Assembly (NCBI GenBank): GCA_027049035.1
Contig: JALTVI010000107.1
Span: 73,824 to 137,823 of the forward strand
DNA: 64,000 bases
Reading direction: 5' to 3'
Source: Sulfurovum sp.
GTDB lineage: Bacteria; Campylobacterota; Campylobacteria; Campylobacterales; Sulfurovaceae
Shown here: positions 1 through 64,000 of the stretch, piece after piece
Layout of the letters: each line of letters starts with the position of its first letter
Numbering within the stretch: the first letter of the stretch is position 1
Translations under genes and position numbers: made by a program
Notes under the pieces: model-generated
Database searches by the model: none
What the model was told of the DNA's origin: nothing
The model's input: the letters and a program-made list of their open reading frames with translations, nothing else

Positions 1-161
1 ATTCTGGTAGCTGCCTCGTTGATGGCTTCCTGTTGCACGGCAACGTACCCGCTTTTCACCGATGTCTGTATGAGCAGCGGTGCAGACATCAGTACAATTC
101 CTATAATGACAATAGCGAAGATAAGCTCGATCATCGCAATGGCTGGACGAAGTTTCTGCAT
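1..161 (-). CDS. Type IV pilin-like / prepilin-type N-methylation protein, partial
   Basis: The gene runs off the left edge, so only the first 53 codons are visible. Its ATG at 161 directly abuts the stop codon of the upstream giant gene, so the two are co-transcribed and probably translationally coupled. The N-terminus has a short basic leader (MQKLRPA) and then IAMIELIFAIVIIGIV, the prepilin peptidase site and N-terminal helix of type IV pilins and type II secretion pseudopilins. The conserved Glu is at +5 if cleavage follows Ala7. Ala rather than Gly at -1 is, as I recall, common in Campylobacterota. Pseudopilin and minor pilin cannot be told apart without the C-terminus. Confidence 0.8.
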   Translation of the reverse strand, partial: MQKLRPAIAMIELIFAIVIIGIVLMSAPLLIQTSVKSGYVAVQQEAINEAATR

Positions 162-3100
162 TTACCAACCCACTCTTTTATTTTTATGTGTATCAGCATT
201 GTCATTGACAACATGTCCTGTTTCCCCTTCTCCGGCCCATCCGCTTGTACCGATGAATCTGACACGGTAGAATGGTGAAGGGGCACTGCTGTTGAATTCA
301 TTGTAAATCAGCCACCTGTCTGTGTGGACTGCATTTGGATAGAGCAGCAGCTCAACAGGTACGGTCATTGGCAGTGTCGGATTGGAACCTCTGTCGACGA
401 ACAGTGTATTGTTCTCTCCGTTAGAAGCATTGATTGCTACACTGGCATTGCTGAGATAAGGTGAGCCGGAACCCTCAGTCAGCGTACCGATCGTCAGACC
501 GATACTTCCGTCACCGTCACTTGTATTGTGGTCTACCGCCTTCCACCACTGTATTTCATTGCTTTGCAGACTCAGTCCGCGTGCATTACAGCCACTGATT
601 CCAAGGCCGCCGGCCGTAATAGGGGTTGCATCGCAGTAGATAACTACAGAAACTGGCGTCGTGGCCGATGATGTGGCAATATTGTCATAGAATGGCTGGG
701 CAGGCTTGACTCTTCCATAGTAGAAGTGAACACGCTGATCTATGTTGAGCAAGCCGTAAATTTTATGGTCTGGTACCATATTGACGGCAATATCCGGTTT
801 GTTCGCATTGCTGAGATTCATATCTCCAAAGGTGATACGCACCGGGTTGAGAGGTATATTGATATAGCGGTCAAAGTTATAGCCAAGATCCATGAAAATC
901 GCTCCCTGCATATCGCTTCTGAAGTTGGCAGCATTCTGGGTGACAACACTGTCCGCAGCGATAGTGAGGCTATTGTCTTCTCTTGGGAGTATAATGTCTG
1001 TCTGGTCAGTCTCATTGGTGTCTATAAGGTCATAGCGCCAGGTGTAGAGTGACGAGACCGGATCCATAAAGGTATGGCTCAGGTTCATGTCTACCGGTTC
1101 AGCATAGCAGCCGGCTACATAGTTGGTCAAGAGTTGACCGGTGTAGCTTTCTGCAAAGAATTTACCCTGAATGTTGAACGACATATTCTCATCGGCCTGG
1201 GTTCCGGAACTGGTGTAGTAGCCTTCCGGATACGGGAAGCTCTGGCTCAGGGTGTTCATATAGACAACAGAACCGTTCGCATCACGCATAGAAGGACCAG
1301 CCCCGTAGGAGAGGCCGGAAACGTCGTAGCTGTACGGATGGAACTCCAGTTTCAGCGGAATGTAGGTTCTTCCGGTATCATGGACATTTGTGGTGACACA
1401 GCCCTGGATATGGTTTGAGCCTTCTGCGTAGGTTGTATTGCTGTCTTTTTCACAATCTGTAGCCGGCGTACCGTTGGAAAAGAGCCAGGTAGAGGCAGAG
1501 GTGTGATGTGTCAGTACGGCAGGATCCCAGTCTGCGCGTGTCCAGTTCTGATCGGAGATAATATAGGCATATTCACCTACCTGTTCCACCGGATCAGGGG
1601 TATATACTTGAGGAGCTGCGGCAATGAGGTTCGTTCCGTTAAAGAGAACGGTATTTAACGGTTTCCCGCTTGTATCATTACAGCCCGATACGCTTCCCGA
1701 AGGACTCCACTCGCGTACGGACGGTCCGCTGTTTACATTGTCAAAGATCATGAAGTAGCGCGGTACAGCACTGTCGCTTCTGAAGCTGCTGGCATTGATT
1801 TCGTAGCGGTATTTATAGCCTGCGGCCAGTTTGGCTGCATTGACCGTATGGGAATCAGCCAGTTCAATGGCCGGCGCTGTGGTACTGTTGTCTTCGTTGG
1901 TATCGTAAAGTTTCACAGAGAACGATTCCGGTCTGATGGAGAAGTTGTCTCTGGAGCATACGGGCGTGCCGTAGAAGGCTCTCAGGCAGGAGTAACAGCT
2001 GTCACTGCCGCTTGCGACCCCAGTCGTACAGTCGGTTGTACAGTTGCCGTCAGGGCCTTCATGGGTTGCATAGTTGTCGGCATAGAGCGTTTCGAAACAG
2101 TCATTATCGTACCGGTCTGTACAGTGGTGCTGAAGGACGCTGCCGTCTGGCTGTGAAAGGTACCATGTCCGGAATGCGGTATTGCGAATGGCGACATTAA
2201 ATCGCAATCCGGTTAAGTCAACAGAATAGGTATTGTTGAACGGTACGAAGAACGGTACGGTGATGTTCGAGTCGGGGTTTTTACAGGTAAGGTTGACATC
2301 TCTACTGAAGAGTCCGGCATTGTAGAGTTCAACCTCCACCGTCGTGTCGCTGTTCATCAGGCTTGTCAGGTCGGCAGGGTCGTAACTGAACATTTTGACA
2401 TTGAATGCCCTGTCGGCAATCTGTGTCTGCAGATTGTACGGAATGCCGTTCGTACTTGTCGTATCGGAGATGACATTGAAAATACCAAGTGCAGGGAAAT
2501 AGCCGCCACTGTTTTTACAAATATGGGTTGAGTCAAAAACCATCGCTTGAGGTACAGGTCCTGATCCGTAATCAACAGTAAATTGTGCTCTCAGGTCAAA
2601 AGTGGTATCCACACTTCCGTTCAAATCATTGTTGAACTTGAAGTAGGTTGTCTGATATGGGGCAATACTTCCTCCCTGTCCCGGTCCAGCGTTCTCCCCA
2701 ATGTAAATGCCAAAGCCTTGAATACTTTCATTGAATGTCTGGGAAGTTGCTGGCTCATAGCGGTTGACACCATTTGGTGCAACCATTGTTGAACCAATAA
2801 TATATTGCGTTTGGTTGGTATCGGCTATTCTGTAGCTGACATTGACGTCGTTGAGTACAAAATCCCCTTCATTGGAACGAATACTGATCCGTGTCGTCAT
2901 TGGGGTATTCGTATATATTCCAAGGTTTGTATTAATCTCATTGTCTGTTGATGGAATGATAATGCCTCCCACATCCAGAGTATAGTCGTAACAGAGAGTG
3001 GGACGGTAAAGTTCTGTAGTAAATGCAATCATACTTGGAATGATATAGTCTCCATCAGACCACCATCGAAGATACATGCTGGTGGTAGAGCGTGGGAAAT

Positions 3101-5324
3101 TGCTTACAATATTGCTAATATCAAAATTGTCGACATCAACCCCGACATTATTGTTAGCAAGATCATTTTTGTGTCCGGGAATAGTATCACGGGAGACATT
3201 GCTTAGAACAGCATCGAAGACATTGGTGTTGTTGCCTGTTTCAGGAATTGCAATCCACGGTCCTGAATTGCTCAGGCTTATGTCTACTCCATCCGGGCTG
3301 TAATCATGTTCACCCTCTCCTGAGAAGATTGAAAGGTGGGCATTGACTGTACTACCTGCCGAGGGTAGTTTGAATCCGGATATTTCAATAGGCGTAGCAC
3401 TCGATTTGCTTACGAGATGCCCCATGCCTCCATAGATAGTGATATTTCTCGGTTTGCCAAGGAATGGATCTTCGGCATAGATGACTACAAGGGACCATCC
3501 ACCATAAACACCGGGGGTATATTCTCTTCCCTCTTCAGTTGGCAGGTTGGCTACAGTAAAGGTATGTTTTCCAGCATTGAGGTTGCTGCTGCGAAGTAGG
3601 GAAGTGACATCGGCTATAGATGAATAGGTAATACCGTTTAAGGATTGCAAAGAGTAAACTTTATATGCAGTTACTGTATTATAATTGCCACTATCTATTT
3701 TGAGTTTAATTTTATTGACTTTTGCGTCATTTTCTAAATCGACGGATGTGATACCTGTTCCCGTTCCTGTTTCTACCCATCCAGAAGCACTCCCGTAGTG
3801 TAAGTCTGAAACACAACCAGAGGTTTGCCGTCCTCCACATTCACTGGAGTTCTCCCACGCAAAACGTCCTTGCCAAATAAGCCCTGCCCATAAAATACCC
3901 TGACCTCCATTCTGAGCATAAATATCCGGCAAAGTAATAAAGGATGAAGAGGAGTTCCATGTAGTTGGATCATTATCGATATCAATAAATTTGGTTACAT
4001 AATTGTTGGATGTGGCATCATAAGTCAAATTTGTTGTATCGACACACTGATCTTCACTTGTCGCATAACCAGTTCTAAGAGTTGTCAGACACAATACCGT
4101 GTTACCCATAATTTTGTAGTCACCAATGACGTTTTGCGTAGATTCCGGATTGATCTGGGTAAACCCAAGAGTACCTTCATCTTCATAGTCTGTCACAACC
4201 TGCACAATAATTGTAACAATCGCAGAGGACGATCCTGAACCGGTACTATCCTGAATTGTATATTGAAAATTTACAGTGCCGGTAAAGCCTGTATCCGGTA
4301 CATAGGTGAAGCTGCCATCACTGTTCAGTGTGACCGTTCCACTGTTAGGCTGGGTGTACGCACTGACATACTTATTGAGTCCAGAATCGTTAGATAAGAC
4401 ACCGGGGGCACTTACTGTCAGCGTTTGGTTCATGGATGTGGTATAGGTATCGTTAGCAGCCTGTAGTACAGGTGCAGAAACAATGATGTTGAAAGTTGTA
4501 CTGGCATCGGGCGGTGTCCCGTTTGATACCGTTACAGTAACCGGGTATGTACCTACAGTTGTCGGTGTTCCGCTGATTACACCAGTTGAGGAGTCTATTG
4601 TAAGCCCCGGAGGCAGCCCCGTTGCACTATAGGTTAGATTATTCCCTGTAGTATAGCTTGAAACATCAAGTGAAAAAGTGGTTCCAACATCGACATACTG
4701 GTCGGGTATCGGTGAAATGGTTGGTGGTGCAGGTGGAGTATACTCAATTCTAAGTGTAGCATTTTGATAAGTGCCCTGGTCACCATTATAGTTATCGCAA
4801 ATGTATAATGTCCAATTGCCTTGTGAATCTTCACCATCGAAGTTACTTAGTGCTTGGTATGGCCGTCTATCAACAAGAGTTGTATGGTTATTGTAGTCAT
4901 TTTGTATTGATGTCGCAGCACTATCGTCATATATGACATGCAGATTGTCTGCATTATTATAGTAGTCTTTTCGGGATAGTTGAACCCACGTACTAGAGGG
5001 TGATCCTAAATATATATCGAGATCACCCCTATATGAATGTATAAGGTTAAGTTCCATAGTAACATTGGTAATAGTGACAGAGGAGGAAATATTTAATGTT
5101 CTAACCAAGCATCGGTTATCTCGAATGGGGCCTGATATGGAATTTGTGGCTGTAATAGTGGCAGCCTGAAGTGATATGGGAATAAAAGATATCAAAATAC
5201 AGAATTTAATATAACTTAATAGCATTCTTTTTCTGTTTGCTATATTTGTATGAGAGGCTATCAAGAGTTTACCAAAGAAGTAGGGAAAAAGTAGTAGTCT
5301 GAAAATAAAATAAAATTTTTTCAT
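162..5324 (-). CDS. Giant secreted adhesin-like protein with P domain and Ig-like domains (MSHA/MshQ-like)
   Basis: About 1720 residues. A hydrophobic N-terminus ends in a signal-like stretch (CILISFIPISLQA). It is followed by a proprotein-convertase P domain (about 55-205, with FDGEDSQGNWTLYICD), a putative-Ig repeat (about 205-290, with SATGLPPGLTIDSSTGVISG) and a cadherin/Big-like repeat (about 290-385, with SDGSFTYVPDTGFTG). The rest is long, Cys-rich and mostly unrecognised. The segment CSRDNFSIRPESF recalls MshQ-type pilus-associated proteins. I chose ATG 5324 because AAAGG lies 8 bases before it; GTG 5333 overlaps that site, and ATG 5225 would leave a cleaner signal peptide but has a poor ribosome site. 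A GEMM riboswitch lies in the leader and a pilin gene follows. Role in attachment is inferred. By eye the upstream half of the gene is more AT-rich than the downstream half. Confidence 0.8.
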   Translation of the reverse strand: MKKFYFIFRLLLFPYFFGKLLIASHTNIANRKRMLLSYIKFCILISFIPISLQAATITATNSISGPIRDNRCLVRTLNISSSVTITNVTMELNLIHSYRGDLDIYLGSPSSTWVQLSRKDYYNNADNLHVIYDDSAATSIQNDYNNHTTLVDRRPYQALSNFDGEDSQGNWTLYICDNYNGDQGTYQNATLRIEYTPPAPPTISPIPDQYVDVGTTFSLDVSSYTTGNNLTYSATGLPPGLTIDSSTGVISGTPTTVGTYPVTVTVSNGTPPDASTTFNIIVSAPVLQAANDTYTTSMNQTLTVSAPGVLSNDSGLNKYVSAYTQPNSGTVTLNSDGSFTYVPDTGFTGTVNFQYTIQDSTGSGSSSAIVTIIVQVVTDYEDEGTLGFTQINPESTQNVIGDYKIMGNTVLCLTTLRTGYATSEDQCVDTTNLTYDATSNNYVTKFIDIDNDPTTWNSSSSFITLPDIYAQNGGQGILWAGLIWQGRFAWENSSECGGRQTSGCVSDLHYGSASGWVETGTGTGITSVDLENDAKVNKIKLKIDSGNYNTVTAYKVYSLQSLNGITYSSIADVTSLLRSSNLNAGKHTFTVANLPTEEGREYTPGVYGGWSLVVIYAEDPFLGKPRNITIYGGMGHLVSKSSATPIEISGFKLPSAGSTVNAHLSIFSGEGEHDYSPDGVDISLSNSGPWIAIPETGNNTNVFDAVLSNVSRDTIPGHKNDLANNNVGVDVDNFDISNIVSNFPRSTTSMYLRWWSDGDYIIPSMIAFTTELYRPTLCYDYTLDVGGIIIPSTDNEINTNLGIYTNTPMTTRISIRSNEGDFVLNDVNVSYRIADTNQTQYIIGSTMVAPNGVNRYEPATSQTFNESIQGFGIYIGENAGPGQGGSIAPYQTTYFKFNNDLNGSVDTTFDLRAQFTVDYGSGPVPQAMVFDSTHICKNSGGYFPALGIFNVISDTTSTNGIPYNLQTQIADRAFNVKMFSYDPADLTSLMNSDTTVEVELYNAGLFSRDVNLTCKNPDSNITVPFFVPFNNTYSVDLTGLRFNVAIRNTAFRTWYLSQPDGSVLQHHCTDRYDNDCFETLYADNYATHEGPDGNCTTDCTTGVASGSDSCYSCLRAFYGTPVCSRDNFSIRPESFSVKLYDTNEDNSTTAPAIELADSHTVNAAKLAAGYKYRYEINASSFRSDSAVPRYFMIFDNVNSGPSVREWSPSGSVSGCNDTSGKPLNTVLFNGTNLIAAAPQVYTPDPVEQVGEYAYIISDQNWTRADWDPAVLTHHTSASTWLFSNGTPATDCEKDSNTTYAEGSNHIQGCVTTNVHDTGRTYIPLKLEFHPYSYDVSGLSYGAGPSMRDANGSVVYMNTLSQSFPYPEGYYTSSGTQADENMSFNIQGKFFAESYTGQLLTNYVAGCYAEPVDMNLSHTFMDPVSSLYTWRYDLIDTNETDQTDIILPREDNSLTIAADSVVTQNAANFRSDMQGAIFMDLGYNFDRYINIPLNPVRITFGDMNLSNANKPDIAVNMVPDHKIYGLLNIDQRVHFYYGRVKPAQPFYDNIATSSATTPVSVVIYCDATPITAGGLGISGCNARGLSLQSNEIQWWKAVDHNTSDGDGSIGLTIGTLTEGSGSPYLSNASVAINASNGENNTLFVDRGSNPTLPMTVPVELLLYPNAVHTDRWLIYNEFNSSAPSPFYRVRFIGTSGWAGEGETGHVVNDNADTHKNKRVGW

Positions 5325-5389
5325 TATTCGCACCTTTATATTGCCCAGTTGTAACTAGGTTGAAGTTCGTATGTACATCGAGAAAGATG

Positions 5390-5488
5390 CCATAAACAAA
5401 ATGTTCATGGTAGGCAGCCCGGCTGTCTTGGTAAGACCCGTGGCTTTCCGTCCCTGCCTCGCGGCAGGTTTGGCTTTTCTCCATACAC
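5390..5488 (-). promoter_or_regulatory. Class I cyclic-dinucleotide (GEMM-I) riboswitch
   Basis: Read on the minus strand, the leader of the giant gene contains the GEMM core. It has AAACC, a P2 helix CCTGCC/GGCAGG closed by a GCGA tetraloop, then GGGACGGAAAGCC, then a P3 helix CGGGTCTT...AAGACAGCCGGG. P1 pairs GTGTATGG (5481-5488) with CCATGAAC (5403-5410). The same CCATGAAC can instead pair with GTTTATGG (5390-5397), which gives a competing hairpin just downstream. GEMM-I RNAs bind c-di-GMP, or cGAMP in some Geobacter members. The base I align with ligand-reading position 20 is G, which favours c-di-GMP, but that alignment is from memory. No poly-U terminator follows, so control may act on translation or RNA stability. 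Confidence 0.85.
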
Positions 5489-5668
5489 TACTTAACTAAA
5501 TATACCATATCTAAGATAAAACAGATATAAAATAAGTTCAGTTAATAGTTAAATATACAATTAAATTTACATATTTAGTCGGGTATTATGTTTTGAAACC
5601 GATCGCTTTATTGAAATGTATGCCCTTGGGTATAGCTTCGGCCAAACGTTGAAGTGTAGAAAATGCAT

Positions 5669-6004
5669 TCAAAGCAAAAGCTTACAGAGTGATTGTTGTA
5701 TGGTCTCAAGCTCCTCTTGGGAGAGTGAGGCAAGTTTCTCTTTGATACGTGTTTTGGAGAGGGCTCTGATTTCGTTGATACAGGCATCGCTGTTATGGTG
5801 GAGTGCATCTCTTTTTCCAATGGTGTACCTGTAGGGCAGGGCATCTTCTACGATGACAGTGGAGAGAGGAATGACAATGCAGGTTTCCAAAATGGCGTTC
5901 TCGTCAGGTTCACTCATGATAATTGCCGGTCGGAGTTTGCCCATCTCTCCACCCTTCGCCGGATTGAAGTCGACAAGGTGTATGTCCCCTCTACAGAATG
6001 CCAT
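5669..6004 (-). CDS. MazF/PemK-type toxin endoribonuclease
   Basis: 111 residues starting at MAFCRGDIHLVDF. The N-terminal GDIHLVDFNPAKGGEMGKLRPAI segment is the hallmark of the PemK/MazF fold (Gly-Asp then K-x-RPAI), and IVIPLST is the second conserved strand. Family members cleave mRNA or other RNAs at short sequences and are neutralised by the partner antitoxin. The start at 6004 overlaps the end of the upstream antitoxin by 14 bases, as usual for such operons. An in-frame start six codons earlier (6022) is less likely because the family motif begins right after MAF. The cleavage specificity cannot be read from sequence. Confidence 0.85.
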   Translation of the reverse strand: MAFCRGDIHLVDFNPAKGGEMGKLRPAIIMSEPDENAILETCIVIPLSTVIVEDALPYRYTIGKRDALHHNSDACINEIRALSKTRIKEKLASLSQEELETIQQSLCKLLL

Positions 6005-6242
6005 CGCCAATGCTCCCGTCACCTACTGGATCTGTCTTTTGCGCCTTGGCTATACGTTTAAGAAGTGTCTCTTTTTTCTGCTTTTCGATCTTTTCTATGA
6101 ACTTCTGGAACTCCCCTTTTAGGGTTGCAGGTACAAAAAAGCCGACCTCCTCTTTTTTTCGTCCATCCAGTATGTGTATGATTTCGGATGTCTTGAAAAA
6201 GTCGCTTGAGTTCCGCATTTGACTTAATGTCGTTTCAATCAT
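5991..6242 (-). CDS. Antitoxin of the MazF-type pair
   Basis: 83 residues, first gene of the leftward toxin-antitoxin operon. It begins after AAAAGGAAATGC and overlaps the toxin start. Residues 20-40 (SEIIHILDGRKKEEVGFFVP) would be the N-terminal part. The charged helical stretch EFQKFIEKIEKQKKETLLKR and flexible Gly/Asp tail look like a toxin-wrapping region. I do not recognise a classical MazE AbrB fold, so the DNA-binding family is uncertain. Assignment rests on size, position and overlap with a clear MazF. Confidence 0.7.
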   Translation of the reverse strand: MIETTLSQMRNSSDFFKTSEIIHILDGRKKEEVGFFVPATLKGEFQKFIEKIEKQKKETLLKRIAKAQKTDPVGDGSIGDGIL

Positions 6243-6275
6243 GCATTTCCTTTTGTATTTTATATATTAATTTTT

Positions 6276-6310
6276 ATATTAGCATAATAAAACGACACAT
6301 GTCAATGTGT
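6276..6310 (-). promoter_or_regulatory. Promoter and inverted-repeat operator of the MazF-type operon
   Basis: On the minus strand TTGACA (6305-6300) and TAATAT (6281-6276) are 18 bases apart. The perfect inverted repeat ACACAT-N4-ATGTGT (6295-6310) overlaps the -35 box, the usual place for autorepression by the antitoxin/toxin complex. Confidence 0.6.
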
Positions 6311-6384
6311 TAGCGGTAGGCGACTAATACACTTTTTACATACTTTGGGATATGATATAGATAACATTTACAAAGAGGGTGGCT

Positions 6385-7032
6385 ATGATATTGAAAAAGA
6401 GTCTTTTGGCAGGGGCGGCAGCACTGCTTCTGCTCGCCGGGTGCGGCAGTGACGATGAGGTGACGGAGTTCAACAAACCTGCGCTCTACTGGTACCAGCA
6501 GATTGCAAACAGTATCAGTTCCAGCAACATGGACAAGGCCGATGAGTATTATATTTCGCTCAAAAGCGAGCATATGCAGTCGCCTCTGATGCCGACAGCC
6601 ATCATGATGCTGGCACAGGCGCATATGCAGAACGAAGAGTACCTGCTTGCAGGCTACTACCTTGATGAGTACAACAAGCGTTATGCGGACTATTCGACGA
6701 TGGAGTATACCGAGTTCATGAAGCTCAAGGCTTCGTTTCTGGGTATCAAAGATGTCTACAAAGACCAGAAGCTCATCATGGACAGCATCAACAAAGCCAA
6801 AATATACCAGCTGCGCTATCCAGGCTCGCAGTATGCGCCGCTGGTGAACACGATGCTCATCCGCCTGCACATGGCACAGTATCTGCTTAACGAGAACATC
6901 GCTGCGCTCTACGAGCGTACCGACAAGCCCGAAGCAGCCAAGATCTACCGCCAGAAGAACAAAAACTCCATCGTGGAGATGGCCGATATCACACCGCCTG
7001 AGAAGGGCATTATCGGGGAGATATTCGATTAA
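6385..7032 (+). CDS. bamD: Outer membrane assembly lipoprotein BamD (YfiO)
   Basis: 215 residues. A lipoprotein signal (LLAGAAALLLLAGCGSD) places the lipidated Cys near residue 19. TPR-like helices follow, with LYWYQQIANSISSSNMDKAD, YYLDEYNKRY and Y-PGSQYAPLVNTML, the pattern of BamD. BamD works with BamA in inserting beta-barrel proteins at the outer membrane from the periplasmic side. The start is ATG 6385, five bases after AGAGGG; an in-frame GTG at 6379 lies inside that site. In this phylum bamD sits next to lon, as here. Confidence 0.9.
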   Translation: MILKKSLLAGAAALLLLAGCGSDDEVTEFNKPALYWYQQIANSISSSNMDKADEYYISLKSEHMQSPLMPTAIMMLAQAHMQNEEYLLAGYYLDEYNKRYADYSTMEYTEFMKLKASFLGIKDVYKDQKLIMDSINKAKIYQLRYPGSQYAPLVNTMLIRLHMAQYLLNENIAALYERTDKPEAAKIYRQKNKNSIVEMADITPPEKGIIGEIFD

Positions 7033-7050
7033 AAGCGTATCCTCGCTTTT
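7031..7050 (+). terminator. Hairpin after bamD
   Basis: AAAAGCG (7031-7037) pairs with CGCTTTT (7044-7050), which ends in a short T run. This fits a weak intrinsic terminator between bamD and lon. Confidence 0.45.
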
Positions 7051-7060
7051 GCTCGGAAGG

Positions 7061-7089
7061 AAAAATTAAAAATTAAAAATTAAAAAATT
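7061..7089. repeat. Short tandem AAAAATT heptamer
   Basis: Three exact AAAAATT units followed by AAAAAATT lie between bamD and lon. Low-complexity arrays of this kind can change length by slippage; no function is evident. Confidence 0.7.
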
Positions 7090-7163
7090 GTTTACTTCTA
7101 TTGACTATACTTTCGTTCTTACTAAAATTTAACTTTTAATTTTCAAAATCCAAAGGATTTTCC

Positions 7164-9581
7164 ATGCAGCTTAGCGATTACGACAACTTTCCAAACACAC
7201 TGCCGGTGGTAGTGGAGGATGAACTTTTTCTCTACCCGTTTATGATCAGCCCGATCTTTCTGACCGACCAGAAGGACATCGATGCGGCAACTGAGGCTAT
7301 GGAGAACAATTCACTGCTCTTCGTTACCTCTTCCATGCCGGGAAAAGAGGGTAGACGAGACTTCGATTCCATCTACAAGATGGGCGTTATCGGTTCCATC
7401 ATGCGTAAGGTACATATCCCCGACGGGAGGGTGAAAATACTCTTTCAGGGGCTTGCGCGTGGACGCATCGTCGAGCCGGTACCCGGTGAGATAAACCGTG
7501 CCGTCATCGATGTGGTGGAGCAGCCGGCTTACGACAAGCTGCGTGCGGAAGCGTTGATGGATGTGCTGCGTGACAAGATCAAGAAGCTCTCCACACTCAG
7601 CTCGCACGTACCTGCAGATCTGGTCAAGACCATTGAGGAGAACGATGAGCCGCAGCGTATCGCCGATCTTGTCTCCTCTATGCTGAAGCTCGATAAAGAG
7701 GTAGCCTATGCCCTCTACATCGAGCCCGAGATCGAGAAGCGTCTGTTGGGACTCATCGATGTGATCACTTCCGAGATCGAGTCCGCCAAGGTGCAGCGGG
7801 AGATCCGCTCCAAGGTACACAACAAGATCGAGCAGACCAACAAGGAGTACTTCCTCAAGGAACAGCTCAAAGAGATCCAGCAGGAGCTGGGAATGGATAC
7901 CCAGCGTGAAGAGGAGATTGCCCAGTTCCGCGAGAAGATAGAGCAGCTTAAGCCCTACATGAACGAAGATGCCTACAAGGAGATCAGCAAGCAGCTTGAC
8001 CGCTTTGCGAGGATGCACCCCGATTCGGCCGATGCCAACCTGCTTCAGAGCTACCTTGAGTGGGTGCTTGAACTGCCCTTTGGCAAATATACGAAGAAGA
8101 ACCTCTCAGTCGACGATGTGGCAAGAGAACTTGACAAGGACCACTACTCTCTGGAGAAACCAAAAGAGCGCATCGTCGAGTTCTTCTCAGTGCGCGAACT
8201 GGCTATGCTCAGGGGGGTGCAGCAAAAAGAGACCGGCGGTGCCATCCTCTGTTTTGCAGGCCCTCCGGGTGTCGGAAAGACCTCTTTGGCCAACTCCATC
8301 GCCCATGCGCTCGGGCGTCCACTGGTGCGCATCGCCCTTGGGGGACTCGAGGATGTCAACGAGCTTCGCGGACACCGCCGTACCTACGTTGGGGCGATGC
8401 CGGGCCGTCTGGTCCAGGGGCTCATCGAGGCCAAGAGTATGGATCCTGTCATTGTACTGGATGAGATTGACAAAGTAGGGCGCAGTATGCGGGGAGACCC
8501 GACCGCAGCGCTGCTTGAGATTCTCGACCCCGAACAGAACAGTAAGTACCGTGACTATTACCTCAACTTCAACATCGACCTGAGCAAGGCAGTATTCATC
8601 GCCACTGCCAACGACGTTGGGCGCATCCCTGCACCGCTTCGAGACCGTATGGAGTTCATTGGGCTCAACTCCTATACGCCAAAGGAGAAGTTCGAGATCG
8701 CCAGACGCTACCTGATCCCGCAGGAGCTGAAAAAACATGCGCTCAAACCGCATGAGTTCTCCATCTCCGACAAAGCGCTGCGTATTCTCATTGACGAATA
8801 CACACGTGAAGCCGGTGTACGAAACCTCAGACGCCGTATTGCAGGGTTGATGCGTAAAACAGCACGTATACTGCTTGAAGACAAAACAAAAGAGAGTGTA
8901 CACATCACGAAGAAGAACCTCGAGAAGTTCGTGGACAAGAAGGTATTTGAGTTCTCCGTGGTCGACAAGAAGCCGCAGGTGGGTGTAGTCTCCGGTCTTG
9001 CCTGGACGGCAGTCGGGGGAGACGTATTGACCATCGAGGCGATCAAGATTCGCGGCAAGGGCGGTCTGCAGCTGACTGGAAGTCTTGGCGATGTGATGAA
9101 AGAGTCGGTACGCATCGCCCACTCTGTCGTGAAAATCCTCATCGACCAGCGAAAGCTGAAGATTCCCGCTTCGGTTATCCCGCATACGATGAAAGAGCGT
9201 GAAGAGCGCATAGAAGTGGACCCAAGTGAAGTCTATAAGCGTTACGACCTGCATATCCACGTACCCGAAGGGGCAACGCCAAAAGACGGTCCAAGTGCTG
9301 GTATCACGATGATGACAGCCATCGCTTCGATTCTGAGTGAGCGCAAAGTTGACAACAAGGTGGCGATGACAGGTGAAGTGACACTGACAGGAAAGGTCCT
9401 GCCTATTGGCGGATTGAAAGAGAAACTCATCGCTGCGCACAAGGCGGGAGTCAAGAAGGCACTTATCCCTGTAAAGAACTACGAACGTGACCTTGAAGAT
9501 ATCCCCGATGAGGTCAAGGAAAATGTAAAAATCATTGGTGTATCAAACGTCGAAGAGGTACTGAAAGAAGCACTGCTGTAG
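7164..9581 (+). CDS. lon: ATP-dependent Lon protease
   Basis: 805 residues, the usual LonA length. The N-terminal substrate domain begins at VVEDELFLYPFMISPIFL. It is followed by the coiled region (EYFLKEQLKEIQQELG), the AAA+ domain with Walker A GPPGVGKT at about 366-373 and Walker B VIVLDEIDK, and the C-terminal protease domain. The catalytic Ser711 lies in DGPSAG and Lys754 in GGLKEK. It degrades misfolded and regulatory proteins in the cytoplasm. The start ATG is just after an AAAGGATTTTCC site. It sits directly behind bamD. Confidence 0.98.
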   Translation: MQLSDYDNFPNTLPVVVEDELFLYPFMISPIFLTDQKDIDAATEAMENNSLLFVTSSMPGKEGRRDFDSIYKMGVIGSIMRKVHIPDGRVKILFQGLARGRIVEPVPGEINRAVIDVVEQPAYDKLRAEALMDVLRDKIKKLSTLSSHVPADLVKTIEENDEPQRIADLVSSMLKLDKEVAYALYIEPEIEKRLLGLIDVITSEIESAKVQREIRSKVHNKIEQTNKEYFLKEQLKEIQQELGMDTQREEEIAQFREKIEQLKPYMNEDAYKEISKQLDRFARMHPDSADANLLQSYLEWVLELPFGKYTKKNLSVDDVARELDKDHYSLEKPKERIVEFFSVRELAMLRGVQQKETGGAILCFAGPPGVGKTSLANSIAHALGRPLVRIALGGLEDVNELRGHRRTYVGAMPGRLVQGLIEAKSMDPVIVLDEIDKVGRSMRGDPTAALLEILDPEQNSKYRDYYLNFNIDLSKAVFIATANDVGRIPAPLRDRMEFIGLNSYTPKEKFEIARRYLIPQELKKHALKPHEFSISDKALRILIDEYTREAGVRNLRRRIAGLMRKTARILLEDKTKESVHITKKNLEKFVDKKVFEFSVVDKKPQVGVVSGLAWTAVGGDVLTIEAIKIRGKGGLQLTGSLGDVMKESVRIAHSVVKILIDQRKLKIPASVIPHTMKEREERIEVDPSEVYKRYDLHIHVPEGATPKDGPSAGITMMTAIASILSERKVDNKVAMTGEVTLTGKVLPIGGLKEKLIAAHKAGVKKALIPVKNYERDLEDIPDEVKENVKIIGVSNVEEVLKEALL

Positions 9582-9611
9582 CTGCCACATAATCTGCCGT
9601 TTAGCATCAAG

Positions 9612-9631
9612 ATTCCTGCTTTCGCAGGAAT
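9612..9631. repeat. REP-like palindrome ATTCCTGC/GCAGGAAT
   Basis: A perfect 8-bp palindrome with a TTTC loop, followed by GACAT. This motif recurs as a dispersed intergenic repeat in many proteobacterial genomes. It lies between the converging lon and receiver genes and could also end transcription. Confidence 0.6.
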
Positions 9632-9679
9632 GACATGACGGAGTATTTCAGTTTCACTTCAAAAGAACTGTGATAAATT

Positions 9680-9719
9680 CTCTAAACTCTAAACTCTAAA
9701 CTCTAAACTCTAAACTCTA
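9680..9719. repeat. CTCTAAA heptamer array abutting a stop codon
   Basis: Five exact CTCTAAA units and a partial sixth. On the minus strand every unit carries TAG, and the last partial unit forms the stop codon of the receiver gene at 9717-9719. Confidence 0.85.
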
Positions 9720-10088
9720 CTTCTGCGACCACTGTTCTATCTTCTCGAAGAGCATCTCCTCTTTGATCGGTTTTCTCAGGAAGTCGTTTGCACCGTTGTC
9801 ATACACTTCCGTTTTACGTGTATCGTCCGTAGAGAGGACAATGACCGGAATGTGTGAGTTACTCATATCGGCACGGAAGATCTTCAGAAACTCGATACCA
9901 TCTACGATAGGCATCATGATATCGAGCAGAATCAGCCCAATAGAAGGATCGGTTTTCAGCTTGTTGAGTGCATCCGATCCATTCTCTGCTTCAACGATGT
10001 CAGTCACTTTCGGATTTTTTCTCAACAGTGTCTTCAGCAGCATTCTGTTGATCATATCATCATCAACTACCAGTACTTTCAGTCCCAT
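9717..10088 (-). CDS. Single-domain response regulator (CheY-like receiver)
   Basis: 123 residues forming only a receiver domain. The acidic pocket is VDDDMINR, the phospho-acceptor Asp lies in LILLDIMMP, and the conserved Thr/Ser and Lys appear in VLSTDD and FLRKPIKE. It is the last gene of a leftward phosphorelay operon, five bases after the hybrid kinase. It probably takes phosphate from the HPt protein of this operon and acts by protein contact, since no output domain is present. A heptamer array runs into its stop codon. Confidence 0.9.
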   Translation of the reverse strand: MGLKVLVVDDDMINRMLLKTLLRKNPKVTDIVEAENGSDALNKLKTDPSIGLILLDIMMPIVDGIEFLKIFRADMSNSHIPVIVLSTDDTRKTEVYDNGANDFLRKPIKEEMLFEKIEQWSQK

Positions 10089-10093
10089 ATATC

Positions 10094-13000
10094 TTATCCT
10101 CTATGTGATTTAATTGCAGCTTCAATCTGCTCTTTCTCTTTACTGTCAGTAACAATAGCAACATCACCAGCTGCCTGTCTCAGTGCATCGGTGACAAGCT
10201 CCTCATCGGCAAAGAGTATGTCATATGCGCCGGAAGCAACTTTTGACTCCAGTTGGCTCATATCTTCAACAATGTCGTAATCATACCCTAAGTTTTCAAT
10301 AACTTTGGTAAGAATACGGCGTTCAAGAAGGAATTTTTTTGCAACAAGGATCTTTTTCTCTTCGTTACCTGCAGAGGTATCTTCAATCATAACCTCGTCA
10401 AGCTGCAGAGGTACTTCCTCTTCTGTTGCAGTTTCCTCTTGTACGCTTTCTGCCGGGGCAGGTTTCGGCTGCTTCTCTTCTGCCTGCGGTTCCTCTTTTT
10501 GTGGTTCGTTTGCTGGAGCAGACTCGCCCGCATCACTCTCTTCAGTAGCTTTTGCCTTGTGTGAGAGGAATTTGTTGAGAATGTAAAGCAGTTCCGTCGT
10601 CTCGATCGGTTTGGTGATATACTCATCCATTCCTTCTGCAAGGAAGCGTTCACGGTCACCTTTGAGTGCGTTCGCTGTCAGTGCGACGATCGGAACGTGT
10701 GGTTCCTCCTCATCCTCTTCAAAGTCGAGAATTTCGTGGGTCGCTTCGATACCGTCCATAACCGGCATCTGAATATCCATGAAGAGCAGGTCATAGTCAT
10801 TGTTTCTACGCTTCTCGAAGGCTTCGAGGCCGTTGTTGGCAATGTCGACCGTAATACCGTGATCCTCCAGGACACGCTTGATCAGCTTCTGGTTGATAAT
10901 GTTATCTTCAGTAACGAGTACTTTTGCATCGAACTGTGTCGCCTGTGCCTGGACCGCCTGCTCAACCAGCTCAGGAGAGGTGTTGGCTGTACGTGTCAGT
11001 ACCGCTTTGAGTTTGGTCAGGGTCACCGGTTTGAAGATAACATTATCCTGAGAGACCCCCATGGTATCGATTTTTGCACGGCTTGTAACATTGGCAATGA
11101 CGATCAGTTTTGATTTGTCAACGTTGGCGACAGCATCGAGAATATTTTGCTTTGTCTTGTCAACATCAATCCAGAAGGTCTGACAGATACCCTTGTCGCT
11201 GAGATCTCTGAGTTCAGCAACCGATTCGAACTTCTTGACATCCGGTCCGAAGTAGTCGAAGTAGGACTGCAGGTAGGTGTCGAGTACCGTTGGCACCTCC
11301 TCTTCGTATTTACAGATGGTAACGTCATTGAAAGCGTTGTTGTAGTTTGGTTCAGTCGTAGCGACCTCTTCAAGCGGAACAGTGAAATAGAAGGTTGTCC
11401 CGTGGTCTTTTGCACTCTCAAGCTCCAGTTTTCCGCCCATCAGTTCAACAAACTGGCTGGAGATGGTCAGACCAAGACCGGTACCGCCGTACTTTCTTGT
11501 AACAGAGGAGTCGGCCTGTGAGAAGGCATCGAAGATACGCTCCTGTTGGTCTTTGGTCATACCGATTCCGTTGTCCTGGATAGAGAACTTGATACGTGCA
11601 GTATCACCTTCAACTGCTTCTTTTTCTATTTTAACATTGATGATTCCGCCGTAACTGGTAAACTTGATGGCGTTACTGAGCAGGTTAATGATGATCTCTT
11701 TGAGTTTTGTCGGATCCCCTTTGAGTTTCGGACTGATGGTCGGATCCATATAGAAGTTGAGATCAATGTTCTTTTCTGCCGCACCGACAGCATAGGTTTC
11801 GACCGCACTTTCGAACTCTTCAGCCGCATCGAAGACGATATTCTCAATTTCGATCTTGTTGCTTTCGATCTTGGAGAGGTCAAGAATGTTGTTGATAATA
11901 CTCAGCAGGTTTTCCGAACTCTTCTCGATGATGTTCAGGAACTCCTGCTGTTCGGAGTCGAGGTTCGTGCTTCTGAGAATTTCGGTAAATCCGACGATAC
12001 CGTTGAGCGGTGTTCGGATTTCGTGTGACATGTTCGCAAGGAAGAGGGACTTCGCTTCGTTCGCCTGGAGAGCGATCTGCTTATCCTCTTTTGCCGTTTC
12101 GACAAGCGTTTCGAGGAATTTGTATGCCTCTCTCGTTCCTTCGTGGGTATCGAGTTCGATGTTTTCGATCATTGCGGTATCGGCAGAGAGATACTGGTCA
12201 CTCTGCTTCATATCTTCGACCGCTTTGTTAAGAACGTCTTCGAGCTCTTTAATGTTTCGGGTAATGTCACGCGTAGTAGTGTATCCCAGGTAGGCAAGCA
12301 GCAAGCTCAGGATCAAAATCGCAGTGGCAATGATGAGTAGTGAAACCTGCTTCTGCAGATAGATTTCCGCTTTTTTCCAGAGGGCATTGGAGACGATCAG
12401 TTCAACCTTGGAGAAGAGTGCGATCTTCTGTGTCTGAAGTGAGAACCAGTCCATAACATCTTCAGCGTAGTCACCGTTATCGACGTCGGTCTGGATGGCT
12501 GAAGAGGTTTCCGCAAGCTCTTTGAGTACCGCTTTCGCCTGTTTGCTGCCGAGTACTTTCTGGATCTGTGCCTGAAGCTGCGGGTTGGTTACCTGCTTGA
12601 TATCAAAAATGTTCGCTTTGGTTTTGAAGTTGTCCCAGAGTGCAATCTCATCGAAGGCCATAGAGGCTTTTTTAGCCATATAGTAGGAGACGAAGCCTCT
12701 TTCCAGTCCGGCATTCTCTTTTACCGTATAAACTTCCGAGAGCGTACCGACCATAGAAGCGATCTCCGTATCGAGTGCAAAGCTGTTGATCTGCAGCAGG
12801 TTTTGCATAATCGGAGTAGTGATGGTTTCCGTATAGCCCTGGAAGAAGATCTTCTTAAATTCGCTGTCGGGCTGCTGTACTTCTTTACGGATGGCAGGAA
12901 GTTTCTTGAAGTTGGCCAGCATATGATCATACTGTGCCTTGTCCAGCTCTGTAGTTTCATGAAGCAGTTTCGGCAGGAAAGGAATAAGGTTACCGTTATC

Positions 13001-13294
13001 TGTGACCAGTTTGCTTCTCAGTGTCCCAAGGGCAGCATCTGTGTTCGCATACTGTTTCTTCAGGACATCGCCATAGGCTTTCCTGTCGCTACCCATGTAG
13101 AGTGCGCTCAGTCCACGTTCTGTTCCTACTTGTGTAAGGGACTTACTCAGGTATGCATTGTTGCTCAGTGCTGTTTTGAGTGCCTGTGCCTTCTCATAGT
13201 TGATGTACGAAGTTACGAAGAAGTAACTTGAAAGCATGAGAAGCAGCAGGATCGGTACAAGTGCGATCAGTTTCAGTCTGTTTCGTATGGTCAT
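10094..13294 (-). CDS. NIT-domain hybrid sensor histidine kinase
   Basis: 1066 residues. TM1 is at about 8-28. A periplasmic sensor about 35-310 has the NIT-type motif ERGLSALYMGSD and a second ERGFVSYYM; NIT domains are linked to nitrate/nitrite sensing. TM2 is at 316-337. HisKA carries phospho-His424 (NMSHEIRTPLNG), and the ATPase carries NAIKFT and GGTGLGLTI. There are three receiver-like modules: about 655-770 without a clear active site, 790-912 complete (Asp840 in LLFMDIQMP), and 980-1066 degenerate. An acidic Glu/Pro linker spans about 915-965. It sits between the HPt and receiver genes with gaps of 16 and 5 bases, so a full relay is encoded together. Confidence 0.93.
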   Translation of the reverse strand: MTIRNRLKLIALVPILLLLMLSSYFFVTSYINYEKAQALKTALSNNAYLSKSLTQVGTERGLSALYMGSDRKAYGDVLKKQYANTDAALGTLRSKLVTDNGNLIPFLPKLLHETTELDKAQYDHMLANFKKLPAIRKEVQQPDSEFKKIFFQGYTETITTPIMQNLLQINSFALDTEIASMVGTLSEVYTVKENAGLERGFVSYYMAKKASMAFDEIALWDNFKTKANIFDIKQVTNPQLQAQIQKVLGSKQAKAVLKELAETSSAIQTDVDNGDYAEDVMDWFSLQTQKIALFSKVELIVSNALWKKAEIYLQKQVSLLIIATAILILSLLLAYLGYTTTRDITRNIKELEDVLNKAVEDMKQSDQYLSADTAMIENIELDTHEGTREAYKFLETLVETAKEDKQIALQANEAKSLFLANMSHEIRTPLNGIVGFTEILRSTNLDSEQQEFLNIIEKSSENLLSIINNILDLSKIESNKIEIENIVFDAAEEFESAVETYAVGAAEKNIDLNFYMDPTISPKLKGDPTKLKEIIINLLSNAIKFTSYGGIINVKIEKEAVEGDTARIKFSIQDNGIGMTKDQQERIFDAFSQADSSVTRKYGGTGLGLTISSQFVELMGGKLELESAKDHGTTFYFTVPLEEVATTEPNYNNAFNDVTICKYEEEVPTVLDTYLQSYFDYFGPDVKKFESVAELRDLSDKGICQTFWIDVDKTKQNILDAVANVDKSKLIVIANVTSRAKIDTMGVSQDNVIFKPVTLTKLKAVLTRTANTSPELVEQAVQAQATQFDAKVLVTEDNIINQKLIKRVLEDHGITVDIANNGLEAFEKRRNNDYDLLFMDIQMPVMDGIEATHEILDFEEDEEEPHVPIVALTANALKGDRERFLAEGMDEYITKPIETTELLYILNKFLSHKAKATEESDAGESAPANEPQKEEPQAEEKQPKPAPAESVQEETATEEEVPLQLDEVMIEDTSAGNEEKKILVAKKFLLERRILTKVIENLGYDYDIVEDMSQLESKVASGAYDILFADEELVTDALRQAAGDVAIVTDSKEKEQIEAAIKSHRG

Positions 13295-13310
13295 GGTCTG
13301 AATCCTTTAG

Positions 13311-14666
13311 TTATTTGTTTGAGATAAGTTTGATCTGGTTTTCCAGTGACAGGAAATGGGCCCAGTAGTTTTTGACAAGTTCCGGTACTCTGTCAATCTC
13401 CTCGTTAAACTGGATCTCATACAGCGTGTCAGAGAGCGGGTTGATCCGCAGGTTGCTTGCCGTTCCTTTCAGAAGGTGGCCAATCTTTTGCACTGTCTCA
13501 AGATCACCTCTTTCGTATGCTTTGAGCATCTTTTCGGTCTCTTCGTGTGCCTGTGCAATAAAATCGTTGACAAACTCTTCGATGAGCTCTACGGGCAGAC
13601 TCAAGTCTTTGGCAGCCTCTTCCAGTTGGAAGTCAAAATGGATCGGTTTGATGTCACTCAGATCGATTGGGGCACGTTGTTGTGCTCCCGCTTCCTGCAG
13701 TGCAGCTTTTGCTCTTTCGCCTCTCTCTTCAGGGGTTTGCGGTGCAGGAGCTTCTTCGGTTTCCTCTACGGTTTCAGGCGTTTTCCCTGTCTCTTCAAAC
13801 TTGGCGGTGCTCAACCTTCCGAGTGCCGTGAAGAAGGCGCTGATGGCACTCTCCTGTTCCGCATCGGCAGAGGTTTTTATATTGGAGAGAAGCTCTCCGA
13901 TCGTAGGCAGTTGAAGCACGTTGGAGAGGTGGGAAAGTGCACTTAGCGCTTCCTCTTTCTCCTGGTCGTTGTCGCTGACAAGTGCCTGTTCATATCCAAG
14001 CGCAGTATCGATATATTCGTCAAGGAATAGATTGTAGTCCTCGGGCGAGATACCGATCTTTTCGCTGATGCGTACAACATCGATGTAAATAGGTCCCTCC
14101 GCTTCAGCAGACGAAGCTTCCGAAGTACTCTCCTCTTCGATAGTGGCGATGGCATTGTCCGCATCGGTAGGGATGGTCAGTTCATAGAGGTCATCCTCCT
14201 CTGTTTGGGCAATCTCTTCTTTCGTTTCCGGCAGGGTTTCTTCAATTTCGGATTCGGGTTCTTTGATTTCAAAGAGGTCCTCCTCTTCATAGGAGAGCAT
14301 CCCTGTCTCAGAAGCGGATGGTTCTTCCTCTTCCTCCTCCTCGATCTTCAGCAGCGGTTCGTTCTCGTGAAAATCGATGGGTGTCTCTTCCAAAGAGGGT
14401 GCTTCGGCTGCTTCCTGAAGACTCTCGGCGGTAATGTCGACAACACGTACGTTCCCCAGCATCCCTTCAAGGTCTTCCACCTGAGCAGGCACTGTATGGG
14501 AAGTACCGTTGGCAGTCAAGATGACTTTGTCGCCTTCAAGGCTGAAATCTACCTCCTTGAGTGCCATTTTCTGATAGAAAGTGTTGATGTCCGGAATGCC
14601 AAGTTCATTGAGCAGCCGCGGTGCGACAGCAACAACCTGGTCCAGTTGGTTCAAAATATAGTACAT
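13311..14666 (-). CDS. HPt phosphotransfer protein with long acidic linker
   Basis: 451 residues. The C-terminal HPt domain (about 345-451) has the His397 motif GHLLKGTASNLRI. A second, degenerate HPt-like helical segment (about 195-290) carries His246 in LSALSHLSNV without the usual Lys-Gly. Between residue 85 and 190 the chain is very rich in Glu and probably disordered. The N-terminal 80 residues (MYYILNQLDQVVAVAP) form a small unknown domain. It should carry phosphate between the hybrid kinase downstream and a receiver. The gene follows the PAS gene by 18 bases. Confidence 0.85.
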   Translation of the reverse strand: MYYILNQLDQVVAVAPRLLNELGIPDINTFYQKMALKEVDFSLEGDKVILTANGTSHTVPAQVEDLEGMLGNVRVVDITAESLQEAAEAPSLEETPIDFHENEPLLKIEEEEEEEPSASETGMLSYEEEDLFEIKEPESEIEETLPETKEEIAQTEEDDLYELTIPTDADNAIATIEEESTSEASSAEAEGPIYIDVVRISEKIGISPEDYNLFLDEYIDTALGYEQALVSDNDQEKEEALSALSHLSNVLQLPTIGELLSNIKTSADAEQESAISAFFTALGRLSTAKFEETGKTPETVEETEEAPAPQTPEERGERAKAALQEAGAQQRAPIDLSDIKPIHFDFQLEEAAKDLSLPVELIEEFVNDFIAQAHEETEKMLKAYERGDLETVQKIGHLLKGTASNLRINPLSDTLYEIQFNEEIDRVPELVKNYWAHFLSLENQIKLISNK

Positions 14667-14684
14667 GGGCTACATATCTCCTTA

Positions 14685-15107
14685 TTATTGATTCTCTTGT
14701 GCAAGCATCTCTTTGTACAGTGCTGTAGACTCTTCCACTTCGTTTTGGGAAGTGGGTCTTCTGGCAGCTGTATAGCCGGTGATTTCTCCGGATTCATCCA
14801 GGATAGGTGTAATATGGGAGTAGACCCAATAGTATCTGCCGTCTTTTCTGAGGTTTTTGACAATCCCTGTCCACTCCTTCCCGGACTGGATAGTATCCCA
14901 AAGGTCCTTGAAGGCGGCCTTTGGCATGTCAGGGTGGCGGACGATATTGTGATTTTTTCCTGTCAGTTCCTGTTTGGTATAGCCTGCAATTTCACAGAAT
15001 TTCCTATTTGCATAGGTAATAATGCCTTTGAGGTCTGTGGAGCTGACGATCAATCCGTCAGAGAACTCGTACTCTTCGTCTATGGGTTCGGGTCGGTCCC
15101 TTCGCAT
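14685..15107 (-). CDS. PAS-domain sensor protein (Aer-type PAS)
   Basis: 140 residues made of one PAS domain: GLIVSSTDLKGIITYANRKF, IAGYTKQELTGKNHNIVRHP and RKDGRYYWVYSHITPI are the usual Aer-like PAS landmarks. Members often bind FAD or heme and sense redox or oxygen; no ligand is proven here. There is no transmembrane segment and no signalling output, so it probably works through the kinase encoded behind it. Start ATG 15107 is preceded by AGGGAG at five-base spacing. It is the first gene of the leftward phosphorelay operon. Confidence 0.88.
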   Translation of the reverse strand: MRRDRPEPIDEEYEFSDGLIVSSTDLKGIITYANRKFCEIAGYTKQELTGKNHNIVRHPDMPKAAFKDLWDTIQSGKEWTGIVKNLRKDGRYYWVYSHITPILDESGEITGYTAARRPTSQNEVEESTALYKEMLAQENQ

Positions 15108-15235
15108 ACATTCTCCCTTTTTGCATCTTAATGCCACTTTACCATCATGGCAATTACTTACGATAAACTTTATAACAACTTAACTAAAAATAGAATGAAT
15201 TAAAAGAAGTTTCTGCTGAAAAAAAGGGTTTTTTA

Positions 15236-17029
15236 TCAATTTTCATTATCTTGAGCAATAATTTTTGCAATTTTTGCATTGGTTACACGCGCTATCTCGT
15301 CAAAAGAGGCTTTTTGGATGGCTTCAAAGGTACCGAAGTAGTCGATGAGTTTGGCGACAGTAGCTTTGCCTACGCCTTTCTTGTTCAGCAGCGAGATTTG
15401 GGTATCTTCCCTGCGCTTTGCATTCTGATGGTAGGTGATGGCGTAGCGGTGTGCTTCGTCACGCTGGCGCTGAATCCAGTGCAGTCTCGGATCGTTGGGT
15501 TTAAGTTCGATGATGCCCTGTGGCGTGTAGAGAAGGTCTTTGGCAGCCCCTTTGGCACGGTGTGCTTTTGCATCGAGCTTCTCTTTGGCGATGGCAATGG
15601 CATCAAGGTTGACCCCGGCCTCTTCAAGCAGTCTGCGTGCGAGATTGAGATTGGCTTTTCCGCCATCGAGTATCCACAGGTCCGGTGGAGGATGGGCAGT
15701 AAAGTCTTTGATACGGCGGCTGAGCATCTCACGCATCTGCCCTGTTTCGTCATGTGCTTCAAGCCGGTAGCGACGGTAGCTTGGTTTGTCCCACTTCCCT
15801 TCACTCCAGACGACCATGCCTCCGACAGTCGCAGCTCCCATCATGTGAGAGTTGTCGAAGGTTTCGACACGGTAGGGGATGGCGGAGAGCTCAAGCAGAT
15901 CGGCGATCTTCTGTTCCATAAGGCTGTTTTTCTGCTCTTTACGCAGCAGCTCTCGGGCGTTCTGCAGCGCAAGGGCGGTCAGTTTTGCTTTCGCACCGCG
16001 TTTAGGATGGCGGATCGCAATGCTTTTTTCAAAGCGTACCGAGAGGGTACGCGCCACATCGGGGGCATCTTCGAAGTCGTGTGCGACAAGGATATCTTTT
16101 GGGATCTGCGGGGTATCGACCCCGTAGTGCTCCAGCAGCGCCTGGCGGTAGGCTTCGTTGGTTTCGAAAATGTGTGTATGCCGGAAATAGGTGTGCGAAG
16201 AGGAGATGATTTTTCCCTCACGCATGAAAAGTTTGACAATGACGCCGCGCTCATCACCATTGAGGATGGCGAAAATGTCGGTATCGAGCCGGTTGGCAAG
16301 ATCGATGGAGGAGTCGACGGTGAGCGCCTCTATGGCAGCGATGGCGTCACGCAGGGCCGCCGCCTCTTCGAAGCGCTCCTGCATCGCAAGCTTTTCCATG
16401 CGCCCGGCAAGCTTTTGGGTCAGTATATGGCGGTTGTTCAGCGCTCTTTTGGCCTCTTCAACAAGCTCTCCATAGAGCTTGGGCGTTACTTTGCCTTCAC
16501 AGGGAGCCAGACACTTTCCGATTTGGTAGAAGAGGCAGGCTTTCCCCTCTCTAAGACACGATTTTTTCTGTACGAGCGGATAGGTTTCGTAAAGTGCATC
16601 GATGAGCGCCCGTCCGCCGGAAGGATAGGGGCCGAAGTAGGTGATCTTTTTGCCTTTGACCACCTTCCGGGTAATTTCAAAACGCGGATAGGGGACAGAT
16701 TCGTCGATATAGATGTAGGGGTAGGTTTTGTCATCACGCAGCAGAATGTTGTATTTGGGTTTGAGCTGCTTGATAAGGGAGTTTTCCAGAATCAGTGCAT
16801 CCTCTTCGCTTTTGACCACAATATACTCCAGCCTGGCAGCTTCCGAGAGCATCTTGAGAATGCGCGGGCTCTGTGCGGGGTTGGGGCGGAGTGTGGGGGT
16901 GAAACGCCAGTAACTCTTGACACGGTGTTTTAGGTTTTTCGCCTTACCGACATAGAGCAGTTTCCCCGCCGCATCGAAGTACTGATAGACACCGGGCGTG
17001 TCGGGGAGGTTTCTGATTATCTGTTGCAT
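15236..17029 (-). CDS. uvrC: UvrABC excinuclease subunit C
   Basis: 597 residues. It has an N-terminal GIY-YIG nuclease (LPDTPGVYQYFDAAGKLLYVGK, then LIKQLKPKYNILLRDDKTYP), a Cys-containing stretch (CLFYQIGKCLAPC), a UVR motif region, the C-terminal RNase H-like nuclease (ETFDNSHMMG, LWILDGGKANL) and a helix-hairpin-helix end (LNKKGVGKATVAKLIDYFG). It makes both incisions in nucleotide excision repair. It starts 13 bases before the end of the upstream DUF721 gene, so the two are coupled. Confidence 0.97.
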   Translation of the reverse strand: MQQIIRNLPDTPGVYQYFDAAGKLLYVGKAKNLKHRVKSYWRFTPTLRPNPAQSPRILKMLSEAARLEYIVVKSEEDALILENSLIKQLKPKYNILLRDDKTYPYIYIDESVPYPRFEITRKVVKGKKITYFGPYPSGGRALIDALYETYPLVQKKSCLREGKACLFYQIGKCLAPCEGKVTPKLYGELVEEAKRALNNRHILTQKLAGRMEKLAMQERFEEAAALRDAIAAIEALTVDSSIDLANRLDTDIFAILNGDERGVIVKLFMREGKIISSSHTYFRHTHIFETNEAYRQALLEHYGVDTPQIPKDILVAHDFEDAPDVARTLSVRFEKSIAIRHPKRGAKAKLTALALQNARELLRKEQKNSLMEQKIADLLELSAIPYRVETFDNSHMMGAATVGGMVVWSEGKWDKPSYRRYRLEAHDETGQMREMLSRRIKDFTAHPPPDLWILDGGKANLNLARRLLEEAGVNLDAIAIAKEKLDAKAHRAKGAAKDLLYTPQGIIELKPNDPRLHWIQRQRDEAHRYAITYHQNAKRREDTQISLLNKKGVGKATVAKLIDYFGTFEAIQKASFDEIARVTNAKIAKIIAQDNEN

Positions 17030-17463
17030 GCAATCAGCGATTTGGTCTTTTCAAATTTTTCAGCGAGCGTCGCATCGCTGCTTTTGAGTGGGAAGTTTCC
17101 GGTTGCCCGTTCGTGGTAGTAGGGGACTGTCGTCTCATCCGCCTTCTCTTTGATGACAGTACGGTATTTGCTGTGGAAAATGATCACTTCGTTTGCCTTG
17201 AGTTCGCGACACTCGGCATCGATAGAAGCAAGCTGCGTTAATACGCTTTTTAATAAATCTCTATTATAATGAAGTTCCATTTTGAAACCGGGATGCGTGG
17301 TAGCCACAAAGAGCGTTTCGTTGCGGATGTAGACAAAGGCGATGGCCTTTTGCCACTTCGCGCCAAGCAGCGAAATGAACTTTTTGTAGCACGCATGCCG
17401 TTTCAGAGATTTGAACTGAGGCTGGCTTACAAGATGAGAGAGAATGAGAGACGCGTTTTTCAT
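17017..17463 (-). CDS. DUF721 (DciA-like) family protein
   Basis: 148 residues. The core (ILSHLVSQPQFKSLKRHACY, LLGAKWQKAIAFVYIRNETLFVATTHPGFKMEL) has the shape of DUF721. The family includes the helicase loader DciA in other bacteria, and in Campylobacterota it is a short version of unknown role. It overlaps the start of uvrC, hinting at a DNA metabolism role, but that is inference. Its 5' end lies within the start region of a divergent lipoprotein gene. Confidence 0.75.
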   Translation of the reverse strand: MKNASLILSHLVSQPQFKSLKRHACYKKFISLLGAKWQKAIAFVYIRNETLFVATTHPGFKMELHYNRDLLKSVLTQLASIDAECRELKANEVIIFHSKYRTVIKEKADETTVPYYHERATGNFPLKSSDATLAEKFEKTKSLIACNR

Positions 17464-17580
17464 AGGGTGATTATAGCATCAATCTGCTGTGTCGTACTAA
17501 GTGGCTGCGGACACAAGACCGACCCGATCTATGTGCCGGACAATTCGGATGTGCAGCAGAGTCTGCAGACACAAGAGTAG
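17434..17580 (+). CDS. Small LptM/YifL-like lipoprotein
   Basis: 48 residues. Two Arg-rich residues blocks, a short hydrophobic run (VIIASICCVV) and lipobox LSGC precede CGHKTDPIYVP. That resembles the CGxKGPLYxP start of LptM/YifL lipoproteins, which aid LptD maturation. ATG 17434 gives a normal signal peptide but overlaps the divergent DUF721 gene by 30 bases. GTG 17467 would leave too short an n-region. It is followed 12 bases later by nadB. lptD lies elsewhere in the window (28737-30854). Confidence 0.65.
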   Translation: MRENERRVFHRVIIASICCVVLSGCGHKTDPIYVPDNSDVQQSLQTQE

Positions 17581-17592
17581 CGGAGAGATATT

Positions 17593-19044
17593 TTGGACAA
17601 GAAGTATGATGTAATTATCATTGGTGCGGGTATTGCCGGGCTCTATGCGGCGATGCAGCTGCCCCAGAGCAAGAAGGTGCTGGTTGTCTGTAAGGATATT
17701 CCGTGGGAGTGCAACACTTTCTATGCACAGGGAGGTATGGCAACAGCGCTTGATGAAGCGGATGTACCGGTGCATATTGAAGATACGATGGCAGCAGGTG
17801 CATACCATAACAACCGTGAAGCGGTAGAGATCCTTTCCCGTACTTCACTGGAGACGACACCTGAACTGATCGCACGCGGTATGGCATTTGACCGTGATGA
17901 AGAGGGACACATTCTCTATACCAAGGAGGCGGCCCATTCCGTTCCCCGCATCGTGCATGCAGGCGGGGATGCGACAGGCCGCTACATGCACTACTTCGCG
18001 ATGGTGCAGAACAAACATCAGCTTCAGCGCAATACGCTTGTCTATGACCTTTTGATCCAAAACGGCCGCTGCTACGGAGTCAAGGCGACGGTCAACTACG
18101 AGCCTACCACCATCTACGCCGATGATGTGATCATCGCTTCGGGTGGTATCGGGTCCCTCTATGCCTACAATACCAACTCAAGAACCGTCTCGGCGGATAT
18201 TCACGGTATCTGTGTCGAAAAGGGGATTGAACTTGCCGATATGGAATTCATGCAGTTTCACCCGACAGTCTTTGTCGAAACACCCTTCGCACGTAAACTG
18301 CTGCTGACCGAAGCACTGCGGGGCGAGGGGGCCCATGTGGTCGGTGAGAAGGGGAACCGTTTCCTCTTTGAATATGATGAGCGCGGGGAGCTTGCCAGCC
18401 GTGACATCGTTGCACGGGGCATCTTCGACTACAAGCGTAAAACGGGTGAAAAAGCCTATCTTGATTTTTCAATGTTCGAGGAGGCGTGGTTTCATGAGCG
18501 CTTTCCGAACATTACACGTACTTTCGAAGCACTGGGGTACCACTTCCCCAAAGACCGTGTGCCCATTTCTCCGGCATTTCACTATGCGAACGGCGGCATC
18601 AAATGTGATACGAACGGATGTATTCCGGGGATGGAAGGGCTCTATGTTGTTGGTGAAGCAGCGCGTACGGGAGTACACGGTGCCAACCGCCTGGCATCCA
18701 ACTCGCTGCTTGAAGGGGTAGTGTTTGCCCAGCGTGCGGTAGAGCACCTGCTTGGCAAGGCGCACAGAGATACACCGATGCCTCTCTTTGAGAAGGATTA
18801 TGGTAACATTCTGCACAAAGAGAACGACAAGGCCTATAAACAGAAACTGCGTCAGGTGATGTGGGATGATATAGGTATTATTCGGACGACCAAGGGGCTT
18901 CACGAAGCCAAGAACCTGATCTACGATATGAAAAATCAGGAGATTGGGAGACTGCTTCAACTACGTCTTAATACTGCCTCGGCTATTGTCGAAGCGGCAC
19001 TGGCGCGTACCGAATCTTTGGGTTCTCACTATATCGAGTCGTAA
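17593..19044 (+). CDS. nadB: L-aspartate oxidase
   Basis: 483 residues. FAD-binding motif IIIGAGIAGLYAAMQLP is at the N-terminus, with FYAQGGMATAL, EFMQFHPTVF, LRGEGA and GANRLASNSLLEG typical of the succinate dehydrogenase/fumarate reductase flavoprotein family. NadB oxidises L-aspartate to iminoaspartate, the first step of NAD synthesis. It begins at TTG 17593, five bases after GGAGAG; no better-placed ATG exists before the FAD motif. The window has no nadA or nadC. NadB rather than SdhA/FrdA is chosen from length and the lack of a neighbouring Fe-S subunit. Confidence 0.92.
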   Translation: MDKKYDVIIIGAGIAGLYAAMQLPQSKKVLVVCKDIPWECNTFYAQGGMATALDEADVPVHIEDTMAAGAYHNNREAVEILSRTSLETTPELIARGMAFDRDEEGHILYTKEAAHSVPRIVHAGGDATGRYMHYFAMVQNKHQLQRNTLVYDLLIQNGRCYGVKATVNYEPTTIYADDVIIASGGIGSLYAYNTNSRTVSADIHGICVEKGIELADMEFMQFHPTVFVETPFARKLLLTEALRGEGAHVVGEKGNRFLFEYDERGELASRDIVARGIFDYKRKTGEKAYLDFSMFEEAWFHERFPNITRTFEALGYHFPKDRVPISPAFHYANGGIKCDTNGCIPGMEGLYVVGEAARTGVHGANRLASNSLLEGVVFAQRAVEHLLGKAHRDTPMPLFEKDYGNILHKENDKAYKQKLRQVMWDDIGIIRTTKGLHEAKNLIYDMKNQEIGRLLQLRLNTASAIVEAALARTESLGSHYIES

Positions 19045-19080
19045 GATTTGTATAGAATTTTTCAACATGCAGGAGAGAGT

Positions 19081-20415
19081 ATGGAAACAGCAGCCGGGCA
19101 GGTGGCGCAGCATCTGGATCTGACAACGACATGGGTGGGGATCGTCTCGCTCATCATTTTCGTGGTAGGGTACTACTTTATCGCAGCAGAAGACAAGTAC
19201 CACATTAACAAAGCCAAGCCGGCACTGCTTGCAGGTACGGGTATTTTCATGCTCATTGGCGTCTACTTTGCATTGAACGGCCTTGACGGCCATATGCTGG
19301 AAAAAGAGGTCGAAGAGCTGATCTACGAGATCGCGGGCATCTTCTTCTTCCTGATGGTGGCAATGACCTACATCGAAGCGATGATAGACAGAGGTGTCTT
19401 CTCTGCACTGCGCTACCGTCTGGTCTCCAAGGGATATACCTACAAGAAACTCTTCTGGGTAACAGGTCTTCTGGCATTCTTTATCTCCCCTGTAGCGGAC
19501 AACTTGACAACCGCACTGATCCTTTCGACTGTGCTTATTACTATCGATCGTGAAAATAAAAATTTCCTTGTGCCGGGGGCTATCAATATTGTTGTAGCAG
19601 CCAATGCCGGAGGTGCGTGGTCTCCGTTTGGTGATATTACGACACTGATGGTATGGGTCGATGGCAAGGGTGCGTTCGATGAGTTTCTGTTTCTCTTCCC
19701 AGCTTCTATTCTTGGCTGGTTCGTCACTGCGCTGCTGCTCAGCCGTTTTGTGCCAGATGGCCAGCCTCCTTTCAATGCTTCCGAAGAGAAAGCGACCATT
19801 CAGGAAGGCGGCAAGCAGATTATCGGACTGTTTGCTTTGACTATCGTATTGGCCGTACTTTCACATCAGGTACTGCATCTGCCTGCGATGTGGGGTATGA
19901 TGTTCGGTCTGGCACTGTTGAAGATTTACGTCTACTACATCAACCAGAATTCAGGCCCTACGAAGCTCAACGCCTTTTCGTGGATTGCCAAGATCGAGAA
20001 CGATACGCTGCTCTTCTTCTTTGGTATCCTGGCAGCCGTTGGCGGACTCCACTTCCTGGGGTATCTTGAGTACTTCACCAAGCTCTACGACCAGTTCGGT
20101 CCGACAGCGGTGAACATCGGTGTTGGCTTCCTCTCAGCCGTGGTCGACAACGTTCCTGTCATGTCTGCTGTACTGAAAGCCGATCCTAACATGGGAGAGT
20201 TTGCCAAAGAGCAGTGGATGCTTGTAACGATGACAGCAGGTGTGGGCGGAAGCCTCATCTCGTTCGGTTCTGCGGCGGGGGTCGGCGTCATGGGGAAACT
20301 GCACGGTATCTACACTTTCGGTTCGCATATGAAGTATGCGTGGACTGTTCTGGTAGGTTACCTTGTCTCCATTGCTGTCTGGTACTTCCAGTTCATCGTG
20401 CTGCATATTGGATAA
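19081..20415 (+). CDS. nhaD: NhaD-type sodium/proton antiporter
   Basis: 444 residues with about a dozen membrane segments. The NhaD/ArsB-like core is visible in FFISPVADNLTTALIL, AANAGGAWSPFGDITTLMVW and LSAVVDNVPVMSAVL, two related half-sites expected of the ion path. It exchanges Na+ for H+ across the inner membrane, fitting a marine or saline habitat. Start ATG 19081 follows GGAGAG; an in-frame TTG at 19048 lacks a ribosome site. It is 36 bases after nadB. Confidence 0.93.
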   Translation: METAAGQVAQHLDLTTTWVGIVSLIIFVVGYYFIAAEDKYHINKAKPALLAGTGIFMLIGVYFALNGLDGHMLEKEVEELIYEIAGIFFFLMVAMTYIEAMIDRGVFSALRYRLVSKGYTYKKLFWVTGLLAFFISPVADNLTTALILSTVLITIDRENKNFLVPGAINIVVAANAGGAWSPFGDITTLMVWVDGKGAFDEFLFLFPASILGWFVTALLLSRFVPDGQPPFNASEEKATIQEGGKQIIGLFALTIVLAVLSHQVLHLPAMWGMMFGLALLKIYVYYINQNSGPTKLNAFSWIAKIENDTLLFFFGILAAVGGLHFLGYLEYFTKLYDQFGPTAVNIGVGFLSAVVDNVPVMSAVLKADPNMGEFAKEQWMLVTMTAGVGGSLISFGSAAGVGVMGKLHGIYTFGSHMKYAWTVLVGYLVSIAVWYFQFIVLHIG

Positions 20416-20458
20416 GAAGAGAGTAGCAGGTAGAAGGTAGCGGGTAGAAACATTTTTG

Positions 20459-20490
20459 CTCGTTCCTACCGTCTCGGTGGGAATGCATAC
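20459..20490. repeat. REP-like palindrome TTCCTACCG/CGGTGGGAA
   Basis: TTCCTACCG (20463-20471) pairs with CGGTGGGAA (20475-20483) and is followed by TGCATACC. This shape (CGTTCC-stem-GGGAATGCATACC) matches a REP-type repeat seen in many proteobacteria. It lies between nhaD and guaA, after a near-duplicate GTAGCAGGTAGAAG/GTAGCGGGTAGAAA. No RAYT transposase is in the window. Confidence 0.65.
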
Positions 20491-20556
20491 CATCACATAT
20501 TTGTATGACTGAATCTTTTATGAAGGATTGATTCATATAAACAGAAGGAAAATTGA

Positions 20557-22098
20557 ATGAAACAGGTTCCTATTTTGGTACTCGACTTCGGGTCGCAGTA
20601 CACACAGTTGATTGCGCGTAAGCTCAGAGAGTCGGGTGTCTACACAGAGGTGGTACCATACCGCGAGAAGATTGAGGATATCAAGGCACGCAAGCCACAG
20701 GGGATCATCCTCTCCGGTGGTCCCGCTTCAGTCTATGCAGAAGATGCCTACCATCCCGATGAAGGGATATGGGGTCTTGGACTTCCGATTCTCGGTATCT
20801 GCTACGGCATGCAGTTGATCACCCAGCACTTTGGCGGTGAGGTACTCCCGGCAGACCATCACGAGTACGGCAAGGCGAAACTGCATATCGAAAAAGAGGA
20901 CTCTCCTATCTTCAAAGATGTGAAGCAGGACTCTACCGTATGGATGAGTCACGGTGACCGTGCAGAGAGACTGCCTGAGGGCTTCGAAGTGATCGGTACG
21001 AGTGAGAACTCTCCGTATGCGGCGATCGCAGATGAGAGCAGAAACATTTATGCATTCCAGTTCCACCCGGAAGTGCACCACTCCGAAGAGGGTGTAGTGA
21101 TGCTGAAGAACTTTGCCAAGCATATCTGCGGCTGTGAGAGCACCTGGAATATGGGAAGCTTTGCCAAAGAGAAGATCGCGGAAATTAGAAAGCAGGTAGG
21201 TGACAGAAAGGTGCTTTGCGGCGTGAGCGGCGGTGTGGACTCCTCCGTGGTGGCGGCACTGCTGCATGAAGCGCTTCCAAAAGAGCAGCTTGTCTGTGTC
21301 TTTGTCGATCAGGGGCTGCTGCGAAAAGACGAAGCGGAGCAGGTACAAGATATGTTCAAACTGCTTGACATTCCACTCATTACCATCGATGCGAAAAAAG
21401 AGTTCCTGGATGCACTCAAAGGGGTGACAGACCCTGAGCGCAAGCGAAAAATCATCGGTGAGAAGTTCATCGAAGTCTTTGACAAAGAAGCAAGTAAGCA
21501 TACCGACGTGAGTTTCCTTGCGCAGGGAACCCTCTATACCGACGTTATCGAGTCCGTCTCTGTCAAAGGGCCTTCAAAGACCATCAAGTCGCACCACAAC
21601 GTCGGCGGACTGCCAGACTGGATGACCTTTGAACTGGTCGAGCCGCTGCGTGAAATTTTCAAGGATGAGGTACGCAAGCTTGGACTGGAACTTGGACTGC
21701 CAAAGCATATGATCGGCCGTCACCCCTTCCCCGGACCGGGTCTGGCGATCCGTGTCATGGGAGAGGTGAACGAAGAGGCGCTTAGACTGCTTCGAGAAAG
21801 TGATGCGATTATGCAGGAAGAGCTTCGTGCTACCGGCTACTACGACAAGGTATGGCAGGCCTTTACCGTACTGCTCAATGTCCAGTCTGTCGGTGTCATG
21901 GGTGACAACCGTACCTATGACAACACAGTCTGTGTCCGTATGGTTGAATCGGTCGATGGTATGACCGCTACCTTCGCGCACATTCCGCACGATGTGCTGG
22001 AGGGGATCAGCAGAAGAATTATCAATGAGATTGATGGGATTAACAGGGTAGTTTACGATATCTCATCCAAGCCCCCAGCTACCATCGAATGGGAATAA
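20557..22098 (+). CDS. guaA: GMP synthase (glutamine-hydrolysing)
   Basis: 513 residues. Class I glutamine amidotransferase domain at 1-190: nucleophile Cys in GICYGMQLI, His and Glu in [13 protein letters not shown]. The N-type PP-loop ATPase has SGGVDSS near 230, and the dimerisation domain has [13 protein letters not shown] and ends KPPATIEWE. It converts XMP to GMP with ATP and glutamine. A clean ribosome site, AGAAGGAAAAT, precedes ATG 20557. It stands alone; a large palindromic repeat begins at its stop codon. Confidence 0.98.
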
Positions 22099-22352
22099 CT
22101 TGCTCCTTATTTCGCATCATCTTTGGATGATGTGGCTCAGTCACTTACTTTTAGTAAGCTCTTTCGCACAAACATCCAAACCTGACGCAAACTAAGGGCA
22201 AGTTCAATTTTTCATATTTTACTTCATCTGTGAGGGAGCTTGTTCAGTTCTGGCACTAAATGCCGATGCCCCGTCGCTAAAGCGTAAGTGGGGTGCACTT
22301 ACTTCTCAGTAAGCTCCCTCTCAACAACCCTCACATCTAAAGTAAACTGAAA
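22097..22352. repeat. Two tandem large imperfect palindromes after guaA
   Basis: The first (22097-22204) is closed by AACTTGC/GCAAGTT and has a second stem TTTGGATGATGTG against CACAAACATCCAAA. The second (about 22207-22352) is closed by TTTACTTCATCTGTGAGGG against CCCTCACATCTAAAGTAAA. Both have a related apex, ACTTACT(T/C)...AGTAAGCTC. The stems differ in sequence but keep pairing, so these look like two members of one hairpin family. No coding frame explains them. Confidence 0.6.
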
Positions 22353-22384
22353 AGATGGTCAATTGTGGGCAATCAGGAACGGAA

Positions 22385-22577
22385 CCGGGAATTCATTCCC
22401 GGCCCAGGTGCAAAATACGCCAAAAGAATACACTTCGTTCAATTTGCGCTTTTAAAACATGGTTATTCCGGACTCGATATTATTTTAACAGGATATTTGT
22501 TTCTTTTTTGGAGTCGGAGGCTTCAGCCCCGCCTTACGCATTTTGATATTCAGTGTTATGCGAAGATAAATCTTCGC
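22385..22577. repeat. Cluster of short palindromes in a non-coding stretch
   Basis: Three separate hairpins lie in a stretch with no credible gene: CCGGGAAT/ATTCCCGG (22385-22402), GGAGGCTTCAGCCCC (about 22517-22530) and GCGAAGAT/ATCTTCGC (22560-22577). With the tandem palindromes before it, this makes 22099-22586 a repeat-rich gap between guaA and the leftward lipoprotein gene. Confidence 0.55.
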
Positions 22578-22586
22578 TTCCAAAAG

Positions 22587-22898
22587 TTACTCGGACTTAT
22601 GACACCCTGAAGTGTTGAACTCCTGCTCAAGACGTGCTTTTCTGCGTTTGGCGTCACGGAGCATTTTGGGTTTGGTTGTTTCGGTGGTGATTTCGGTTTC
22701 GGAGATGGCCATCATCACTTCGTCGGTATGGGCAGGATCCATTGCCGAGACATTTTTGATGAACTGGTCGGTTTGCTTCATCTTCTTTTCGAGTGTGGCA
22801 CACTCTTCAGCGTCAAGTGGTGCAGGAGCGGTCTGTGCACATCCTCCCATCAATATTGCTACGGCGGTTGTTGCGGTCAGTAAAGTTGTCTTTTTCAT
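22587..22898 (-). CDS. Small lipoprotein of unknown function
   Basis: 103 residues. Signal MKKTTLLTATTAVAILMGGC ends in a lipobox with Cys20, so the protein is lipid-anchored in the envelope. The mature part is charged and helical (ECATLEKKMKQTDQFIKNVS, then RDAKRRKARLEQEF) and has a Cys near each end. ATG 22898 is preferred; an in-frame TTG at 22904 is closer to the AAGGAT site. I do not recognise the family. It is alone, divergent from htpG. Confidence 0.7.
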   Translation of the reverse strand: MKKTTLLTATTAVAILMGGCAQTAPAPLDAEECATLEKKMKQTDQFIKNVSAMDPAHTDEVMMAISETEITTETTKPKMLRDAKRRKARLEQEFNTSGCHKSE

Positions 22899-22981
22899 CT
22901 TCAAGTATCCTTTTCCTTTTCTTATTCTGATAAATTATAGCAAATTACTATTTAAGGGAGGCGAAGTCTGCCAAAAATCAT

Positions 22982-23049
22982 AACTTTAGTCACTTTAACT
23001 AAAGTTTCCTACAAAAAAACTTGAAATATTTTTAAAAATTGACTATAAT
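22982..23049 (+). promoter_or_regulatory. htpG promoter with HAIR-like inverted repeat
   Basis: A perfect inverted repeat AACTTTAGT-N7-ACTAAAGTT (22982-22990 and 22998-23006) lies 14 bases before TTGAAA (23021-23026). TATAAT follows after 17 bases (23044-23049). The core CTTTAGT-N7-ACTAAAG differs by one base per half from the HspR operator HAIR (CTTGAGT-N7-ACTCAAG). The same core stands before grpE-dnaK at 43849-43887. Confidence 0.75.
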
Positions 23050-23083
23050 CACACAAAAATTCAGCATAATCAGGAGAAACGGT

Positions 23084-24946
23084 ATGGGAAAACATCAGTT
23101 TCAAACAGAGATTGGGCAGCTGCTCAAACTTATGACACACTCTTTGTATTCGAACAAGGAGATCTTTTTACGAGAGCTCATCTCCAATGCGAGTGACGCG
23201 ATCGATAAATTCAACTACCTTCATCTGACAGACGAGAAGTTCAAGGAAGAGGAGTGGTCCGGGAAGATCAATGTCAAGATCGACAAAGAGGACAACTCGC
23301 TTACCATCGGGGACAACGGTATCGGTATGAACGAAGAGGATCTGATGGAGAACCTCGGTACCATCGCCAAGTCCGGAACCAAAGCCTTTATAGAACAGTT
23401 GACCGGAGATGCCAAGAAAGACAGCAACCTCATCGGGCAGTTCGGTGTCGGGTTCTATTCGGTATTTATGGTCGCAGACCATGTTGATGTCATTACCAAA
23501 AAAGCGGGTGAGGAGCAGGCGTACAAATTCTCCACTGACGGTACCGGAGAGTATGAGATCAACCCGGTCACCAAAGAGGCGCACGGTACAGTTATCTACA
23601 TCAAGCTCAAAGAGGATGAGAAGGAGTTCCTGGACAAGTGGCGTGTCGAAGAGGTGATCAAGAAGTACTCCAACCACATCGCCTACCCGATCATTCTCAA
23701 CTACGAAGAGGTGGAGTATGAAGGTGAAGGAGACGACAAAAAAGAGAAAAAAGTATGGAAGAGTGAGCAGGTCAATGCCGCGACTGCACTCTGGACACTG
23801 CCAAAGAGCGAGCTGACAAAAGAGGACTACATCGAGTTCTACAAGACTATTGCACACGACAGTGAAGAGCCGCTGACCTACATTCACAACAAGGTTGAAG
23901 GTGCAACAGAGTTCACGACACTCTTCTACATCCCAAGAACGGCACCGATGGATCTCTACCGTGCCGACTATCAGCCCGGTGTCAAGCTCTACGTCAAGCG
24001 TGTATTCATTACCGATGACGACAAAGAGCTGCTGCCGCCGTATCTGAGATTCGTGCGCGGTATCATCGACTCGGAGGATCTGCCGCTGAACGTCAGCCGT
24101 GAGATTTTGCAAGAAAACCGCATACTGGCGAACATCAAGCAGCATTCGGTCAAGAAGATCCTCGAAGCGATCAAAAAGCTTGAAGGCGAAGATTTCGACC
24201 GTTTTGTGTCACAGTACAACCGTGTGATCAAAGAGGGTATCTACACTGACTTTACCAACAAAGAGACGCTGCTTGAGATCGTACGCTACAAGAGCTCGAG
24301 CGAAGAGGGTATGGTTTCGTTTGACGACTATATCTCAAGAGCGGACAGCGAGAAGAAAGAGATCTACTACATCATCGGAGAGGATGAGAAGGTACTGAGA
24401 AACTCACCGCTGCTTGAAGCGTACAAGAAGGCCAACATCGAAGTGCTTATTATGGACGACTATGAGGTCGACAGTATCGTCACGCCGATGATCGGCGAGT
24501 ACAAAGGGTGGACACTCAAGGATATCACCACCATCGAAGCGCCCGATTCGAAAACCGAAGAGGAAAAAAAGGAGATCGAAGAGGAGTTCAAGCCTCTGGT
24601 AGAGAAGCTCAAGAAGACACTGGGCGATGAGGTCAAGGAGGTGAAGATCTCCACCCGTCTGACCGAGAGCCCGTCGTGTGTCATCAAGGACAGTTCGGAT
24701 CCGATGGCAAGTATGGCGGCGATGTTCGCCCAGATGGGACAGGAGATGCCGGAGATTCCGCTGATTCTCGAGATTAACCCCGACCACGAGATGGTTAAGA
24801 AGCTTGAGAAGGTGGAAGATAAAACACTCTTTGAGGATATGGCACATGTCCTGCTTGACACTGCCAAGCTCTCTGAGGGGCTTGAGCCAAAAGACAAAAC
24901 GGCATTTGCGCACCGCATCGCCAAGCTGGCGGCAAAAGCACTTTAA
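23084..24946 (+). CDS. htpG: Molecular chaperone HtpG (Hsp90)
   Basis: 620 residues. GHKL ATPase at the N-terminus: HSLYSNKEIFLRELISNASDA, DNGIGMNEEDL, GQFGVGFYSVFMVAD and GTVIYIKL. Middle domain: RVFITDDDKELLPPYLRFV, DSEDLPLNVSREILQ. The C-terminal dimerisation domain ends in HRIAKLAAKAL. It binds and remodels client proteins in the cytoplasm using ATP. Start ATG 23084 follows AGGAGAAACGGT. It is the sole gene behind a promoter carrying an inverted repeat that recurs at the dnaK operon, so heat-shock control is likely. Confidence 0.97.
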   Translation: MGKHQFQTEIGQLLKLMTHSLYSNKEIFLRELISNASDAIDKFNYLHLTDEKFKEEEWSGKINVKIDKEDNSLTIGDNGIGMNEEDLMENLGTIAKSGTKAFIEQLTGDAKKDSNLIGQFGVGFYSVFMVADHVDVITKKAGEEQAYKFSTDGTGEYEINPVTKEAHGTVIYIKLKEDEKEFLDKWRVEEVIKKYSNHIAYPIILNYEEVEYEGEGDDKKEKKVWKSEQVNAATALWTLPKSELTKEDYIEFYKTIAHDSEEPLTYIHNKVEGATEFTTLFYIPRTAPMDLYRADYQPGVKLYVKRVFITDDDKELLPPYLRFVRGIIDSEDLPLNVSREILQENRILANIKQHSVKKILEAIKKLEGEDFDRFVSQYNRVIKEGIYTDFTNKETLLEIVRYKSSSEEGMVSFDDYISRADSEKKEIYYIIGEDEKVLRNSPLLEAYKKANIEVLIMDDYEVDSIVTPMIGEYKGWTLKDITTIEAPDSKTEEEKKEIEEEFKPLVEKLKKTLGDEVKEVKISTRLTESPSCVIKDSSDPMASMAAMFAQMGQEMPEIPLILEINPDHEMVKKLEKVEDKTLFEDMAHVLLDTAKLSEGLEPKDKTAFAHRIAKLAAKAL

Positions 24947-24956
24947 ATCTCTTCCG

Positions 24957-24975
24957 TTCGGGGCACATCGCCCCG
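24957..24975 (+). terminator. Hairpin after htpG
   Basis: CGGGGC and GCCCCG form a GC-rich stem with a short loop just after htpG, and the next promoter (TATAAT 24988-24993) begins right behind it. A T run is weak. Confidence 0.45.
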
Positions 24976-25025
24976 TCTGCTTTATGGTATAATTCCCCTT
25001 TACCTTTTCACGACAGGATAATACT

Positions 25026-25970
25026 TTGAACAATCAACCCATGTCTTCACAGAAAAAAGCGACGGTCGTCTCCACATCGGTCGCGACACTGCTTGTCTTT
25101 GTCAAGCTTATCATCGGTATTGCCAGCGGTTCGGTGGCGGTGCTGGCATCGGCCATCGACTCACTGCTTGATATGGCAGTCTCCATCTTCAACTTCTTTG
25201 CGATCAAAAAGGCTGAAGAGGACCCTGACGAGAAATACCACTACGGTAAAGGGAAGATCCAGGCGATCGCCGGTGTGATCGAGGGGACCGTTATTACGAT
25301 GTCGGGGCTCTATATCATCTATGTCGCCATCGAAAAACTGCACAAAGGGAGTGAAACCTCTCTACTCGGTCCTTCCATTGTTGCGATGCTCATCTCCATT
25401 GTCATCACTTTCTTTCTGGTCCGTTATCTGCTGAGAATTGCCGAAGAGACGGACAATATCGTCATTAAAGCTGATGCACTCCACTATCAGACCGACCTGC
25501 TCAGCAACGGTGCGGTACTGGTTGCACTGGGGCTGGTCTACTTTACCGGTATCGATGCGATCGATGCGGTGTTCGGTATGGCGATCGGTGCCTACATTAT
25601 CTATTCGGCTTACGAGATCATTGTTGAGGGGGTTGGTATACTGCTTGACAAGGCGTTGGATGGTGAAGTGGTTGCCAAAATTGGTGAAATTATCGCCAAC
25701 CATCCAAAGGTGACCAGCTACCATTGGCTCAAAACACGTACAGACGGTAGTACCAACTTCGTGGAGTTTCACATGGTACTCAAACCCGATATGACACTGC
25801 TTGAGGCACATCGCATCGCCGATGAGGTAGAGCTGCAGATTATGGCGATCGATCCCGACAAGCGCTGGGTGATCAGTCCTCACTTCGATCCATATGACGA
25901 TTCGGAGATAAATGAAGCGATGCTGCACGGCAAGGCGCTCAATCTTCTAAAGAAGAATCTCAATTCGTAA
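25026..25970 (+). CDS. Cation diffusion facilitator (CDF) metal efflux protein
   Basis: 314 residues. CDF metal site residues are visible in SAIDSLLDM (Asp-x3-Asp) and ALHYQTDLLSN (His-x3-Asp), with HYGKGKIQA in the cytoplasmic loop. Several membrane helices fill 15-205 and a cytoplasmic C-terminal domain follows (HYHW-type SYHWLKTRTDG, FVEFHMVL). Members export divalent metals such as zinc, iron or manganese against protons; the substrate is not decided. Start is TTG 25026 eight bases after AGGA; ATG 25041 has no site. It overlaps hemD by one base (TAATG). A TATAAT at 24988-24993 serves it. Confidence 0.92.
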   Translation: MNNQPMSSQKKATVVSTSVATLLVFVKLIIGIASGSVAVLASAIDSLLDMAVSIFNFFAIKKAEEDPDEKYHYGKGKIQAIAGVIEGTVITMSGLYIIYVAIEKLHKGSETSLLGPSIVAMLISIVITFFLVRYLLRIAEETDNIVIKADALHYQTDLLSNGAVLVALGLVYFTGIDAIDAVFGMAIGAYIIYSAYEIIVEGVGILLDKALDGEVVAKIGEIIANHPKVTSYHWLKTRTDGSTNFVEFHMVLKPDMTLLEAHRIADEVELQIMAIDPDKRWVISPHFDPYDDSEINEAMLHGKALNLLKKNLNS

Positions 25971-26623
25971 TGGCAAAGATCTACCTGCTCTCACCAACGC
26001 CACGGGAGGGGACCGAGCCGCTTCCGATGATCGAATTTTCGCTGACGGCAAACACTATAGAGTTTGGTGAAAGCGATACGCTGATGTTCACCTCCAAGCA
26101 GGCGGTCAAAAGCGCCGAGGCGATCGATCCATCATGGAAGAAGTACCCGACAGTCGCGATCGGCGGGGCGACCAAAGCACAGATCGAAGCCCTGGGCGGC
26201 AGGGTGATCTACCACCCCGAATACTTCTACGGGAAATCTCTGGCGGAGGATATCGTCCGTTTTTTCAGTGACAGAAAACTGCTCTACCTGCGTCCCAAAG
26301 AGGTCTCTTTTGACTCGAAGACATATCTGCAAAAGGTCGGTATTGCTTTGCAGGAACAGATCATCTATGAGACTGCCTGCCGCAAGTATGCTCGGCAGAT
26401 GAAGCCGGAGGAGGGGAGTATCATCATCTTCACCTCACCTTCGACAATCCGCTGCTTCCTGAAAAACTTTGGATGGGACAGCAGCTATAAAGCGGTGGTA
26501 ATCGGAGAAGCGACAAAGGCCCATCTGCCTTCCGAAGCGGAGACGTATGTGGCCGACAGGCCGCTGATTGATGCCTGTGTGGAAAAAGCGCGTGAAGTTT
26601 TACTCGCTTCTAACTCCAAATAG
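25970..26623 (+). CDS. hemD: Uroporphyrinogen-III synthase
   Basis: 217 residues with the loose two-domain HemD pattern: MFTSKQAVKSAEAIDPSW, YPTVAIGGATKAQIEALGG, LLYLRPKEV, YETACRKY, IIIFTSPSTIRCFLKNFGW, AVVIGEATKAHL. It closes hydroxymethylbilane to uroporphyrinogen III in heme synthesis. HemD is poorly conserved, but the paired Ser/Thr-rich motifs and the GxxT turns support the call. The start overlaps the CDF stop as TAATG. A strong -10 for the following RNA lies 2 bases after its stop. Confidence 0.85.
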   Translation: MAKIYLLSPTPREGTEPLPMIEFSLTANTIEFGESDTLMFTSKQAVKSAEAIDPSWKKYPTVAIGGATKAQIEALGGRVIYHPEYFYGKSLAEDIVRFFSDRKLLYLRPKEVSFDSKTYLQKVGIALQEQIIYETACRKYARQMKPEEGSIIIFTSPSTIRCFLKNFGWDSSYKAVVIGEATKAHLPSEAETYVADRPLIDACVEKAREVLLASNSK

Positions 26624-26638
26624 GCTATAATTTTCTTA

Positions 26639-26825
26639 CCTGGATGGTTCGACCACTGTAATATGGGGTCCAACATTTCGTATTTGTGGGACATGTAGCG
26701 AGCACTGTGTGCGGACACTTCCGTTTGAGCCTGGAAACAGGCGAGGAACTGCCCCCTAAGGTGCTCCTCTCTCCTGCACCGTTGGCTTATTAGGGCCGAC
26801 TGATATACAGAACGGCCATCCGGGC
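26639..26825 (+). ncRNA. ssrS: Probable 6S RNA
   Basis: A TATAAT at 26626-26631 precedes about 187 bases with no gene. The ends pair: CCTGGATGG at the 5' side with CCATCCGGG at the 3' side, extended by TTC/GAA. This gives one long rod, the shape and length of 6S RNA, which binds sigma70 RNA polymerase through a central bubble. A GC-rich hairpin (GAGCCTGGAAACAGGC) sits near the middle. Position just before purD is, as I recall, where Campylobacterota carry 6S. RNase P and tmRNA signatures are absent. The identification needs a covariance search. Confidence 0.65.
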
Positions 26826-26851
26826 CCTCATTAGTCATTGTCATTGCACGC

Positions 26852-26925
26852 ATGAGCTTCCGAAAAAATTACGACGTACTGTATGTACGCCTTTAATTTT
26901 TTCGAAAACTCCTACGTACAAGCAC
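26852..26925. repeat. Long imperfect hairpin between 6S RNA and purD
   Basis: GAAAAAATTA pairs with TAATTTTTTC, with an inner CGTAC/GTACG stem, and CATGAG/CTC extends the base. It could end 6S transcription or be another member of the intergenic hairpins seen after guaA. Together with the 6S RNA it accounts for most of the gap 26624-27014; 26926-27014 shows only a ribosome site before purD. Confidence 0.5.
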
Positions 26926-27014
26926 AACGACTACTGAGTTGGTCAATGGACTGAACAGAACTGCTGAACTACTCGAAAAATACAATATTATCTACTAAAC
27001 GGGGGAATCACAAT

Positions 27015-28292
27015 ATGAATGTACTGATCATAGGCAGCGGAGGAAGAGAGTACTCCATAGGACGTGCACTTAAACATGACGAGAATGTGGAGAAGGTCTA
27101 CTTCTCTCCGGGCAACGGTGCGACCGATGAACTTGGAGAGAACCTCTCCATTACCGACTTCAACGCGCTGGCGGATTTCGTGGAGGAGAACGGCATTGAT
27201 CTGACGATTGTCGGTCCAGAGGCGCCGCTGGTTGAGGGTATTGTAGATGTCTTCAAGGCAAGAGGATTGACTATCTTCGGGCCAACTGCGAAGGCAGCTC
27301 AGCTTGAGGGCTCAAAGATTTTTATGAAAAATTTCCTTGCGCGCCACAACGTTCCTACTGCACGATACATTGAAACCAGCTCCATCGAAGAGGCGTACCG
27401 TTTCATCGAGACACTCGAGGTCCCTATTGTCGTCAAGGCCGATGGACTTTGCGGCGGCAAAGGGGTTATCATTGCCCAGAGCCACGAAGAGGCAAAAAAG
27501 ACGGCTGGCGAAATGCTCAGCGGCAATGCCTTTGGAGAAGCGGGAACGGCGATTGTCATCGAAGAGTTTCTTGACGGGTATGAACTCTCTGTCTTTGCAG
27601 TGTGTGACGGGAAAGATTATGTCGTTTTGCCCGCTGCGCAGGATCATAAACGGCTGCTTGACAACGACGAGGGACCCAACACGGGCGGGATGGGAGCGTA
27701 CGCGCCGACACCGCTGGTGAACGATGATATTTACCAAAAACTTGATGAGCGTGTCATCAAACCGACGCTTAAAGGAATGGAAGAGGAGGGGATGCCTTTT
27801 ACCGGTGTACTCTTTATCGGTGTCATGGTGGTCAAGGGCGAACCGATTATTCTGGAGTACAACGTGCGCTTTGGTGACCCTGAGTGTGAAGAGCTGATGC
27901 CGCTGCTCAAATCGCCGGCAAGCGACCTCTTCTACAAGGCGGCAACGGGTGATCTGAAAAATGCCACGATTGAGTTTCATGACAAGTATGCCGTAGGTGT
28001 GGTTATGGCAAGCAGGGACTATCCTTACAAGAGTTCACCGCCGGCGGAGATCATCATCGACGAGATCCATCATGAGGAGCTTCAAGAGAATGCGCACATC
28101 TCCTTTGCCGGTGTCAGCCGCGGGGAAGATGGCAAGCTCTATGCTACGGGTGGACGTGTACTGGTATGCGTGGGTCTCGGAGACAGTATCAAAGAGGCAC
28201 GTGACCGTGCCTATATGCTGGTCGGACAGGTACATTTCGCCGGCAAGCAGTGCCGTACCGATATCGCCTATCAGGCACTGCAGGAGGCGTAA
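27015..28292 (+). CDS. purD: Phosphoribosylamine-glycine ligase
   Basis: 425 residues. N-terminal MNVLIIGSGGREYSIGRAL, ATP-grasp core with KADGLCGGKGVIIAQSHEEA and IVIEEFLDGYELSVFAVCDG, then GPNTGGMGAYAPTPL and ILEYNVRFGDPECEELMPLL. It makes glycinamide ribonucleotide, the second step of purine synthesis. Start ATG 27015 is preceded by CGGGGGAATCACAAT. It heads a packed run: the RDD gene starts on its stop codon (TAATG). Confidence 0.97.
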   Translation: MNVLIIGSGGREYSIGRALKHDENVEKVYFSPGNGATDELGENLSITDFNALADFVEENGIDLTIVGPEAPLVEGIVDVFKARGLTIFGPTAKAAQLEGSKIFMKNFLARHNVPTARYIETSSIEEAYRFIETLEVPIVVKADGLCGGKGVIIAQSHEEAKKTAGEMLSGNAFGEAGTAIVIEEFLDGYELSVFAVCDGKDYVVLPAAQDHKRLLDNDEGPNTGGMGAYAPTPLVNDDIYQKLDERVIKPTLKGMEEEGMPFTGVLFIGVMVVKGEPIILEYNVRFGDPECEELMPLLKSPASDLFYKAATGDLKNATIEFHDKYAVGVVMASRDYPYKSSPPAEIIIDEIHHEELQENAHISFAGVSRGEDGKLYATGGRVLVCVGLGDSIKEARDRAYMLVGQVHFAGKQCRTDIAYQALQEA

Positions 28293-28744
28293 TGGAGGTC
28301 ACTTCACTGCCGATCGCCTCCAACGCCAAGCGTGTCGGCTCATTCATCATCGACGATATGGTGGTCAACCTCTTTTTGATGATCATCTTCTCTTCGCAGA
28401 TCAATGCGCTCATGTCCGAGATCACAACGATTGATGAGACGGCAGTAATGACAATGAATGCCTTCATTATGGATAATATTGCAACCGTATTTGCGATCAA
28501 GGTACTCTACCATACGGTACTGATATGGCAGAGCGGTCAGACATTCGGAAAGTATATCATGAAGATCAAAGCTGTCGATATGAACAGCGGGAACCGGCTC
28601 AGTTTCCAGCAGGCTTTCTGGCGTGCATCGGTAAGGCTTGTCAGTGAAATGTTCTTCTATCTTGGTTTCGTGTTTGCTTTCTTCTCTCCACTGCATCAGA
28701 CGCTGCACGACAAACTCTCCAACTGTGTTGTGGTCGATGTCTAA
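28292..28744 (+). CDS. RDD family membrane protein
   Basis: 150 residues. SNAKRVGSFIIDDMVVNLFLMII has the Arg-Asp-Asp signature spacing of RDD proteins, and QSGQTFGKYIMKIKAVD and RLSFQQAFWRASVRL are the usual later motifs. Two to three membrane helices are visible. The family is of unknown or transport-related function. The start at 28292 overlaps the purD stop and its own stop overlaps the lptD start by 8 bases, so it is co-translated with both. Position next to lptD may hint at an envelope role. Confidence 0.85.
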   Translation: MEVTSLPIASNAKRVGSFIIDDMVVNLFLMIIFSSQINALMSEITTIDETAVMTMNAFIMDNIATVFAIKVLYHTVLIWQSGQTFGKYIMKIKAVDMNSGNRLSFQQAFWRASVRLVSEMFFYLGFVFAFFSPLHQTLHDKLSNCVVVDV

Positions 28745-30854
28745 ACAGCTGCTTCTTTTCGTAGTATGGCTGTGCGGTACTGCCGTACTGTATGCCGCCA
28801 TAGAAGAGAACAGCAATATCGAAGTCTCTGCGACACATGTCGAGGGAACGGGTACGACAATGCGTGCAAGCAACGGTGTGGTTGTCTACTATCAGGACAG
28901 TGTCATTCATGCCGACAGAGCTCTGTATGAGAAAGAGAAACATCTGCTGACACTCGACGGCAATATTGAAATGATCGGCTACAGCGGTACCAAAGAGCAT
29001 GCTTCCCATGTGCAGATCGATACCGAAAGAAACACGGTACACTTTAAAGAGCTCTTCTTTACCAACGCCAATGATGTCTGGCTTCTGACCAACGATGCGA
29101 ACAAAACAGACGGAAACTATACCTTTGGCGACAGTATGCTCTCCAGCTGTGATATCAAAGACCCGCTTTGGAAAATGTACTTCTCCGATGCAACCTACGA
29201 CAGTGTCGACAAATATATGAAACTCTACAATACCCGTGTCTACTTTGGCGATGTACCGGTCTTCTATACACCCTATCTCGCCTTCTCTACAGACAACCGG
29301 CGAAAGTCCGGTCTGCTGTTCCCCCTGATAGGCTACAGTAACCAGGAAGGATTTATTTATGAACAGCCGATCTACTGGGCGATCGATGAGAGTATGGACC
29401 TTGAGTTCAATCCTCAGATAAGAACAAAGCGAAGCCTTGGTATGTATGCAACCTACCGTTTTGCCGATTCACCCTACTCTTCGGGACAACTCAGACTGGG
29501 GTATTTCAAAGACAAACCGGAGTTTGCGGAAGAGTATAACCTTAAAAATACGGAACACTACGGTTTGGAGTTCCTCTACGACTCGTCGAATTTTCTTGGC
29601 AAGTATCTCCCCGACGGATATACGGACGGACTCTATGCAAATGTGACACTGCTGAATGATATTGACTATCTTAACCTGCAAAAGACTTCGCTGGTTCACT
29701 TTGGCCAGGTACCGCTGCAAGAGTCAAGGGTCAATTACTTTCTGTACAACAATGACTGGTATGGCGGGCTCAATGCAAAATACTTCATCGATACAAGGGT
29801 AGAAAATAATGACAGAACCATACAGACCCTGCCGGCACTCCAGTTTCATAAATTTCTCGACAGGCTTTTTTTTGATAACCTGACCTATTCACTGGATATG
29901 CAGACACGCAGGCTTGATCGTAGAGAAGGTGCGACACTCAACTCTGCCGAGTTTCGTATTCCCATTGAATTTACAGCATCGTTCTTTGATGACTATGTGA
30001 GCCTTTCTCTTGGAGAGCAGCTCTACTACGGCCGCTTTTTTTTCGGCAATATTGAAGCACCCACACCGGATTATTTTCAGTACCACAGCAATATCCACAC
30101 CGCGAAACTCTTTGCGGATTTGACAAAAGACTATGGCAGTTTTATCCATGTGCTGCAGCCCTCCATCGGATATGTCAAACCGGGATCGGAGAGTCAGAAA
30201 CCGTTGCCTTTTGAGAAGCTTGTAGAGAGCAACCAGGATGTGCAGGAACTCTTTTCGGTAGGACTTCCCGAAGAGGAGGCGCGTTTTTCGCTCAATCAGT
30301 ATTTTTATGATGAGAATATGAAACTGATCTTCTTTCAGCGTCTCTCGCAGCGCTATTACCAAAACAGGGAGTATGCGTTTTCCGACCTGAGTAATGAAAT
30401 GCAGTATAACTGGAAGAACTGGAGCTTTTACAACAATATCTACTATTCATTTGAATATAGTGCCATTCATGAAGCATCCAGCAGGATATCGGTGCATGGT
30501 TCCGGCTACTATCTGTCACTTTCTCATACCTATAAAGAGGATTTTGAAGTCGATCCCTATAAGGTGACGGCTAACGATTTTTTGTTTGATTTCCGTTACG
30601 ACTATGATGAACGCATCTTCTTCAACGGAGGGGTGAGCTACAGTTTGAGAGAAGAAGAAAACAAAGATCTGACAAACTTGAAGCTCTGGCGTTTTGGCGG
30701 TGGTTACAGACGTGACTGCTGGAGTGTGACAGCACAGCTCTCTGCCAATGTCGTACCGCGTGCAACGGAAGATGGTTCAGGCTATACACAAGAGTACAGT
30801 TTTGTGTTTCAATTGAATTTTATTCCGTTTGCCAGTATCGGAACAAGGCAATAG
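28737..30854 (+). CDS. lptD: LPS-assembly outer membrane protein LptD
   Basis: 705 residues. Signal peptide QLLLFVVWLCGTAVLYA, then the OstA-like N-terminal domain (NIEVSATHVEG, HADRALYEKEKHLLTLDGNIE) and the LptD beta-barrel (VYFGDVPVFYTPYLAFSTDNRRKSGLLFP, WAIDESMDLEFNPQIRTKRS). It places lipopolysaccharide in the outer leaflet. ATG 28737 is chosen because it gives the signal peptide. Two Cys (SSCDIKD, RDCWSV) could form the disulfide seen in the family. It is in a run with RDD, DnaJ-like, phosphoribosyltransferase and pnp genes. Confidence 0.93.
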   Translation: MSKQLLLFVVWLCGTAVLYAAIEENSNIEVSATHVEGTGTTMRASNGVVVYYQDSVIHADRALYEKEKHLLTLDGNIEMIGYSGTKEHASHVQIDTERNTVHFKELFFTNANDVWLLTNDANKTDGNYTFGDSMLSSCDIKDPLWKMYFSDATYDSVDKYMKLYNTRVYFGDVPVFYTPYLAFSTDNRRKSGLLFPLIGYSNQEGFIYEQPIYWAIDESMDLEFNPQIRTKRSLGMYATYRFADSPYSSGQLRLGYFKDKPEFAEEYNLKNTEHYGLEFLYDSSNFLGKYLPDGYTDGLYANVTLLNDIDYLNLQKTSLVHFGQVPLQESRVNYFLYNNDWYGGLNAKYFIDTRVENNDRTIQTLPALQFHKFLDRLFFDNLTYSLDMQTRRLDRREGATLNSAEFRIPIEFTASFFDDYVSLSLGEQLYYGRFFFGNIEAPTPDYFQYHSNIHTAKLFADLTKDYGSFIHVLQPSIGYVKPGSESQKPLPFEKLVESNQDVQELFSVGLPEEEARFSLNQYFYDENMKLIFFQRLSQRYYQNREYAFSDLSNEMQYNWKNWSFYNNIYYSFEYSAIHEASSRISVHGSGYYLSLSHTYKEDFEVDPYKVTANDFLFDFRYDYDERIFFNGGVSYSLREEENKDLTNLKLWRFGGGYRRDCWSVTAQLSANVVPRATEDGSGYTQEYSFVFQLNFIPFASIGTRQ

Positions 30855-31124
30855 ATGAAAAGTCCGGTCGATATTATAGAAGAGGCGCTTGAGATACTGG
30901 AACTGCCAAAGTTCATTACAAAAGAGGACATTAAAAACCAGTACCGCTTTCTGGCCAAAAAATACCATCCGGATGTCGGTGGTGATGCGCAGAAGATGGA
31001 GCAGCTTAACCATGCCTACCAGCTTTTGATGAAGTACATAGAGGATTTTCGTTATACTTTTGATGAAGATGAGATCAACAGACAATTCCCTGGAGTAGAC
31101 CATGCGCGACGATTCAAACCCTGA
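30855..31124 (+). CDS. Small DnaJ-domain protein
   Basis: 89 residues, essentially a single J domain. FITKEDIKNQYRFLAKKYHPDVGGD contains the HPD tripeptide that stimulates DnaK, and KMEQLNHAYQLLMKYIEDF is helix III. No Gly-rich, zinc-finger or client-binding part is present, so it may recruit DnaK to a specific partner. It begins on the base after the lptD stop and overlaps the phosphoribosyltransferase start by 23 bases. Its target may be an envelope or RNA-decay protein of this operon; that is inference. Confidence 0.85.
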   Translation: MKSPVDIIEEALEILELPKFITKEDIKNQYRFLAKKYHPDVGGDAQKMEQLNHAYQLLMKYIEDFRYTFDEDEINRQFPGVDHARRFKP

Positions 31125-31803
31125 TCGTTACTATTTTGAAGACAGAAAAGATGCTGCCAGGCAGCTGATAGAGACACTCCCGCTTGAACTGCTGCGTGAA
31201 AACGAGACTGTGGTTATCGGTGTGAGTGAAGGAGGAGTCTACTTTGCCGACAGAATCGCAAAAGCGACTGGTTCACAGATGGATATCCTTCTCACTGAAC
31301 CGATCGTTGCACCGAACAATCCCGAGACAACGATTGCGATGATATCGGAGACTGAAGAGGTGGTGATGCACAAGGCACTGGTGGATGCCTTTGATATCAA
31401 TGAGGATTTTGTCTACAGCGAAGCACAGCGGAAATATGATGAAGATATCCTCAGCTATGTCTACCGTTACCGCAAAGGGAAAGACCTTCTGCCGCTTAAA
31501 GGAAAATATGTTGTCCTTGCCGATGAGTGCGTGGAGACGGGGCTTACGATGATGGCCGCACTGAAATCGGTTATTGCCAGAGAGGCGAAGAATATTTACA
31601 TCGCTACACCGATTCTTGACAGGGAAGTGTATGAAAATCTCCTGACAGTCTGTGACGGTGTTTTCTGCCCTCATAAAATTCAGGACTATATTTCGATAGA
31701 ATACTACTATAAACACTTTTCGCCCCTCAGTTTTGAAGAGATTCTTCATATTGTAGAGTCTTACGAAAAATTTGAAAAAGTGCGTGAAGAGACAAAAGAA
31801 TAA
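31102..31803 (+). CDS. Phosphoribosyltransferase-family protein
   Basis: 233 residues. The PRPP-binding region KYVVLADECVETGLTMMAAL matches the type I phosphoribosyltransferase loop (hydrophobics, acidic pair, then E-T-G-x-T). IGVSEGGVYFADRIAKATG and ILLTEPIVAPNNPE are usual for hypoxanthine/predicted phosphoribosyltransferases. The C-terminal half (HKIQDYISIEYYYKHFSPLS) is like the predicted group often found in Campylobacterota. Substrate unknown. It is 23 bases ahead of pnp and overlaps the mini-DnaJ gene. Confidence 0.8.
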   Translation: MRDDSNPDRYYFEDRKDAARQLIETLPLELLRENETVVIGVSEGGVYFADRIAKATGSQMDILLTEPIVAPNNPETTIAMISETEEVVMHKALVDAFDINEDFVYSEAQRKYDEDILSYVYRYRKGKDLLPLKGKYVVLADECVETGLTMMAALKSVIAREAKNIYIATPILDREVYENLLTVCDGVFCPHKIQDYISIEYYYKHFSPLSFEEILHIVESYEKFEKVREETKE

Positions 31804-31826
31804 ACCAAAAGGAACAGTACAGCATT

Positions 31827-34016
31827 ATGAAAGAGACGATTATCAAAGTCAATGTAAACAATCTCGAAGAGATTTATGAGTGTAACAAAATAGCGAAACA
31901 GGCAAGCGGTGCGGTTATGTACCGACAGGGAAAAGCGGTATTGATCGCTGCTGTGGCAGTCGATGAAAAAGCGGTGGAGGAGAATTTTCTTCCGTTGACG
32001 GTGCAGTATATTGAAAAGGCATACGCTGCGGCAAAGATACCGGGAGGTTTCATCAAGCGTGAAACAAAGCCTGGAGATTTTGAAACGTTGACATCGCGTA
32101 TTATCGACCGTTCGATCCGTCCGCTTTTCCCTGACGGCTTCTTCTACCCTATAAGCATCAGTGTCATGGTTGTCAGCAGCGACAGTGAAGTCGATATGCA
32201 AGTGGCGGCACTGCATGCGGCATCCGCTGCACTCTATGTCTCCGATATTCCTGTCAAGCGGGCGCTTGGTGCAGTGCGTATTGGGAAGATCGATGGTGAG
32301 CTCGTTGTCAATCCATCGCTCTCCAAACAGGATGAGAGCGTACTGGATCTGCTTGTAGTAGGCTCCGGCAGAGATATCCTGATGATTGAGATGCGTACGA
32401 TGGCTTCGGAAGTGATCGATGATATTGAAGTTGATCCTATCGATCCGATGCTGGGAGCAGCACCGCTGATTCTGGAGCATCAGGAGAGCAACGAAATCGA
32501 TGAGGAGGCACTCATCGAAGCGATAGCACTGGCACAGGATGCCATTGAAGAGGCAAGCGGTGTCTATGCAGTTGAACTCGAACCGGTAGTGAGAGAACCG
32601 ATTGCTCTGGAGCTTAGCGATGTCAAGATCGACGAAGCACTCTACGAATACATTGCAGCAAATTTTGCTGAAGCAGTAGAGGGTGCCATCTCCCATATGG
32701 CCAAATCCGAGCGCTCGACTGAGCTCAAAAAGGTGCGCAGCGCTATTCTTGAAGCGTTGGAGAAAGAGGGTAAAGAGGCAGATAAAGAGCTGGTTGGCAG
32801 AGTGCTTGAAAAGTACAAAAAGAGCGTGGTACGCAAGATGATTCTAGAGAAGGGGGTCCGTGCAGACGGACGTGCGCTTGACCAGGTGCGGCCGATAGCG
32901 ATTGAGACGAACATTCTGCCATCCGTACACGGGTCGTGCCTCTTCACCCGGGGACAGACTCAGGTACTTGTGACAGCGACACTTGGCGACAAGAAAGATG
33001 CACAGATGTACGAACTGATTACCGACAAGAACAGCCAGTCTGAAAACTTCATGGTCCACTACAACTTCCCGGGCTATTCGGTGGGAGAAGCATCGTACAT
33101 CGGAGCGCCGGGAAGACGTGAACTTGGCCATGGAAACCTGGCCAAGCGTGCGCTGGAACCGACCATTCCTCTCAATTACGACGGAACGATCAGACTGGTT
33201 TCTGAAGTACTCGAGAGTAACGGTTCCTCCTCGATGGCGACAATCTGCGGCGGTTCGCTGGCGCTCCGCTCTGCAGAGGTGGAGATGACATCACTTGTTG
33301 CAGGTATTGCGATGGGGCTTATCCATGACGGAGACCAGTATGCAATTCTCTCGGACATTATGGGACTTGAAGATCATGACGGGGATATGGACTTCAAGAT
33401 TGCCGGAACCCGTAAAGGGATCACGGCGCTGCAGATGGATATTAAACTCGGCGGTATCGACCTGCATGTACTCAAGGATGCGCTCGTTCAGGCAAGCAGA
33501 GGGAAGAATCACATCCTTGATCTGATGGAAGAGGCCGAGAAGAATATTGTAGAGAGTGAAGCACTTCCTGCAACGGAACACTTCACGATCAATCCAAGCA
33601 AGATCGGCGATATCATCGGCAAGGCGGGTGCGACGATCCGTGACATCATAGAGAAGTTCGAAGTGAGCATCGATCTTGACAGAGATGCCGGCGGTGTCAA
33701 AGTCTCAGGCAGTGACAAAGAGAAGGTCGCTGCAGCCAAAGAGCATATCAAAAAGATTGCCGACGCTCCCGTCCGAAAGCAGATGACCTATGAAGTCGGA
33801 AAAATGTACAAGGGCAGGGTCAAGCGTGTGGTCGATTTTGGTGTCTTTGTCGAGATGCCGGACGGCTTTGATGCGCTACTGCATATCTCCAAGGTGGCCA
33901 AAGAGCGTATCAACGATTTGTCGGAGCGTTACCATGAAGGCGACGAGATCGATGTGGTCGTGATGGAACAGAAGGGCAAAAAGGTTGAGCTCGCCACACC
34001 GGAATACCTGGCGTAG
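31827..34016 (+). CDS. pnp: Polyribonucleotide nucleotidyltransferase (PNPase)
   Basis: 729 residues. Two RNase PH domains (FETLTSRIIDRSIRPLFP; LFTRGQTQVLVTATLGD and FMVHYNFPGYSVGE) are separated by a helical linker. They are followed by a KH domain (KIGDIIGKAGATIRDIIEKF) and an S1 domain (GRVKRVVDFGVFVEMPDGFDALLHISK). It degrades RNA 3' to 5' by phosphorolysis. The S1 end (VELATPEYLA) is slightly short but complete. The gene lies at the end of the purD-lptD run and precedes a receiver protein by 35 bases. Confidence 0.98.
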   Translation: MKETIIKVNVNNLEEIYECNKIAKQASGAVMYRQGKAVLIAAVAVDEKAVEENFLPLTVQYIEKAYAAAKIPGGFIKRETKPGDFETLTSRIIDRSIRPLFPDGFFYPISISVMVVSSDSEVDMQVAALHAASAALYVSDIPVKRALGAVRIGKIDGELVVNPSLSKQDESVLDLLVVGSGRDILMIEMRTMASEVIDDIEVDPIDPMLGAAPLILEHQESNEIDEEALIEAIALAQDAIEEASGVYAVELEPVVREPIALELSDVKIDEALYEYIAANFAEAVEGAISHMAKSERSTELKKVRSAILEALEKEGKEADKELVGRVLEKYKKSVVRKMILEKGVRADGRALDQVRPIAIETNILPSVHGSCLFTRGQTQVLVTATLGDKKDAQMYELITDKNSQSENFMVHYNFPGYSVGEASYIGAPGRRELGHGNLAKRALEPTIPLNYDGTIRLVSEVLESNGSSSMATICGGSLALRSAEVEMTSLVAGIAMGLIHDGDQYAILSDIMGLEDHDGDMDFKIAGTRKGITALQMDIKLGGIDLHVLKDALVQASRGKNHILDLMEEAEKNIVESEALPATEHFTINPSKIGDIIGKAGATIRDIIEKFEVSIDLDRDAGGVKVSGSDKEKVAAAKEHIKKIADAPVRKQMTYEVGKMYKGRVKRVVDFGVFVEMPDGFDALLHISKVAKERINDLSERYHEGDEIDVVVMEQKGKKVELATPEYLA

Positions 34017-34051
34017 GCGCGTAACAAAACAGCAGCAGGAAAGGAGAAGCG

Positions 34052-35122
34052 ATGAACGGAACCTATATCGAGATGGCCCTTGCTCTGCTTCTTCTTGCCG
34101 GTGCGCTATGGTATGCCAACCGTGAGCGTCTTGTCGCACTTTTCAAAAAAGAAGAAGTAGCGCAGGAAGAGAAAAATCCCGCACCCATTTTGAAAACAGA
34201 GGAGGCTCCTGAGGAGAAAAAGGAACCTGTACCTCAATGGAAAGAGGAGGGGGAGTCCCCAAAAAGAAAAACAGACAAGCCGCATGTCTATACCAAGCTT
34301 ATCCCCGAATCGGAAAACATCGATCTTGACTGCTTTACCTACTTCAAGGGGATGCGCCTGCTGGTTGTAGAAGACAACCTGATCAACCAGAAGATCGTCC
34401 AGAACGTTCTGAAGCACTCCGGTATCATTATTGATATTGCCAATAACGGAAAGGAGGCGCTGGAGTATCTCTTTAACGAGCACAGAGACTACGATTTGAT
34501 TCTAATGGACATCAGTATGCCTGTGCTTGACGGGATTGAGACAACAAAGATGATCCGCCGTGTACATCAGCTCGATCATATTCCCATCATTACCTTTACC
34601 GCATTCAGTCTCGGCCCGGAGATACAGGCGATGTTTGAAGCTGGTGCGAATGCCTATCTGACCAAACCGCTCAATGTCAATCAGCTCTATACTGTCTTCA
34701 CACTTTTTGTAGGAAATGTCAACAGAGGACTTTCTATGGAGAAGATGCTCGAGATTCAGGGACTTGATGTTGCATCGGGACTGGAACATGCGGAGGAGGA
34801 CAAAGCACTCTATCTGGAACGTCTGGATACCTTTGTGCATAAGTATGCACAGAGTGCACAGATGCTGCCGCAGTGGATTGAAAAAAAACGCTATGACCGT
34901 GTTACACATGAGTGCAAGGAGCTGCTCTCAGACCTTACGGAGATCGGTGCCTTTGACATGAAAGCGCTGGTGCATGAGATTCTGATGCAGTTTGCCTATA
35001 AAAACGAACATCTCCTGGGGCGCTATACACTGCTCTATGAAGCGAAGATGCAGGCGCTGATTGAAACTATCAAGGTTTATCTTGACAAAGAGATGCATGA
35101 CGACACCCCCAAAGGAGCATGA
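34052..35122 (+). CDS. Membrane-anchored receiver-HPt protein
   Basis: 356 residues. One N-terminal membrane helix (MALALLLLAGALWYA) is followed by a charged linker (about 33-90), a receiver domain (100-220, Asp153 in LILMDISMP, Lys205 in LTKP), and a C-terminal helical HPt-like domain with His286 in VTHECKELLSDL. The HPt motif keeps His and Lys but has Glu where Gly is normal. A receiver and HPt without a kinase suggest a relay intermediate for another kinase, possibly the hybrid kinase at 10094-13294. Its place after pnp gives no clue to the input. Confidence 0.85.
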   Translation: MNGTYIEMALALLLLAGALWYANRERLVALFKKEEVAQEEKNPAPILKTEEAPEEKKEPVPQWKEEGESPKRKTDKPHVYTKLIPESENIDLDCFTYFKGMRLLVVEDNLINQKIVQNVLKHSGIIIDIANNGKEALEYLFNEHRDYDLILMDISMPVLDGIETTKMIRRVHQLDHIPIITFTAFSLGPEIQAMFEAGANAYLTKPLNVNQLYTVFTLFVGNVNRGLSMEKMLEIQGLDVASGLEHAEEDKALYLERLDTFVHKYAQSAQMLPQWIEKKRYDRVTHECKELLSDLTEIGAFDMKALVHEILMQFAYKNEHLLGRYTLLYEAKMQALIETIKVYLDKEMHDDTPKGA

Positions 35123-35149
35123 TTTAGCGAAAATTAACGGTGCAGTGGG

Positions 35150-35298
35150 TATAATTACGCCGTTTGTACAAAGTGATAAGTAGGGAAATCGGTTGCATTT
35201 ATGTGCCGGTTGGCAGTGGAGACACTGTTTACGCTATCCGAACGGACTTTGGGAAACAGTCGAAGAGACTTAAAACCTACTAATCTAAAGGATATGAA
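35150..35298 (+). promoter_or_regulatory. atpE promoter and long structured leader
   Basis: TATAAT at 35150-35155 would start an RNA with about 135 untranslated bases before atpE. The leader holds CAGTG-GAGA-CACTG (35214-35227), a GNRA-capped stem, and GTAGG...CCTAC at its borders. No known riboswitch was recognised. Confidence 0.5.
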
Positions 35299-35604
35299 AT
35301 GAAAAAGTTTTTCCTGCTTTTCCTGGCACTCGGTGCTGTTGCTTTCGCTGGTGAAGGCGAATCTATGATCAAAGCATACTCAGTCGTTGCTGCCGGTGTC
35401 GGTCTTGGTCTCGCTGCTCTTGGTGGTGCGATCGGTATGGGTCACACTGCTGCTGCTACAATCGCTGGTACAGCGAGAAACCCAGGTCTCGGCGGTAAGC
35501 TGATGACTACAATGTTCATTGCTCTGGCGATGATCGAAGCACAGGTTATCTATACACTGGTAATCGCGCTGATCGCTCTCTACGCTAACCCATTCATCGG
35601 GTAA
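35299..35604 (+). CDS. atpE: ATP synthase F0 subunit c
   Basis: 101 residues. An extra N-terminal hydrophobic leader (FFLLFLALGAVAFAGEGESM) is followed by two membrane helices: the first is glycine-rich (VVAAGVGLGLAALGGAIGMG), then a polar loop with TAGTARNPG, then the second with the ion-binding Glu in FIALAMIEAQVIYTLV. It forms the rotor ring. The leader is longer than in most c subunits, as is usual in Campylobacterota. The gene stands alone between a receiver gene and tRNA-Leu, away from the rest of the atp genes, also typical for this phylum. Confidence 0.95.
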   Translation: MKKFFLLFLALGAVAFAGEGESMIKAYSVVAAGVGLGLAALGGAIGMGHTAAATIAGTARNPGLGGKLMTTMFIALAMIEAQVIYTLVIALIALYANPFIG

Positions 35605-35621
35605 GCTAAGGAGACTTTAAG

Positions 35622-35653
35622 GTTGTGGCGGTATACTTCCGCTACAACTTTTT
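35622..35653 (+). terminator. Intrinsic terminator of atpE
   Basis: GTTGT-GGCGG pairs with CCGC-ACAAC and is followed by TTTTTG. A classic stem and T run. Confidence 0.8.
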
Positions 35654-35701
35654 GTTAAGCCCTCATTTAAAAACTTCAGATAGTTTCAAACTATCGAAAA
35701 T

Positions 35702-35786
35702 GCGTCAGTGGTGGAACGGTAGACACGCTACCTTGAGGGGGTAGTGCCCTAGTGGTGTGGAGGTTCAAATCCTCTCTGACGCACCA
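35702..35786 (+). tRNA. tRNA-Leu (GAG)
   Basis: 85 bases with encoded CCA. The acceptor GCGTCAG pairs with CTGACGC. The anticodon stem CTACC/GGTAG encloses loop TTGAGGG, giving anticodon GAG for CUC/CUU Leu. A long variable arm (TGCCC..GTGGTG region) marks a class II tRNA, and the T loop is TTCAAAT. The left end of an IS30 element is 11 bases downstream. Confidence 0.96.
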
Positions 35787-35796
35787 TCCTTTTAAA

Positions 35797-36911
35797 TCGC
35801 CAATTCAAAACATAAATGCAATTCACCTAAAATCACGCAGCGATTTCCTTCGTAAATTCTTCAAAAAACACCTCATAAGGCGTCCTGAATCCAAGTACTT
35901 TCCGCGGTCTGTGATTTAACTTCTCCTGTATGGTAATGATTTCCTCCTTTGAGACTTTTGTAAAGTCAGTTTTTTTAGGTAGATACTGTCGTATTAGTCC
36001 ATTGGTATGTTCATTTAATCCTCTCTCCCAGGAGTGATAGGGATGTGCGAAATAGAAGTCTGTATCCAATACATTGGAAACGATCTTGTGATAGGCAAAC
36101 TCCTTGCCGTTGTCACTGGTAATGGTTTTAAGTACCGGCTTGATAGGCTCAAGCATTTCAATCAATGCTTTGGTAACAACATCAGCATGTTTGGAAGCCA
36201 CTTTTCGAATGAGTGAGAACTTTGACTTCCTGTCAACCACAGTCACCAGTGCACCGATATGGTCTTTACCAATGACAGTATCGATCTCCAAGTCTCCGAT
36301 ACGCCGTTTCTTCTCTACGATCTTTGGACGCTTGTCGATCATCGTTCTGCCAACAATGGTGCCTCTACGCTGATAGGTGTTGGAGCGCTTATGATACTTC
36401 TTGTTCTTGTGCCTGAGGTATTTGTAGAGTCTGCCTTTGTTCGCTTTATTGCGGTAAATGAACTGATAGATCGTTTCATGGGAGATAGTACCCAGTCCCT
36501 CATACTGCATTCTTCCTGCAATCTGTTCTGGAGACCAGTGCTCTTTGAGTTTGGCACGGATATACTTTTCGACTTTATCGGTGATCACGGTATATTTGGG
36601 TTTGGTCTGATGACGTAGCTCTGTCAAACATTGTGCACTCTGATAGCGATATTCTCCAATATATGCTTCAGTATTGCGTCTGATTTCTCTACTGACGGTA
36701 GAGGGGTGTACCCCTATATCTGCTGCAATATCTTTTTGCTTCCAGCCTATTTGCAATAAAGCCCAAATTTGGTATCTTTCTTTTGGGGTTAACTGTTTAT
36801 ATTTCATAGTGCATTCCTAGTTTTGTGGTGAAAAAAGGATAACCTATGATCGGTTAACCCTCTCTTTCACGTTACTTTCTCAGAAATTGCACTTATTGTT
36901 GGAATTGGCGA
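35797..36911 (-). mobile_element. IS30-family insertion sequence
   Basis: About 1.1 kb, bounded by imperfect inverted repeats of about 26 bases: CGCCAATTC...TGCAATT on the left (35798-35823) and its complement AATTGCA...GAATTGGCG on the right (36885-36910). It carries one full-length transposase on the minus strand, so the copy may be active. A target duplication is not clear from the flanks. Confidence 0.88.
35833..36807 (-). CDS. IS30-family transposase
   Basis: 324 residues, intact. The N-terminal helix-turn-helix KYKQLTPKERYQIWALLQIG plus VHPSTVSREIRRN is typical of IS30. The DDE nuclease domain shows DLEIDTVIGK (first Asp), TITSDNGKEFAYH (second Asp) and the glutamate region ERGLNEHTNGLIRQYLPKKTDF, then LNHRPRKVLGFRTPYEVF. 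Start ATG 36807 has AGGAATGCAC upstream. It transposes the surrounding element. Confidence 0.96.
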   Translation of the reverse strand: MKYKQLTPKERYQIWALLQIGWKQKDIAADIGVHPSTVSREIRRNTEAYIGEYRYQSAQCLTELRHQTKPKYTVITDKVEKYIRAKLKEHWSPEQIAGRMQYEGLGTISHETIYQFIYRNKANKGRLYKYLRHKNKKYHKRSNTYQRRGTIVGRTMIDKRPKIVEKKRRIGDLEIDTVIGKDHIGALVTVVDRKSKFSLIRKVASKHADVVTKALIEMLEPIKPVLKTITSDNGKEFAYHKIVSNVLDTDFYFAHPYHSWERGLNEHTNGLIRQYLPKKTDFTKVSKEEIITIQEKLNHRPRKVLGFRTPYEVFFEEFTKEIAA

Positions 36912-37003
36912 ATTTATCTCTAAACAACTTATCTTTTTTACTTCACTTACAATCCAAATAGAGTACACTATAGTTTAATGTAACTTCAAACAAGGCAAAC
37001 AGT

Positions 37004-37201
37004 ATGGAAGCATTTGGCGGTTTGATTGTATTGATATTTGGGTTTGGGATTTTTCTCTTTTGGGTTTGGGCACTGATCGATATTCTCAAAAGTGACTTCA
37101 AGGACAGCATCAACAAGCTGATATGGCTGCTGGTTGTCTTTTTTCTCTATGGCTTCGGTGCACTACTGTACTATTTTATAGGAAGAAAGCAGAAGGCATA
37201 A
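37004..37201 (+). CDS. Small membrane protein (PLDc_N-like)
   Basis: 65 residues with two hydrophobic helices (IVLIFGFGIFLFWVWALIDIL and LIWLLVVFFLYGFGALLYYFI) and a basic tail GRKQKA. The WALIDILKSDF and GALLYYFIGR elements resemble the N-terminal membrane region of cardiolipin synthases (PLDc_N). Proteins with only this part are common and of unknown role. A promoter-like TATAGT lies upstream at about 36968. Alone between IS30 and hup. Confidence 0.75.
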   Translation: MEAFGGLIVLIFGFGIFLFWVWALIDILKSDFKDSINKLIWLLVVFFLYGFGALLYYFIGRKQKA

Positions 37202-37364
37202 AGTGACTTTTTTGTGACATTTGGGAAATAAGACGCAAAATTTGCCTTTAAGATCGTGAAAATGCCTTCAAAAGCCCATTTTATGGGAAGTTGCTGCTCT
37301 ATTTTATGAAATTTTAAGAATAGTTTGTGCTATAATAAACCATCTTAACAATAAAGGAAGAAGA

Positions 37365-37649
37365 ATGACAAAAGCAGAATTCGTAGAACTGGTTCAGAAA
37401 AACGGAGAGTATGAGAGCAAAGCGGCAGCAGAGAGAGCGGTAAAAGCGTTCATTGACTCTGTAACAGAAGCACTGACAAAAAAAGAGTCAGTTTCTCTCG
37501 TAGGTTTCGGAACCTTCTCTACAGCAGAAGTAGCAGCGAAAAGCGGTAAAGTACCTGGTACAGACAAAACATACAGCAAGCCTGCACACACTGCACCCAA
37601 GTTCAAATTCGGTAAGACGCTCAAAGACGCTGTTGCAGCGGCGAAGTAA
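37365..37649 (+). CDS. hup: HU-family DNA-binding protein
   Basis: 94 residues. MTKAEFVELVQKNGEYESKA, helix AVKAFIDSVTEAL, then VSLVGFGTFSTAEVAAKSGKVPGT (arm start GFGTF) and PKFKFGKTLKDAV are the HU/IHF pattern. It bends and compacts DNA non-specifically. TATAAT is at 37331-37336 and AAAGGAAGAAGA is the ribosome site. Confidence 0.95.
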   Translation: MTKAEFVELVQKNGEYESKAAAERAVKAFIDSVTEALTKKESVSLVGFGTFSTAEVAAKSGKVPGTDKTYSKPAHTAPKFKFGKTLKDAVAAAK

Positions 37650-37658
37650 TTGCCTTTT

Positions 37659-37676
37659 GACTGCCTCTGGGCAGTC
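37659..37676. terminator. Hairpin between hup and a converging small gene
   Basis: GACTGCC (37659-37665) pairs with GGCAGTC (37670-37676). It lies between converging genes and may stop transcription both ways, though the T run is short. Confidence 0.5.
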
Positions 37677-37685
37677 GCCTACCTT

Positions 37686-37895
37686 TCACCCCTTTCCCAC
37701 TTTCTGAACGAAAACCGTTTTATTATCATTCATACACATATTGCGTGCTTTCTTTACGCTGGAGCAGTTGGCTACCTGTGAAGTGACATAGATAACCGTT
37801 GCAAGCATAAAGACCAGCATACTGCCTATGAAAGTCGATACCAGAATAACATTGCGGTAATCCTTACACTTTTTCCAAAAGTTCCGCCACCACAT
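37686..37895 (-). CDS. Small single-span membrane protein, unknown
   Basis: 69 residues starting MWWRNFWKKC after an AAGGAGCAGCAG site; a longer frame to 37958 lacks one. One helix (VILVSTFIGSMLVFMLATVIYV) separates a short basic N-terminus from a periplasmic part with two Cys (ANCSSVKKARNMC) that could form a disulfide. No family recognised. Confidence 0.6.
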   Translation of the reverse strand: MWWRNFWKKCKDYRNVILVSTFIGSMLVFMLATVIYVTSQVANCSSVKKARNMCMNDNKTVFVQKVGKG

Positions 37896-37992
37896 CTGCT
37901 GCTCCTTCTCTTTTTTTTTCAGTATAAACCTGTTATGTGGAATGTATGTGGAGTACAAAATGGTATAATGTCATCAAAAAAAGTGAGCTTCG

Positions 37993-38790
37993 ATGGATTT
38001 GAAAGAGACTATAGGACTGGGTGTGGCAGGAAACTTCGCGCACCATCTCGAACAGGCGGGAGAGCTGAAAGACTTTGAGAATGTTGTAACAGAGGCCCCG
38101 GAGGCCCCAAAGGGCATTTTCCCTTTCTATCTGCCGGGAAATGAAGGGTTTTTGGGAATTTACTGTATTGGTACGGACACACTGCAGCTTCCCTCTTACG
38201 AAGCCAATGCGCAAGTAGAACCGGAGATTGCGGTGCTGTTTGAGATTGTCTATGATGATGCAATGCGTGTGAGCGAGCTTGTTGCCAAGTGCTTTACCAC
38301 TTTCAACGACTGCACCATCCGCAAAGAGGGGGCAAAGAAGATTTCGGAGAAGAAGTCGTGGGGTCCTAATTCCAAGGGAATCGGTGACAAATGGATCGAG
38401 ATTGACAGATTTGAAACGGGTGGGGTCATGGACCGCTACCATCTCTGCTCCTATGTCAGACGTGACGGGGTGTTGCATCCGTACGGTGTGGATGCACCGC
38501 TGCTAGGCTACAGCTACTTTTACGGGAAGCTCACGAACTGGCTGGTAGACAAGATGAACAACCAGGAGGATTTTGGCCCCCTTGAGAACATTTATGAACA
38601 TCTGAAAGCGTGCGGGTACCCCAAAGAGGCGCTTATCTCCATCGGGGCGACAGCTTATGCGGAGTTTGGAGAGAAGAACTATCTGCAATCCGGTGATGAA
38701 GTGTTTGTAATCGCTTATGACGGAAGTCGTGAGAAGGGGGATTTGACCCCTTCTGAGAGCAAGGTGATATTACACCAGAAAGTAGTGTGA
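37993..38790 (+). CDS. DUF5718-like protein of unknown function
   Basis: 265 residues, soluble. GLGVAGNFAHHLEQAGELKDF opens the protein; EPEIAVLFEIVYDD, WGPNSKGIGDKWIEIDRF and HLCSYVRRDGVLHPYGVDAPL are likely conserved blocks. It resembles the family I remember as DUF5718, which is distantly fumarylacetoacetase-like; this link is weak. No catalytic residues can be assigned. It converges with the ferritin-like gene, with stop codons one base apart. Confidence 0.7.
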   Translation: MDLKETIGLGVAGNFAHHLEQAGELKDFENVVTEAPEAPKGIFPFYLPGNEGFLGIYCIGTDTLQLPSYEANAQVEPEIAVLFEIVYDDAMRVSELVAKCFTTFNDCTIRKEGAKKISEKKSWGPNSKGIGDKWIEIDRFETGGVMDRYHLCSYVRRDGVLHPYGVDAPLLGYSYFYGKLTNWLVDKMNNQEDFGPLENIYEHLKACGYPKEALISIGATAYAEFGEKNYLQSGDEVFVIAYDGSREKGDLTPSESKVILHQKVV

Positions 38791-39309
38791 CTACCCGTTG
38801 ATCTGCTGCTTGATCTCTGTGACAAATTCGGTGATATCGTCATGGAGAGCCTGCAGGTCCTCTTCATGCTCCACTTCATCCGCAAGGATCTGAGAAACAA
38901 GATTGTAGGTGACAATGTCTTTGTTGTGTGTTGCTTCAGCGATCTGGGAATAGACACTGATGGCACACTGCTCCCCTTTGATGGCATCTTCAAGAATGTT
39001 AACCACATTGTATGTTGTAGGAGCATCATAGCCGCAGTTGGTGTGAGTGAACCACGCTTCAGGATGCAGCAGCGGAGTGCCCCCAAGCTGGAGGATACGG
39101 TCGGCAACCATGTTGGCGTGTCGAAGTTCATCTGCAGCATGCTGGGTAAGTTCCGCAATAGCGGCATCTTTCATAATGCCGCTAATGACTTTGGCTTCAA
39201 TGAAATACTGGTAGTATGCCAGCCACTCATCTGCATACGCTCGATTGAGCATGGTGATGATCTCGTTGATCTCGATACCGTGTATGATTGAATTTCCTTT
39301 GCGTGCCAT
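38791..39309 (-). CDS. Ferritin-like protein (Dps-like/bacterioferritin type)
   Basis: 172 residues forming a four-helix bundle. Metal ligands are Glu in ADEWLAYYQYF, Glu-x2-His in ADELRHANMVADRI, Glu in DAIKGEQCAISVY and E-x2-H in ADEVEHEEDLQAL. Two Cys (TNCGYD and GEQCA) near the metal site recall DPSL/thioferritin proteins, which detoxify peroxide while oxidising iron. This fits a microaerobe. Heme ligation cannot be judged. Start ATG 39309; a TATAAA-type -10 lies about 40 bases upstream. Confidence 0.85.
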   Translation of the reverse strand: MARKGNSIIHGIEINEIITMLNRAYADEWLAYYQYFIEAKVISGIMKDAAIAELTQHAADELRHANMVADRILQLGGTPLLHPEAWFTHTNCGYDAPTTYNVVNILEDAIKGEQCAISVYSQIAEATHNKDIVTYNLVSQILADEVEHEEDLQALHDDITEFVTEIKQQING

Positions 39310-39393
39310 GTGAACTCCTTACAGATTATGTTTTAAAATAAGTTGACATAATTTATAGTAGCGGAGTTGTACTTAAAGGAAAATAATTTTCAT

Positions 39394-40524
39394 TTAACCC
39401 TTGAACCATCCTTTGATGCGTTCGAATGCAGATTCGAATGCACTCTTGTGTGGATGGCTCTCCACACCGTAGCTCTCCTGCAGTTTTTCCAGCAGCTCTT
39501 TCTGTTCGTCGTTGAACTTTTTGGGGAGTATGAGTTTGATCTGCGCGATGAGGCGTCCCTTTCTGCCGCTGTGGACATCCGGAACCCCTTCGCCGTCGAA
39601 GACAAACTGTTCTCTGTCTTTGGTGCCCTGCTTGAGGTTGAGTTCGAGTTCGCCTTTTAGGGCAGGGATGGAGATGGTCTCTCCCAGAATCGCCTGTGTG
39701 AAGAAGACCGGCACTTCGATGTAGATGTCGTTGCCGTTTCTTACAAAGTGCTCATCCTCTTCTACATAGAAGGTCAGATAGAGATCGCCGCGTCTGCCGT
39801 CTTTGGATTCGTTTCCGTGACCCGGTACTCTCAGACGGTTTCCGCTGTCCACGCCGGCAGGGATCTTGACCGTAACGCTCTCCTCTTTGACCTCGTACCC
39901 TTTTCCGTGACAGGTAGGACACTTCTGCTCTATCTTCTTACCCATTCCGTGACACTTCGGACACTCCTGTGCAAAGGTCATGAAGCCCTGGCGCATGACG
40001 ATCTGTCCCTGGCCTCCACAGTAGTCGCAGGTGGTCATCTTGCCGTCTTTGGCACCCGTACCCTGGCAGTCACGGCAGTAGGTCTTGTAGCGGATATCGA
40101 CAGTCTTTTCACAGCCGAATACCGCTTCATTGAACTGCAGCGTCAACTCCATTTCAAAGTCGAGAGCATACTTCTGTCCCGGGTCGCGTCTGCTCTGCCC
40201 AAAGCCGCCAAAGCCTCCGCCGCCACCGAACATGGAGTTGAAGATATCCATGATATCATCCATGTTTGCACCGCCGAATCCGCCGCCGGCTCCCTGTCCC
40301 TGCAGACCCTCTTTCCCGTAGCGGTCGTAGATGGCCCGCTTCTCTTCGTCACTGAGTACCTGGTAGGCTTCGTTGATGAGCTTGAACTTCTCTTCGGCCT
40401 CTTTGTCATCCGGGTTTCTGTCTGGGTGGTACTTGAGTGCCAGTTTGCGGTAGGCTTTCTTCAGCTCCGCACCGCTGCAGTCTCTGCTGACCTCGAGTAT
40501 TTCGTAGTAGTCCATTTCGCTCAT
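39394..40524 (-). CDS. dnaJ: Chaperone DnaJ
   Basis: 376 residues. J domain with HPD ([12 protein letters not shown]), a Gly/Phe region (GGGFGGFG), and four CxxCxGxG zinc motifs ([32 protein letters not shown]). The C-terminal client domain has [18 protein letters not shown]. It delivers clients to DnaK. The start [10 protein letters not shown] at 40524 follows AGGAGAA; the longer frame upstream has no site. It is separate from dnaK (44741), and I see no copy of the heat-shock inverted repeat upstream of it. Confidence 0.97.
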
Positions 40525-40609
40525 TGGCGTTCTCCTGAAATAGGTAAAATCTTGGGCGAATTCTACCATAATTTCGTTATAATGGCTAATCAAAAAAAGG
40601 TGGGCAATC

Positions 40610-40912
40610 ATGGTCGTACACATCGTACTTTTCAAATTCAAAGAAGAACACAAACAGGCCAATATGATTCAGGCAAAGCAGATGCTCGAAAACCTGATGG
40701 GTGCGGTACCCTCACTGCGCAGCATCGATGTGGGGATGAACTTCTCCAAAGAGGAGCGTGCAATGGACTTGAGCATCATCACGACATTCGAGAGCAAAGA
40801 GGGACTGGAGGCGTATGCCGTACATCCTGAACATTTGAAAGTGGTCGATTTTATCAAACAGGTCGTGGAGTACTCAAAAGTAGTCGATTACGAAAAGCAT
40901 GACGGATTGTAG
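40610..40912 (+). CDS. Dabb-family stress-responsive A/B barrel protein
   Basis: 100 residues. [52 protein letters not shown] follow the Dabb pattern of small dimeric barrel proteins. Function unknown in bacteria. It starts after AAAGGTGGGCAATC, behind a TATAAT near 40574. Divergent from dnaJ. Confidence 0.85.
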
Positions 40913-41028
40913 ATTGATAATTGGTGATGGAGAATGGAAGATGATGGTTGCTTTTCTTCGAAAAGCTTTTTTTAAGATATAGGACTTCTGTTCTATGATT
41001 GAATATTTGAGATAAACAGCATTGCGTA

Positions 41029-41047
41029 GGGTGCGTAACCACGCACC
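41029..41047. repeat. GGTGCGT palindrome before recR
   Basis: GGTGCGT (41030-41036) pairs with ACGCACC (41041-41047), followed by AAAAAG. The GTAGGGTGCGT/ACGCACC shape recurs as a dispersed repeat in proteobacteria. Confidence 0.6.
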
Positions 41048-41060
41048 AAAAAGAGTAATC

Positions 41061-41630
41061 ATGAAACAACATAAAATAGAAGCGTTTGAAAATCTGGTGG
41101 AGGCGTTTGGTTCATTGCCCTCAATAGGCAAGAAGACGGCGGTGCGGCTGGCGTACCATGCAGTGATGGAAGACGGATTTGGTGCGCTCAAGCTGGCACA
41201 TGCCATCGAACATGCAGTGGGGACCATCCAAAAGTGCAGCAAGTGTCACAACATGAGTGAGGATGAACTCTGCTCCATCTGCTCGGACCCCTACCGCGAT
41301 ACTACCAAGCTCTGTATCGTTCAGAGTGCGAAAGATATTCTGACCATCGAGGAGAGCGGGCAGTTTGACGGGGTCTACTATGTTATCTCGCAGGTGCAGG
41401 ATATGGATGAGTCGCATCTCTTCTATGCCGTGGATGGGGTCGAAGAGATTATCTTCGCCTTTCCTCCAAGCATCGCGACCGATACGATGATCCTCTATAT
41501 CGAGGACAAGCTCTCCGGTCTGCCAATCAAGTTTACGAAGATAGCACAGGGTGTGCCTACGGGAGTGGAGCTGGAGAATATCGATATGATATCGCTCTCA
41601 CGTGCGCTTGAGGCGAGGGTGAAGATATAA
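41061..41630 (+). CDS. recR: Recombination mediator RecR
   Basis: 189 residues. Helix-hairpin-helix start (FENLVEAFGSLPSIGKKTAVRLAYH), C4 zinc finger (CSKCHNMSEDELCSIC) and a Toprim domain (LCIVQSAKDILTIEESGQFDGVYYV). The C-terminus has GVPTGVELENIDMISLSRAL. It helps load RecA on gapped DNA. The start at 41061 has a weak ribosome site. It is flanked on both sides by GGTGCG palindromes. Confidence 0.95.
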   Translation: MKQHKIEAFENLVEAFGSLPSIGKKTAVRLAYHAVMEDGFGALKLAHAIEHAVGTIQKCSKCHNMSEDELCSICSDPYRDTTKLCIVQSAKDILTIEESGQFDGVYYVISQVQDMDESHLFYAVDGVEEIIFAFPPSIATDTMILYIEDKLSGLPIKFTKIAQGVPTGVELENIDMISLSRALEARVKI

Positions 41631-41641
41631 AACAGATGCAG

Positions 41642-41684
41642 GGTGCGCAGTGCCTAGTGGAAATACCTTTGGGGTACACGCACC
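41642..41684. repeat. GGTGCG palindrome after recR
   Basis: GGTGCG (41642-41647) pairs with CGCACC (41679-41684), with an inner, weakly paired stem, and TTTTAT follows. It resembles the repeat before recR and could act as the terminator. Confidence 0.5.
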
Positions 41685-41700
41685 TTTTATGTCGTATCTG

Positions 41701-42744
41701 CTATTGTGTTTTCTGGTCTATATACTCCTGTATGAACTTGCGTACATCGGCATAGACGAAAGAGTCTTTGTATCCTTCGATCTTTCCGCCGCTGGCATTG
41801 GGATGGCCACCGCCGTTGCCGATCTGTGCCGCCATCTGAGAGACATCGACTTTGTTGTTGCTGCGAAGTGAGAAGTTGCCCCTGAAGTTGACATCCATAT
41901 AGAAGTCGTAGTCGGGATTGTTGACAAGAAAGGTATTGCCTATAATAGAGGTGTTTCCGACGTTGTAGCCAAGGATGCCTTTGTAGTCCTTGTAGTGAAT
42001 GGTCAGACGCTGCTTGTCTTTGGTGAGCAGATCGGTGACGTAGTCGGCGACGAGGTTGTCTTTTGTTTTGTTGGTCCCCTTCTTGAAAAAGGCCTTCTTG
42101 ATCTGGTGTAGGTCATCATCGAGCTGGATAGGTGCTTCGTGTGCACTGATGCGCTCTTTTGCCGCTTCGATCATAGCAAGTTTGAACGCCCTATCCTCTT
42201 CGGGGAAGAGAATGCGGTTGATCTCGCGTGCTCCGGAGATCATGCCGAGCATCACTTTTCCGTATTCGAAGTAGGGGTCTTCATCTTTCCAGATGTCGAT
42301 AGCATTGATGGCCTTTACAATGTCGGCATATTCGTTTTCAGGGTCGAAACCGTAGTGTTGCTGCAGCCAGTCGTAGGTAATGAGCGTGGCACAGCGGCTG
42401 GTATCGAGCGTATACCAGGCAAAGCGTTCCGCAGCGTTTGCCCCGGTAGCGTGATGGTCGAGCAGCTGCAGTTTTGCGCCGATGCGCATGGCTTCCTTTT
42501 CGATCCAGTTCCCCTCTTTGGTTGTGAGGTTGAGGTCTGTGATAAGGATAAGACGTTCAGTGCTGTCACCCTGGATGAATTTGTCCTGTTCGATCTTTTT
42601 GACCATCTCTTCGAGGCGTGCAGTCACTTCAGGCCCGTAGTTGGCATTGTAGCACTCGATCTTTCCGAAACATTTGGTGGTCAGATACTGGCATCCGTAG
42701 CCGTCAAGGTCGATGTGTGAGAGGTGATAAACGTGTTGTGCCAT
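41701..42744 (-). CDS. DHH/DHHA1-family phosphoesterase
   Basis: 347 residues. The N-terminal DHH domain has HLSHIDLDGYG, ILITDLNLT and LQLLDHHATG (the DHH motif), and the C-terminal DHHA1 domain has GNGGGHPNASGGKIEGY. Metal-dependent members hydrolyse short RNAs (NrnA/NrnB) or cyclic dinucleotide products. Which applies here is open; a c-di-GMP-related role is possible given the riboswitch but unproven. The ATG overlaps the stop of the Rrf2 regulator (TAATG). Confidence 0.88.
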   Translation of the reverse strand: MAQHVYHLSHIDLDGYGCQYLTTKCFGKIECYNANYGPEVTARLEEMVKKIEQDKFIQGDSTERLILITDLNLTTKEGNWIEKEAMRIGAKLQLLDHHATGANAAERFAWYTLDTSRCATLITYDWLQQHYGFDPENEYADIVKAINAIDIWKDEDPYFEYGKVMLGMISGAREINRILFPEEDRAFKLAMIEAAKERISAHEAPIQLDDDLHQIKKAFFKKGTNKTKDNLVADYVTDLLTKDKQRLTIHYKDYKGILGYNVGNTSIIGNTFLVNNPDYDFYMDVNFRGNFSLRSNNKVDVSQMAAQIGNGGGHPNASGGKIEGYKDSFVYADVRKFIQEYIDQKTQ

Positions 42745-43142
42745 TAAAGAATCTCGCCGAGTGTCAGACCGTGGAGGAAGTCATCAATCTTGGTTTGAAA
42801 ATTGGCCAAAAAAGGGGAGATGGCACAGTTTCCAATGGCACCGTTGGGACAGGTGTTCATATAGCTGGTACAGTCAAAGACAGCAGGCGCTTTCCCCTCG
42901 GCTGCAAGAATAATGCTGTGTACGGTGATCTCATTAACGTCACGGGCGAGGACAAATCCGCCGTGTGCGCCTTTTCGTGACTCCAGGATTCCCTCTTTGG
43001 CGAGGCTCTGAAGAATCTTGGCAAGAAAACTTTTCGGAATACTGAGTTCATTGGCCAGTTGCTCTGCACCAATGGGTTTTTCTGCATTGCGAATGACATC
43101 CAGCGAGAGCAGGGCATATTCGCTTGCACGAGTTAATAACAT
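42744..43142 (-). CDS. Rrf2-family transcriptional regulator (IscR-like)
   Basis: 132 residues. N-terminal winged helix MLLTRASEYALLSLDVIRNA, with recognition region IPKSFLAKILQSLAKEGIL and GGFVLARDVNEITV. Three Cys in DCTSYMNTCPNGAIGNCAI could bind an Fe-S cluster, so it probably senses iron, oxygen or nitric oxide. It heads an operon with the DHH gene. An inverted repeat straddling its likely transcription start suggests autorepression. Confidence 0.9.
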   Translation of the reverse strand: MLLTRASEYALLSLDVIRNAEKPIGAEQLANELSIPKSFLAKILQSLAKEGILESRKGAHGGFVLARDVNEITVHSIILAAEGKAPAVFDCTSYMNTCPNGAIGNCAISPFLANFQTKIDDFLHGLTLGEIL

Positions 43143-43170
43143 AATGATTACCTTTGTTACATAAGTCTAA

Positions 43171-43201
43171 TTAGGAGTATTTTACTCTAAATACTATTAT
43201 A
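43171..43201 (-). promoter_or_regulatory. Rrf2 promoter and operator
   Basis: TATAAT on the minus strand (43201-43196) is followed around the start site by TTAGAGT-N5-ACTCCTAA (43190-43171). This near-perfect inverted repeat is well placed for repression by the Rrf2 protein itself. Confidence 0.5.
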
Positions 43202-43378
43202 GATAGGTTTACCTTTCCTCCAGGAGTCCTCTACGGAGAGTATCGATCATCAGTTTCTACCGATGCTCCGGCATATTACTGGTCAGGATTTGGCGTAAGT
43301 CCTGTGCAAGGTTATTGTGGTAGAATACCGCACTCATTTTTACAAGTGGGAATTCATTATACCAATCAGGAGGTCATT

Positions 43379-43648
43379 ATGGCTTTGGATCAGGCGAAAA
43401 AAGCAGAAATTATTGCTAAATACGCAAGAGGCGAAAACGATACAGGTTCAACAGAGGTACAGGTTGCTCTGCTTACAGAGAGAATCAAGTACCTGACTGA
43501 GCACCTTAAAACAAACAAGAAGGACCACTCTTCAAGACTCGGTCTACTCAAACTTGTCGGTCAAAGAAGAAGACTGATGAGATACCTTAAGAAAGTGGAC
43601 ATCGAAAGATGGCACAAGATCAAGGACGAACTCGGAATTCGTAACTAA
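43379..43648 (+). CDS. rpsO: 30S ribosomal protein S15
   Basis: 89 residues. [58 protein letters not shown] and a tail [13 protein letters not shown] are the S15 pattern. It starts at 43379 after AGGAGGTCATT. A TAGAAT lies about 55 bases upstream. It binds 16S rRNA in the small subunit. Confidence 0.98.
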
Positions 43649-43662
43649 TCTTCTCTCCGACG

Positions 43663-43687
43663 TTGGGCGCTTTGCGCCTGGCTCTTT
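43663..43687 (+). terminator. Hairpin after rpsO
   Basis: GGCGC (43666-43670) and GCGCC (43674-43678) form a short stem followed by TCTTT. The remainder of the gap 43649-43989 holds only the grpE-dnaK control region and an unremarkable AT-rich stretch. Confidence 0.5.
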
Positions 43688-43848
43688 ATATACATAATAC
43701 TTCTTTTTTACCCTTTTATTTCCACTTTTAATGATCGAAACTTCTGTTATGAAGATTTGTCGTACAGGATATAGTATCCCTATACATCCCCAACAGTCTA
43801 AAAAGTAGTGTCATAGTAGCGCACTCTTTAGTAATAGAATAATGCTTA

Positions 43849-43936
43849 TTTAATAAAGTTTAGTGGAATAGACTAAAGTTTATTAAATAAAATATCGCCT
43901 CAAGCCTTGACAAATTAGCACTCAATGTTGTATAAT
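43849..43936 (+). promoter_or_regulatory. grpE-dnaK promoter with HAIR-like inverted repeat
   Basis: Two 16-base arms with one mismatch, TTTAATAAAGTTTAGT and ACTAAAGTTTATTAAA (43849-43864 and 43872-43887), are separated by 7 bases. TTGACA (43907-43912) and TATAAT (43931-43936) follow with an 18-base spacer. Inside that spacer is TTAGCACTC (43915-43923), half of the HrcA operator CIRCE, but the other half is missing. The core TTTAGT-N7-ACTAAA is the same as before htpG. Confidence 0.75.
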
Positions 43937-43989
43937 GCATCCAATGCATTTGAAAACGGGTGCAAAGTTTAGGAAAAAAGGAGGTCTGT

Positions 43990-44547
43990 ATGGCAAAAGA
44001 GACGGAAAAAGATCTTGAACAGACTCAGAATGAAGAGACGGTTGAAGAGACTGAAGCTTCACAAAATGAAGAAGGCGGCGAAGTGAGTGAACTTGAAGCA
44101 GCCAAAGCGGAAGCGGCTGAGTACAAAGACAAGTACATCAGAGCGCATGCCGACTTTGAAAACGCAAAAAAGCGTCTGGAGAAAGACAAGGCCAATGCGG
44201 TAGCGTACGCAAATGAGAGTTTCGCAAAGGATATTCTGGCGGTACTCGATTCGTTCGACAATGCGCTCAGCTCCATCGAGAGTGCGGACAAAGAGAACGC
44301 GTCCGAAGTACTTGAGAAGATGCATGAAGGTGTCAAATTAACCTATGAGCAGCTTCGAAAGGTACTTGAAAAGAACCACATCAAAGAGATTTCGTGTGAA
44401 GGCGGATTCGATCCTGAGGTGCATCAGGCGATCATGCAGGTTGACAGCGATGAGCACGACAGCGGCGATATCGTCCAGGTGATGCAGAAAGGCTACACCA
44501 TCAAAGACCGCGTCCTCAGACCTGCAATGGTGAGCACCGCTAAGTAA
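43990..44547 (+). CDS. grpE: Nucleotide exchange factor GrpE
   Basis: 185 residues. A Glu-rich N-terminus is followed by a long coiled helix (AAEYKDKYIRAHADFENAKKRL) and the beta domain (FDPEVHQAIMQVDSDEHDSGDIVQVMQKGYTIKDRVLRPAMV). It releases ADP from DnaK. It starts at 43990 after GGAGGTCTGT. No hrcA precedes it, unlike the usual hrcA-grpE-dnaK order. The last codons are repeated 84 bases downstream, outside the gene. Confidence 0.96.
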   Translation: MAKETEKDLEQTQNEETVEETEASQNEEGGEVSELEAAKAEAAEYKDKYIRAHADFENAKKRLEKDKANAVAYANESFAKDILAVLDSFDNALSSIESADKENASEVLEKMHEGVKLTYEQLRKVLEKNHIKEISCEGGFDPEVHQAIMQVDSDEHDSGDIVQVMQKGYTIKDRVLRPAMVSTAK

Positions 44548-44632
44548 ACGTGAGTGAACCTCACGTTTATAGGTGCGAAACCGGAGCGTGGAGCAGAGCG
44601 ACCGCGTAGGCTGGAGAGCACCGCTAAATAAA
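44532..44632. repeat. Direct repeat of the grpE 3' end around a palindrome
   Basis: GAGCACCGCTAAGTAAA (44532-44548, the grpE end) reappears as GAGCACCGCTAAATAAA (44616-44632). Between them are the palindrome AACGTGAG/CTCACGTT and a segment (AACCGGAGCG...) that resembles part of the palindromic element at 50700. An insertion that duplicated its target would look like this. Confidence 0.6.
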
Positions 44633-44653
44633 AACTTGACAAAAAGTGACTCA

Positions 44654-44697
44654 ATGCAACAAAAGTTGCATCGATTCATTGAAAAAATGTGTATACT
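44654..44697 (+). promoter_or_regulatory. Possible internal promoter before dnaK
   Basis: A perfect palindrome ATGCAAC-N4-GTTGCAT (44654-44671) lies 20 bases before TATACT (44692-44697) in the grpE-dnaK gap. A good -35 is lacking, so this is tentative. Confidence 0.3.
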
Positions 44698-44740
44698 GAC
44701 ACTAGAAATTTAGAAAACAACTCTACATAAAGGATGAGCA

Positions 44741-46630
44741 ATGGGTAAAGTATTAGGAATCGACTTAGGAACAACCAACTCCGCGATGGCGGTCTACACC
44801 AACGGTGAGGCGGCGATTATCGCGAACAAAGAGGGGAAGAACACAACACCATCTGTTGTCGCGTTTACTGACAAGGGTGAAGTGCTTGTCGGTGAGCCGG
44901 CAAAACGCCAGGCGGTAACCAACCCCGAAAAGACCATCTACTCCATTAAGAGAATTATGGGATTGATGTGTAACGAAGAGAAGGCAGAGGAAGCAAAAGA
45001 GAGACTGCCATACCACATCATCGACAGAAACGGTGCGTGTGCAATCGAGGTTAGCGGTAAAACCTATACACCGCAGGAGATCTCTGCGAAGGTACTGATG
45101 AAACTCAAAGAGGATGCCGAAGCGTATCTGGGTGAGACAGTGACAGATGCGGTCATTACCGTACCTGCCTACTTCAACGACTCTCAGAGAAAGGCAACGA
45201 AAGAGGCCGGAACGATCGCGGGACTGAACGTACTGCGTATCATCAATGAGCCTACCTCTGCAGCGCTGGCGTACGGTCTTGACAAGAAAGATGCAGAGAA
45301 GATCGTCGTTTACGATCTGGGTGGTGGTACATTCGACGTAACGGCACTTGAGACAGGTGACGGCGTTGTCGAAGTACTGGCAACCGGTGGTGACGCATTC
45401 CTCGGTGGTGACGACTTTGACAACAGAATCATCGACTATGTCGCCGAAGAGTTCAAGAAAGAGACAGGCATCGACATCAAAGCGGACGTTATGGCGCTGC
45501 AGCGTGTCAAAGATGCGGCTGAAGCGGCGAAAAAAGAGCTCTCTTCCGCAACTGAGACAGAGATCAACCTGCCGTTCATCACTGCAGATGCAAGCGGACC
45601 TAAGCACCTGGTAACCAAGATTACCAGAGCGAAGTTTGAATCTCTGATTGCTGACCTGGTCGATAAGACCATCGATACGATCGGTGCCGTGCTGAAGGAT
45701 GCAGGTCTTACCAAGAATGACGTCAAAGAAATCGTCATGGTTGGTGGATCTACCCGTGTACCACTGGTACAGGAGAAGGTCAAGGCGTACTTCGGCAAAG
45801 AGCTGAACAAGTCGGTCAACCCTGACGAAGTCGTTGCAATCGGTGCAGCGATTCAGGGTGGTGTCCTTGCCGGAGATGTCAAAGATGTACTCCTGCTGGA
45901 TGTTACACCGCTCAGCCTCGGTATCGAGACACTTGGCGGCGTAATGACCAAAGTGATCGAGAAGGGTACGACTATTCCTGCGAAGAAGTCACAGATCTTC
46001 TCAACAGCGGAAGACAACCAGCCTGCGGTAAGCATCCATGTACTGCAGGGTGAGCGTGAGTTTGCCAAAGACAACAAATCGCTTGGTATGTTCGAGCTTC
46101 AGGGTATTCCGCCGGCACCAAGAGGGGTGCCTCAGATCGAGGTTACTTTCGATATCGATGCCAACGGTATCCTGACAGTATCGGCAGTTGACAAGGGGAC
46201 AGGAAAGTCTCAGGAGATCAAGATCACCGGTTCGTCAGGATTGAGTGAAGAAGAGATCGAAAAGATGATCCAGGATGCCGAAGCGCACAAAGCCGAAGAT
46301 GAGAAGCGCAAAGCGGTTGTCGAAGCGAAGAACCAGGCGGATGCGCTGATCCATCAGACAAGAAAGTCGCTTGACGAGCTTGGTGACAGTTTCGATGCAG
46401 GCGAGAAAGCGAACATCGAAGCGGCGATTGCAGACCTTGAAGCGGTACTCAAAGATGAGAATGCAACCAAAGAGCAGATCGATGAAAAGGTCAAAGCACT
46501 GACCGAGAAGTCGCACAAGCTTGCCGAAGCGGTTTACGCCAAAGAGCAGGGTGGACAGCAGGGTGCTGCCGGCGGTGACGCAGGCAAGAAAGCCGACGAT
46601 GACGATGTCATCGACGCAGAGGTTGAGTAA
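44741..46630 (+). CDS. dnaK: Chaperone DnaK (Hsp70)
   Basis: 629 residues. The ATPase domain has [38 protein letters not shown] and [11 protein letters not shown]. The linker [16 protein letters not shown] leads to the substrate domain ([17 protein letters not shown]) and a helical lid. The tail is Gly/Asp-rich, ending [11 protein letters not shown]. It folds and protects proteins in an ATP cycle with DnaJ and GrpE. Ribosome site AAAGGATGAGCA. It shares its operon with grpE, 193 bases upstream. Confidence 0.98.
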
Positions 46631-46694
46631 ACCTCTGTAACAGTGCGACCAGTCGCATGGGCACTCCGCCCAGTTAAGTTATATTACTTCCTCC

Positions 46695-46732
46695 AAAGCC
46701 CGGTTTCCCGAAAGGGGAATCGGGCTTTTTTT
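46695..46732 (+). terminator. Intrinsic terminator of the grpE-dnaK operon
   Basis: AAAGCCCG pairs with CGGGCTTT with an inner TTCCC/GGGGAA stem, followed by a run of T. Strong and well placed after dnaK. Confidence 0.85.
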
Positions 46733-46855
46733 ATGCCAACTTTTTTCCATAGTCCCATAAGATTCATACAGAGATAGAGAGTTTTGGAAAAGTGCTTTAT
46801 AGAGAAATCGAAAGGTAGATGGGGTGAACGTGCGACAACTGCCACACGTTTGCGT

Positions 46856-48220
46856 TTAGAAGTCGAACGGCTGGAATACCATGACCCAGAAGTTTGCTCC
46901 TTCACTGCCGTAGGCGATATCGACACGAACAGGCACCTGTGCTACCATGGCTCTGAAGCCGATCCCTGCATCGAACTTCATATTGTCGAAGAGCCCACCA
47001 TTGTAACTGCCGTTGACATTACCCGCTTCAATAAACGGTGCAATCTGCAGCCAATCAACTGCCACCGGTAAGTAATCATTTTTCCTGAAGGGATTCCAGT
47101 TCAGAACGGCGCGGTACTCCATGGCACCATAGATGACGGCTCTGTCGGTGAAGCGGTTGGTGTTGTAGCCGCGCATTCTGAACATACCGCCAAGGCGTCC
47201 GCCTTCCCAGAGCGGCGGGCGGTTTTTTGTGATGCCGGGGTGACCGTCGACATCGTTGTTGTCATCCCATGAAAAGGAGTAGCCCGTCCAGAAACTCATT
47301 GCGAGCACATTCTGCTGTGTCCACGAGAAGGTGGGCAGGTCTACATAATGGTTATATTTGAACTCCAGGAAGTCCCAAGTCTGAAGTGAATCGCCCCATC
47401 CAAAGTCTCGGGAGTACTGCAGTTTGAACTGGTAGCCGCGGGAGGGGTTGAGATCGTAGTCGGTGTTGTCATGCTCTACAAAAAAACGCAGCCCGTTGGT
47501 GTTCCACTCCTGCAGTCCCTTGGATGAGCGGTCAATCCCTGTTGTCGGGGAGAGATAGTTGTCAAAGGAGTTGTGTTCATAAAAACCGGTGATACCCAGT
47601 GCAGTACGTCCGGTTACAAAAGGCGTGCCGCCGCCGTATCCTTCTCTGTCAATGGCAAAACCGTGTTTGAGAGGATAGTGTCCTTCCGGATTGTTCAGCC
47701 CCTCACCGATGGGGAGAACATACTTGAGTGTTACATAGATGAAGTCTTCATCTCCGGGAGATTCGACATAGTTCTTCTCATCGGATTTTTTGTCATGATC
47801 GTACATATAATAGCGTGCTTTTGGGAAGTAGCTCTTAAGCCCCAGTGCAGAGAAGAGCAGCCTGTCGGTGCCTGGGACGACATAGTCGAAGATGGCAGCG
47901 AAACCGCCGGAGAAGTTTTCTGTCTGCTGCTGTCCGTTGACGGTGACATCCTGGTCGGCACCGTAGAAAACGGTAGCTATTGCAGTAGTTTGCGGCTGGA
48001 TGAACCCTTTTTTGATTACACCGACACCACCGGAAAACCCGGTAGAATCGGTTGAAAATACATAAGGAACAAAGACAAGGTCTTTGCTTTGAGCGGTCGT
48101 GACCGTTTCATCGGATGTATTGGTATCAGGGGTCTCTGCTGTGCTGTCTGCAGCAAGAGGCTGACTCAAAAGGAGCATAGCAGTGAAAGCTGAAATGAGT
48201 ATACTGTTTTTCCTGTTCAT
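46856..48220 (-). CDS. Omp85-superfamily outer membrane barrel protein (short, no POTRA)
   Basis: 454 residues. Signal peptide ILISAFTAMLLLSQPLAADS, then a Ser/Thr/Asp-rich stretch and a beta-barrel. RMRGYNTNRFTDRAVIYGAMEYR contains the Omp85 VRGY-type motif, and the chain ends in Phe (VMVFQPFDF), the outer-membrane signal. There is no room for POTRA domains, so it resembles the standalone surface-antigen/D15 group rather than BamA. Its function is unknown; patatin-linked or transport roles are known elsewhere. Confidence 0.82.
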   Translation of the reverse strand: MNRKNSILISAFTAMLLLSQPLAADSTAETPDTNTSDETVTTAQSKDLVFVPYVFSTDSTGFSGGVGVIKKGFIQPQTTAIATVFYGADQDVTVNGQQQTENFSGGFAAIFDYVVPGTDRLLFSALGLKSYFPKARYYMYDHDKKSDEKNYVESPGDEDFIYVTLKYVLPIGEGLNNPEGHYPLKHGFAIDREGYGGGTPFVTGRTALGITGFYEHNSFDNYLSPTTGIDRSSKGLQEWNTNGLRFFVEHDNTDYDLNPSRGYQFKLQYSRDFGWGDSLQTWDFLEFKYNHYVDLPTFSWTQQNVLAMSFWTGYSFSWDDNNDVDGHPGITKNRPPLWEGGRLGGMFRMRGYNTNRFTDRAVIYGAMEYRAVLNWNPFRKNDYLPVAVDWLQIAPFIEAGNVNGSYNGGLFDNMKFDAGIGFRAMVAQVPVRVDIAYGSEGANFWVMVFQPFDF

Positions 48221-48313
48221 AAAGGTATTATAGGCTAAAATATATTACAGCCCATTGAGCAATTTTTGATAAATGTATAAATCAGTATGTGTTGAAATAA
48301 AGGATGAAAAACG

Positions 48314-48613
48314 ATGGAAACCCAAAAGTGTACGACACTCGAAGAGGCACGAAAAAAGATCGATGAGGTGGATGAAGAGATCATCAAACTGATTGCCAAA
48401 CGTAACGACTATATCAAGCAGATCGCACACTTCAAGACGAGTGTAGATGAGGTAAAAGCTGAAGAGCGTATCAACGATGTCATCTCCCGTGCCAGAGAGC
48501 AGGCTATTGCTCTTGGACTCTCCCCAAATCTCATCAATGATCTCTACGTACGCATGATCGATGCAATGGTAGAGAGCGAGATTGCGGAGTTCAACAACGC
48601 AAAGAGCTTTTAG
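48314..48613 (+). CDS. Chorismate mutase (AroQ type)
   Basis: 99 residues of helix. EEARKKIDEVDEEIIKLIAKRNDYIKQIAHFK is the AroQ start with the Arg and Lys of the active site, and RINDVISRAREQAIALGL and LYVRMIDAMVESEIAEF complete the fold. It turns chorismate into prephenate for Phe and Tyr. The stop overlaps the stop of the opposite lipoprotein gene. Confidence 0.9.
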   Translation: METQKCTTLEEARKKIDEVDEEIIKLIAKRNDYIKQIAHFKTSVDEVKAEERINDVISRAREQAIALGLSPNLINDLYVRMIDAMVESEIAEFNNAKSF

Positions 48614-48783
48614 TCCTGTTCCTCTTCATCATCTCCGACAACCGCATGTGCAGTACTGCCGGCAAGACCGATGGTGGTACCCACTACCGTGCCGGCAGCA
48701 GAGAGAGGTGCGGTAACTACTTGAGTGCACCCGCCAAGCAGCAGGATCGAGATAAAAAAGAGAGACAGTATAGTTGTTTTCAT
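48610..48783 (-). CDS. Tiny lipoprotein, unknown
   Basis: 57 residues. MKTTILSLFFISILLLGGC is a lipoprotein signal with Cys19, followed by a Gly/Ala/Val-rich stretch (TVVGTTIGLAGSTAHAVVG) that could insert in or lie on a membrane, and an acidic tail DDEEEQD. It resembles many small NF038104-type lipoproteins of this phylum; function unknown. Confidence 0.65.
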   Translation of the reverse strand: MKTTILSLFFISILLLGGCTQVVTAPLSAAGTVVGTTIGLAGSTAHAVVGDDEEEQD

Positions 48784-48870
48784 AGCGGAAGTGTAGCATA
48801 CGTTAATGTGTGTAATGCTCTGCACACTGCCATGGTACAATGGCAGCAATGAAACCGTAAAGGATATTGT

Positions 48871-49524
48871 GTGAAGATACTGCTGCTTGAAGATGATGTG
48901 ATTTTGCAGGAGATCATCGAAGAGTTTCTGCAGGAGTGCGGTCATGAGGTGGTAAGCTTCTATGACGGTGAGAAGGCACTCGATGCTATTGGTGAGGAGC
49001 GTTTTGACCTGCTGCTGCTCGATGTGAATGTACCAAGCATAGACGGATTTGAAATTCTTGCCTATCTACGGGATATCGGCAATACCACGCCGGCCATCTA
49101 CATTACCTCTCTTGCAGGTATTGAAGACCTCAAAAAAGGGTTCGCACTCGGAGCGGACGACTACCTCAAAAAGCCGTTCGATCTTGAAGAGCTTCAGGTG
49201 CGTATTGAACATATTGCCAAGGCAAATTTCCTACAGGAAGAGATTGAGATTGACGGTATAAAGTTTATCCCCAGAGCACATCAGCTTATTGTCGGCGGCA
49301 GAACCATTGAAATGCGTCAAAAAGAGGCGCAGGTACTCGAGTACTTCATCCGTAACCAAGGCAAGATCATCTCCTGTGACGAGATCATCGAGAATATCTG
49401 GGAAGATGAGAATATTCCTACACACGCGACGATACGCACCTATATCAAAAACTTAAGAAGAATGTTCGACAAGCCCTATTTCGAAAATATCAAAGGAGAG
49501 GGATATCGTTTTAACATCGTATGA
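48871..49524 (+). CDS. OmpR-family response regulator
   Basis: 217 residues. Receiver (LLLEDDVIL, Asp in LLLLDVNVP, Lys in YLKKPFD) and a C-terminal winged helix (RTIEMRQKEAQVLEYFIRNQG, HATIRTYIKNLRRMFD, GEGYRFNIV). It begins at GTG 48871 behind AAAGGAT. It pairs with the kinase gene that overlaps its 3' end. The target genes are unknown. Confidence 0.92.
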   Translation: MKILLLEDDVILQEIIEEFLQECGHEVVSFYDGEKALDAIGEERFDLLLLDVNVPSIDGFEILAYLRDIGNTTPAIYITSLAGIEDLKKGFALGADDYLKKPFDLEELQVRIEHIAKANFLQEEIEIDGIKFIPRAHQLIVGGRTIEMRQKEAQVLEYFIRNQGKIISCDEIIENIWEDENIPTHATIRTYIKNLRRMFDKPYFENIKGEGYRFNIV

Positions 49525-50680
49525 ACGCCGGTCGCTCTTCCGCTTTCTGGCACTCTATCTGGTTTCGGTATTCGTACTGCTGGCGATCATCGGGTATCTC
49601 TTTTTTGAAAACAACCGCACGGCGATGAAGAGTGCGATGAAGTTCGAGATGATGTATCAGGGGCGGATGCTCTCTTCCAAGATCGTGATGAAGGCGATGC
49701 AGGAGAAGGGGATGGATGAGGCCGATGCGGTCAATTTCCTCGCCTCATTGAAGCACTGCCGTTTCGATGTGGGTTACTACGACAAAGAGGGGGATGCGCT
49801 CTATACGGAGATAGACGACGTTCCGAAGTTCAATAAAGAGTTTTATATCGACAACGGATGCTGCTATACGGTACTGGAGGACAGAAGCGACCATCTTGGG
49901 GTACATTACGTGGTGCTTAAAGAGAATGAGCTTATGGAGAGCTTCAAGCAGCTTCGGCTGAAGATCATCGGCTATCTGCTGCTCTCCTTTTTGCTGATGG
50001 GGGTGGTGGGCTACTTTCTGGGCAGGCTCTTTTTGCAGCCGGTGCGTGAGCAGATCGAGTCGCTGGACCAGTTCATCTCCGATACGACCCATGAACTCAA
50101 CACGCCCATATCAGCGATTTTGATGACGATCCGATCGCTCAAGGGGTGTGATGAGAAGAAGATGAAACGCCTTGAGGCAAGTGCCAAGCGCCTGCATGTA
50201 ATGTACAGTTCGCTTACCTACCGTCTTGAGGGCAAAGAGGAAGAGGTGGAGCGGTTTGACTTTGCGGAAGTGGTCGAGGAGAGGGTGGGGTACATCAAAG
50301 AGCTGATCGACTCCAAGAAGCTGAAGTTGTCAGTGACACTGGAGCCCACAGAGGTGGAGATGTCGCGCAGTTCGGCCGAGCGGCTCATCGACAACCTCCT
50401 CTCCAATGCCGTCAAGTACAGCGATGTGGGTGACAGTATCGATGTGACGCTCAAAGAGCGTGTGCTTAAGGTGGCCGATACGGGAATAGGGATCGCCAAG
50501 AAAGATCAGGAGGATATCTTCAAGCGCTACAAGCGTGCCAACAGCGAGCGCGGCGGATTCGGGATAGGGCTGAATATCGTGCTGGGGATCTGCAGGCAGT
50601 ACCGTATCAAGCTTGACCTCGATTCGGAAGTAGGGGAGGGCACCACCTTTACGCTTTGGTTCCCGCCTTTAAAGTCCTAA
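49505..50680 (+). CDS. Sensor histidine kinase with no standard start codon
   Basis: The kinase has a first membrane helix encoded from about 49535 (FLALYLVSVFVLLAIIGYLF), a short periplasmic part with paired Cys (NGCCYTV), TM2 (LLLSFLLMGVVGYFLG), HisKA with His in TTHELNTPISAIL, and an ATPase with NLLSNAVKY and GFGIGLNIVLG. No ATG, GTG or TTG occurs in this frame between the stop at 49454 and ATG 49625, which would lose TM1. AAAGGAGAGG (49492-49501) sits six bases before ATC 49505, so I place the start there, tentatively. It pairs with the regulator upstream. Confidence 0.8.
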   Translation: MVLTSYERRSLFRFLALYLVSVFVLLAIIGYLFFENNRTAMKSAMKFEMMYQGRMLSSKIVMKAMQEKGMDEADAVNFLASLKHCRFDVGYYDKEGDALYTEIDDVPKFNKEFYIDNGCCYTVLEDRSDHLGVHYVVLKENELMESFKQLRLKIIGYLLLSFLLMGVVGYFLGRLFLQPVREQIESLDQFISDTTHELNTPISAILMTIRSLKGCDEKKMKRLEASAKRLHVMYSSLTYRLEGKEEEVERFDFAEVVEERVGYIKELIDSKKLKLSVTLEPTEVEMSRSSAERLIDNLLSNAVKYSDVGDSIDVTLKERVLKVADTGIGIAKKDQEDIFKRYKRANSERGGFGIGLNIVLGICRQYRIKLDLDSEVGEGTTFTLWFPPLKS

Positions 50681-50699
50681 TGGAGGAGGGTAGCTGATC

Positions 50700-50861
50700 G
50701 GTTTCACTCGATAGCTCTGGCAGGTGCAAATATGAGAAGCGTAAACGAAAGACAACTGCTTGTCTTTCGTAGCTTCGGAACCGGAATGGTCGGAGCAAAG
50801 CGCAGCCATGGAGGCGCCACCCTTCGGGCTGAGTGCACCTTTGTCGCCATCGAGTGAAACC
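50700..50861. repeat. Large palindromic repeat element, copy 1
   Basis: 162 bases closed by perfect 13-base arms GGTTTCACTCGAT/ATCGAGTGAAACC, with an AGGTGCA/TGCACCT pair and an inner hairpin ACGAAAGACAA/TTGTCTTTCGT. Its left arm and CCCTTCGGG core recur at 63938-64000. It lies between converging kinase and CBS genes and codes for nothing plausible. Confidence 0.75.
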
Positions 50862-50876
50862 TACATCACTAGGGGG

Positions 50877-51269
50877 TTAACCCATCTGCTCCATAAGAAT
50901 GCCGATGATATCGCTCATCGTGAGGATACCCTGCAGTTCGTTGTTGTCGATGACCAGCAGGCGTTTGATGGAGCTTGTGACCATCATACGTGCGGCATAT
51001 TTCATCTCCAGCCCGGCGGATACGGAGATGGCCGGTGTGTTGGCGATGTCGTAAACATTGAGCAGGTCGATGTCGCCATCCTCGGCAACGATGCTCTGCA
51101 GAATGTTTTTGAAGGTCACCAGGCCGTAGGCGCCCGAGGGGGAGGTCTTCTCTACCACTACGGAGCGTACCTTGTGTTCGCGCATCAGCTGCAGCGCTTC
51201 GCGGACTGTCGCCATGGGGGAGACGGTTATGAGCTTCTCTTTTGGGGTCATTACTTCTTTGACTAACAT
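50877..51269 (-). CDS. CBS-domain pair protein
   Basis: 130 residues made of two CBS motifs: VKEVMTPKEKLITVSPMATVREALQLM and, later, NTPAISVSAGLEMKYAARMM with LLVIDNNELQGILTMSDI. Such pairs bind adenine nucleotides and regulate partner proteins. It is the last gene of a leftward cassette (DUF1538, PII-like, CBS), 11 bases after the PII-like gene. It probably senses energy state for the DUF1538 transporter; that is inference. Confidence 0.9.
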   Translation of the reverse strand: MLVKEVMTPKEKLITVSPMATVREALQLMREHKVRSVVVEKTSPSGAYGLVTFKNILQSIVAEDGDIDLLNVYDIANTPAISVSAGLEMKYAARMMVTSSIKRLLVIDNNELQGILTMSDIIGILMEQMG

Positions 51270-51280
51270 CGTATTCTCCT

Positions 51281-51631
51281 TTAAATCATACTTTTGATAT
51301 TCTCTTCGAACGTGTGCAGCTCTTCATTGTCCAGACCCGTTACGTGGCTGAGCGGGAAGGTGAAGGTAAAGCCGCTGTTTTCCTTGCTGTCGAGGTCGAA
51401 CCTCTCTCTGAGGGTGCGCATCACCTGCAAGCTCAGTTTGCGCGGCAGTACAAAGAGCAGAACCGAGACATTCTCTTCAAGTGTAAGACCGAAGAATACC
51501 TTTTTCTCTTTGAGACCGATGTTCTTTCCGTGCAGTATGGTGACCGAACCCGCACCGGCCTCTTTGGCCGTTTGTATAGCGGCCTCTTCATCCTTGTCAG
51601 AGATGACGACAACGAGTGCAGTGAATTTCAT
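51281..51631 (-). CDS. PII-like signalling protein
   Basis: 116 residues with the ferredoxin-like PII fold pattern: [32 protein letters not shown] (start of PII with the Gly-x-Gly turn), [13 protein letters not shown], and [11 protein letters not shown]. The T-loop Tyr for uridylylation of GlnB is absent, so it is a noncanonical PII, similar in idea to SbtB-type regulators of transporters. Its ATG overlaps the DUF1538 stop (ATGA), so it is made in step with that protein. Confidence 0.85.
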
Positions 51632-53148
51632 GCTTCTTCCTCCTGTGAAAGTGTGTGTTTGCTGTAGTACTCTGCATAGATGCCGTACCCCATGACCGTG
51701 AGCATGGGAAAGAGCGATGCAAAGGCGATCAGCCCGAAGCCGTCGATAAGCGGGTTGCGTCCTTCGATGTTCTCCGCCAGTCCCAGTCCCAGAGCGGCTA
51801 CAAGCGGTACCGTTACGGTAGAAGTGGTCACTCCGCCGCTGTCGTAAGCGATGGGGATGATGTAGTCGGGTGCAAAGTAGGTAAAGGCGATGACAAGCAG
51901 GTAGCCTGCGATGATGTAGTAGTGGATGGGATCGCCTGCGACGATGCGGTAAGCGCCCAGCGCAATACCCACTGCCACTCCCAGAGCGACGACGGCACGC
52001 AGGCGCATCTGTTTAATGCTTCCCTCACTGATCTCCTCAGCCTTGATGGCGATGGCAAGCAGGCTGGGTTCGGCCATGGTTGTCGAAAAACCGATCAGAA
52101 AGGCGAAAAGGTAGATGAGCAGGTTGTTCTTCATCGCCGTCAAATCAAAGGCGATGGTCTCACCAATGGGAAAGAGCCCCATCTCAAGCCCTACGATAAA
52201 GGCGTAGAGCCCGATGATGACCATGGCGATACCGATGAGTATCTTGTGCAGGTGTGCGACCGGCTTCTTGATGATGACATACTGAAAGAAGAAGATGACC
52301 GCCAGAATGGGCAGGACATCCTTGACTGTTGCGATCAGATCCCAGAAGATATCCTGCCACTGAAAGTGCTGTGCAGCCTTTTCGGTTTCGATGATCGCCT
52401 GTGCAAGTATGGGCAGGCTGCCGCTCTCACCCATGGCGTAGACGATAATGCCGTAGACCTGTACGAAGATCATCGGTGTCAGCGAGGCAAAGGCGATGAG
52501 CCCGAAGCCGTCGATGACGGGGTTGCGCCCCTTGATGGAGGAGGCAAGCCCGATGCCAAGGGCGGCTACAAGCGGTACGGTTACCGTCGAGGTGGTCACC
52601 CCGCCGCTGTCATACGCCAGCCCGATGATCTCTTTTGGGGCGAAGAAGGTGATGAGTACGACAAGAATATATCCGCCAATGATGTAGTAGGCGACGGGGT
52701 GCCCAAGCAGAATGCGCAGTACACCAAGCAGTATGGCAAAGCCCACCGAGAATGCTACGGTCATCCGAAGCCAGAAAGCGTCGATAAGACCGTTGCTGAT
52801 AGAGGCGGCTTTCTGGGAGATGGCAATCAGTGCCGGTTCGGCAACGGTGGTGGCAAATCCGACGGTAAAGGCAAAGAGCAGCAGCCAGAAGACTGAACCC
52901 TTTCTTGCAAAATCGACAGCCAGCCCCTCACCGATGGGGAAGATACCAAGCTCCAGGCCGCGAATGAAGAGTGCAAGCCCCACGGCGACGATGGCGAGTC
53001 CCGCTACGATGGAGAAGAGGTTGTCCGGTACGGAGCGTATGACCGCCCCCTGAAAGAGTGCCACGACAACGATGATGGGAAGCAGATCGGTGAAGGAGTT
53101 TTTCAAATCACCGGCAAATATCTTCAGGCTTGTTATCATGGGATTCAT
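51628..53148 (-). CDS. DUF1538 membrane protein with internal duplication
   Basis: 506 residues and about 14 hydrophobic stretches. It is two repeats of about 245 residues, each with [12 protein letters not shown]-type and [20 protein letters not shown] motifs (both copies nearly identical) and [21 protein letters not shown]1538 has no settled function; the glycine/Ser/Thr motif in both halves looks like an ion or solute path in an inverted-repeat transporter. It leads a cassette with a PII-like and a CBS protein. A carbon, cation or nitrogen substrate is possible. Confidence 0.88.
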
Positions 53149-53256
53149 TATAGCCTACTCTGCGCTTTGGACGATTAAATACCGAGGATTGGCCATTCTT
53201 TGCGCTTGCGGTGTTACCTTTTTGGTGCGGTCCATAATGGCCGCCGTGTAGATACG

Positions 53257-54387
53257 CTAAAAGCGGTATGTTTCATACTTCAGCGGTTTGAAGCGGGAGA
53301 GTTCACTGTGGTTCTGAAGGTGCAGTGCTTTAAGCCCCGCCTGGCTGACTCTTCTTACGCCCAGCACCAGTGTCAGGGTATCTCCCTTTTGCAGTCTTAC
53401 AGGATAGTGCAGCCTCTTTTTGCCGTAGATGAGAGAGTCTTTGAGTGTTTGGGTCGCCTCCCACGGCAGGGTCTCTTTCCCCTCTTTTCCGAATATTCGT
53501 GTAAATACGGCAGGCGGGAGTGCTGTCTCTTTGCCGTCGCGTTTGAGAGTGACCTTGAGTACCCCCTCACGATAAGCCTGTCCGAAGAGTGCATGGTTGG
53601 CATGGTTGATAATGGTGATGTCAAATCCGTCTGCGCGTTTGCTGACATTGAAATCGATGTACTTTCCCAGTGCTTCAGTCATGTTATGTATGCCGGCAAT
53701 ACCGTGGTAGGCATGGGTTTTTGTCTCCTTAAGTGTGACTTTCGTTCCCGGGACTTGAGGCATATGGCAGCTGATGCAGGTCTCTTTGTCTTTTTTGTCG
53801 ATGAGTGCATCGAGCATGACAATGTCAAAACCGTGCCCGTTGTCGGATTGGGCGTGGCACCCCATGCAGACATTGCCGTTGTAGTAGTTCTCATTGTCGT
53901 AGTTGATTTTGTGGTAGGGGGAGTTTTCGACACTTCTATTGAGCCCGAACCAGGAGGTATGGGTTTGGAAGTGTGCGATGCCGGAGCCCTTTTTGGATGC
54001 TTCGGCGGTAAAGAATTCGCGTGTTTTTCCTGTCGTGATGTTGATGTTGGCAGTATCGTTTTGCTGAACGTAGTCTATGGTATGGCAGTAGACGCAGGAG
54101 ATAGGCTCCTCTTTCTGGATGCCGTTTTCTGTAAGAACGCCCTTTTTCAGTGCCTCTTTGTCTGAGGGAGAGTGGCACTTGGCACAGGTGTACCCCTGTT
54201 TGCTTTTTGGCATCAGCTTCCACCATGCACTGTGGACCGGGTCGTTGAATACCGAAGCCTTTCTGTGTGCGGAGTCGTAGTATTCACCGTAGATTGTCGG
54301 ATGGCACTGTTTGCAGACGATACTTGTTGCCGAGGCGCCGATGAGCGAAGCGGTGGCCAGCAGAGGGAACAGCAGAATTGGCTTCAT
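53257..54387 (-). CDS. Pentaheme cytochrome c
   Basis: 376 residues. Signal peptide (LLFPLLATASLIGASA) and five CxxCH heme sites: CKQCH, CAKCH, CVYCH, CMGCH and CISCH, all in the first 210 residues. The remaining third is heme-free and beta-rich, unlike NrfA. The spacing suggests a cytochrome c554-like electron carrier in the periplasm. It is near a porin/FMN cluster but read the other way. Substrate and partner unknown. Confidence 0.88.
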   Translation of the reverse strand: MKPILLFPLLATASLIGASATSIVCKQCHPTIYGEYYDSAHRKASVFNDPVHSAWWKLMPKSKQGYTCAKCHSPSDKEALKKGVLTENGIQKEEPISCVYCHTIDYVQQNDTANINITTGKTREFFTAEASKKGSGIAHFQTHTSWFGLNRSVENSPYHKINYDNENYYNGNVCMGCHAQSDNGHGFDIVMLDALIDKKDKETCISCHMPQVPGTKVTLKETKTHAYHGIAGIHNMTEALGKYIDFNVSKRADGFDITIINHANHALFGQAYREGVLKVTLKRDGKETALPPAVFTRIFGKEGKETLPWEATQTLKDSLIYGKKRLHYPVRLQKGDTLTLVLGVRRVSQAGLKALHLQNHSELSRFKPLKYETYRF

Positions 54388-54501
54388 AATATCTTCCTAT
54401 CTATGTTATTGGCATATATTATAGTGATTGTAGATAAAAGTCGGAAGTATCTATAGAAGTTGAGCTATGAGGAGGCATTGTGCCTCCTTGAAAGGATAGA
54501 G

Positions 54502-54741
54502 TCAAATGTTTGCCAATGTACCTATGAGCTGTGAGAGATAGGTACAGCAGCGTCTCTTTTGGTGTTGCTGTGCATATCGGTAAAGCACTACAAGGGAAGT
54601 GGCGCTTTTATATGCCTCAAGACGGATGATGTAGTGTTCTAGGAGTGCAGGATTCTCCTCATCTATGGCACGGTAGAGATTCTGCTGCATCACTGCTTCA
54701 AGGGTAATGGGAGTCTGTTTTACAGAAATAGGGGATGTCAT
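54502..54741 (-). CDS. Small hypothetical protein
   Basis: 79 residues, soluble and helical. It starts MTSPISVKQTP after AAGGAAGAAAA; the frame open to 54810 has no site. No signal, no motif beyond a Cys pair (RRCCTY). I do not recognise it. Leftward, ahead of the pentaheme cytochrome and divergent from the porin. Confidence 0.55.
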   Translation of the reverse strand: MTSPISVKQTPITLEAVMQQNLYRAIDEENPALLEHYIIRLEAYKSATSLVVLYRYAQQHQKRRCCTYLSQLIGTLANI

Positions 54742-54887
54742 TTTTCTTCCTTTTTGATAATTGATTTCAAATTGTATCCGGTTAAACCTTAAAACAATAA
54801 CAGTTATCAATATAATTTTGCTTTAAGAAAAGTTTCTGTACATTACGAATCTGATAATAAATATCAAAACAATTACAAGGAAAAACA

Positions 54888-56126
54888 ATGAAAAAGACAA
54901 CATGGACACTGAGTTTGGCAGCCATTCTGGCTACAGGAGCGACAGCGGCAACACTGGAAGAGAGAGTAGCGGCACTGGAGGCGCAGAACGAAACACTGAC
55001 AGAAGAGGTGCTGGCTACACAGACGGGCGGTTTTACGCTGGTCGATACGGAGAAGACCTACAACGGTATGGGACCTGCGGCATCGAAGGTTTACTACTCC
55101 AAAAATCCGCTCTCCATCGGCGGATACGGTGAGATGTACTATGCCAATCCGGACAATGGGGATGACTATGCGGATGTCTACCGCTTTGTCACCTACTTCG
55201 GATACAAGTTCTCCGATAATGTCATCCTCAACGCCGAGGTAGAGTTCGAGCACGGTGCCAATGCAGATGCCGGTGGAGAAGTTGCCATTGAGTTTATGTA
55301 CCTTGACTTCCTCTGGAAGGAGGAGATCAACTTCAGAGTAGGTAACCTGCTTGTACCTATGGGGCTTGTCAATCTCAGACATGAACCGATTCTGTTCAAT
55401 ACGGTGCAGCGTCCGGAGGTGGAGCAGAAGCTGCTTCCAAGTACCTGGCAGGAGAATGGTGCGTTGATCTATGGACAGTTTAGTGATATTGGTATCTCCT
55501 ATACTATCGGAATGATCAATGCACTAAATCTCAACAACGACGATACACGCAATGCATCCAACGGTTGGATCCGCTCCGGAAGACTGGGTTCGAGTGCAAA
55601 AGCATCCTTCGAGCCAGCCTTTGTAGGACGACTGGACTATACAGGAGTGAACGGACTGCTGGTAGGAGCCTCGGTCTATTACGGAAACGCTTCCAACCTC
55701 AAAGATGACCCGACCGATGTCTCAGGCACCAATGCAACGATGTTCGACATTCACGCAAACTACGAAAACGGTCCGTTCAGAGCCTACGGACTCTATACGC
55801 AGACGACACTGAGCGGTGCGGAGAAGATCGGTAGTGGGGCTGCAGAGAAGGCAAGCGGCTACTACGTCAACCTCTCCTACGATATCGATTCTCTGACCGG
55901 GCTTGGCTACAAGATGCCGCTCTTCGTGCAGTATGAGGATTTCAACCCGGTTGCCTCTACCGTCGATGGTCTGAATGAAGACAAGTATAAGACAAAAACG
56001 ACTACAATCGGTGCAAACTTCTTCCCTGCCGACCAGGTAGTGCTGAAGGCTGATTATGCGCAAAAGAAGGTTAGCGGAAGAGACGATGAGAACATCTTCT
56101 CTCTGGGCCTTGGATTTGTCTTTTAA
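54888..56126 (+). CDS. Outer membrane porin-like protein
   Basis: 412 residues. Signal peptide (WTLSLAAILATGATA), a short coiled coil (LEERVAALEAQNETLTEEV), then a beta-barrel of alternating strands with SIGGYGEMYYA, EVEFEHGANADAGGEV, RVGNLLVPMGLVNLRHEP and a C-terminal Phe (FSLGLGFVF). It resembles phosphate-selective porin O/P-type proteins. It heads a co-directed group with the FMN-binding and two membrane proteins (gaps 12 and 3 bases), so the porin may pass a substrate or exclude one for that module. Confidence 0.85.
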   Translation: MKKTTWTLSLAAILATGATAATLEERVAALEAQNETLTEEVLATQTGGFTLVDTEKTYNGMGPAASKVYYSKNPLSIGGYGEMYYANPDNGDDYADVYRFVTYFGYKFSDNVILNAEVEFEHGANADAGGEVAIEFMYLDFLWKEEINFRVGNLLVPMGLVNLRHEPILFNTVQRPEVEQKLLPSTWQENGALIYGQFSDIGISYTIGMINALNLNNDDTRNASNGWIRSGRLGSSAKASFEPAFVGRLDYTGVNGLLVGASVYYGNASNLKDDPTDVSGTNATMFDIHANYENGPFRAYGLYTQTTLSGAEKIGSGAAEKASGYYVNLSYDIDSLTGLGYKMPLFVQYEDFNPVASTVDGLNEDKYKTKTTTIGANFFPADQVVLKADYAQKKVSGRDDENIFSLGLGFVF

Positions 56127-56138
56127 CCGGAGGTGTTG

Positions 56139-56669
56139 ATGAAAAAGGTTCTGCTTGCGGCGCTGCTGCTTGGTTTTGGTGCACACACACTTGATGCGAA
56201 GGTCAATACAAAGGTGGAGCAGGCTGTCAAAGGCAGCTTCGCCAAGGTGGATACCATAGAGCCAAAGCGGCTCATTTTGACCAAAACGCAGTTTGCAAAG
56301 GTGCAGAAGGCTGCCAGAGCGAAGCTTGCAACGAAGGTCTATCGCTACTATGAATTCAAAAGCGGCGGCAAGGTTGTCGGCTACGGCGTACTCATCGCTA
56401 GAAAGGTGCGTACCAAGAAAGCGACGGTGTTGTATGCCTTTGCTCCCGACGGGACGTTGAAGTTTGCCGAAATTATGGCGTTTGGCGAGCCGCCCGAGTA
56501 TATCCCCAACGACACCTGGATGGGACAGTTCAAACAGAAGCCAAAAACCGCCCAGCTGAAGATGGGCAGCGATGTCCCTACGATCAGCGGCGCGACGCTT
56601 TCGGCACGCAGCATTACCGACGGTGCCCGCATCGCACGGGCCATTTTCCAGCAGGCGATCAAGCACTAA
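56139..56669 (+). CDS. FMN-binding domain protein (ApbE substrate)
   Basis: 176 residues. Signal peptide (KVLLAALLLGFGAHTLDA) and one FMN-binding domain. DVPTISGAT (145-153) followed by LSARS fits the flavinylation motif, with Thr153 as the acceptor of covalent FMN, the chemistry done by ApbE. A second element, GKVVGYGVLIARK, is usual for this fold. It acts outside the cytoplasm as a one-electron carrier. ApbE is encoded 940 bases further on. Start ATG 56139 is five bases after CGGAGG. Confidence 0.92.
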   Translation: MKKVLLAALLLGFGAHTLDAKVNTKVEQAVKGSFAKVDTIEPKRLILTKTQFAKVQKAARAKLATKVYRYYEFKSGGKVVGYGVLIARKVRTKKATVLYAFAPDGTLKFAEIMAFGEPPEYIPNDTWMGQFKQKPKTAQLKMGSDVPTISGATLSARSITDGARIARAIFQQAIKH

Positions 56670-56672
56670 ATT

Positions 56673-57146
56673 ATGAAATTTCTTGTCTCAAAAGATACCT
56701 CTCCCACACCGCTGCTTCGGCAGCTGATGATCGCCGTCACTATAGCGATGCTGCTCTACCTGCTGCTTGATGTGCTGCTGCACGGCTACTTGATAGGTTT
56801 GAGCCCGCAGGCGGCTGCACAAACACTTTATGGAAACGAAGAGGCGTTTGTCGAGCCGATACTCTTTGAGAGTCTGCTGCTGCAGGTGCACATCGACCTT
56901 TTTATGGCACTCGTTTCACTACTGATAGTTGTCTCTATCTACCTGCGTATGAAACACAAAGAGTCGGTGCGCAAAGGTATGCTGCACTCTCTCTTTTTGG
57001 CTGCTCTTGCCGCACCGCTGCTGCTGGTTGCCGCCTACTTCAACGGCAGTTTCTGGCTTTATGGCTGGGTGGGTGCCTTTTTTGTCTGGCATCTGTTGGC
57101 TCTTTTTGTGGGGACAGTTGCACTCAAAAGGCTGCTTGCGTCATGA
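56673..57146 (+). CDS. Four-helix membrane protein of the FMN module, unknown
   Basis: 157 residues with four hydrophobic helices: IAVTIAMLLYLLLDVLLHGY, IDLFMALVSLLIVVSIYL, LFLAALAAPLLLVAAYF and FFVWHLLALFVGTVAL. Membrane His occur in LLHGYL, QVHIDLF and FVWHLLAL, so b-heme or quinone binding is possible. It is 3 bases after the FMN-binding gene and overlaps the next by 4. No family recognised. Confidence 0.7.
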   Translation: MKFLVSKDTSPTPLLRQLMIAVTIAMLLYLLLDVLLHGYLIGLSPQAAAQTLYGNEEAFVEPILFESLLLQVHIDLFMALVSLLIVVSIYLRMKHKESVRKGMLHSLFLAALAAPLLLVAAYFNGSFWLYGWVGAFFVWHLLALFVGTVALKRLLAS

Positions 57147-57592
57147 AACGCTACCCGCGCTACCGCATTCCGATCGGCTACTTGCTGCTCTTTGCCTTTT
57201 TCATCGTTGCAAGCGGTATTTGGCTCTTTTTGTTGCCGCAGGGATTGTCGGAAACAGGGAGTCTGAATGCTGCACTGCGCCAGCTTGGCCAAAGCCCCGC
57301 AGCCAAAAGCTGGCAGCAGTTTATAGAGATTGCCACACCGCACCTTTTTGCAATGGGTGCGCTTATTTTCATCGTTGCACACTTTCTGCTCTTTGGCACC
57401 AGAGTCTCACGCCACTTTTCGATGAGCTTGACATTGTGGCTCTACATAGCCGCGTTAGCGGACATCTTTGCCTACGCGCTTATTATCGCAGGCATTGTGA
57501 CAGGCGGATGGATAAAACTGGCAGCACTTGCCATATTCGCACTGCTTTTCCTGATACTGCTTGGTGCAGTCACCGTCTCACTCTCCCAATAA
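57143..57592 (+). CDS. Second four-helix membrane protein of the FMN module, unknown
   Basis: 149 residues, four helices: GYLLLFAFFIVASGIWLFLL, PHLFAMGALIFIVAHFLLFG, LWLYIAALADIFAYALIIAG and LAIFALLFLILLGAVTV. His in TPHLFAMG and VAHFLLFG are 12 residues apart across the same helix, a spacing that would suit ligands near both sides of a membrane. It starts on the previous gene (ATGA overlap). Probably forms a pair with it. Not recognised. Confidence 0.7.
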   Translation: MKRYPRYRIPIGYLLLFAFFIVASGIWLFLLPQGLSETGSLNAALRQLGQSPAAKSWQQFIEIATPHLFAMGALIFIVAHFLLFGTRVSRHFSMSLTLWLYIAALADIFAYALIIAGIVTGGWIKLAALAIFALLFLILLGAVTVSLSQ

Positions 57593-57607
57593 CCAATACG
57601 CCAATCA

Positions 57608-58561
57608 CTACCGCTTCAGCGGCTCTTTCACTCTCCATACCATACGCACCAGCTTCTCCCAGTTCCCGTCAATAATCCACCCGTTTGGTTCGACAAGGAT
57701 GTACCCGATATCGGGATGGTGTTTCAAAAAGGCAAGCGCCTTTGCTTTAGGCATAACCGAAACGGCGGTGGCGTAGGCGTCTATTTTGCTGTTGTCTGAA
57801 TGGGTAAAGAGGGTAACGGAGACAAAGGCTTTCCCCTGCGAAGCGCTTTTGGGGTCGATGAGGTGGTGTTCGCTCGGTTTGGTCGCGTAGCGGCGGTAGG
57901 TGCCGGAGGTGGAGACGGCGAGGTCAGCAATGAGACTGTGTGCAGTAGCGAATGTCGTTTCGGAAAACGGAGATTGTATGGCCACTTCGCAAGGCCCGAT
58001 GCAGCGGATGTCGCCGCTGAGTGCAATGCGTCCTTTGGTGGTGTTGTGCTCAAGCAGGAGATCGGCCCCACTGTCGACGGCGAACCCTTTCCCCATTCCG
58101 CCAAGGTCGATGATGATGCCAGTATCACTTCGTATGGTATTATCCTCTATGTGGATGCCCCCGATGTTGCGTTTGGCGTGAGTGAGTGCTTCTTTGGTAG
58201 GGGAAGCGGGGTGCGCTTCACCAAAGTGATAGAGTGCTTTGGTGATGGAGCCGATGGTGACATCGAAGTAGCCGCCGGTATCACGGTAGTAGGCTTTTGC
58301 TTCTCTCAGTGCCTTGGCAAGTGCGGCATCTTCGATGGGAGCGTGGGTATGGTTGAGGGTGTAGAGGGAAGCATTTGTATCGAAGGTGGATAGGGAGCGC
58401 TCCAGCGCGGCGATGCGTTCGAAGGTTTTCGATGCAAGGGTATTGGCGCTTTGGGGGAGCGTGATGGTGGCATAGGTACCCATCAGTACACGGGTGCGTG
58501 TCAACATAGGTTCCGCTGCAAGCAGTGTTGCAGCAAACGCCAATAGAAGCGGCAGTCGCAT
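57608..58561 (-). CDS. apbE: FAD:protein FMN transferase ApbE
   Basis: 317 residues. Signal peptide LPLLLAFAATLLAAEP (so periplasmic), TRVLMGTYATITLP, GYFDVTIG, IIDLGGMGKGFAVDSGADLL (FAD and Mg site), RYATKPSEHHLIDPKS and KIDAYATAVSVM. It attaches FMN to Thr of substrate proteins, presumably the FMN-binding protein at 56139. It starts on the DUF255 stop (TGATG), so the two are coupled, and converges on the membrane-protein genes. Confidence 0.94.
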   Translation of the reverse strand: MRLPLLLAFAATLLAAEPMLTRTRVLMGTYATITLPQSANTLASKTFERIAALERSLSTFDTNASLYTLNHTHAPIEDAALAKALREAKAYYRDTGGYFDVTIGSITKALYHFGEAHPASPTKEALTHAKRNIGGIHIEDNTIRSDTGIIIDLGGMGKGFAVDSGADLLLEHNTTKGRIALSGDIRCIGPCEVAIQSPFSETTFATAHSLIADLAVSTSGTYRRYATKPSEHHLIDPKSASQGKAFVSVTLFTHSDNSKIDAYATAVSVMPKAKALAFLKHHPDIGYILVEPNGWIIDGNWEKLVRMVWRVKEPLKR

Positions 58562-60507
58562 CACTTCTGCTGGCGCTTTTGGAGCACTTCGTGTACGCCT
58601 GTAAAATCCTTTTCGTGTCCGAAGCAGGCGGAGGTGTTGCAGATCATAAAGCCATCGTTGGTGTCGGTGCGCAGTAGGCTGAAAGGGTAGGGTAGCGTGT
58701 CGAGCTCTGCGATGTGCGGCTGCAGTTTCTCCTCTTTGGCTTTGATGATGACATCGTCCAGCAGATAGCGGATGACCATTTTGCTGAGCTTGGGTGTAGA
58801 GATGGGCTGGCGCATCACGTCGTAGGAGTGTATCTCAAGCGACTTGAAGACGAACTTTTTGTAGACAGAATCGACAAGTGAAGAGATGGAATGCAAGAGC
58901 CCGACCATTGTGGCAAGCGAAGAGGGGTAGGAGCTGTCGTGAATCTCCGCATCGGTCTCGAATTCGCCGCGCGAGAATTTCCAAATGCCGTTTTGGTAGA
59001 ACTTTTCGATCGCGGCGTTTGTCAGCTTTTGTGCGACGATGAGGTGGGTTTCATCGAGCGTACTCTCATACGCTTCGATGAGCGCTTCGCCAAGGTAGGC
59101 GTAGTCTTCCAAAAAGGCGTGGATCTTCGGTTTTTTGCCAACGAGTGTGGAGTGAAAGAGCTGCGAGTTGGGGTACATTGTCTCAAGCAGCCGCTGCAGC
59201 GCCTCTTTGGCCGGTTTGAGATACTTTGTATCGACTCTGGAAGCTCTGAAGAGAGCGGTGATCATCATCGCGTTCCATGATGTGATGACCTTTTTGTCAA
59301 TGAAGGGGTAGACGCGCTTCTCTTCCCTGCGCTTTTTGAGTGCGGCGATGGCTTCGTCGTAGTAGGGAATCGCTTCGGTACTCTCCGGCGAATCGACACG
59401 TACGATGTTCTTGCCTTCGAAGTTGCCATCAGGTGTGATGTGTAGCGCTTTGGCAAGTGCTTCGTGCTCCTTTTTGGGAATGCCAGCTTTGGCAAAAGAC
59501 TTGAGTGCCTTTTCGTAGGTGTAGACGAAGTATTTCCCCTCTTCACCTTCGGTATCGGCGTCACTTGCGGAGTAGAAGAGATGTTCTTCGCGCATCTTTT
59601 CCAGCATAAAATAGAGTGTCTCAAAGGCGACTTTTTTGAAGAAGTCGTCGCCTGTGACGTGATAGGCTTTGAGGTAGACGCTGCTTAAATGCGCATTGTC
59701 GTAGGTCATCTTCTCAAAGTGCGGAACCAGCCAGCTGTCATCGGTGGCGTAGCGGCAGAAGCCGCCGTCGACGAGGTCACGCAGACCCCCTTTTGCCATT
59801 GCAATAAGGGAGAAGGTAGCCATATCGAGTGCTTCCTTGCTGCCGGTGAGTTTGTGCAGGTCAAGCAGCAGGTCGAGTGTGGAGGCTTGTGGAAACTTGG
59901 GGGCCTTGTTGAAGCCGCCCTCTCTGCGGTCGAAGAGCTGTCCTGCCTGTTCAATGTATCGGCCGATGATACTGTTGTCAAGCTTTGTCGCCTGTATCTT
60001 GTCCTTGTCGGGGTTGAGATGTTTGAGCACCTTCTCCGCCTCTTCGACAAGCGGCCCCTTTTCGTTTTTGTACTTGTCGGCAATGACTTCCAGAAGCGTG
60101 GGGAAGCTCATCATCCCGTAGCGGGGTTCTGGCGGAATGTAGGTTGCCGAGTAGAAGGGTTTGAGCTCTTCTGTCAGAAAGATGGAGGCCGGCCAGCCTC
60201 CCGGACGTCCGTTCATCAGTTGGTAGACCTCCTGGAAGTGCTTGTCGATGTCGGGGCGCTCTTCACGGTCGACCTTGACGGCGACAAAGTGTCTGTTGAG
60301 AATTTCGGCTGTCTTTGCATCCTGGAACGACTCTTTTTCCATGACATGGCACCAGTGGCAGGAGCTGTAGCCGATGCTCAAAAAGATGGGTTTGTGCTCT
60401 TTTTGCGCCTTTTCGAAAGCCTCTTCTCCCCATGGGTACCAGTCGACAGGGTTGTCGGCATGCTGCTGCAGGTAGGGCGAGTGTTCGTTTTTGAGATGGT
60501 TGGACAT
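58561..60507 (-). CDS. DUF255 thioredoxin-like protein (YyaL/SPATA20 family)
   Basis: 648 residues. N-terminal thioredoxin-like domain: [41 protein letters not shown] (CHWC pair), [12 protein letters not shown], and [15 protein letters not shown]. The rest is an alpha/alpha barrel ([44 protein letters not shown]) as in N-acylglucosamine epimerase-like proteins. The function is unknown. Start 60507 is chosen because the family begins there. No signal peptide is seen. It is coupled to apbE and divergent from dsbD. Confidence 0.9.
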
Positions 60508-60621
60508 GGTTGTTGGCCTCATGTAAATAAATAGTTAACGCATTTTTGCTAATATTACACAGCGTCTACACGGATAGTAGCATACAATGCCTATATAAAA
60601 ATTTATTTACAGAGAGTAACA

Positions 60622-62412
60622 ATGACAAAACTGTTCAAGCAACTTCTTGCAACACTCCTCTTCTTTACCGCATTTTCCCATGCCGGATTCAGCAGCGCGC
60701 TGAAAAAGCAGAAGTTTCTGGATCCCGAAGATGCCTTCAAGATCACTGCCGTACAAAAGGGCGATACGATCGAAACACAGATTACACTGGCGGATAAGAT
60801 CCACATCTACAGGAACGATTTGAAGTTTCGCATCGTCAAGCCAAAAACGGTCGTGCTCAAGCCCAAACTGCCGCCCGCACACGACTTTGACGGAGACAAG
60901 GTCTACGAAAAGGGGCTGACGGTAAAGATTCCCGTAAGTGATATCACCTCGAAAGTCAAGGGGGGCTATACGCTTGAGGTGGAGCTGGTAGGGTGTTCGG
61001 ATGCGGGTATCTGCTACCAGCCGTTCAGGAAGCGCTTCGATTTTAAAGGTGAAGCGGCAGGGGTCTTCGACAAGATAAGCTCCCTCACGCACGAGGGCAA
61101 TACCGCCAAGATCGCCGATGTACTTGGCAGCGAGAGTTCGCTCTTCATTGTGCTGCTCTTCTTCATCTTCGGCCTTCTGCTGGCACTTACGCCGTGTGTC
61201 TTCCCGATGATCCCCATTCTCTCCTCCATCATCGTATCGCAATCCGGAAGCGGTAAACCAAGCGTTGCCAAAGCCTTTTTTACCTCTTTGGTCTATGTGA
61301 TAGCCATGGCGCTCACCTACACGGTAGTGGGTGTCGTTGCCGGACTGGTGGGAGCGGATATCCAGACAGCGATGCAGAACCCGTGGGTGCTGACCGTGTT
61401 TGCAGCGATGTTCGTTGCGCTTGCCTTCTCTCTCTTTGGCTACTACGAAATAGGCCTGCCCGCATCGTGGCAGAGCCGGCTCAGCCGTGCCAGTGACGAG
61501 GCGGGGCAGAAGGGGGGCTTTGTCGGTACGGCGGTAATGGGCGTACTCTCCGCACTCATTGTCGGCCCCTGTGTGGCACCGCCGCTTGGGGGTGCGGTAC
61601 TCTTCATCTCCCATACCGGTGATGCCCTGCTTGGCGGTGTGGCACTCTTTGTGATGAGTATCGGGATGGGGATGCCGCTGCTGCTTGTGGGTATCGGTGC
61701 CGGGAAGTTCATGCCAAAACCGGGCGGCTGGATGAGCGTGGTCTCCCAGGTCTTCGGTGTGATGATGCTGGGCCTTGCCATCTTCATGCTCGGACGCGTG
61801 CTGCCAAACGGCGTCACACTGATGCTCTGGTCACTGCTCTTTATGGGCTCTGCGCTCTATATGGGAGTTTTTGACGGCAGCGACAAGAAACCGGGAGCCA
61901 AAAAGCTTGTTCAGCTCTTTGCCGTGGTACTGATGCTGTATGGTGCTTCGCTCTTTGTCGGTGCGCTGAGCGGGGCAGGTTCGATATTCAGACCCTTTGA
62001 GCGCTTTACAGCGCCAAAAGGCGCAGTCATTGCTGCTACGGAAGCCAAGAACAATCACAGAGGCTACACTATTGCACGACTGCTCAAGGAGGTGGCGGCT
62101 TCCGACAAGCCGGTGGTGGTCGACTTCGGTAAAGAGAGCTGTACGGCGTGTAAGGAGCTGGAGGAGATTACCTTCCCCAACCCCAAGGTCAAAGAGCAGC
62201 TCAAGAAGTTCACCTTCATCAAGGTCGATGTGACCGACAATACCGACGAGGAGAAGGCGCTGCTGAAGAAGTACGAACTCTTCGGTACGCCGAACATTAT
62301 CTTCTTCGACAAGAACGGAAAATTCCTGCCCGAAAAGAGCCTGACAGGGTTCATTAAGCCGCAGGAGTTTGCAGACCACCTGAAAAGGGTTGATGAGGAG
62401 AGTGCACGCTGA
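60622..62412 (+). CDS. dsbD: Thiol:disulfide interchange protein DsbD
   Basis: 596 residues. Signal peptide (LLATLLFFTAFSHA), N-terminal alpha domain with Cys in VGCSDAGICYQPF, a membrane domain of eight helices (LTPCVFPMIPILSSII and VGPCVAPPLGGAVLF carry its Cys), and a C-terminal thioredoxin domain with CTAC (FGKESCTACKELEE). It brings electrons from cytoplasmic thioredoxin to the periplasm for disulfide repair and cytochrome maturation. Divergent from the DUF255 gene. Confidence 0.96.
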   Translation: MTKLFKQLLATLLFFTAFSHAGFSSALKKQKFLDPEDAFKITAVQKGDTIETQITLADKIHIYRNDLKFRIVKPKTVVLKPKLPPAHDFDGDKVYEKGLTVKIPVSDITSKVKGGYTLEVELVGCSDAGICYQPFRKRFDFKGEAAGVFDKISSLTHEGNTAKIADVLGSESSLFIVLLFFIFGLLLALTPCVFPMIPILSSIIVSQSGSGKPSVAKAFFTSLVYVIAMALTYTVVGVVAGLVGADIQTAMQNPWVLTVFAAMFVALAFSLFGYYEIGLPASWQSRLSRASDEAGQKGGFVGTAVMGVLSALIVGPCVAPPLGGAVLFISHTGDALLGGVALFVMSIGMGMPLLLVGIGAGKFMPKPGGWMSVVSQVFGVMMLGLAIFMLGRVLPNGVTLMLWSLLFMGSALYMGVFDGSDKKPGAKKLVQLFAVVLMLYGASLFVGALSGAGSIFRPFERFTAPKGAVIAATEAKNNHRGYTIARLLKEVAASDKPVVVDFGKESCTACKELEEITFPNPKVKEQLKKFTFIKVDVTDNTDEEKALLKKYELFGTPNIIFFDKNGKFLPEKSLTGFIKPQEFADHLKRVDEESAR

Positions 62413-62478
62413 TAGTTATTGTCATATTTTGATTGCATGAAAAAATGTGTTAAAATTGTTTTAGAAAAAGGATCACAG

Positions 62479-62703
62479 ATGCAGATATCATTGAATATAC
62501 GGGATGATGTATATCAAAAACTGATGAGTACAGGTATCGATATGCAGGCAAAAGTGAATGAGTATTTGTTGAGCCTGGTTGATAAAAAGTTTCAGGAAGA
62601 AAAAGCATACTTTCATGCAGTTTTATCGGATATTGAAAGCGGAAAAGTGAAACCGCTCTCCCATAATGAGGTATGGGACAAGATCGAGGAAGAGACGAAA
62701 TAG
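62479..62703 (+). CDS. Antitoxin of a RelE/ParE-type pair
   Basis: 74 residues. Starts at MQISLNIRDDVYQKL after AAAAAGGATCACAG. The N-terminal strand-helix-helix part (QISLNIRDDVYQKLMSTGID) is like a ribbon-helix-helix, and the tail (VKPLSHNEVWDKIEEETK) should wrap the toxin. It precedes the toxin gene by 7 bases. Confidence 0.8.
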   Translation: MQISLNIRDDVYQKLMSTGIDMQAKVNEYLLSLVDKKFQEEKAYFHAVLSDIESGKVKPLSHNEVWDKIEEETK

Positions 62704-62710
62704 ACCAGAT

Positions 62711-62992
62711 ATGAAAATACTTTATGAACCAAGGTTTGTAAACGATTTTTATCATATTTGGAACTTTATTGCCAGTGACAGCATAAACAGAGCAAACACG
62801 TTTAAAAGAGCGTTAAAACAACAGATCGAAGATCTTGTAGGTATGCCTTACAGATGTAGAAAATCGATCTATTTTGATGATGAAAGTATCAGAGATTTGG
62901 TTTTTAAAGGGTATACAATAGTGTATAAAGTTGATAAAGCAAATGATACTGTTTTAGTTCTTGGTATAACAAAGTACAAAAAAGAGTTTTAA
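62711..62992 (+). CDS. RelE/ParE-family toxin
   Basis: 93 residues with the compact toxin fold: KILYEPRFVNDFYHIWNFIA, ALKQQIEDLVGMPYRCRKS, IRDLVFKGYTIVYKVDKAND and VLVLGITKYKKEF. The GYTIVYKV and Arg-rich edges are typical. It is either an mRNA interferase (RelE) or gyrase poison (ParE); the sequence does not decide. Start at 62711. Confidence 0.85.
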   Translation: MKILYEPRFVNDFYHIWNFIASDSINRANTFKRALKQQIEDLVGMPYRCRKSIYFDDESIRDLVFKGYTIVYKVDKANDTVLVLGITKYKKEF

Positions 62993-63058
62993 ATTAGAAG
63001 AGTCGTTTCATAGCATGTCAGGGTACCCTTTATAGGTACCCTATACATTAGATAAAGA

Positions 63059-63421
63059 TCACTTTTCAGGAACAAAATCCAAAGAAAGCGAGTTGACACA
63101 GTGGCGTGTCTGCTTGGGGGTGAAGCCCTCACCCTTGAAAACGTGTCCGAGATGACCGCCGCAGTTGGCACAGACGATCTCCGTGCGTCTGCCGTCTGTA
63201 TCGGGTACCTCTTTGACGGCACCTGGGAAGGCGTCATCGAAGCTTGGCCATCCCGTGCCGCTGTCGAATTTCGCGTCTGATGGGAAAAGCGGCGTGCCGC
63301 ATTGGCGGCAGACGTAGGTGCCGTCTTCGTGGTGGTCCCAGAACTTTCCTGTAAAGGCGCGTTCGGTACCTTTGTGGAGGATGACATACTCCTCTTCGGG
63401 GGTCAGTGTATTGTAAGCCAT
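63059..63421 (-). CDS. msrB: Peptide methionine (R)-S-oxide reductase
   Basis: 120 residues. [20 protein letters not shown], zinc Cys pairs CRQCG and [51 protein letters not shown] with the catalytic Cys in RHC. It reduces methionine R-sulfoxide with thioredoxin. Second gene after msrA, 2 bases behind it; no signal peptide. Confidence 0.97.
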
Positions 63422-63423
63422 GT

Positions 63424-63945
63424 TCAATCCTTTTTTGCCGCTACTATAGCATACTCCGCATATTTGTCAAACAAAATCTTCAGTTTGGGTTCGATGCGGG
63501 TCTGGCAGAAGGGCAGGTGTGGATTTTTGTGATAGTAGTTGAGGTAGCGCTCACTGTTTTCCTTGAAACGCCCAAAGGGGTAAACGCGGGTTACCAGCGG
63601 TTTGTCGAAACCTTTTTGCAGTTGATACAGAGTGCTCCGGGCTTTGCGCTCTTGTGCGTCGCCAAAGGTGTAAATGGCGGAGCGGTACTTCTTTCTGAAC
63701 ACATGGTTGGAGGTGGCGTTATGGGTGTGCAGGTGTATCTCTATGAGCGTTTCGAGTGAAATGGTCTTCTCATCGAAAGTGACGATGACCGCTTCGCTGA
63801 ATGTACCCGCTTCCTCAAGTGTGGAGGCGATCCACCCCTGCCGGACACGCTTAACACCGCGAAGCGAAGCGAAGATGGCTTCGGTACACCAGTGGCACCC
63901 GCCGCCGAATCCTATCTGAGGTTTTTGTGTCACTATCGGTTTCAT
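63424..63945 (-). CDS. msrA: Peptide methionine (S)-S-oxide reductase
   Basis: 173 residues. [14 protein letters not shown] carries the catalytic Cys (His replaces the usual Phe in GCFWC), [22 protein letters not shown] and [13 protein letters not shown]. It reduces methionine S-sulfoxide and pairs with msrB downstream. The start codon and the four bases before it lie inside a palindromic repeat arm (63938-63950). The sequence before the start has no clear ribosome site. Confidence 0.94.
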
Positions 63946-64000
63946 TCGATAGCTCTGGCAGTCGCAAACGGCAGAGCCGCCCTTCGGGTTGGGTGCTCCT
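63938..64000. repeat. Large palindromic repeat element, copy 2 (cut by window end)
   Basis: GGTTTCATTCGATAGCTCTG (63938-63957) matches 50700-50719 with one change (C to T). GCCGCCCTTCGGG and GGTGCTCCT match the far part of copy 1. About 65 bases of copy 1, including its inner hairpin, are absent here. The closing arm would lie beyond the window. Confidence 0.75.

Follow-up and report, generated by a model that had tools for sequence, protein, structure and literature searches.

Whether attachment in Campylobacterota is set by a riboswitch, and if so by which ligand and through which expression platform, is the question raised by the leader of a very large gene in a sulfur-oxidising, Sulfurovum-type bacterium. 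At vents and sulfidic sites, Sulfurovum and its relatives are the dominant colonisers of surfaces, and no description of how they commit to attachment was found among the papers retrieved. The window analysed here is a stretch of 64,000 nucleotides from a Sulfurovum sp. genome assembly of 2.49 Mb that is 99.8% complete; two proteins encoded at its riboswitches share 97% and 87% identity with Sulfurovum sp. proteins. As argued below from the sequence, the leader very probably holds a cis-acting class-I c-di-GMP (GEMM-I) riboswitch in front of an adhesin/minor-pilin operon.

A complete GEMM-I aptamer in the leader

Scanning of the whole window with the Rfam covariance models (cmscan) gave four matches, one of which is a cyclic-dinucleotide aptamer. 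It lies at positions 5483-5409 of the minus strand and matches RF03167 (c-di-GMP-I-GGC) over the full model (positions 1-80 of 80) with 69.8 bits, against a gathering cutoff of 59 (E = 1.8e-14), and RF01051 (c-di-GMP-I, the GEMM-I model) at the same site, again over the full model (1-87 of 87), with 66.9 bits against a cutoff of 35. The RF03167 match was obtained again when the 351-nt leader was scanned by itself. A sequence-only reading had placed a GEMM-I aptamer at 5403-5488, a range that fits well, and had named the lack of a covariance match above the gathering cutoff as one ground for refutation; the leader exceeds the cutoff of both models. Elsewhere in the window a purD RNA motif (RF01069, 84.9 bits) was matched at 26695-26825 of the plus strand; the RNA at the purD-motif site in Epsilonproteobacteria is reported to be 6S RNA and not a purine riboswitch (PMC3847290). 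A ribosomal S15 leader match at 43313-43435 (+) scored 39.5 bits, which is exactly its gathering cutoff.

Including P1, the aptamer extends over 5485-5406 (-), and the minimum free energy (MFE) of this segment in single-strand folding is -30.6 kcal/mol (z = -3.2), a value equalled by none of 200 shuffled sequences. The MFE structure consists of P1, a short helix on the pocket side, P2 with its GCGA loop and P3, and thus has the three-helix junction. The 5′ strand of P1 is UAUGGAG at 5479-5485, and its partner at 5413-5406 (CU-A-CCAUG) doubles as the 5′ arm of a competing hairpin downstream, as seen from the fold and the sequence. P2 is the hairpin CCUGCC-GCGA-GGCAGG at 5453-5468 with a GNRA loop, and P3 is the hairpin GCCACGGGUC...GACAGCCGGGC at 5417-5444, both on the minus strand and both agreeing in sequence, model match and MFE fold. 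The GCGA-capped P2, the GGGACGGAAAGCC and the closing of P3 by CAGCCGGG that had been picked out by eye are all present. Relatives were tallied as 106 distinct Campylobacterota aptamers in the numbering of the Vibrio cholerae Vc2 riboswitch, and among these the pair 22-45 beside the pocket is C-G in 88, U-A in 16 and U-G in 2; since it varies on both sides, the fold is supported. The segment 5483-5409 (-) is a complete class-I c-di-GMP aptamer.

The operon behind the aptamer

The end of the aptamer is separated by 85 nt from an ATG at 5324 on the same strand, which places it in the 5′ leader of a gene at 162-5324 (-) for a giant secreted protein of 1,720 aa. A GTG at 5333, the start given in the list of open reading frames, is unlikely because it falls inside the Shine-Dalgarno sequence AAAGGUGC. 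The protein has a P-domain of the proprotein-convertase type (P_proprotein) with Ig-like domains alongside (Pfam He_PIG and Big_9), and its domain types, size and linkage suggest a putative pilus-linked adhesin. Neither the full protein nor its C-terminus matched an MshQ-type family in the Pfam and NCBIfam scans, and its identification as MshQ was dropped for want of a family match; the AlphaFold model of the C-terminus had a mean pLDDT of 38, too poor for use, and was discarded. A second homologue of the N-terminal part is encoded in the same genome (G000:C72:3037-3834, plus strand) and contains one in-frame TAG.

Four prepilin-like genes with class-III signals follow (231, 277, 148 and 217 aa), almost wholly beyond the window. 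Only the first reaches it, with its start (MQKLRPAIAMIELIFAIVI...) at 1-161 (-) and the remainder outside (locus L020, 5361-7985). The designation as a giant adhesin and pilin locus holds. The genome also encodes ATPases of the T2SS/T4P type, one of them with an MshEN domain, together with a secretin, and thereby has a pilus-type machine that could serve the prepilins. Directly upstream of the leader is a PemK/MazF-like toxin gene (5669-6022, minus strand), overlapped by a small open reading frame (5991-6242) for a possible antitoxin.

Pocket bases and ligand preference

Aligned to the model, the minus strand has G at 5474 in the place of Vc2 G20, A at 5447 in that of A47 and C at 5414 in that of C92. 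G20 is found in all 106 parsed Campylobacterota aptamers and A47 in 105; the sole deviating count, L221, is a parsing error, as its sequence has the A. The tally at position 92 includes mis-parsed aptamers such as L206 and L209, and C92 is therefore given for the window copy only. The pair 21-46 is C-G in the window and in 104 of the 106. An exact-core scan of GTDB contigs, which reports presence and not frequency, had Desulfobacterota, Gammaproteobacteria and named Sulfurovum, Sulfuricurvum and Sulfurimonas records among the matches listed, and the inverted C21-G46 pair was discarded as a hallmark of Campylobacterota since many contigs of the first two groups share the core. In Vc2 the contacts are G21, C46 and A47, and the substitution G20A confers binding of cGAMP (PMC7288161, PMC6274999). 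By its bases, G20/A47/C92, the pocket described here is of the ordinary c-di-GMP type.

Two other ligand assignments were weighed. The aptamer might belong to the c-di-GMP-I-GGC class and share a possible altered ligand preference of that class, for which the better score of RF03167 over RF01051 could be cited. This class was reportedly defined in a 2017 paper on riboswitch variants, and its consensus and name suggest that A47G is the defining change, GGC standing for G20/G47/C92. It is precisely here that the window departs from the model, with an A at model position 37 where the consensus is G, and the relatives keep A47 likewise. The better score of RF03167 stems from columns other than that of A47, and membership of the class with an altered preference of this kind is very improbable.

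The second assignment, a GEMM-I variant sensing 3′,3′-cGAMP, draws on the shared scaffold and on the pilM riboswitch of Geobacter, which sets pilus genes by cGAMP (PMC9262584). The change that brings about cGAMP binding is G20A, and the presence of G20 and absence of A20, here and throughout the parsed relatives, favours c-di-GMP over cGAMP. The genome has 19 GGDEF matches, of which the 15 with a readable motif all carry the canonical Asp of diguanylate cyclases; the Ser of the Hypr type occurred in none of these 15, the other four domains being degenerate and unreadable in this respect. With G20 and GGDEF domains of the Asp type, cGAMP specificity was rejected as highly unlikely, and c-di-GMP is retained as the ligand in what follows.

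Distribution and linkage in Campylobacterota

Among 397 genomes drawn across Campylobacterota, 43 have at least one aptamer matching RF01051; they belong to 13 of the 68 genera, all within the order of the window genome. The sequence-only reading did not recall such a riboswitch from the phylum; this holds for the literature, where no description of GEMM-I in Campylobacterota was found in the open literature searched, and fails as a statement of rarity, given these 43 carriers. A 2013 study of 5′ UTRs in Campylobacter jejuni found TPP as the sole metabolite riboswitch, citing a prediction that such riboswitches are missing from related bacteria (PMC3847290). The kind of riboswitch is well known, and it is the wider set in environmental Campylobacterota that is little described.

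The first genes behind 98 scanned Campylobacterota aptamers are diverse, with PAS, PilJ, DUF11, outer-membrane (OMP) barrel, Ig-like, P-domain, CAP, SdrD-B, outer-membrane efflux and prepilin peptidase types recurring. Individual assignments may be wrong, since in each case the longest reading frame close to the aptamer was counted as the first gene. Proteins of about 260-310 aa with a PilJ domain (type IV pili methyl-accepting N-terminus) are encoded behind GEMM-I in six genomes (L211, L212, L219, L243, L274 and L279). At L228 and L257, from two genomes in the same family, the aptamer lies upstream of a prepilin peptidase gene (Peptidase_A24). A gene for an HU-type DNA-binding protein, an unusual target, begins 155 nt after the aptamer in two genomes of one genus (L271, L285). 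Two tandem GEMM-I aptamers precede one gene in L259 (G225:C1:356375 and 356486).

The order aptamer, giant protein and prepilin genes was found in seven genomes of two families, with 72-89 nt between aptamer and ATG. In the six genomes other than that of the window, Blast retrieved full C-terminal relatives behind aptamers (L209, L234, L281, L242 and L289, and L224 in another family), each followed by prepilin-like genes, and over the aligned parts the adhesins of the seven are 26-42% identical. Aptamer and homologue are also paired in L080 (Sulfuricurvum sp.) and L119 (Sulfurovum sp.). Nine other strong homologues came from a protein search, and in eight of them the aptamer was absent from the retrieved stretch, some of which may miss the leader; the ninth, L189, has an aptamer and is the same G285 locus as L209. 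With many homologues lacking an aptamer, the linkage is recurrent and not obligatory.

Proposed expression platform and mode of control

Downstream of the aptamer, the 3′ strand of P1 can be drawn into a hairpin of nine pairs at 5410-5390 (-), CCAUGAAC/GUUUAUGG, which is followed by CAUCUUUCUC and is weakly terminator-like. Since both need the same strand, this hairpin and P1 are, by sequence, mutually exclusive. Next on the minus strand is a putative anti-Shine-Dalgarno element, GCAUCUUU at 5383-5390, with eight pairs (one of them G-U) to the Shine-Dalgarno region AAAGGUGC at 5330-5337, a pairing that appears in the fold with P1 enforced. AAGGUG is present in this region in five of the seven orthologous leaders. 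The sequences of the platform hairpins are not conserved at the level of single bases in the orthologues. A possible -10 element, TATATT, lies just upstream of P1 at 5499-5504 (-), and a scan for the sigma-70 consensus gave no promoter match.

In partition-function folding the accessibility of the Shine-Dalgarno region of the window was 0.23 with P1 enforced versus 0.36 with P1 excluded. Across the seven leaders the differences between the two ensembles were small, with no consistent trend in the six orthologues; because the P1 states differ so little and so inconsistently, folding does not settle whether the switch is ON or OFF. Both signs exist among class-I c-di-GMP switches (PMC6366702).

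A translational switch through the anti-Shine-Dalgarno element is the preferred reading of these sequences. Intrinsic termination is the alternative and is possible, through the one weak hairpin that overlaps P1 and that is not conserved as such in the orthologues. In a translational switch, surface contact would lead diguanylate cyclases to raise c-di-GMP, and binding of the dinucleotide would close the P2/P3 junction and stabilise P1 (5485-5479 with 5413-5406). Formation of P1 would take its 3′ strand away from the hairpin at 5410-5390, and the state of P1 could then alter whether the anti-Shine-Dalgarno element pairs with the Shine-Dalgarno region, placing synthesis of adhesin and pilins under the control of c-di-GMP. 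High c-di-GMP generally favours adhesion, and from this biology an ON switch with adhesion increased at high c-di-GMP is expected. Control of adhesion by c-di-GMP is, on the features of the locus, likely.

That the fold is real but a decayed, non-switching relic without gene regulation is scarcely credible, for although several homologous operons lack the aptamer and the platform has no clear terminator and folds ambiguously, the invariant pocket bases are all intact, the score is high, and spacing and linkage are kept in seven genomes despite the divergence of their adhesins.

Eight aptamers in one genome

The aptamer of the window is one of eight GEMM-I aptamers in its genome, all above the RF01051 cutoff and six also above that of RF03167, and they are mostly sited at genes for surface proteins. 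One of the other seven precedes an FhaC-type transporter and a haemagglutinin with a TPS domain (two-partner secretion). Another precedes a small protein and then a large adhesin with Ig repeats, with TolC and ABC genes (type I secretion) further on, in a locus that partly consists of N. The remaining five are found at genes for a LysM-NlpC/P60 hydrolase, a PAS protein, a rhodanese protein, an outer-membrane beta-barrel protein and a 677-aa protein without family.

From this arrangement we consider it quite possible, if still tentative, that environmental Campylobacterota have a riboswitch-based c-di-GMP regulon in which a single genome places three mechanistically distinct export routes for adhesins (pseudopilin-linked, two-partner and type I) under separate GEMM-I switches, eight in total and with translational anti-Shine-Dalgarno platforms, a mode of surface commitment as yet undescribed in the phylum. 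Should the eight leaders prove responsive to c-di-GMP, they would define an attachment regulon that is recognisable in uncultured Campylobacterota by sequence alone, and would offer ready c-di-GMP reporters for the phylum.

Comparison with known systems

The Vibrio MSHA locus resembles the operon in having a large putative adhesin (MshQ) near pilin-like genes and in the action of c-di-GMP at the level of the pilus, there through MshE, with an ATPase bearing the MshEN domain here too; for the giant protein itself the likeness is one of layout only, with no Pfam or NCBIfam tie. The c-di-GMP-I-GGC class (RF03167) is nearest by covariance score and shares P3, CACGGGUC...GACAGCC, and the general length, whereas the aptamer of the window lacks the A47G that appears to define the variant. 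The cGAMP-sensing GEMM-I riboswitch at pilM of Geobacter has the same scaffold and the same site before pilus genes but a pocket of the A20 type, where G20 is invariant here.

A c-di-GMP riboswitch before pilus or adhesin genes is also known from Clostridioides difficile (Cdi-2-4/pilA1) and Bacillus thuringiensis (Bc2/cap) (PMC6366702), in contrast to the present case in Gram-positive hosts, with other protein families and with demonstrated transcription-termination platforms. Closest in the aptamer itself are Vc2 and Vc1 of V. cholerae (RF01051), which share the fold, the G20/A47/C92 pocket, the GNRA-capped P2 and the position in leaders of surface or environment genes. The pair 21-46 is G-C in Vc2 and C-G here, an orientation common in Desulfobacterota and Gammaproteobacteria too, and the host is a member of the Campylobacterota in which another operon would be regulated.

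Follow-up and report, generated by a model that had tools for sequence, protein, structure and literature searches.

The window, the whole analysed stretch of 64,000 nucleotides from a deep-sea Sulfurovum, carried a response regulator (RR) gene whose end overlapped the beginning of a histidine kinase (HK) gene on the same strand (Table 1). The RR matched the Pfam families Response_reg (8.1e-26) and Trans_reg_C (1.5e-16), as a two-component regulator of the OmpR type does, and the HK matched HisKA (1.9e-6) and HATPase_c (3e-21), the domains of a two-component kinase. Among the best 25 NCBIfam families for each protein, none had its cut-off reached by either the RR or the HK. Similar to other OmpR-type RR / HisKA-HATPase_c pairs, both genes possessed the defining domains and adjoined each other; the difference lay in the start codon. 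There was only one full-length copy of the HK in the genome, and the motif YERRSLFRFLALYL flanking its first membrane helix was kept in relatives.

Table 1. Features at the RR-HK locus, in positions of the window
Feature	Position	Strand	Remark
Small predicted lipoprotein (MKTTILSLFFISILLLGGC...)	48610-48783	minus	just upstream of the RR gene, on the opposite strand
OmpR-type RR gene	48871..49524	+	GTG start, 217 aa, C-terminus KGEGYRFNIV-stop
HK open frame	49457-50680	+	opens after TAA 49454-49456
Shine-Dalgarno (SD) motif AAAGGAGAGG for HK	49492..49501	+	within the RR codons for KGEG
HK gene	49505..50680	+	391 aa when translated from AUC, presumably with fMet as the first residue
Proposed HK start codon AUC	49505..49507	+	AUC/AUA/AUU at this codon in 122/143 distinct junctions, ATG in 8
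Overlap of HK start and RR end, 20 nt	49505..49524	+	two reading frames
ATGA	49521..49524	+	third-frame ATG with the RR stop; rejected as HK start
HK first membrane helix LFRFLALYLVSVFVLLAIIGYLFF	about 49535-49606	+	read from the translation; 5' of the first standard start codon
First standard start codon of the HK frame, ATG	49625..49627	+	past the first helix; rejected
HisKA phospho-acceptor domain	50063..50203	+	residues 203-249 of the frame opening at 49457
HATPase_c domain	50372..50668	+	residues 306-404 of the frame opening at 49457

As the sequence-only reading had noticed, the HK frame contained no ATG, GTG or TTG between the TAA preceding it and ATG 49625, and the first membrane helix was encoded before that ATG. 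The strong SD described six bases before ATC 49505 was found there for the core GGAG (49495-49498), which ended 6 nt before the ATC, while the full motif ended 3 nt before it. The RR stop TGA (49522-49524) did form ATGA with an ATG of the third frame. The missing start was weak evidence by itself, because all three start codons were also missing from 14% of the 56-codon stretches within the genes of the window (1680 of 12248). Among the 28 long frames in the window, two others had 65 and 90 open codons ahead of their standard start. One was a shadow frame opposite what we took to be a lipoprotein gene; the other, with a good GTG start, presumably encoded an ApbE-like protein. The missing start owes its significance to conservation in relatives.

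A match at 1e-20 was present in 57 of 60 related genomes, about thirty of which had close orthologs from the same genus. After 39 further loci from named Sulfurovum contigs were added and repeated junctions were removed, there were 49 distinct Sulfurovum junctions, with ATC at the HK start codon in 48 and ATA in one (L028). Nearly all of these junctions had the sequence AAAGGAGARGGN-ATC-GTT-TTA-ACA-TCN-TAT-GAR, with N described as lying in the codon before ATC, and with GAT in place of GTT in L019 and L028. In several Sulfurovum species (e.g., L004, L005, L007, L013, and L018), an in-frame TAA immediately preceded the SD, with no standard start beyond this stop codon. Many Sulfurovum species had a TTG upstream of the SD, which was rejected as the start since other species had a TAA between this TTG and the SD.

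The survey was extended to 398 genomes of the order Campylobacterales, of which 113 had a match at 1e-66. With 80 further stretches fetched, the tally comprised 143 distinct junctions (L006 and L069 were left out). The codon aligned to 49505 was ATC in 86, ATA in 32, ATT in four, ATG in eight, and another codon in 13; in twelve of these 13, ATG or TTG stood either one codon before the aligned position or two codons after it. In the thirteenth (L155), the HK frame broke off at a run of A close to the junction. Below, AUC, AUA, and AUU are denoted collectively as AUH. The comparison with relatives, which the sequence-only reading had called for, revealed that 113 of the 143 junctions had AUH without any other standard start in the stretch from seven codons upstream through the conserved Glu. 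These AUH-only junctions came from 22 genera and six families (GTDB groups), and a seventh family was added by an AUA without a standard start in L235, which belonged to a sample of 20 distant kinases. In 27 of the 113, an in-frame stop lay within six codons before AUH and no standard start followed it; there was no standard start all the way back to the in-frame stop in 36 of all 143 junctions. No standard start was able to give the conserved HK N-terminus, and the codon was conserved in relatives at a constant and suitable distance from the SD.

The eight relatives with ATG at exactly the AUH codon provided a telling control, and all of them had the RR motif GYVF instead of GYRF. Among the distant kinases, L236, L243, and L245 also had ATG at the AUH codon, with the RR motif GYGF or GYEF, consistent with the RR residue deciding whether AUG is possible. 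A legal TTG directly after the SD core was present in 30 of the 64 AUH-only junctions outside Sulfurovum. It was rejected as the HK start since its spacing to the core was zero and 12 relatives had the stop TAG in its place. On the Arcobacter plasmid CP146529.1, the one named record on which this annotation point was based, the HK was annotated as starting from such a TTG, which immediately followed the SD core GAGGAG, 6 nt before ATA. On the same plasmid (L285, 859-1517), the RR was annotated as two overlapping pieces and was possibly frameshifted, with the downstream HK open.

The synonymous sites of the RR gene provided another view of the 49 Sulfurovum junctions. Upstream of AUC, the wobble positions were free: Asn was AAT in 33 and AAC in 16, Ile was ATC in 24, ATT in 15, and ATA in 10, Glu was GAA in 28 and GAG in 21, and even the Gly codon just before AUC varied (GGT 36, GGA 7, GGG 4, GGC 2). 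The exceptions were the SD-forming codons AAA (49/49) and GGA (48/49), which were fixed despite synonymous codons for both residues. Downstream of AUC, Asn was AAC in 49/49 vs. a usage of 23% in the same genes, and Ile was ATC in all 44 of the Ile codons vs. 34%. Within the overlap, Arg was CGT in 47/49 vs. 36%, and Tyr and Phe were TAT and TTT in 49/49 (usage 68% and 78%). For the last two residues the test was weaker because two upstream sites were also nearly all TAT (46/48) and TTT (47/49). The change of regime, which fell after the Gly wobble base and before the codons that follow AUC, fits a putative start at AUC; taken alone, the wobble pattern would also allow a start at GUU or UUA.

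Nine of 166 loci had no RR upstream on the same strand: seven of them had the RR on the opposite strand, and L049 and L133 had an unrelated or unclear gene upstream. At these nine loci, the HK was preceded by a leader of its own, in which a TATAAT-like box could often be read by eye; the start codon was ATA in four, ATT in three, and ATC in two loci. The SD core ended exactly 6 nt before AUH in eight of the nine. In the remaining locus (L170), it was 9 nt from ATA and 6 nt from the adjoining preceding ATT. Eight of the nine loci formed one supported clade nested among the overlapping genes, and L049 was separate. According to this comparison, AUH was the predicted translation start, kept across the Campylobacterales also where the RR overlap was absent.

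A FastTree phylogeny of 162 kinases, whose long branches left some of the joins uncertain, required eight changes of the AUH label vs. 41.8 when the labels were shuffled, and three changes for ATG at the same codon. AUH therefore looks old in a large clade containing the 49505 kinase. Among 20 Sulfurovum paralogs, 14 had ATG or TTG two codons downstream, two had ATG three codons downstream, and four were without a standard start nearby. There was also a second group of paralogs, comprising L192, L200, L201, and L203 from Sulfurovum as well as L244, L246, L253, and L254, in which the RR ended with IVSIKKxGYKF or a similar sequence. Near the first helix, the only standard start in this group was a TTG that preceded the conserved Glu by 14-15 codons; further starts lay higher up in L200.

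We considered it highly probable that the HK starts at AUC 49505 with the ordinary initiator tRNA and the aid of the SD, and that AUH is an old, order-wide feature. Of the three options that had been left side by side by the sequence-only reading (an ATC start, frameshift coupling, and a sequence error), the first was strongly supported by the relatives. One genome alone could not have excluded a sequencing or assembly error. The error option fell away because 49 distinct Sulfurovum sequences, which came from many projects, had the same junction, and a start at ATG 49625 would remove the conserved first membrane helix; the chance that either applies was negligible. A programmed frameshift or termination-reinitiation from the RR, or a frameshift after a start at ATG 49521, would be in line with the 20 nt overlap and with the ATGA present in most Sulfurovum junctions, and coupling with the RR could still aid initiation at AUC. 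However, frameshifting from the RR was impossible in the nine loci that had no same-strand RR gene upstream, and thus an upstream gene in another frame was not a property of all members. Moreover, the RR wobble sites were free right up to AUC, and ATGA was missing from L066 and from most loci that had SEK instead of YER, which also removed its third-frame ATG from the candidate HK starts. Frameshift coupling was thus not needed, and we regarded it as very improbable.

A start two codons downstream, at UUA 49511, had to be argued away because 14 of the 20 paralogs started at that codon, with ATG or TTG. The codon was TTA in 107 of the 113 AUH-only junctions, but it was TTC, TTT, or CTA in the other six, and the eight relatives whose AUH site was ATG all had TTA as well. 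A Fisher test (7.7e-11) was confounded by descent because the rows starting two codons downstream were mostly separate paralog clades. The SD energy could not separate the two sites, since AUH rows scored for a UUA start had the same median of -8.6 kcal/mol. The spacing did separate them: in the eight overlap-free loci with AUH at 6 nt, the UUA site was 12 nt from the SD core. Additionally, UUA has a two-base mismatch with the initiator tRNA, and according to the accessible part of one study, IF3 accepts nothing but Watson-Crick pairing at the first two bases (PMC10158994). We therefore found a start at UUA improbable.

Accepting AUC as the start, it was a possible but less favored reading that AUH is not an adaptation and is a by-product of the overlap with the RR motif GYR, which permits only ATC or ATA. 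Namely, TAT-CGN yields ATC and TAT-AGA yields ATA, and ATG occurs only where the RR residue changes (GYVF). On the other hand, the nine overlap-free loci, representing at least two lineages, kept AUH though a single base change would give AUG, which is suggestive only. Their eight-member clade had at least three third-base changes (counted by eye) and none of them to G, which chance could explain. The persistence of AUH without the overlap may thus speak for selection, although with small counts this is only suggestive.

In the mechanism that we propose for AUC 49505, the strong SD formed by the KGEG codons of the RR, 6 nt upstream, would help the initiator tRNA to start the HK at this codon. 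The third base is the one difference between AUC and AUG. By analogy with infC, for which discrimination by IF3 against AUH-type starts is known, initiation would be slow and disfavored by IF3. Slow synthesis of the HK on an mRNA that also makes the RR would leave the HK well below the RR, and a kinase well below its regulator is a common ratio in two-component systems. AUH would thus be a translational throttle keeping the membrane kinase scarce relative to the RR, a role that we infer to be probable. The overlap would make most lineages retain AUH because AUG requires replacing the conserved RR residue (Arg/Lys) after GY, as in GYVF. It was also conceivable, but unlikely, that AUH acts as a regulated valve, with HK synthesis rising when IF3 is scarce relative to ribosomes (e.g., depending on growth rate or temperature). 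If so, a whole two-component family of the Campylobacterales would sense the state of the translation machinery in addition to a periplasmic signal.

Two further ideas about initiation were rejected. A compensation of the weak codon by SD strength had no backing, since seven phylogenetically independent pairs showed nothing significant. The median SD energies were -8.6 kcal/mol for AUH and -7.3 kcal/mol for ATG (Mann-Whitney 2.5e-4, a test that ignores descent), and the weaker SD of the ATG lineages (AAGGGG in 6/8) was a tendency unsupported by the independent pairs. An unusual initiator tRNA was the other idea: among 28 of 30 fetched tRNA loci, ARAGORN found three tRNAs with the anticodon CAU, the normal number (the genome had 41 tRNA matches, 11 of them without a locus of their own).

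Features of this kind are known. The infC gene of E. coli has an AUU start and is under translational autocontrol by IF3. Like infC, the HK family would have an AUH start under selection with weak, IF3-sensitive initiation, while autoregulation by IF3 is a feature of infC. In Sulfurovum, infC itself appeared to start with TTG (TTG AGT AGA) rather than AUU, as read in L207, L211, L212, L215, L217, L220, L221, L224, L225, and L227; 13 of 30 infC loci were readable, some of them from other genera, and an unrelated frame was picked in L218. Another parallel was sigR of Streptomyces, which in the accessible part of its report has a strong SD and a GTC start in 32 of 34 species and GTT in two, and is limited by IF3 (PMC5472188). 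Judged by that part, both cases combine a strong SD with a conserved, non-canonical start codon in a regulatory gene. The differences were that sigR encodes a sigma factor, with GTC/GTT in a single genus, whereas here a sensor kinase from 22 genera had AUC/AUA/AUU, mostly inside another gene; moreover, IF3 limitation is demonstrated for sigR and would apply to the Sulfurovum HK by analogy only. The pncA gene (BBE22) of Borrelia burgdorferi has an AUU start and is still mis-annotated in databases, according to the available part of its report (PMC13398362). To that extent it is like the HK in having an AUH start that databases mis-annotate, and unlike it in being a single enzyme from one species, with no overlap mentioned in that part.

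Bacterial genes with an AUC, AUA, or AUU start are, to our knowledge, very rare, and gene finders generally disallow such starts. Gene callers limited to ATG, GTG, and TTG are unable to report the true HK start, and these three were the start codons used in the A. butzleri genome, as stated in the available part of its paper (PMC2147049). In the open-access literature, the scope of our search as opposed to subscription journals, we recognised no report of an AUH-start kinase family in Campylobacterota, nor of an order-wide one elsewhere. The kind of feature is known from infC and sigR; what appears to be new is the gene family itself, how widely it extends, and the way it is nested in the DNA-binding motif of the RR. 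As a warning, the database N-termini of many sensor kinases may be wrong. The family represents a clean natural experiment, in which the same gene occurs with AUC, AUA, AUU, AUG, or UUG and with or without the overlap. It could be used to test whether weak starts are selected to set the kinase-to-regulator ratio, and whether the control exerted by IF3 extends beyond its own gene.
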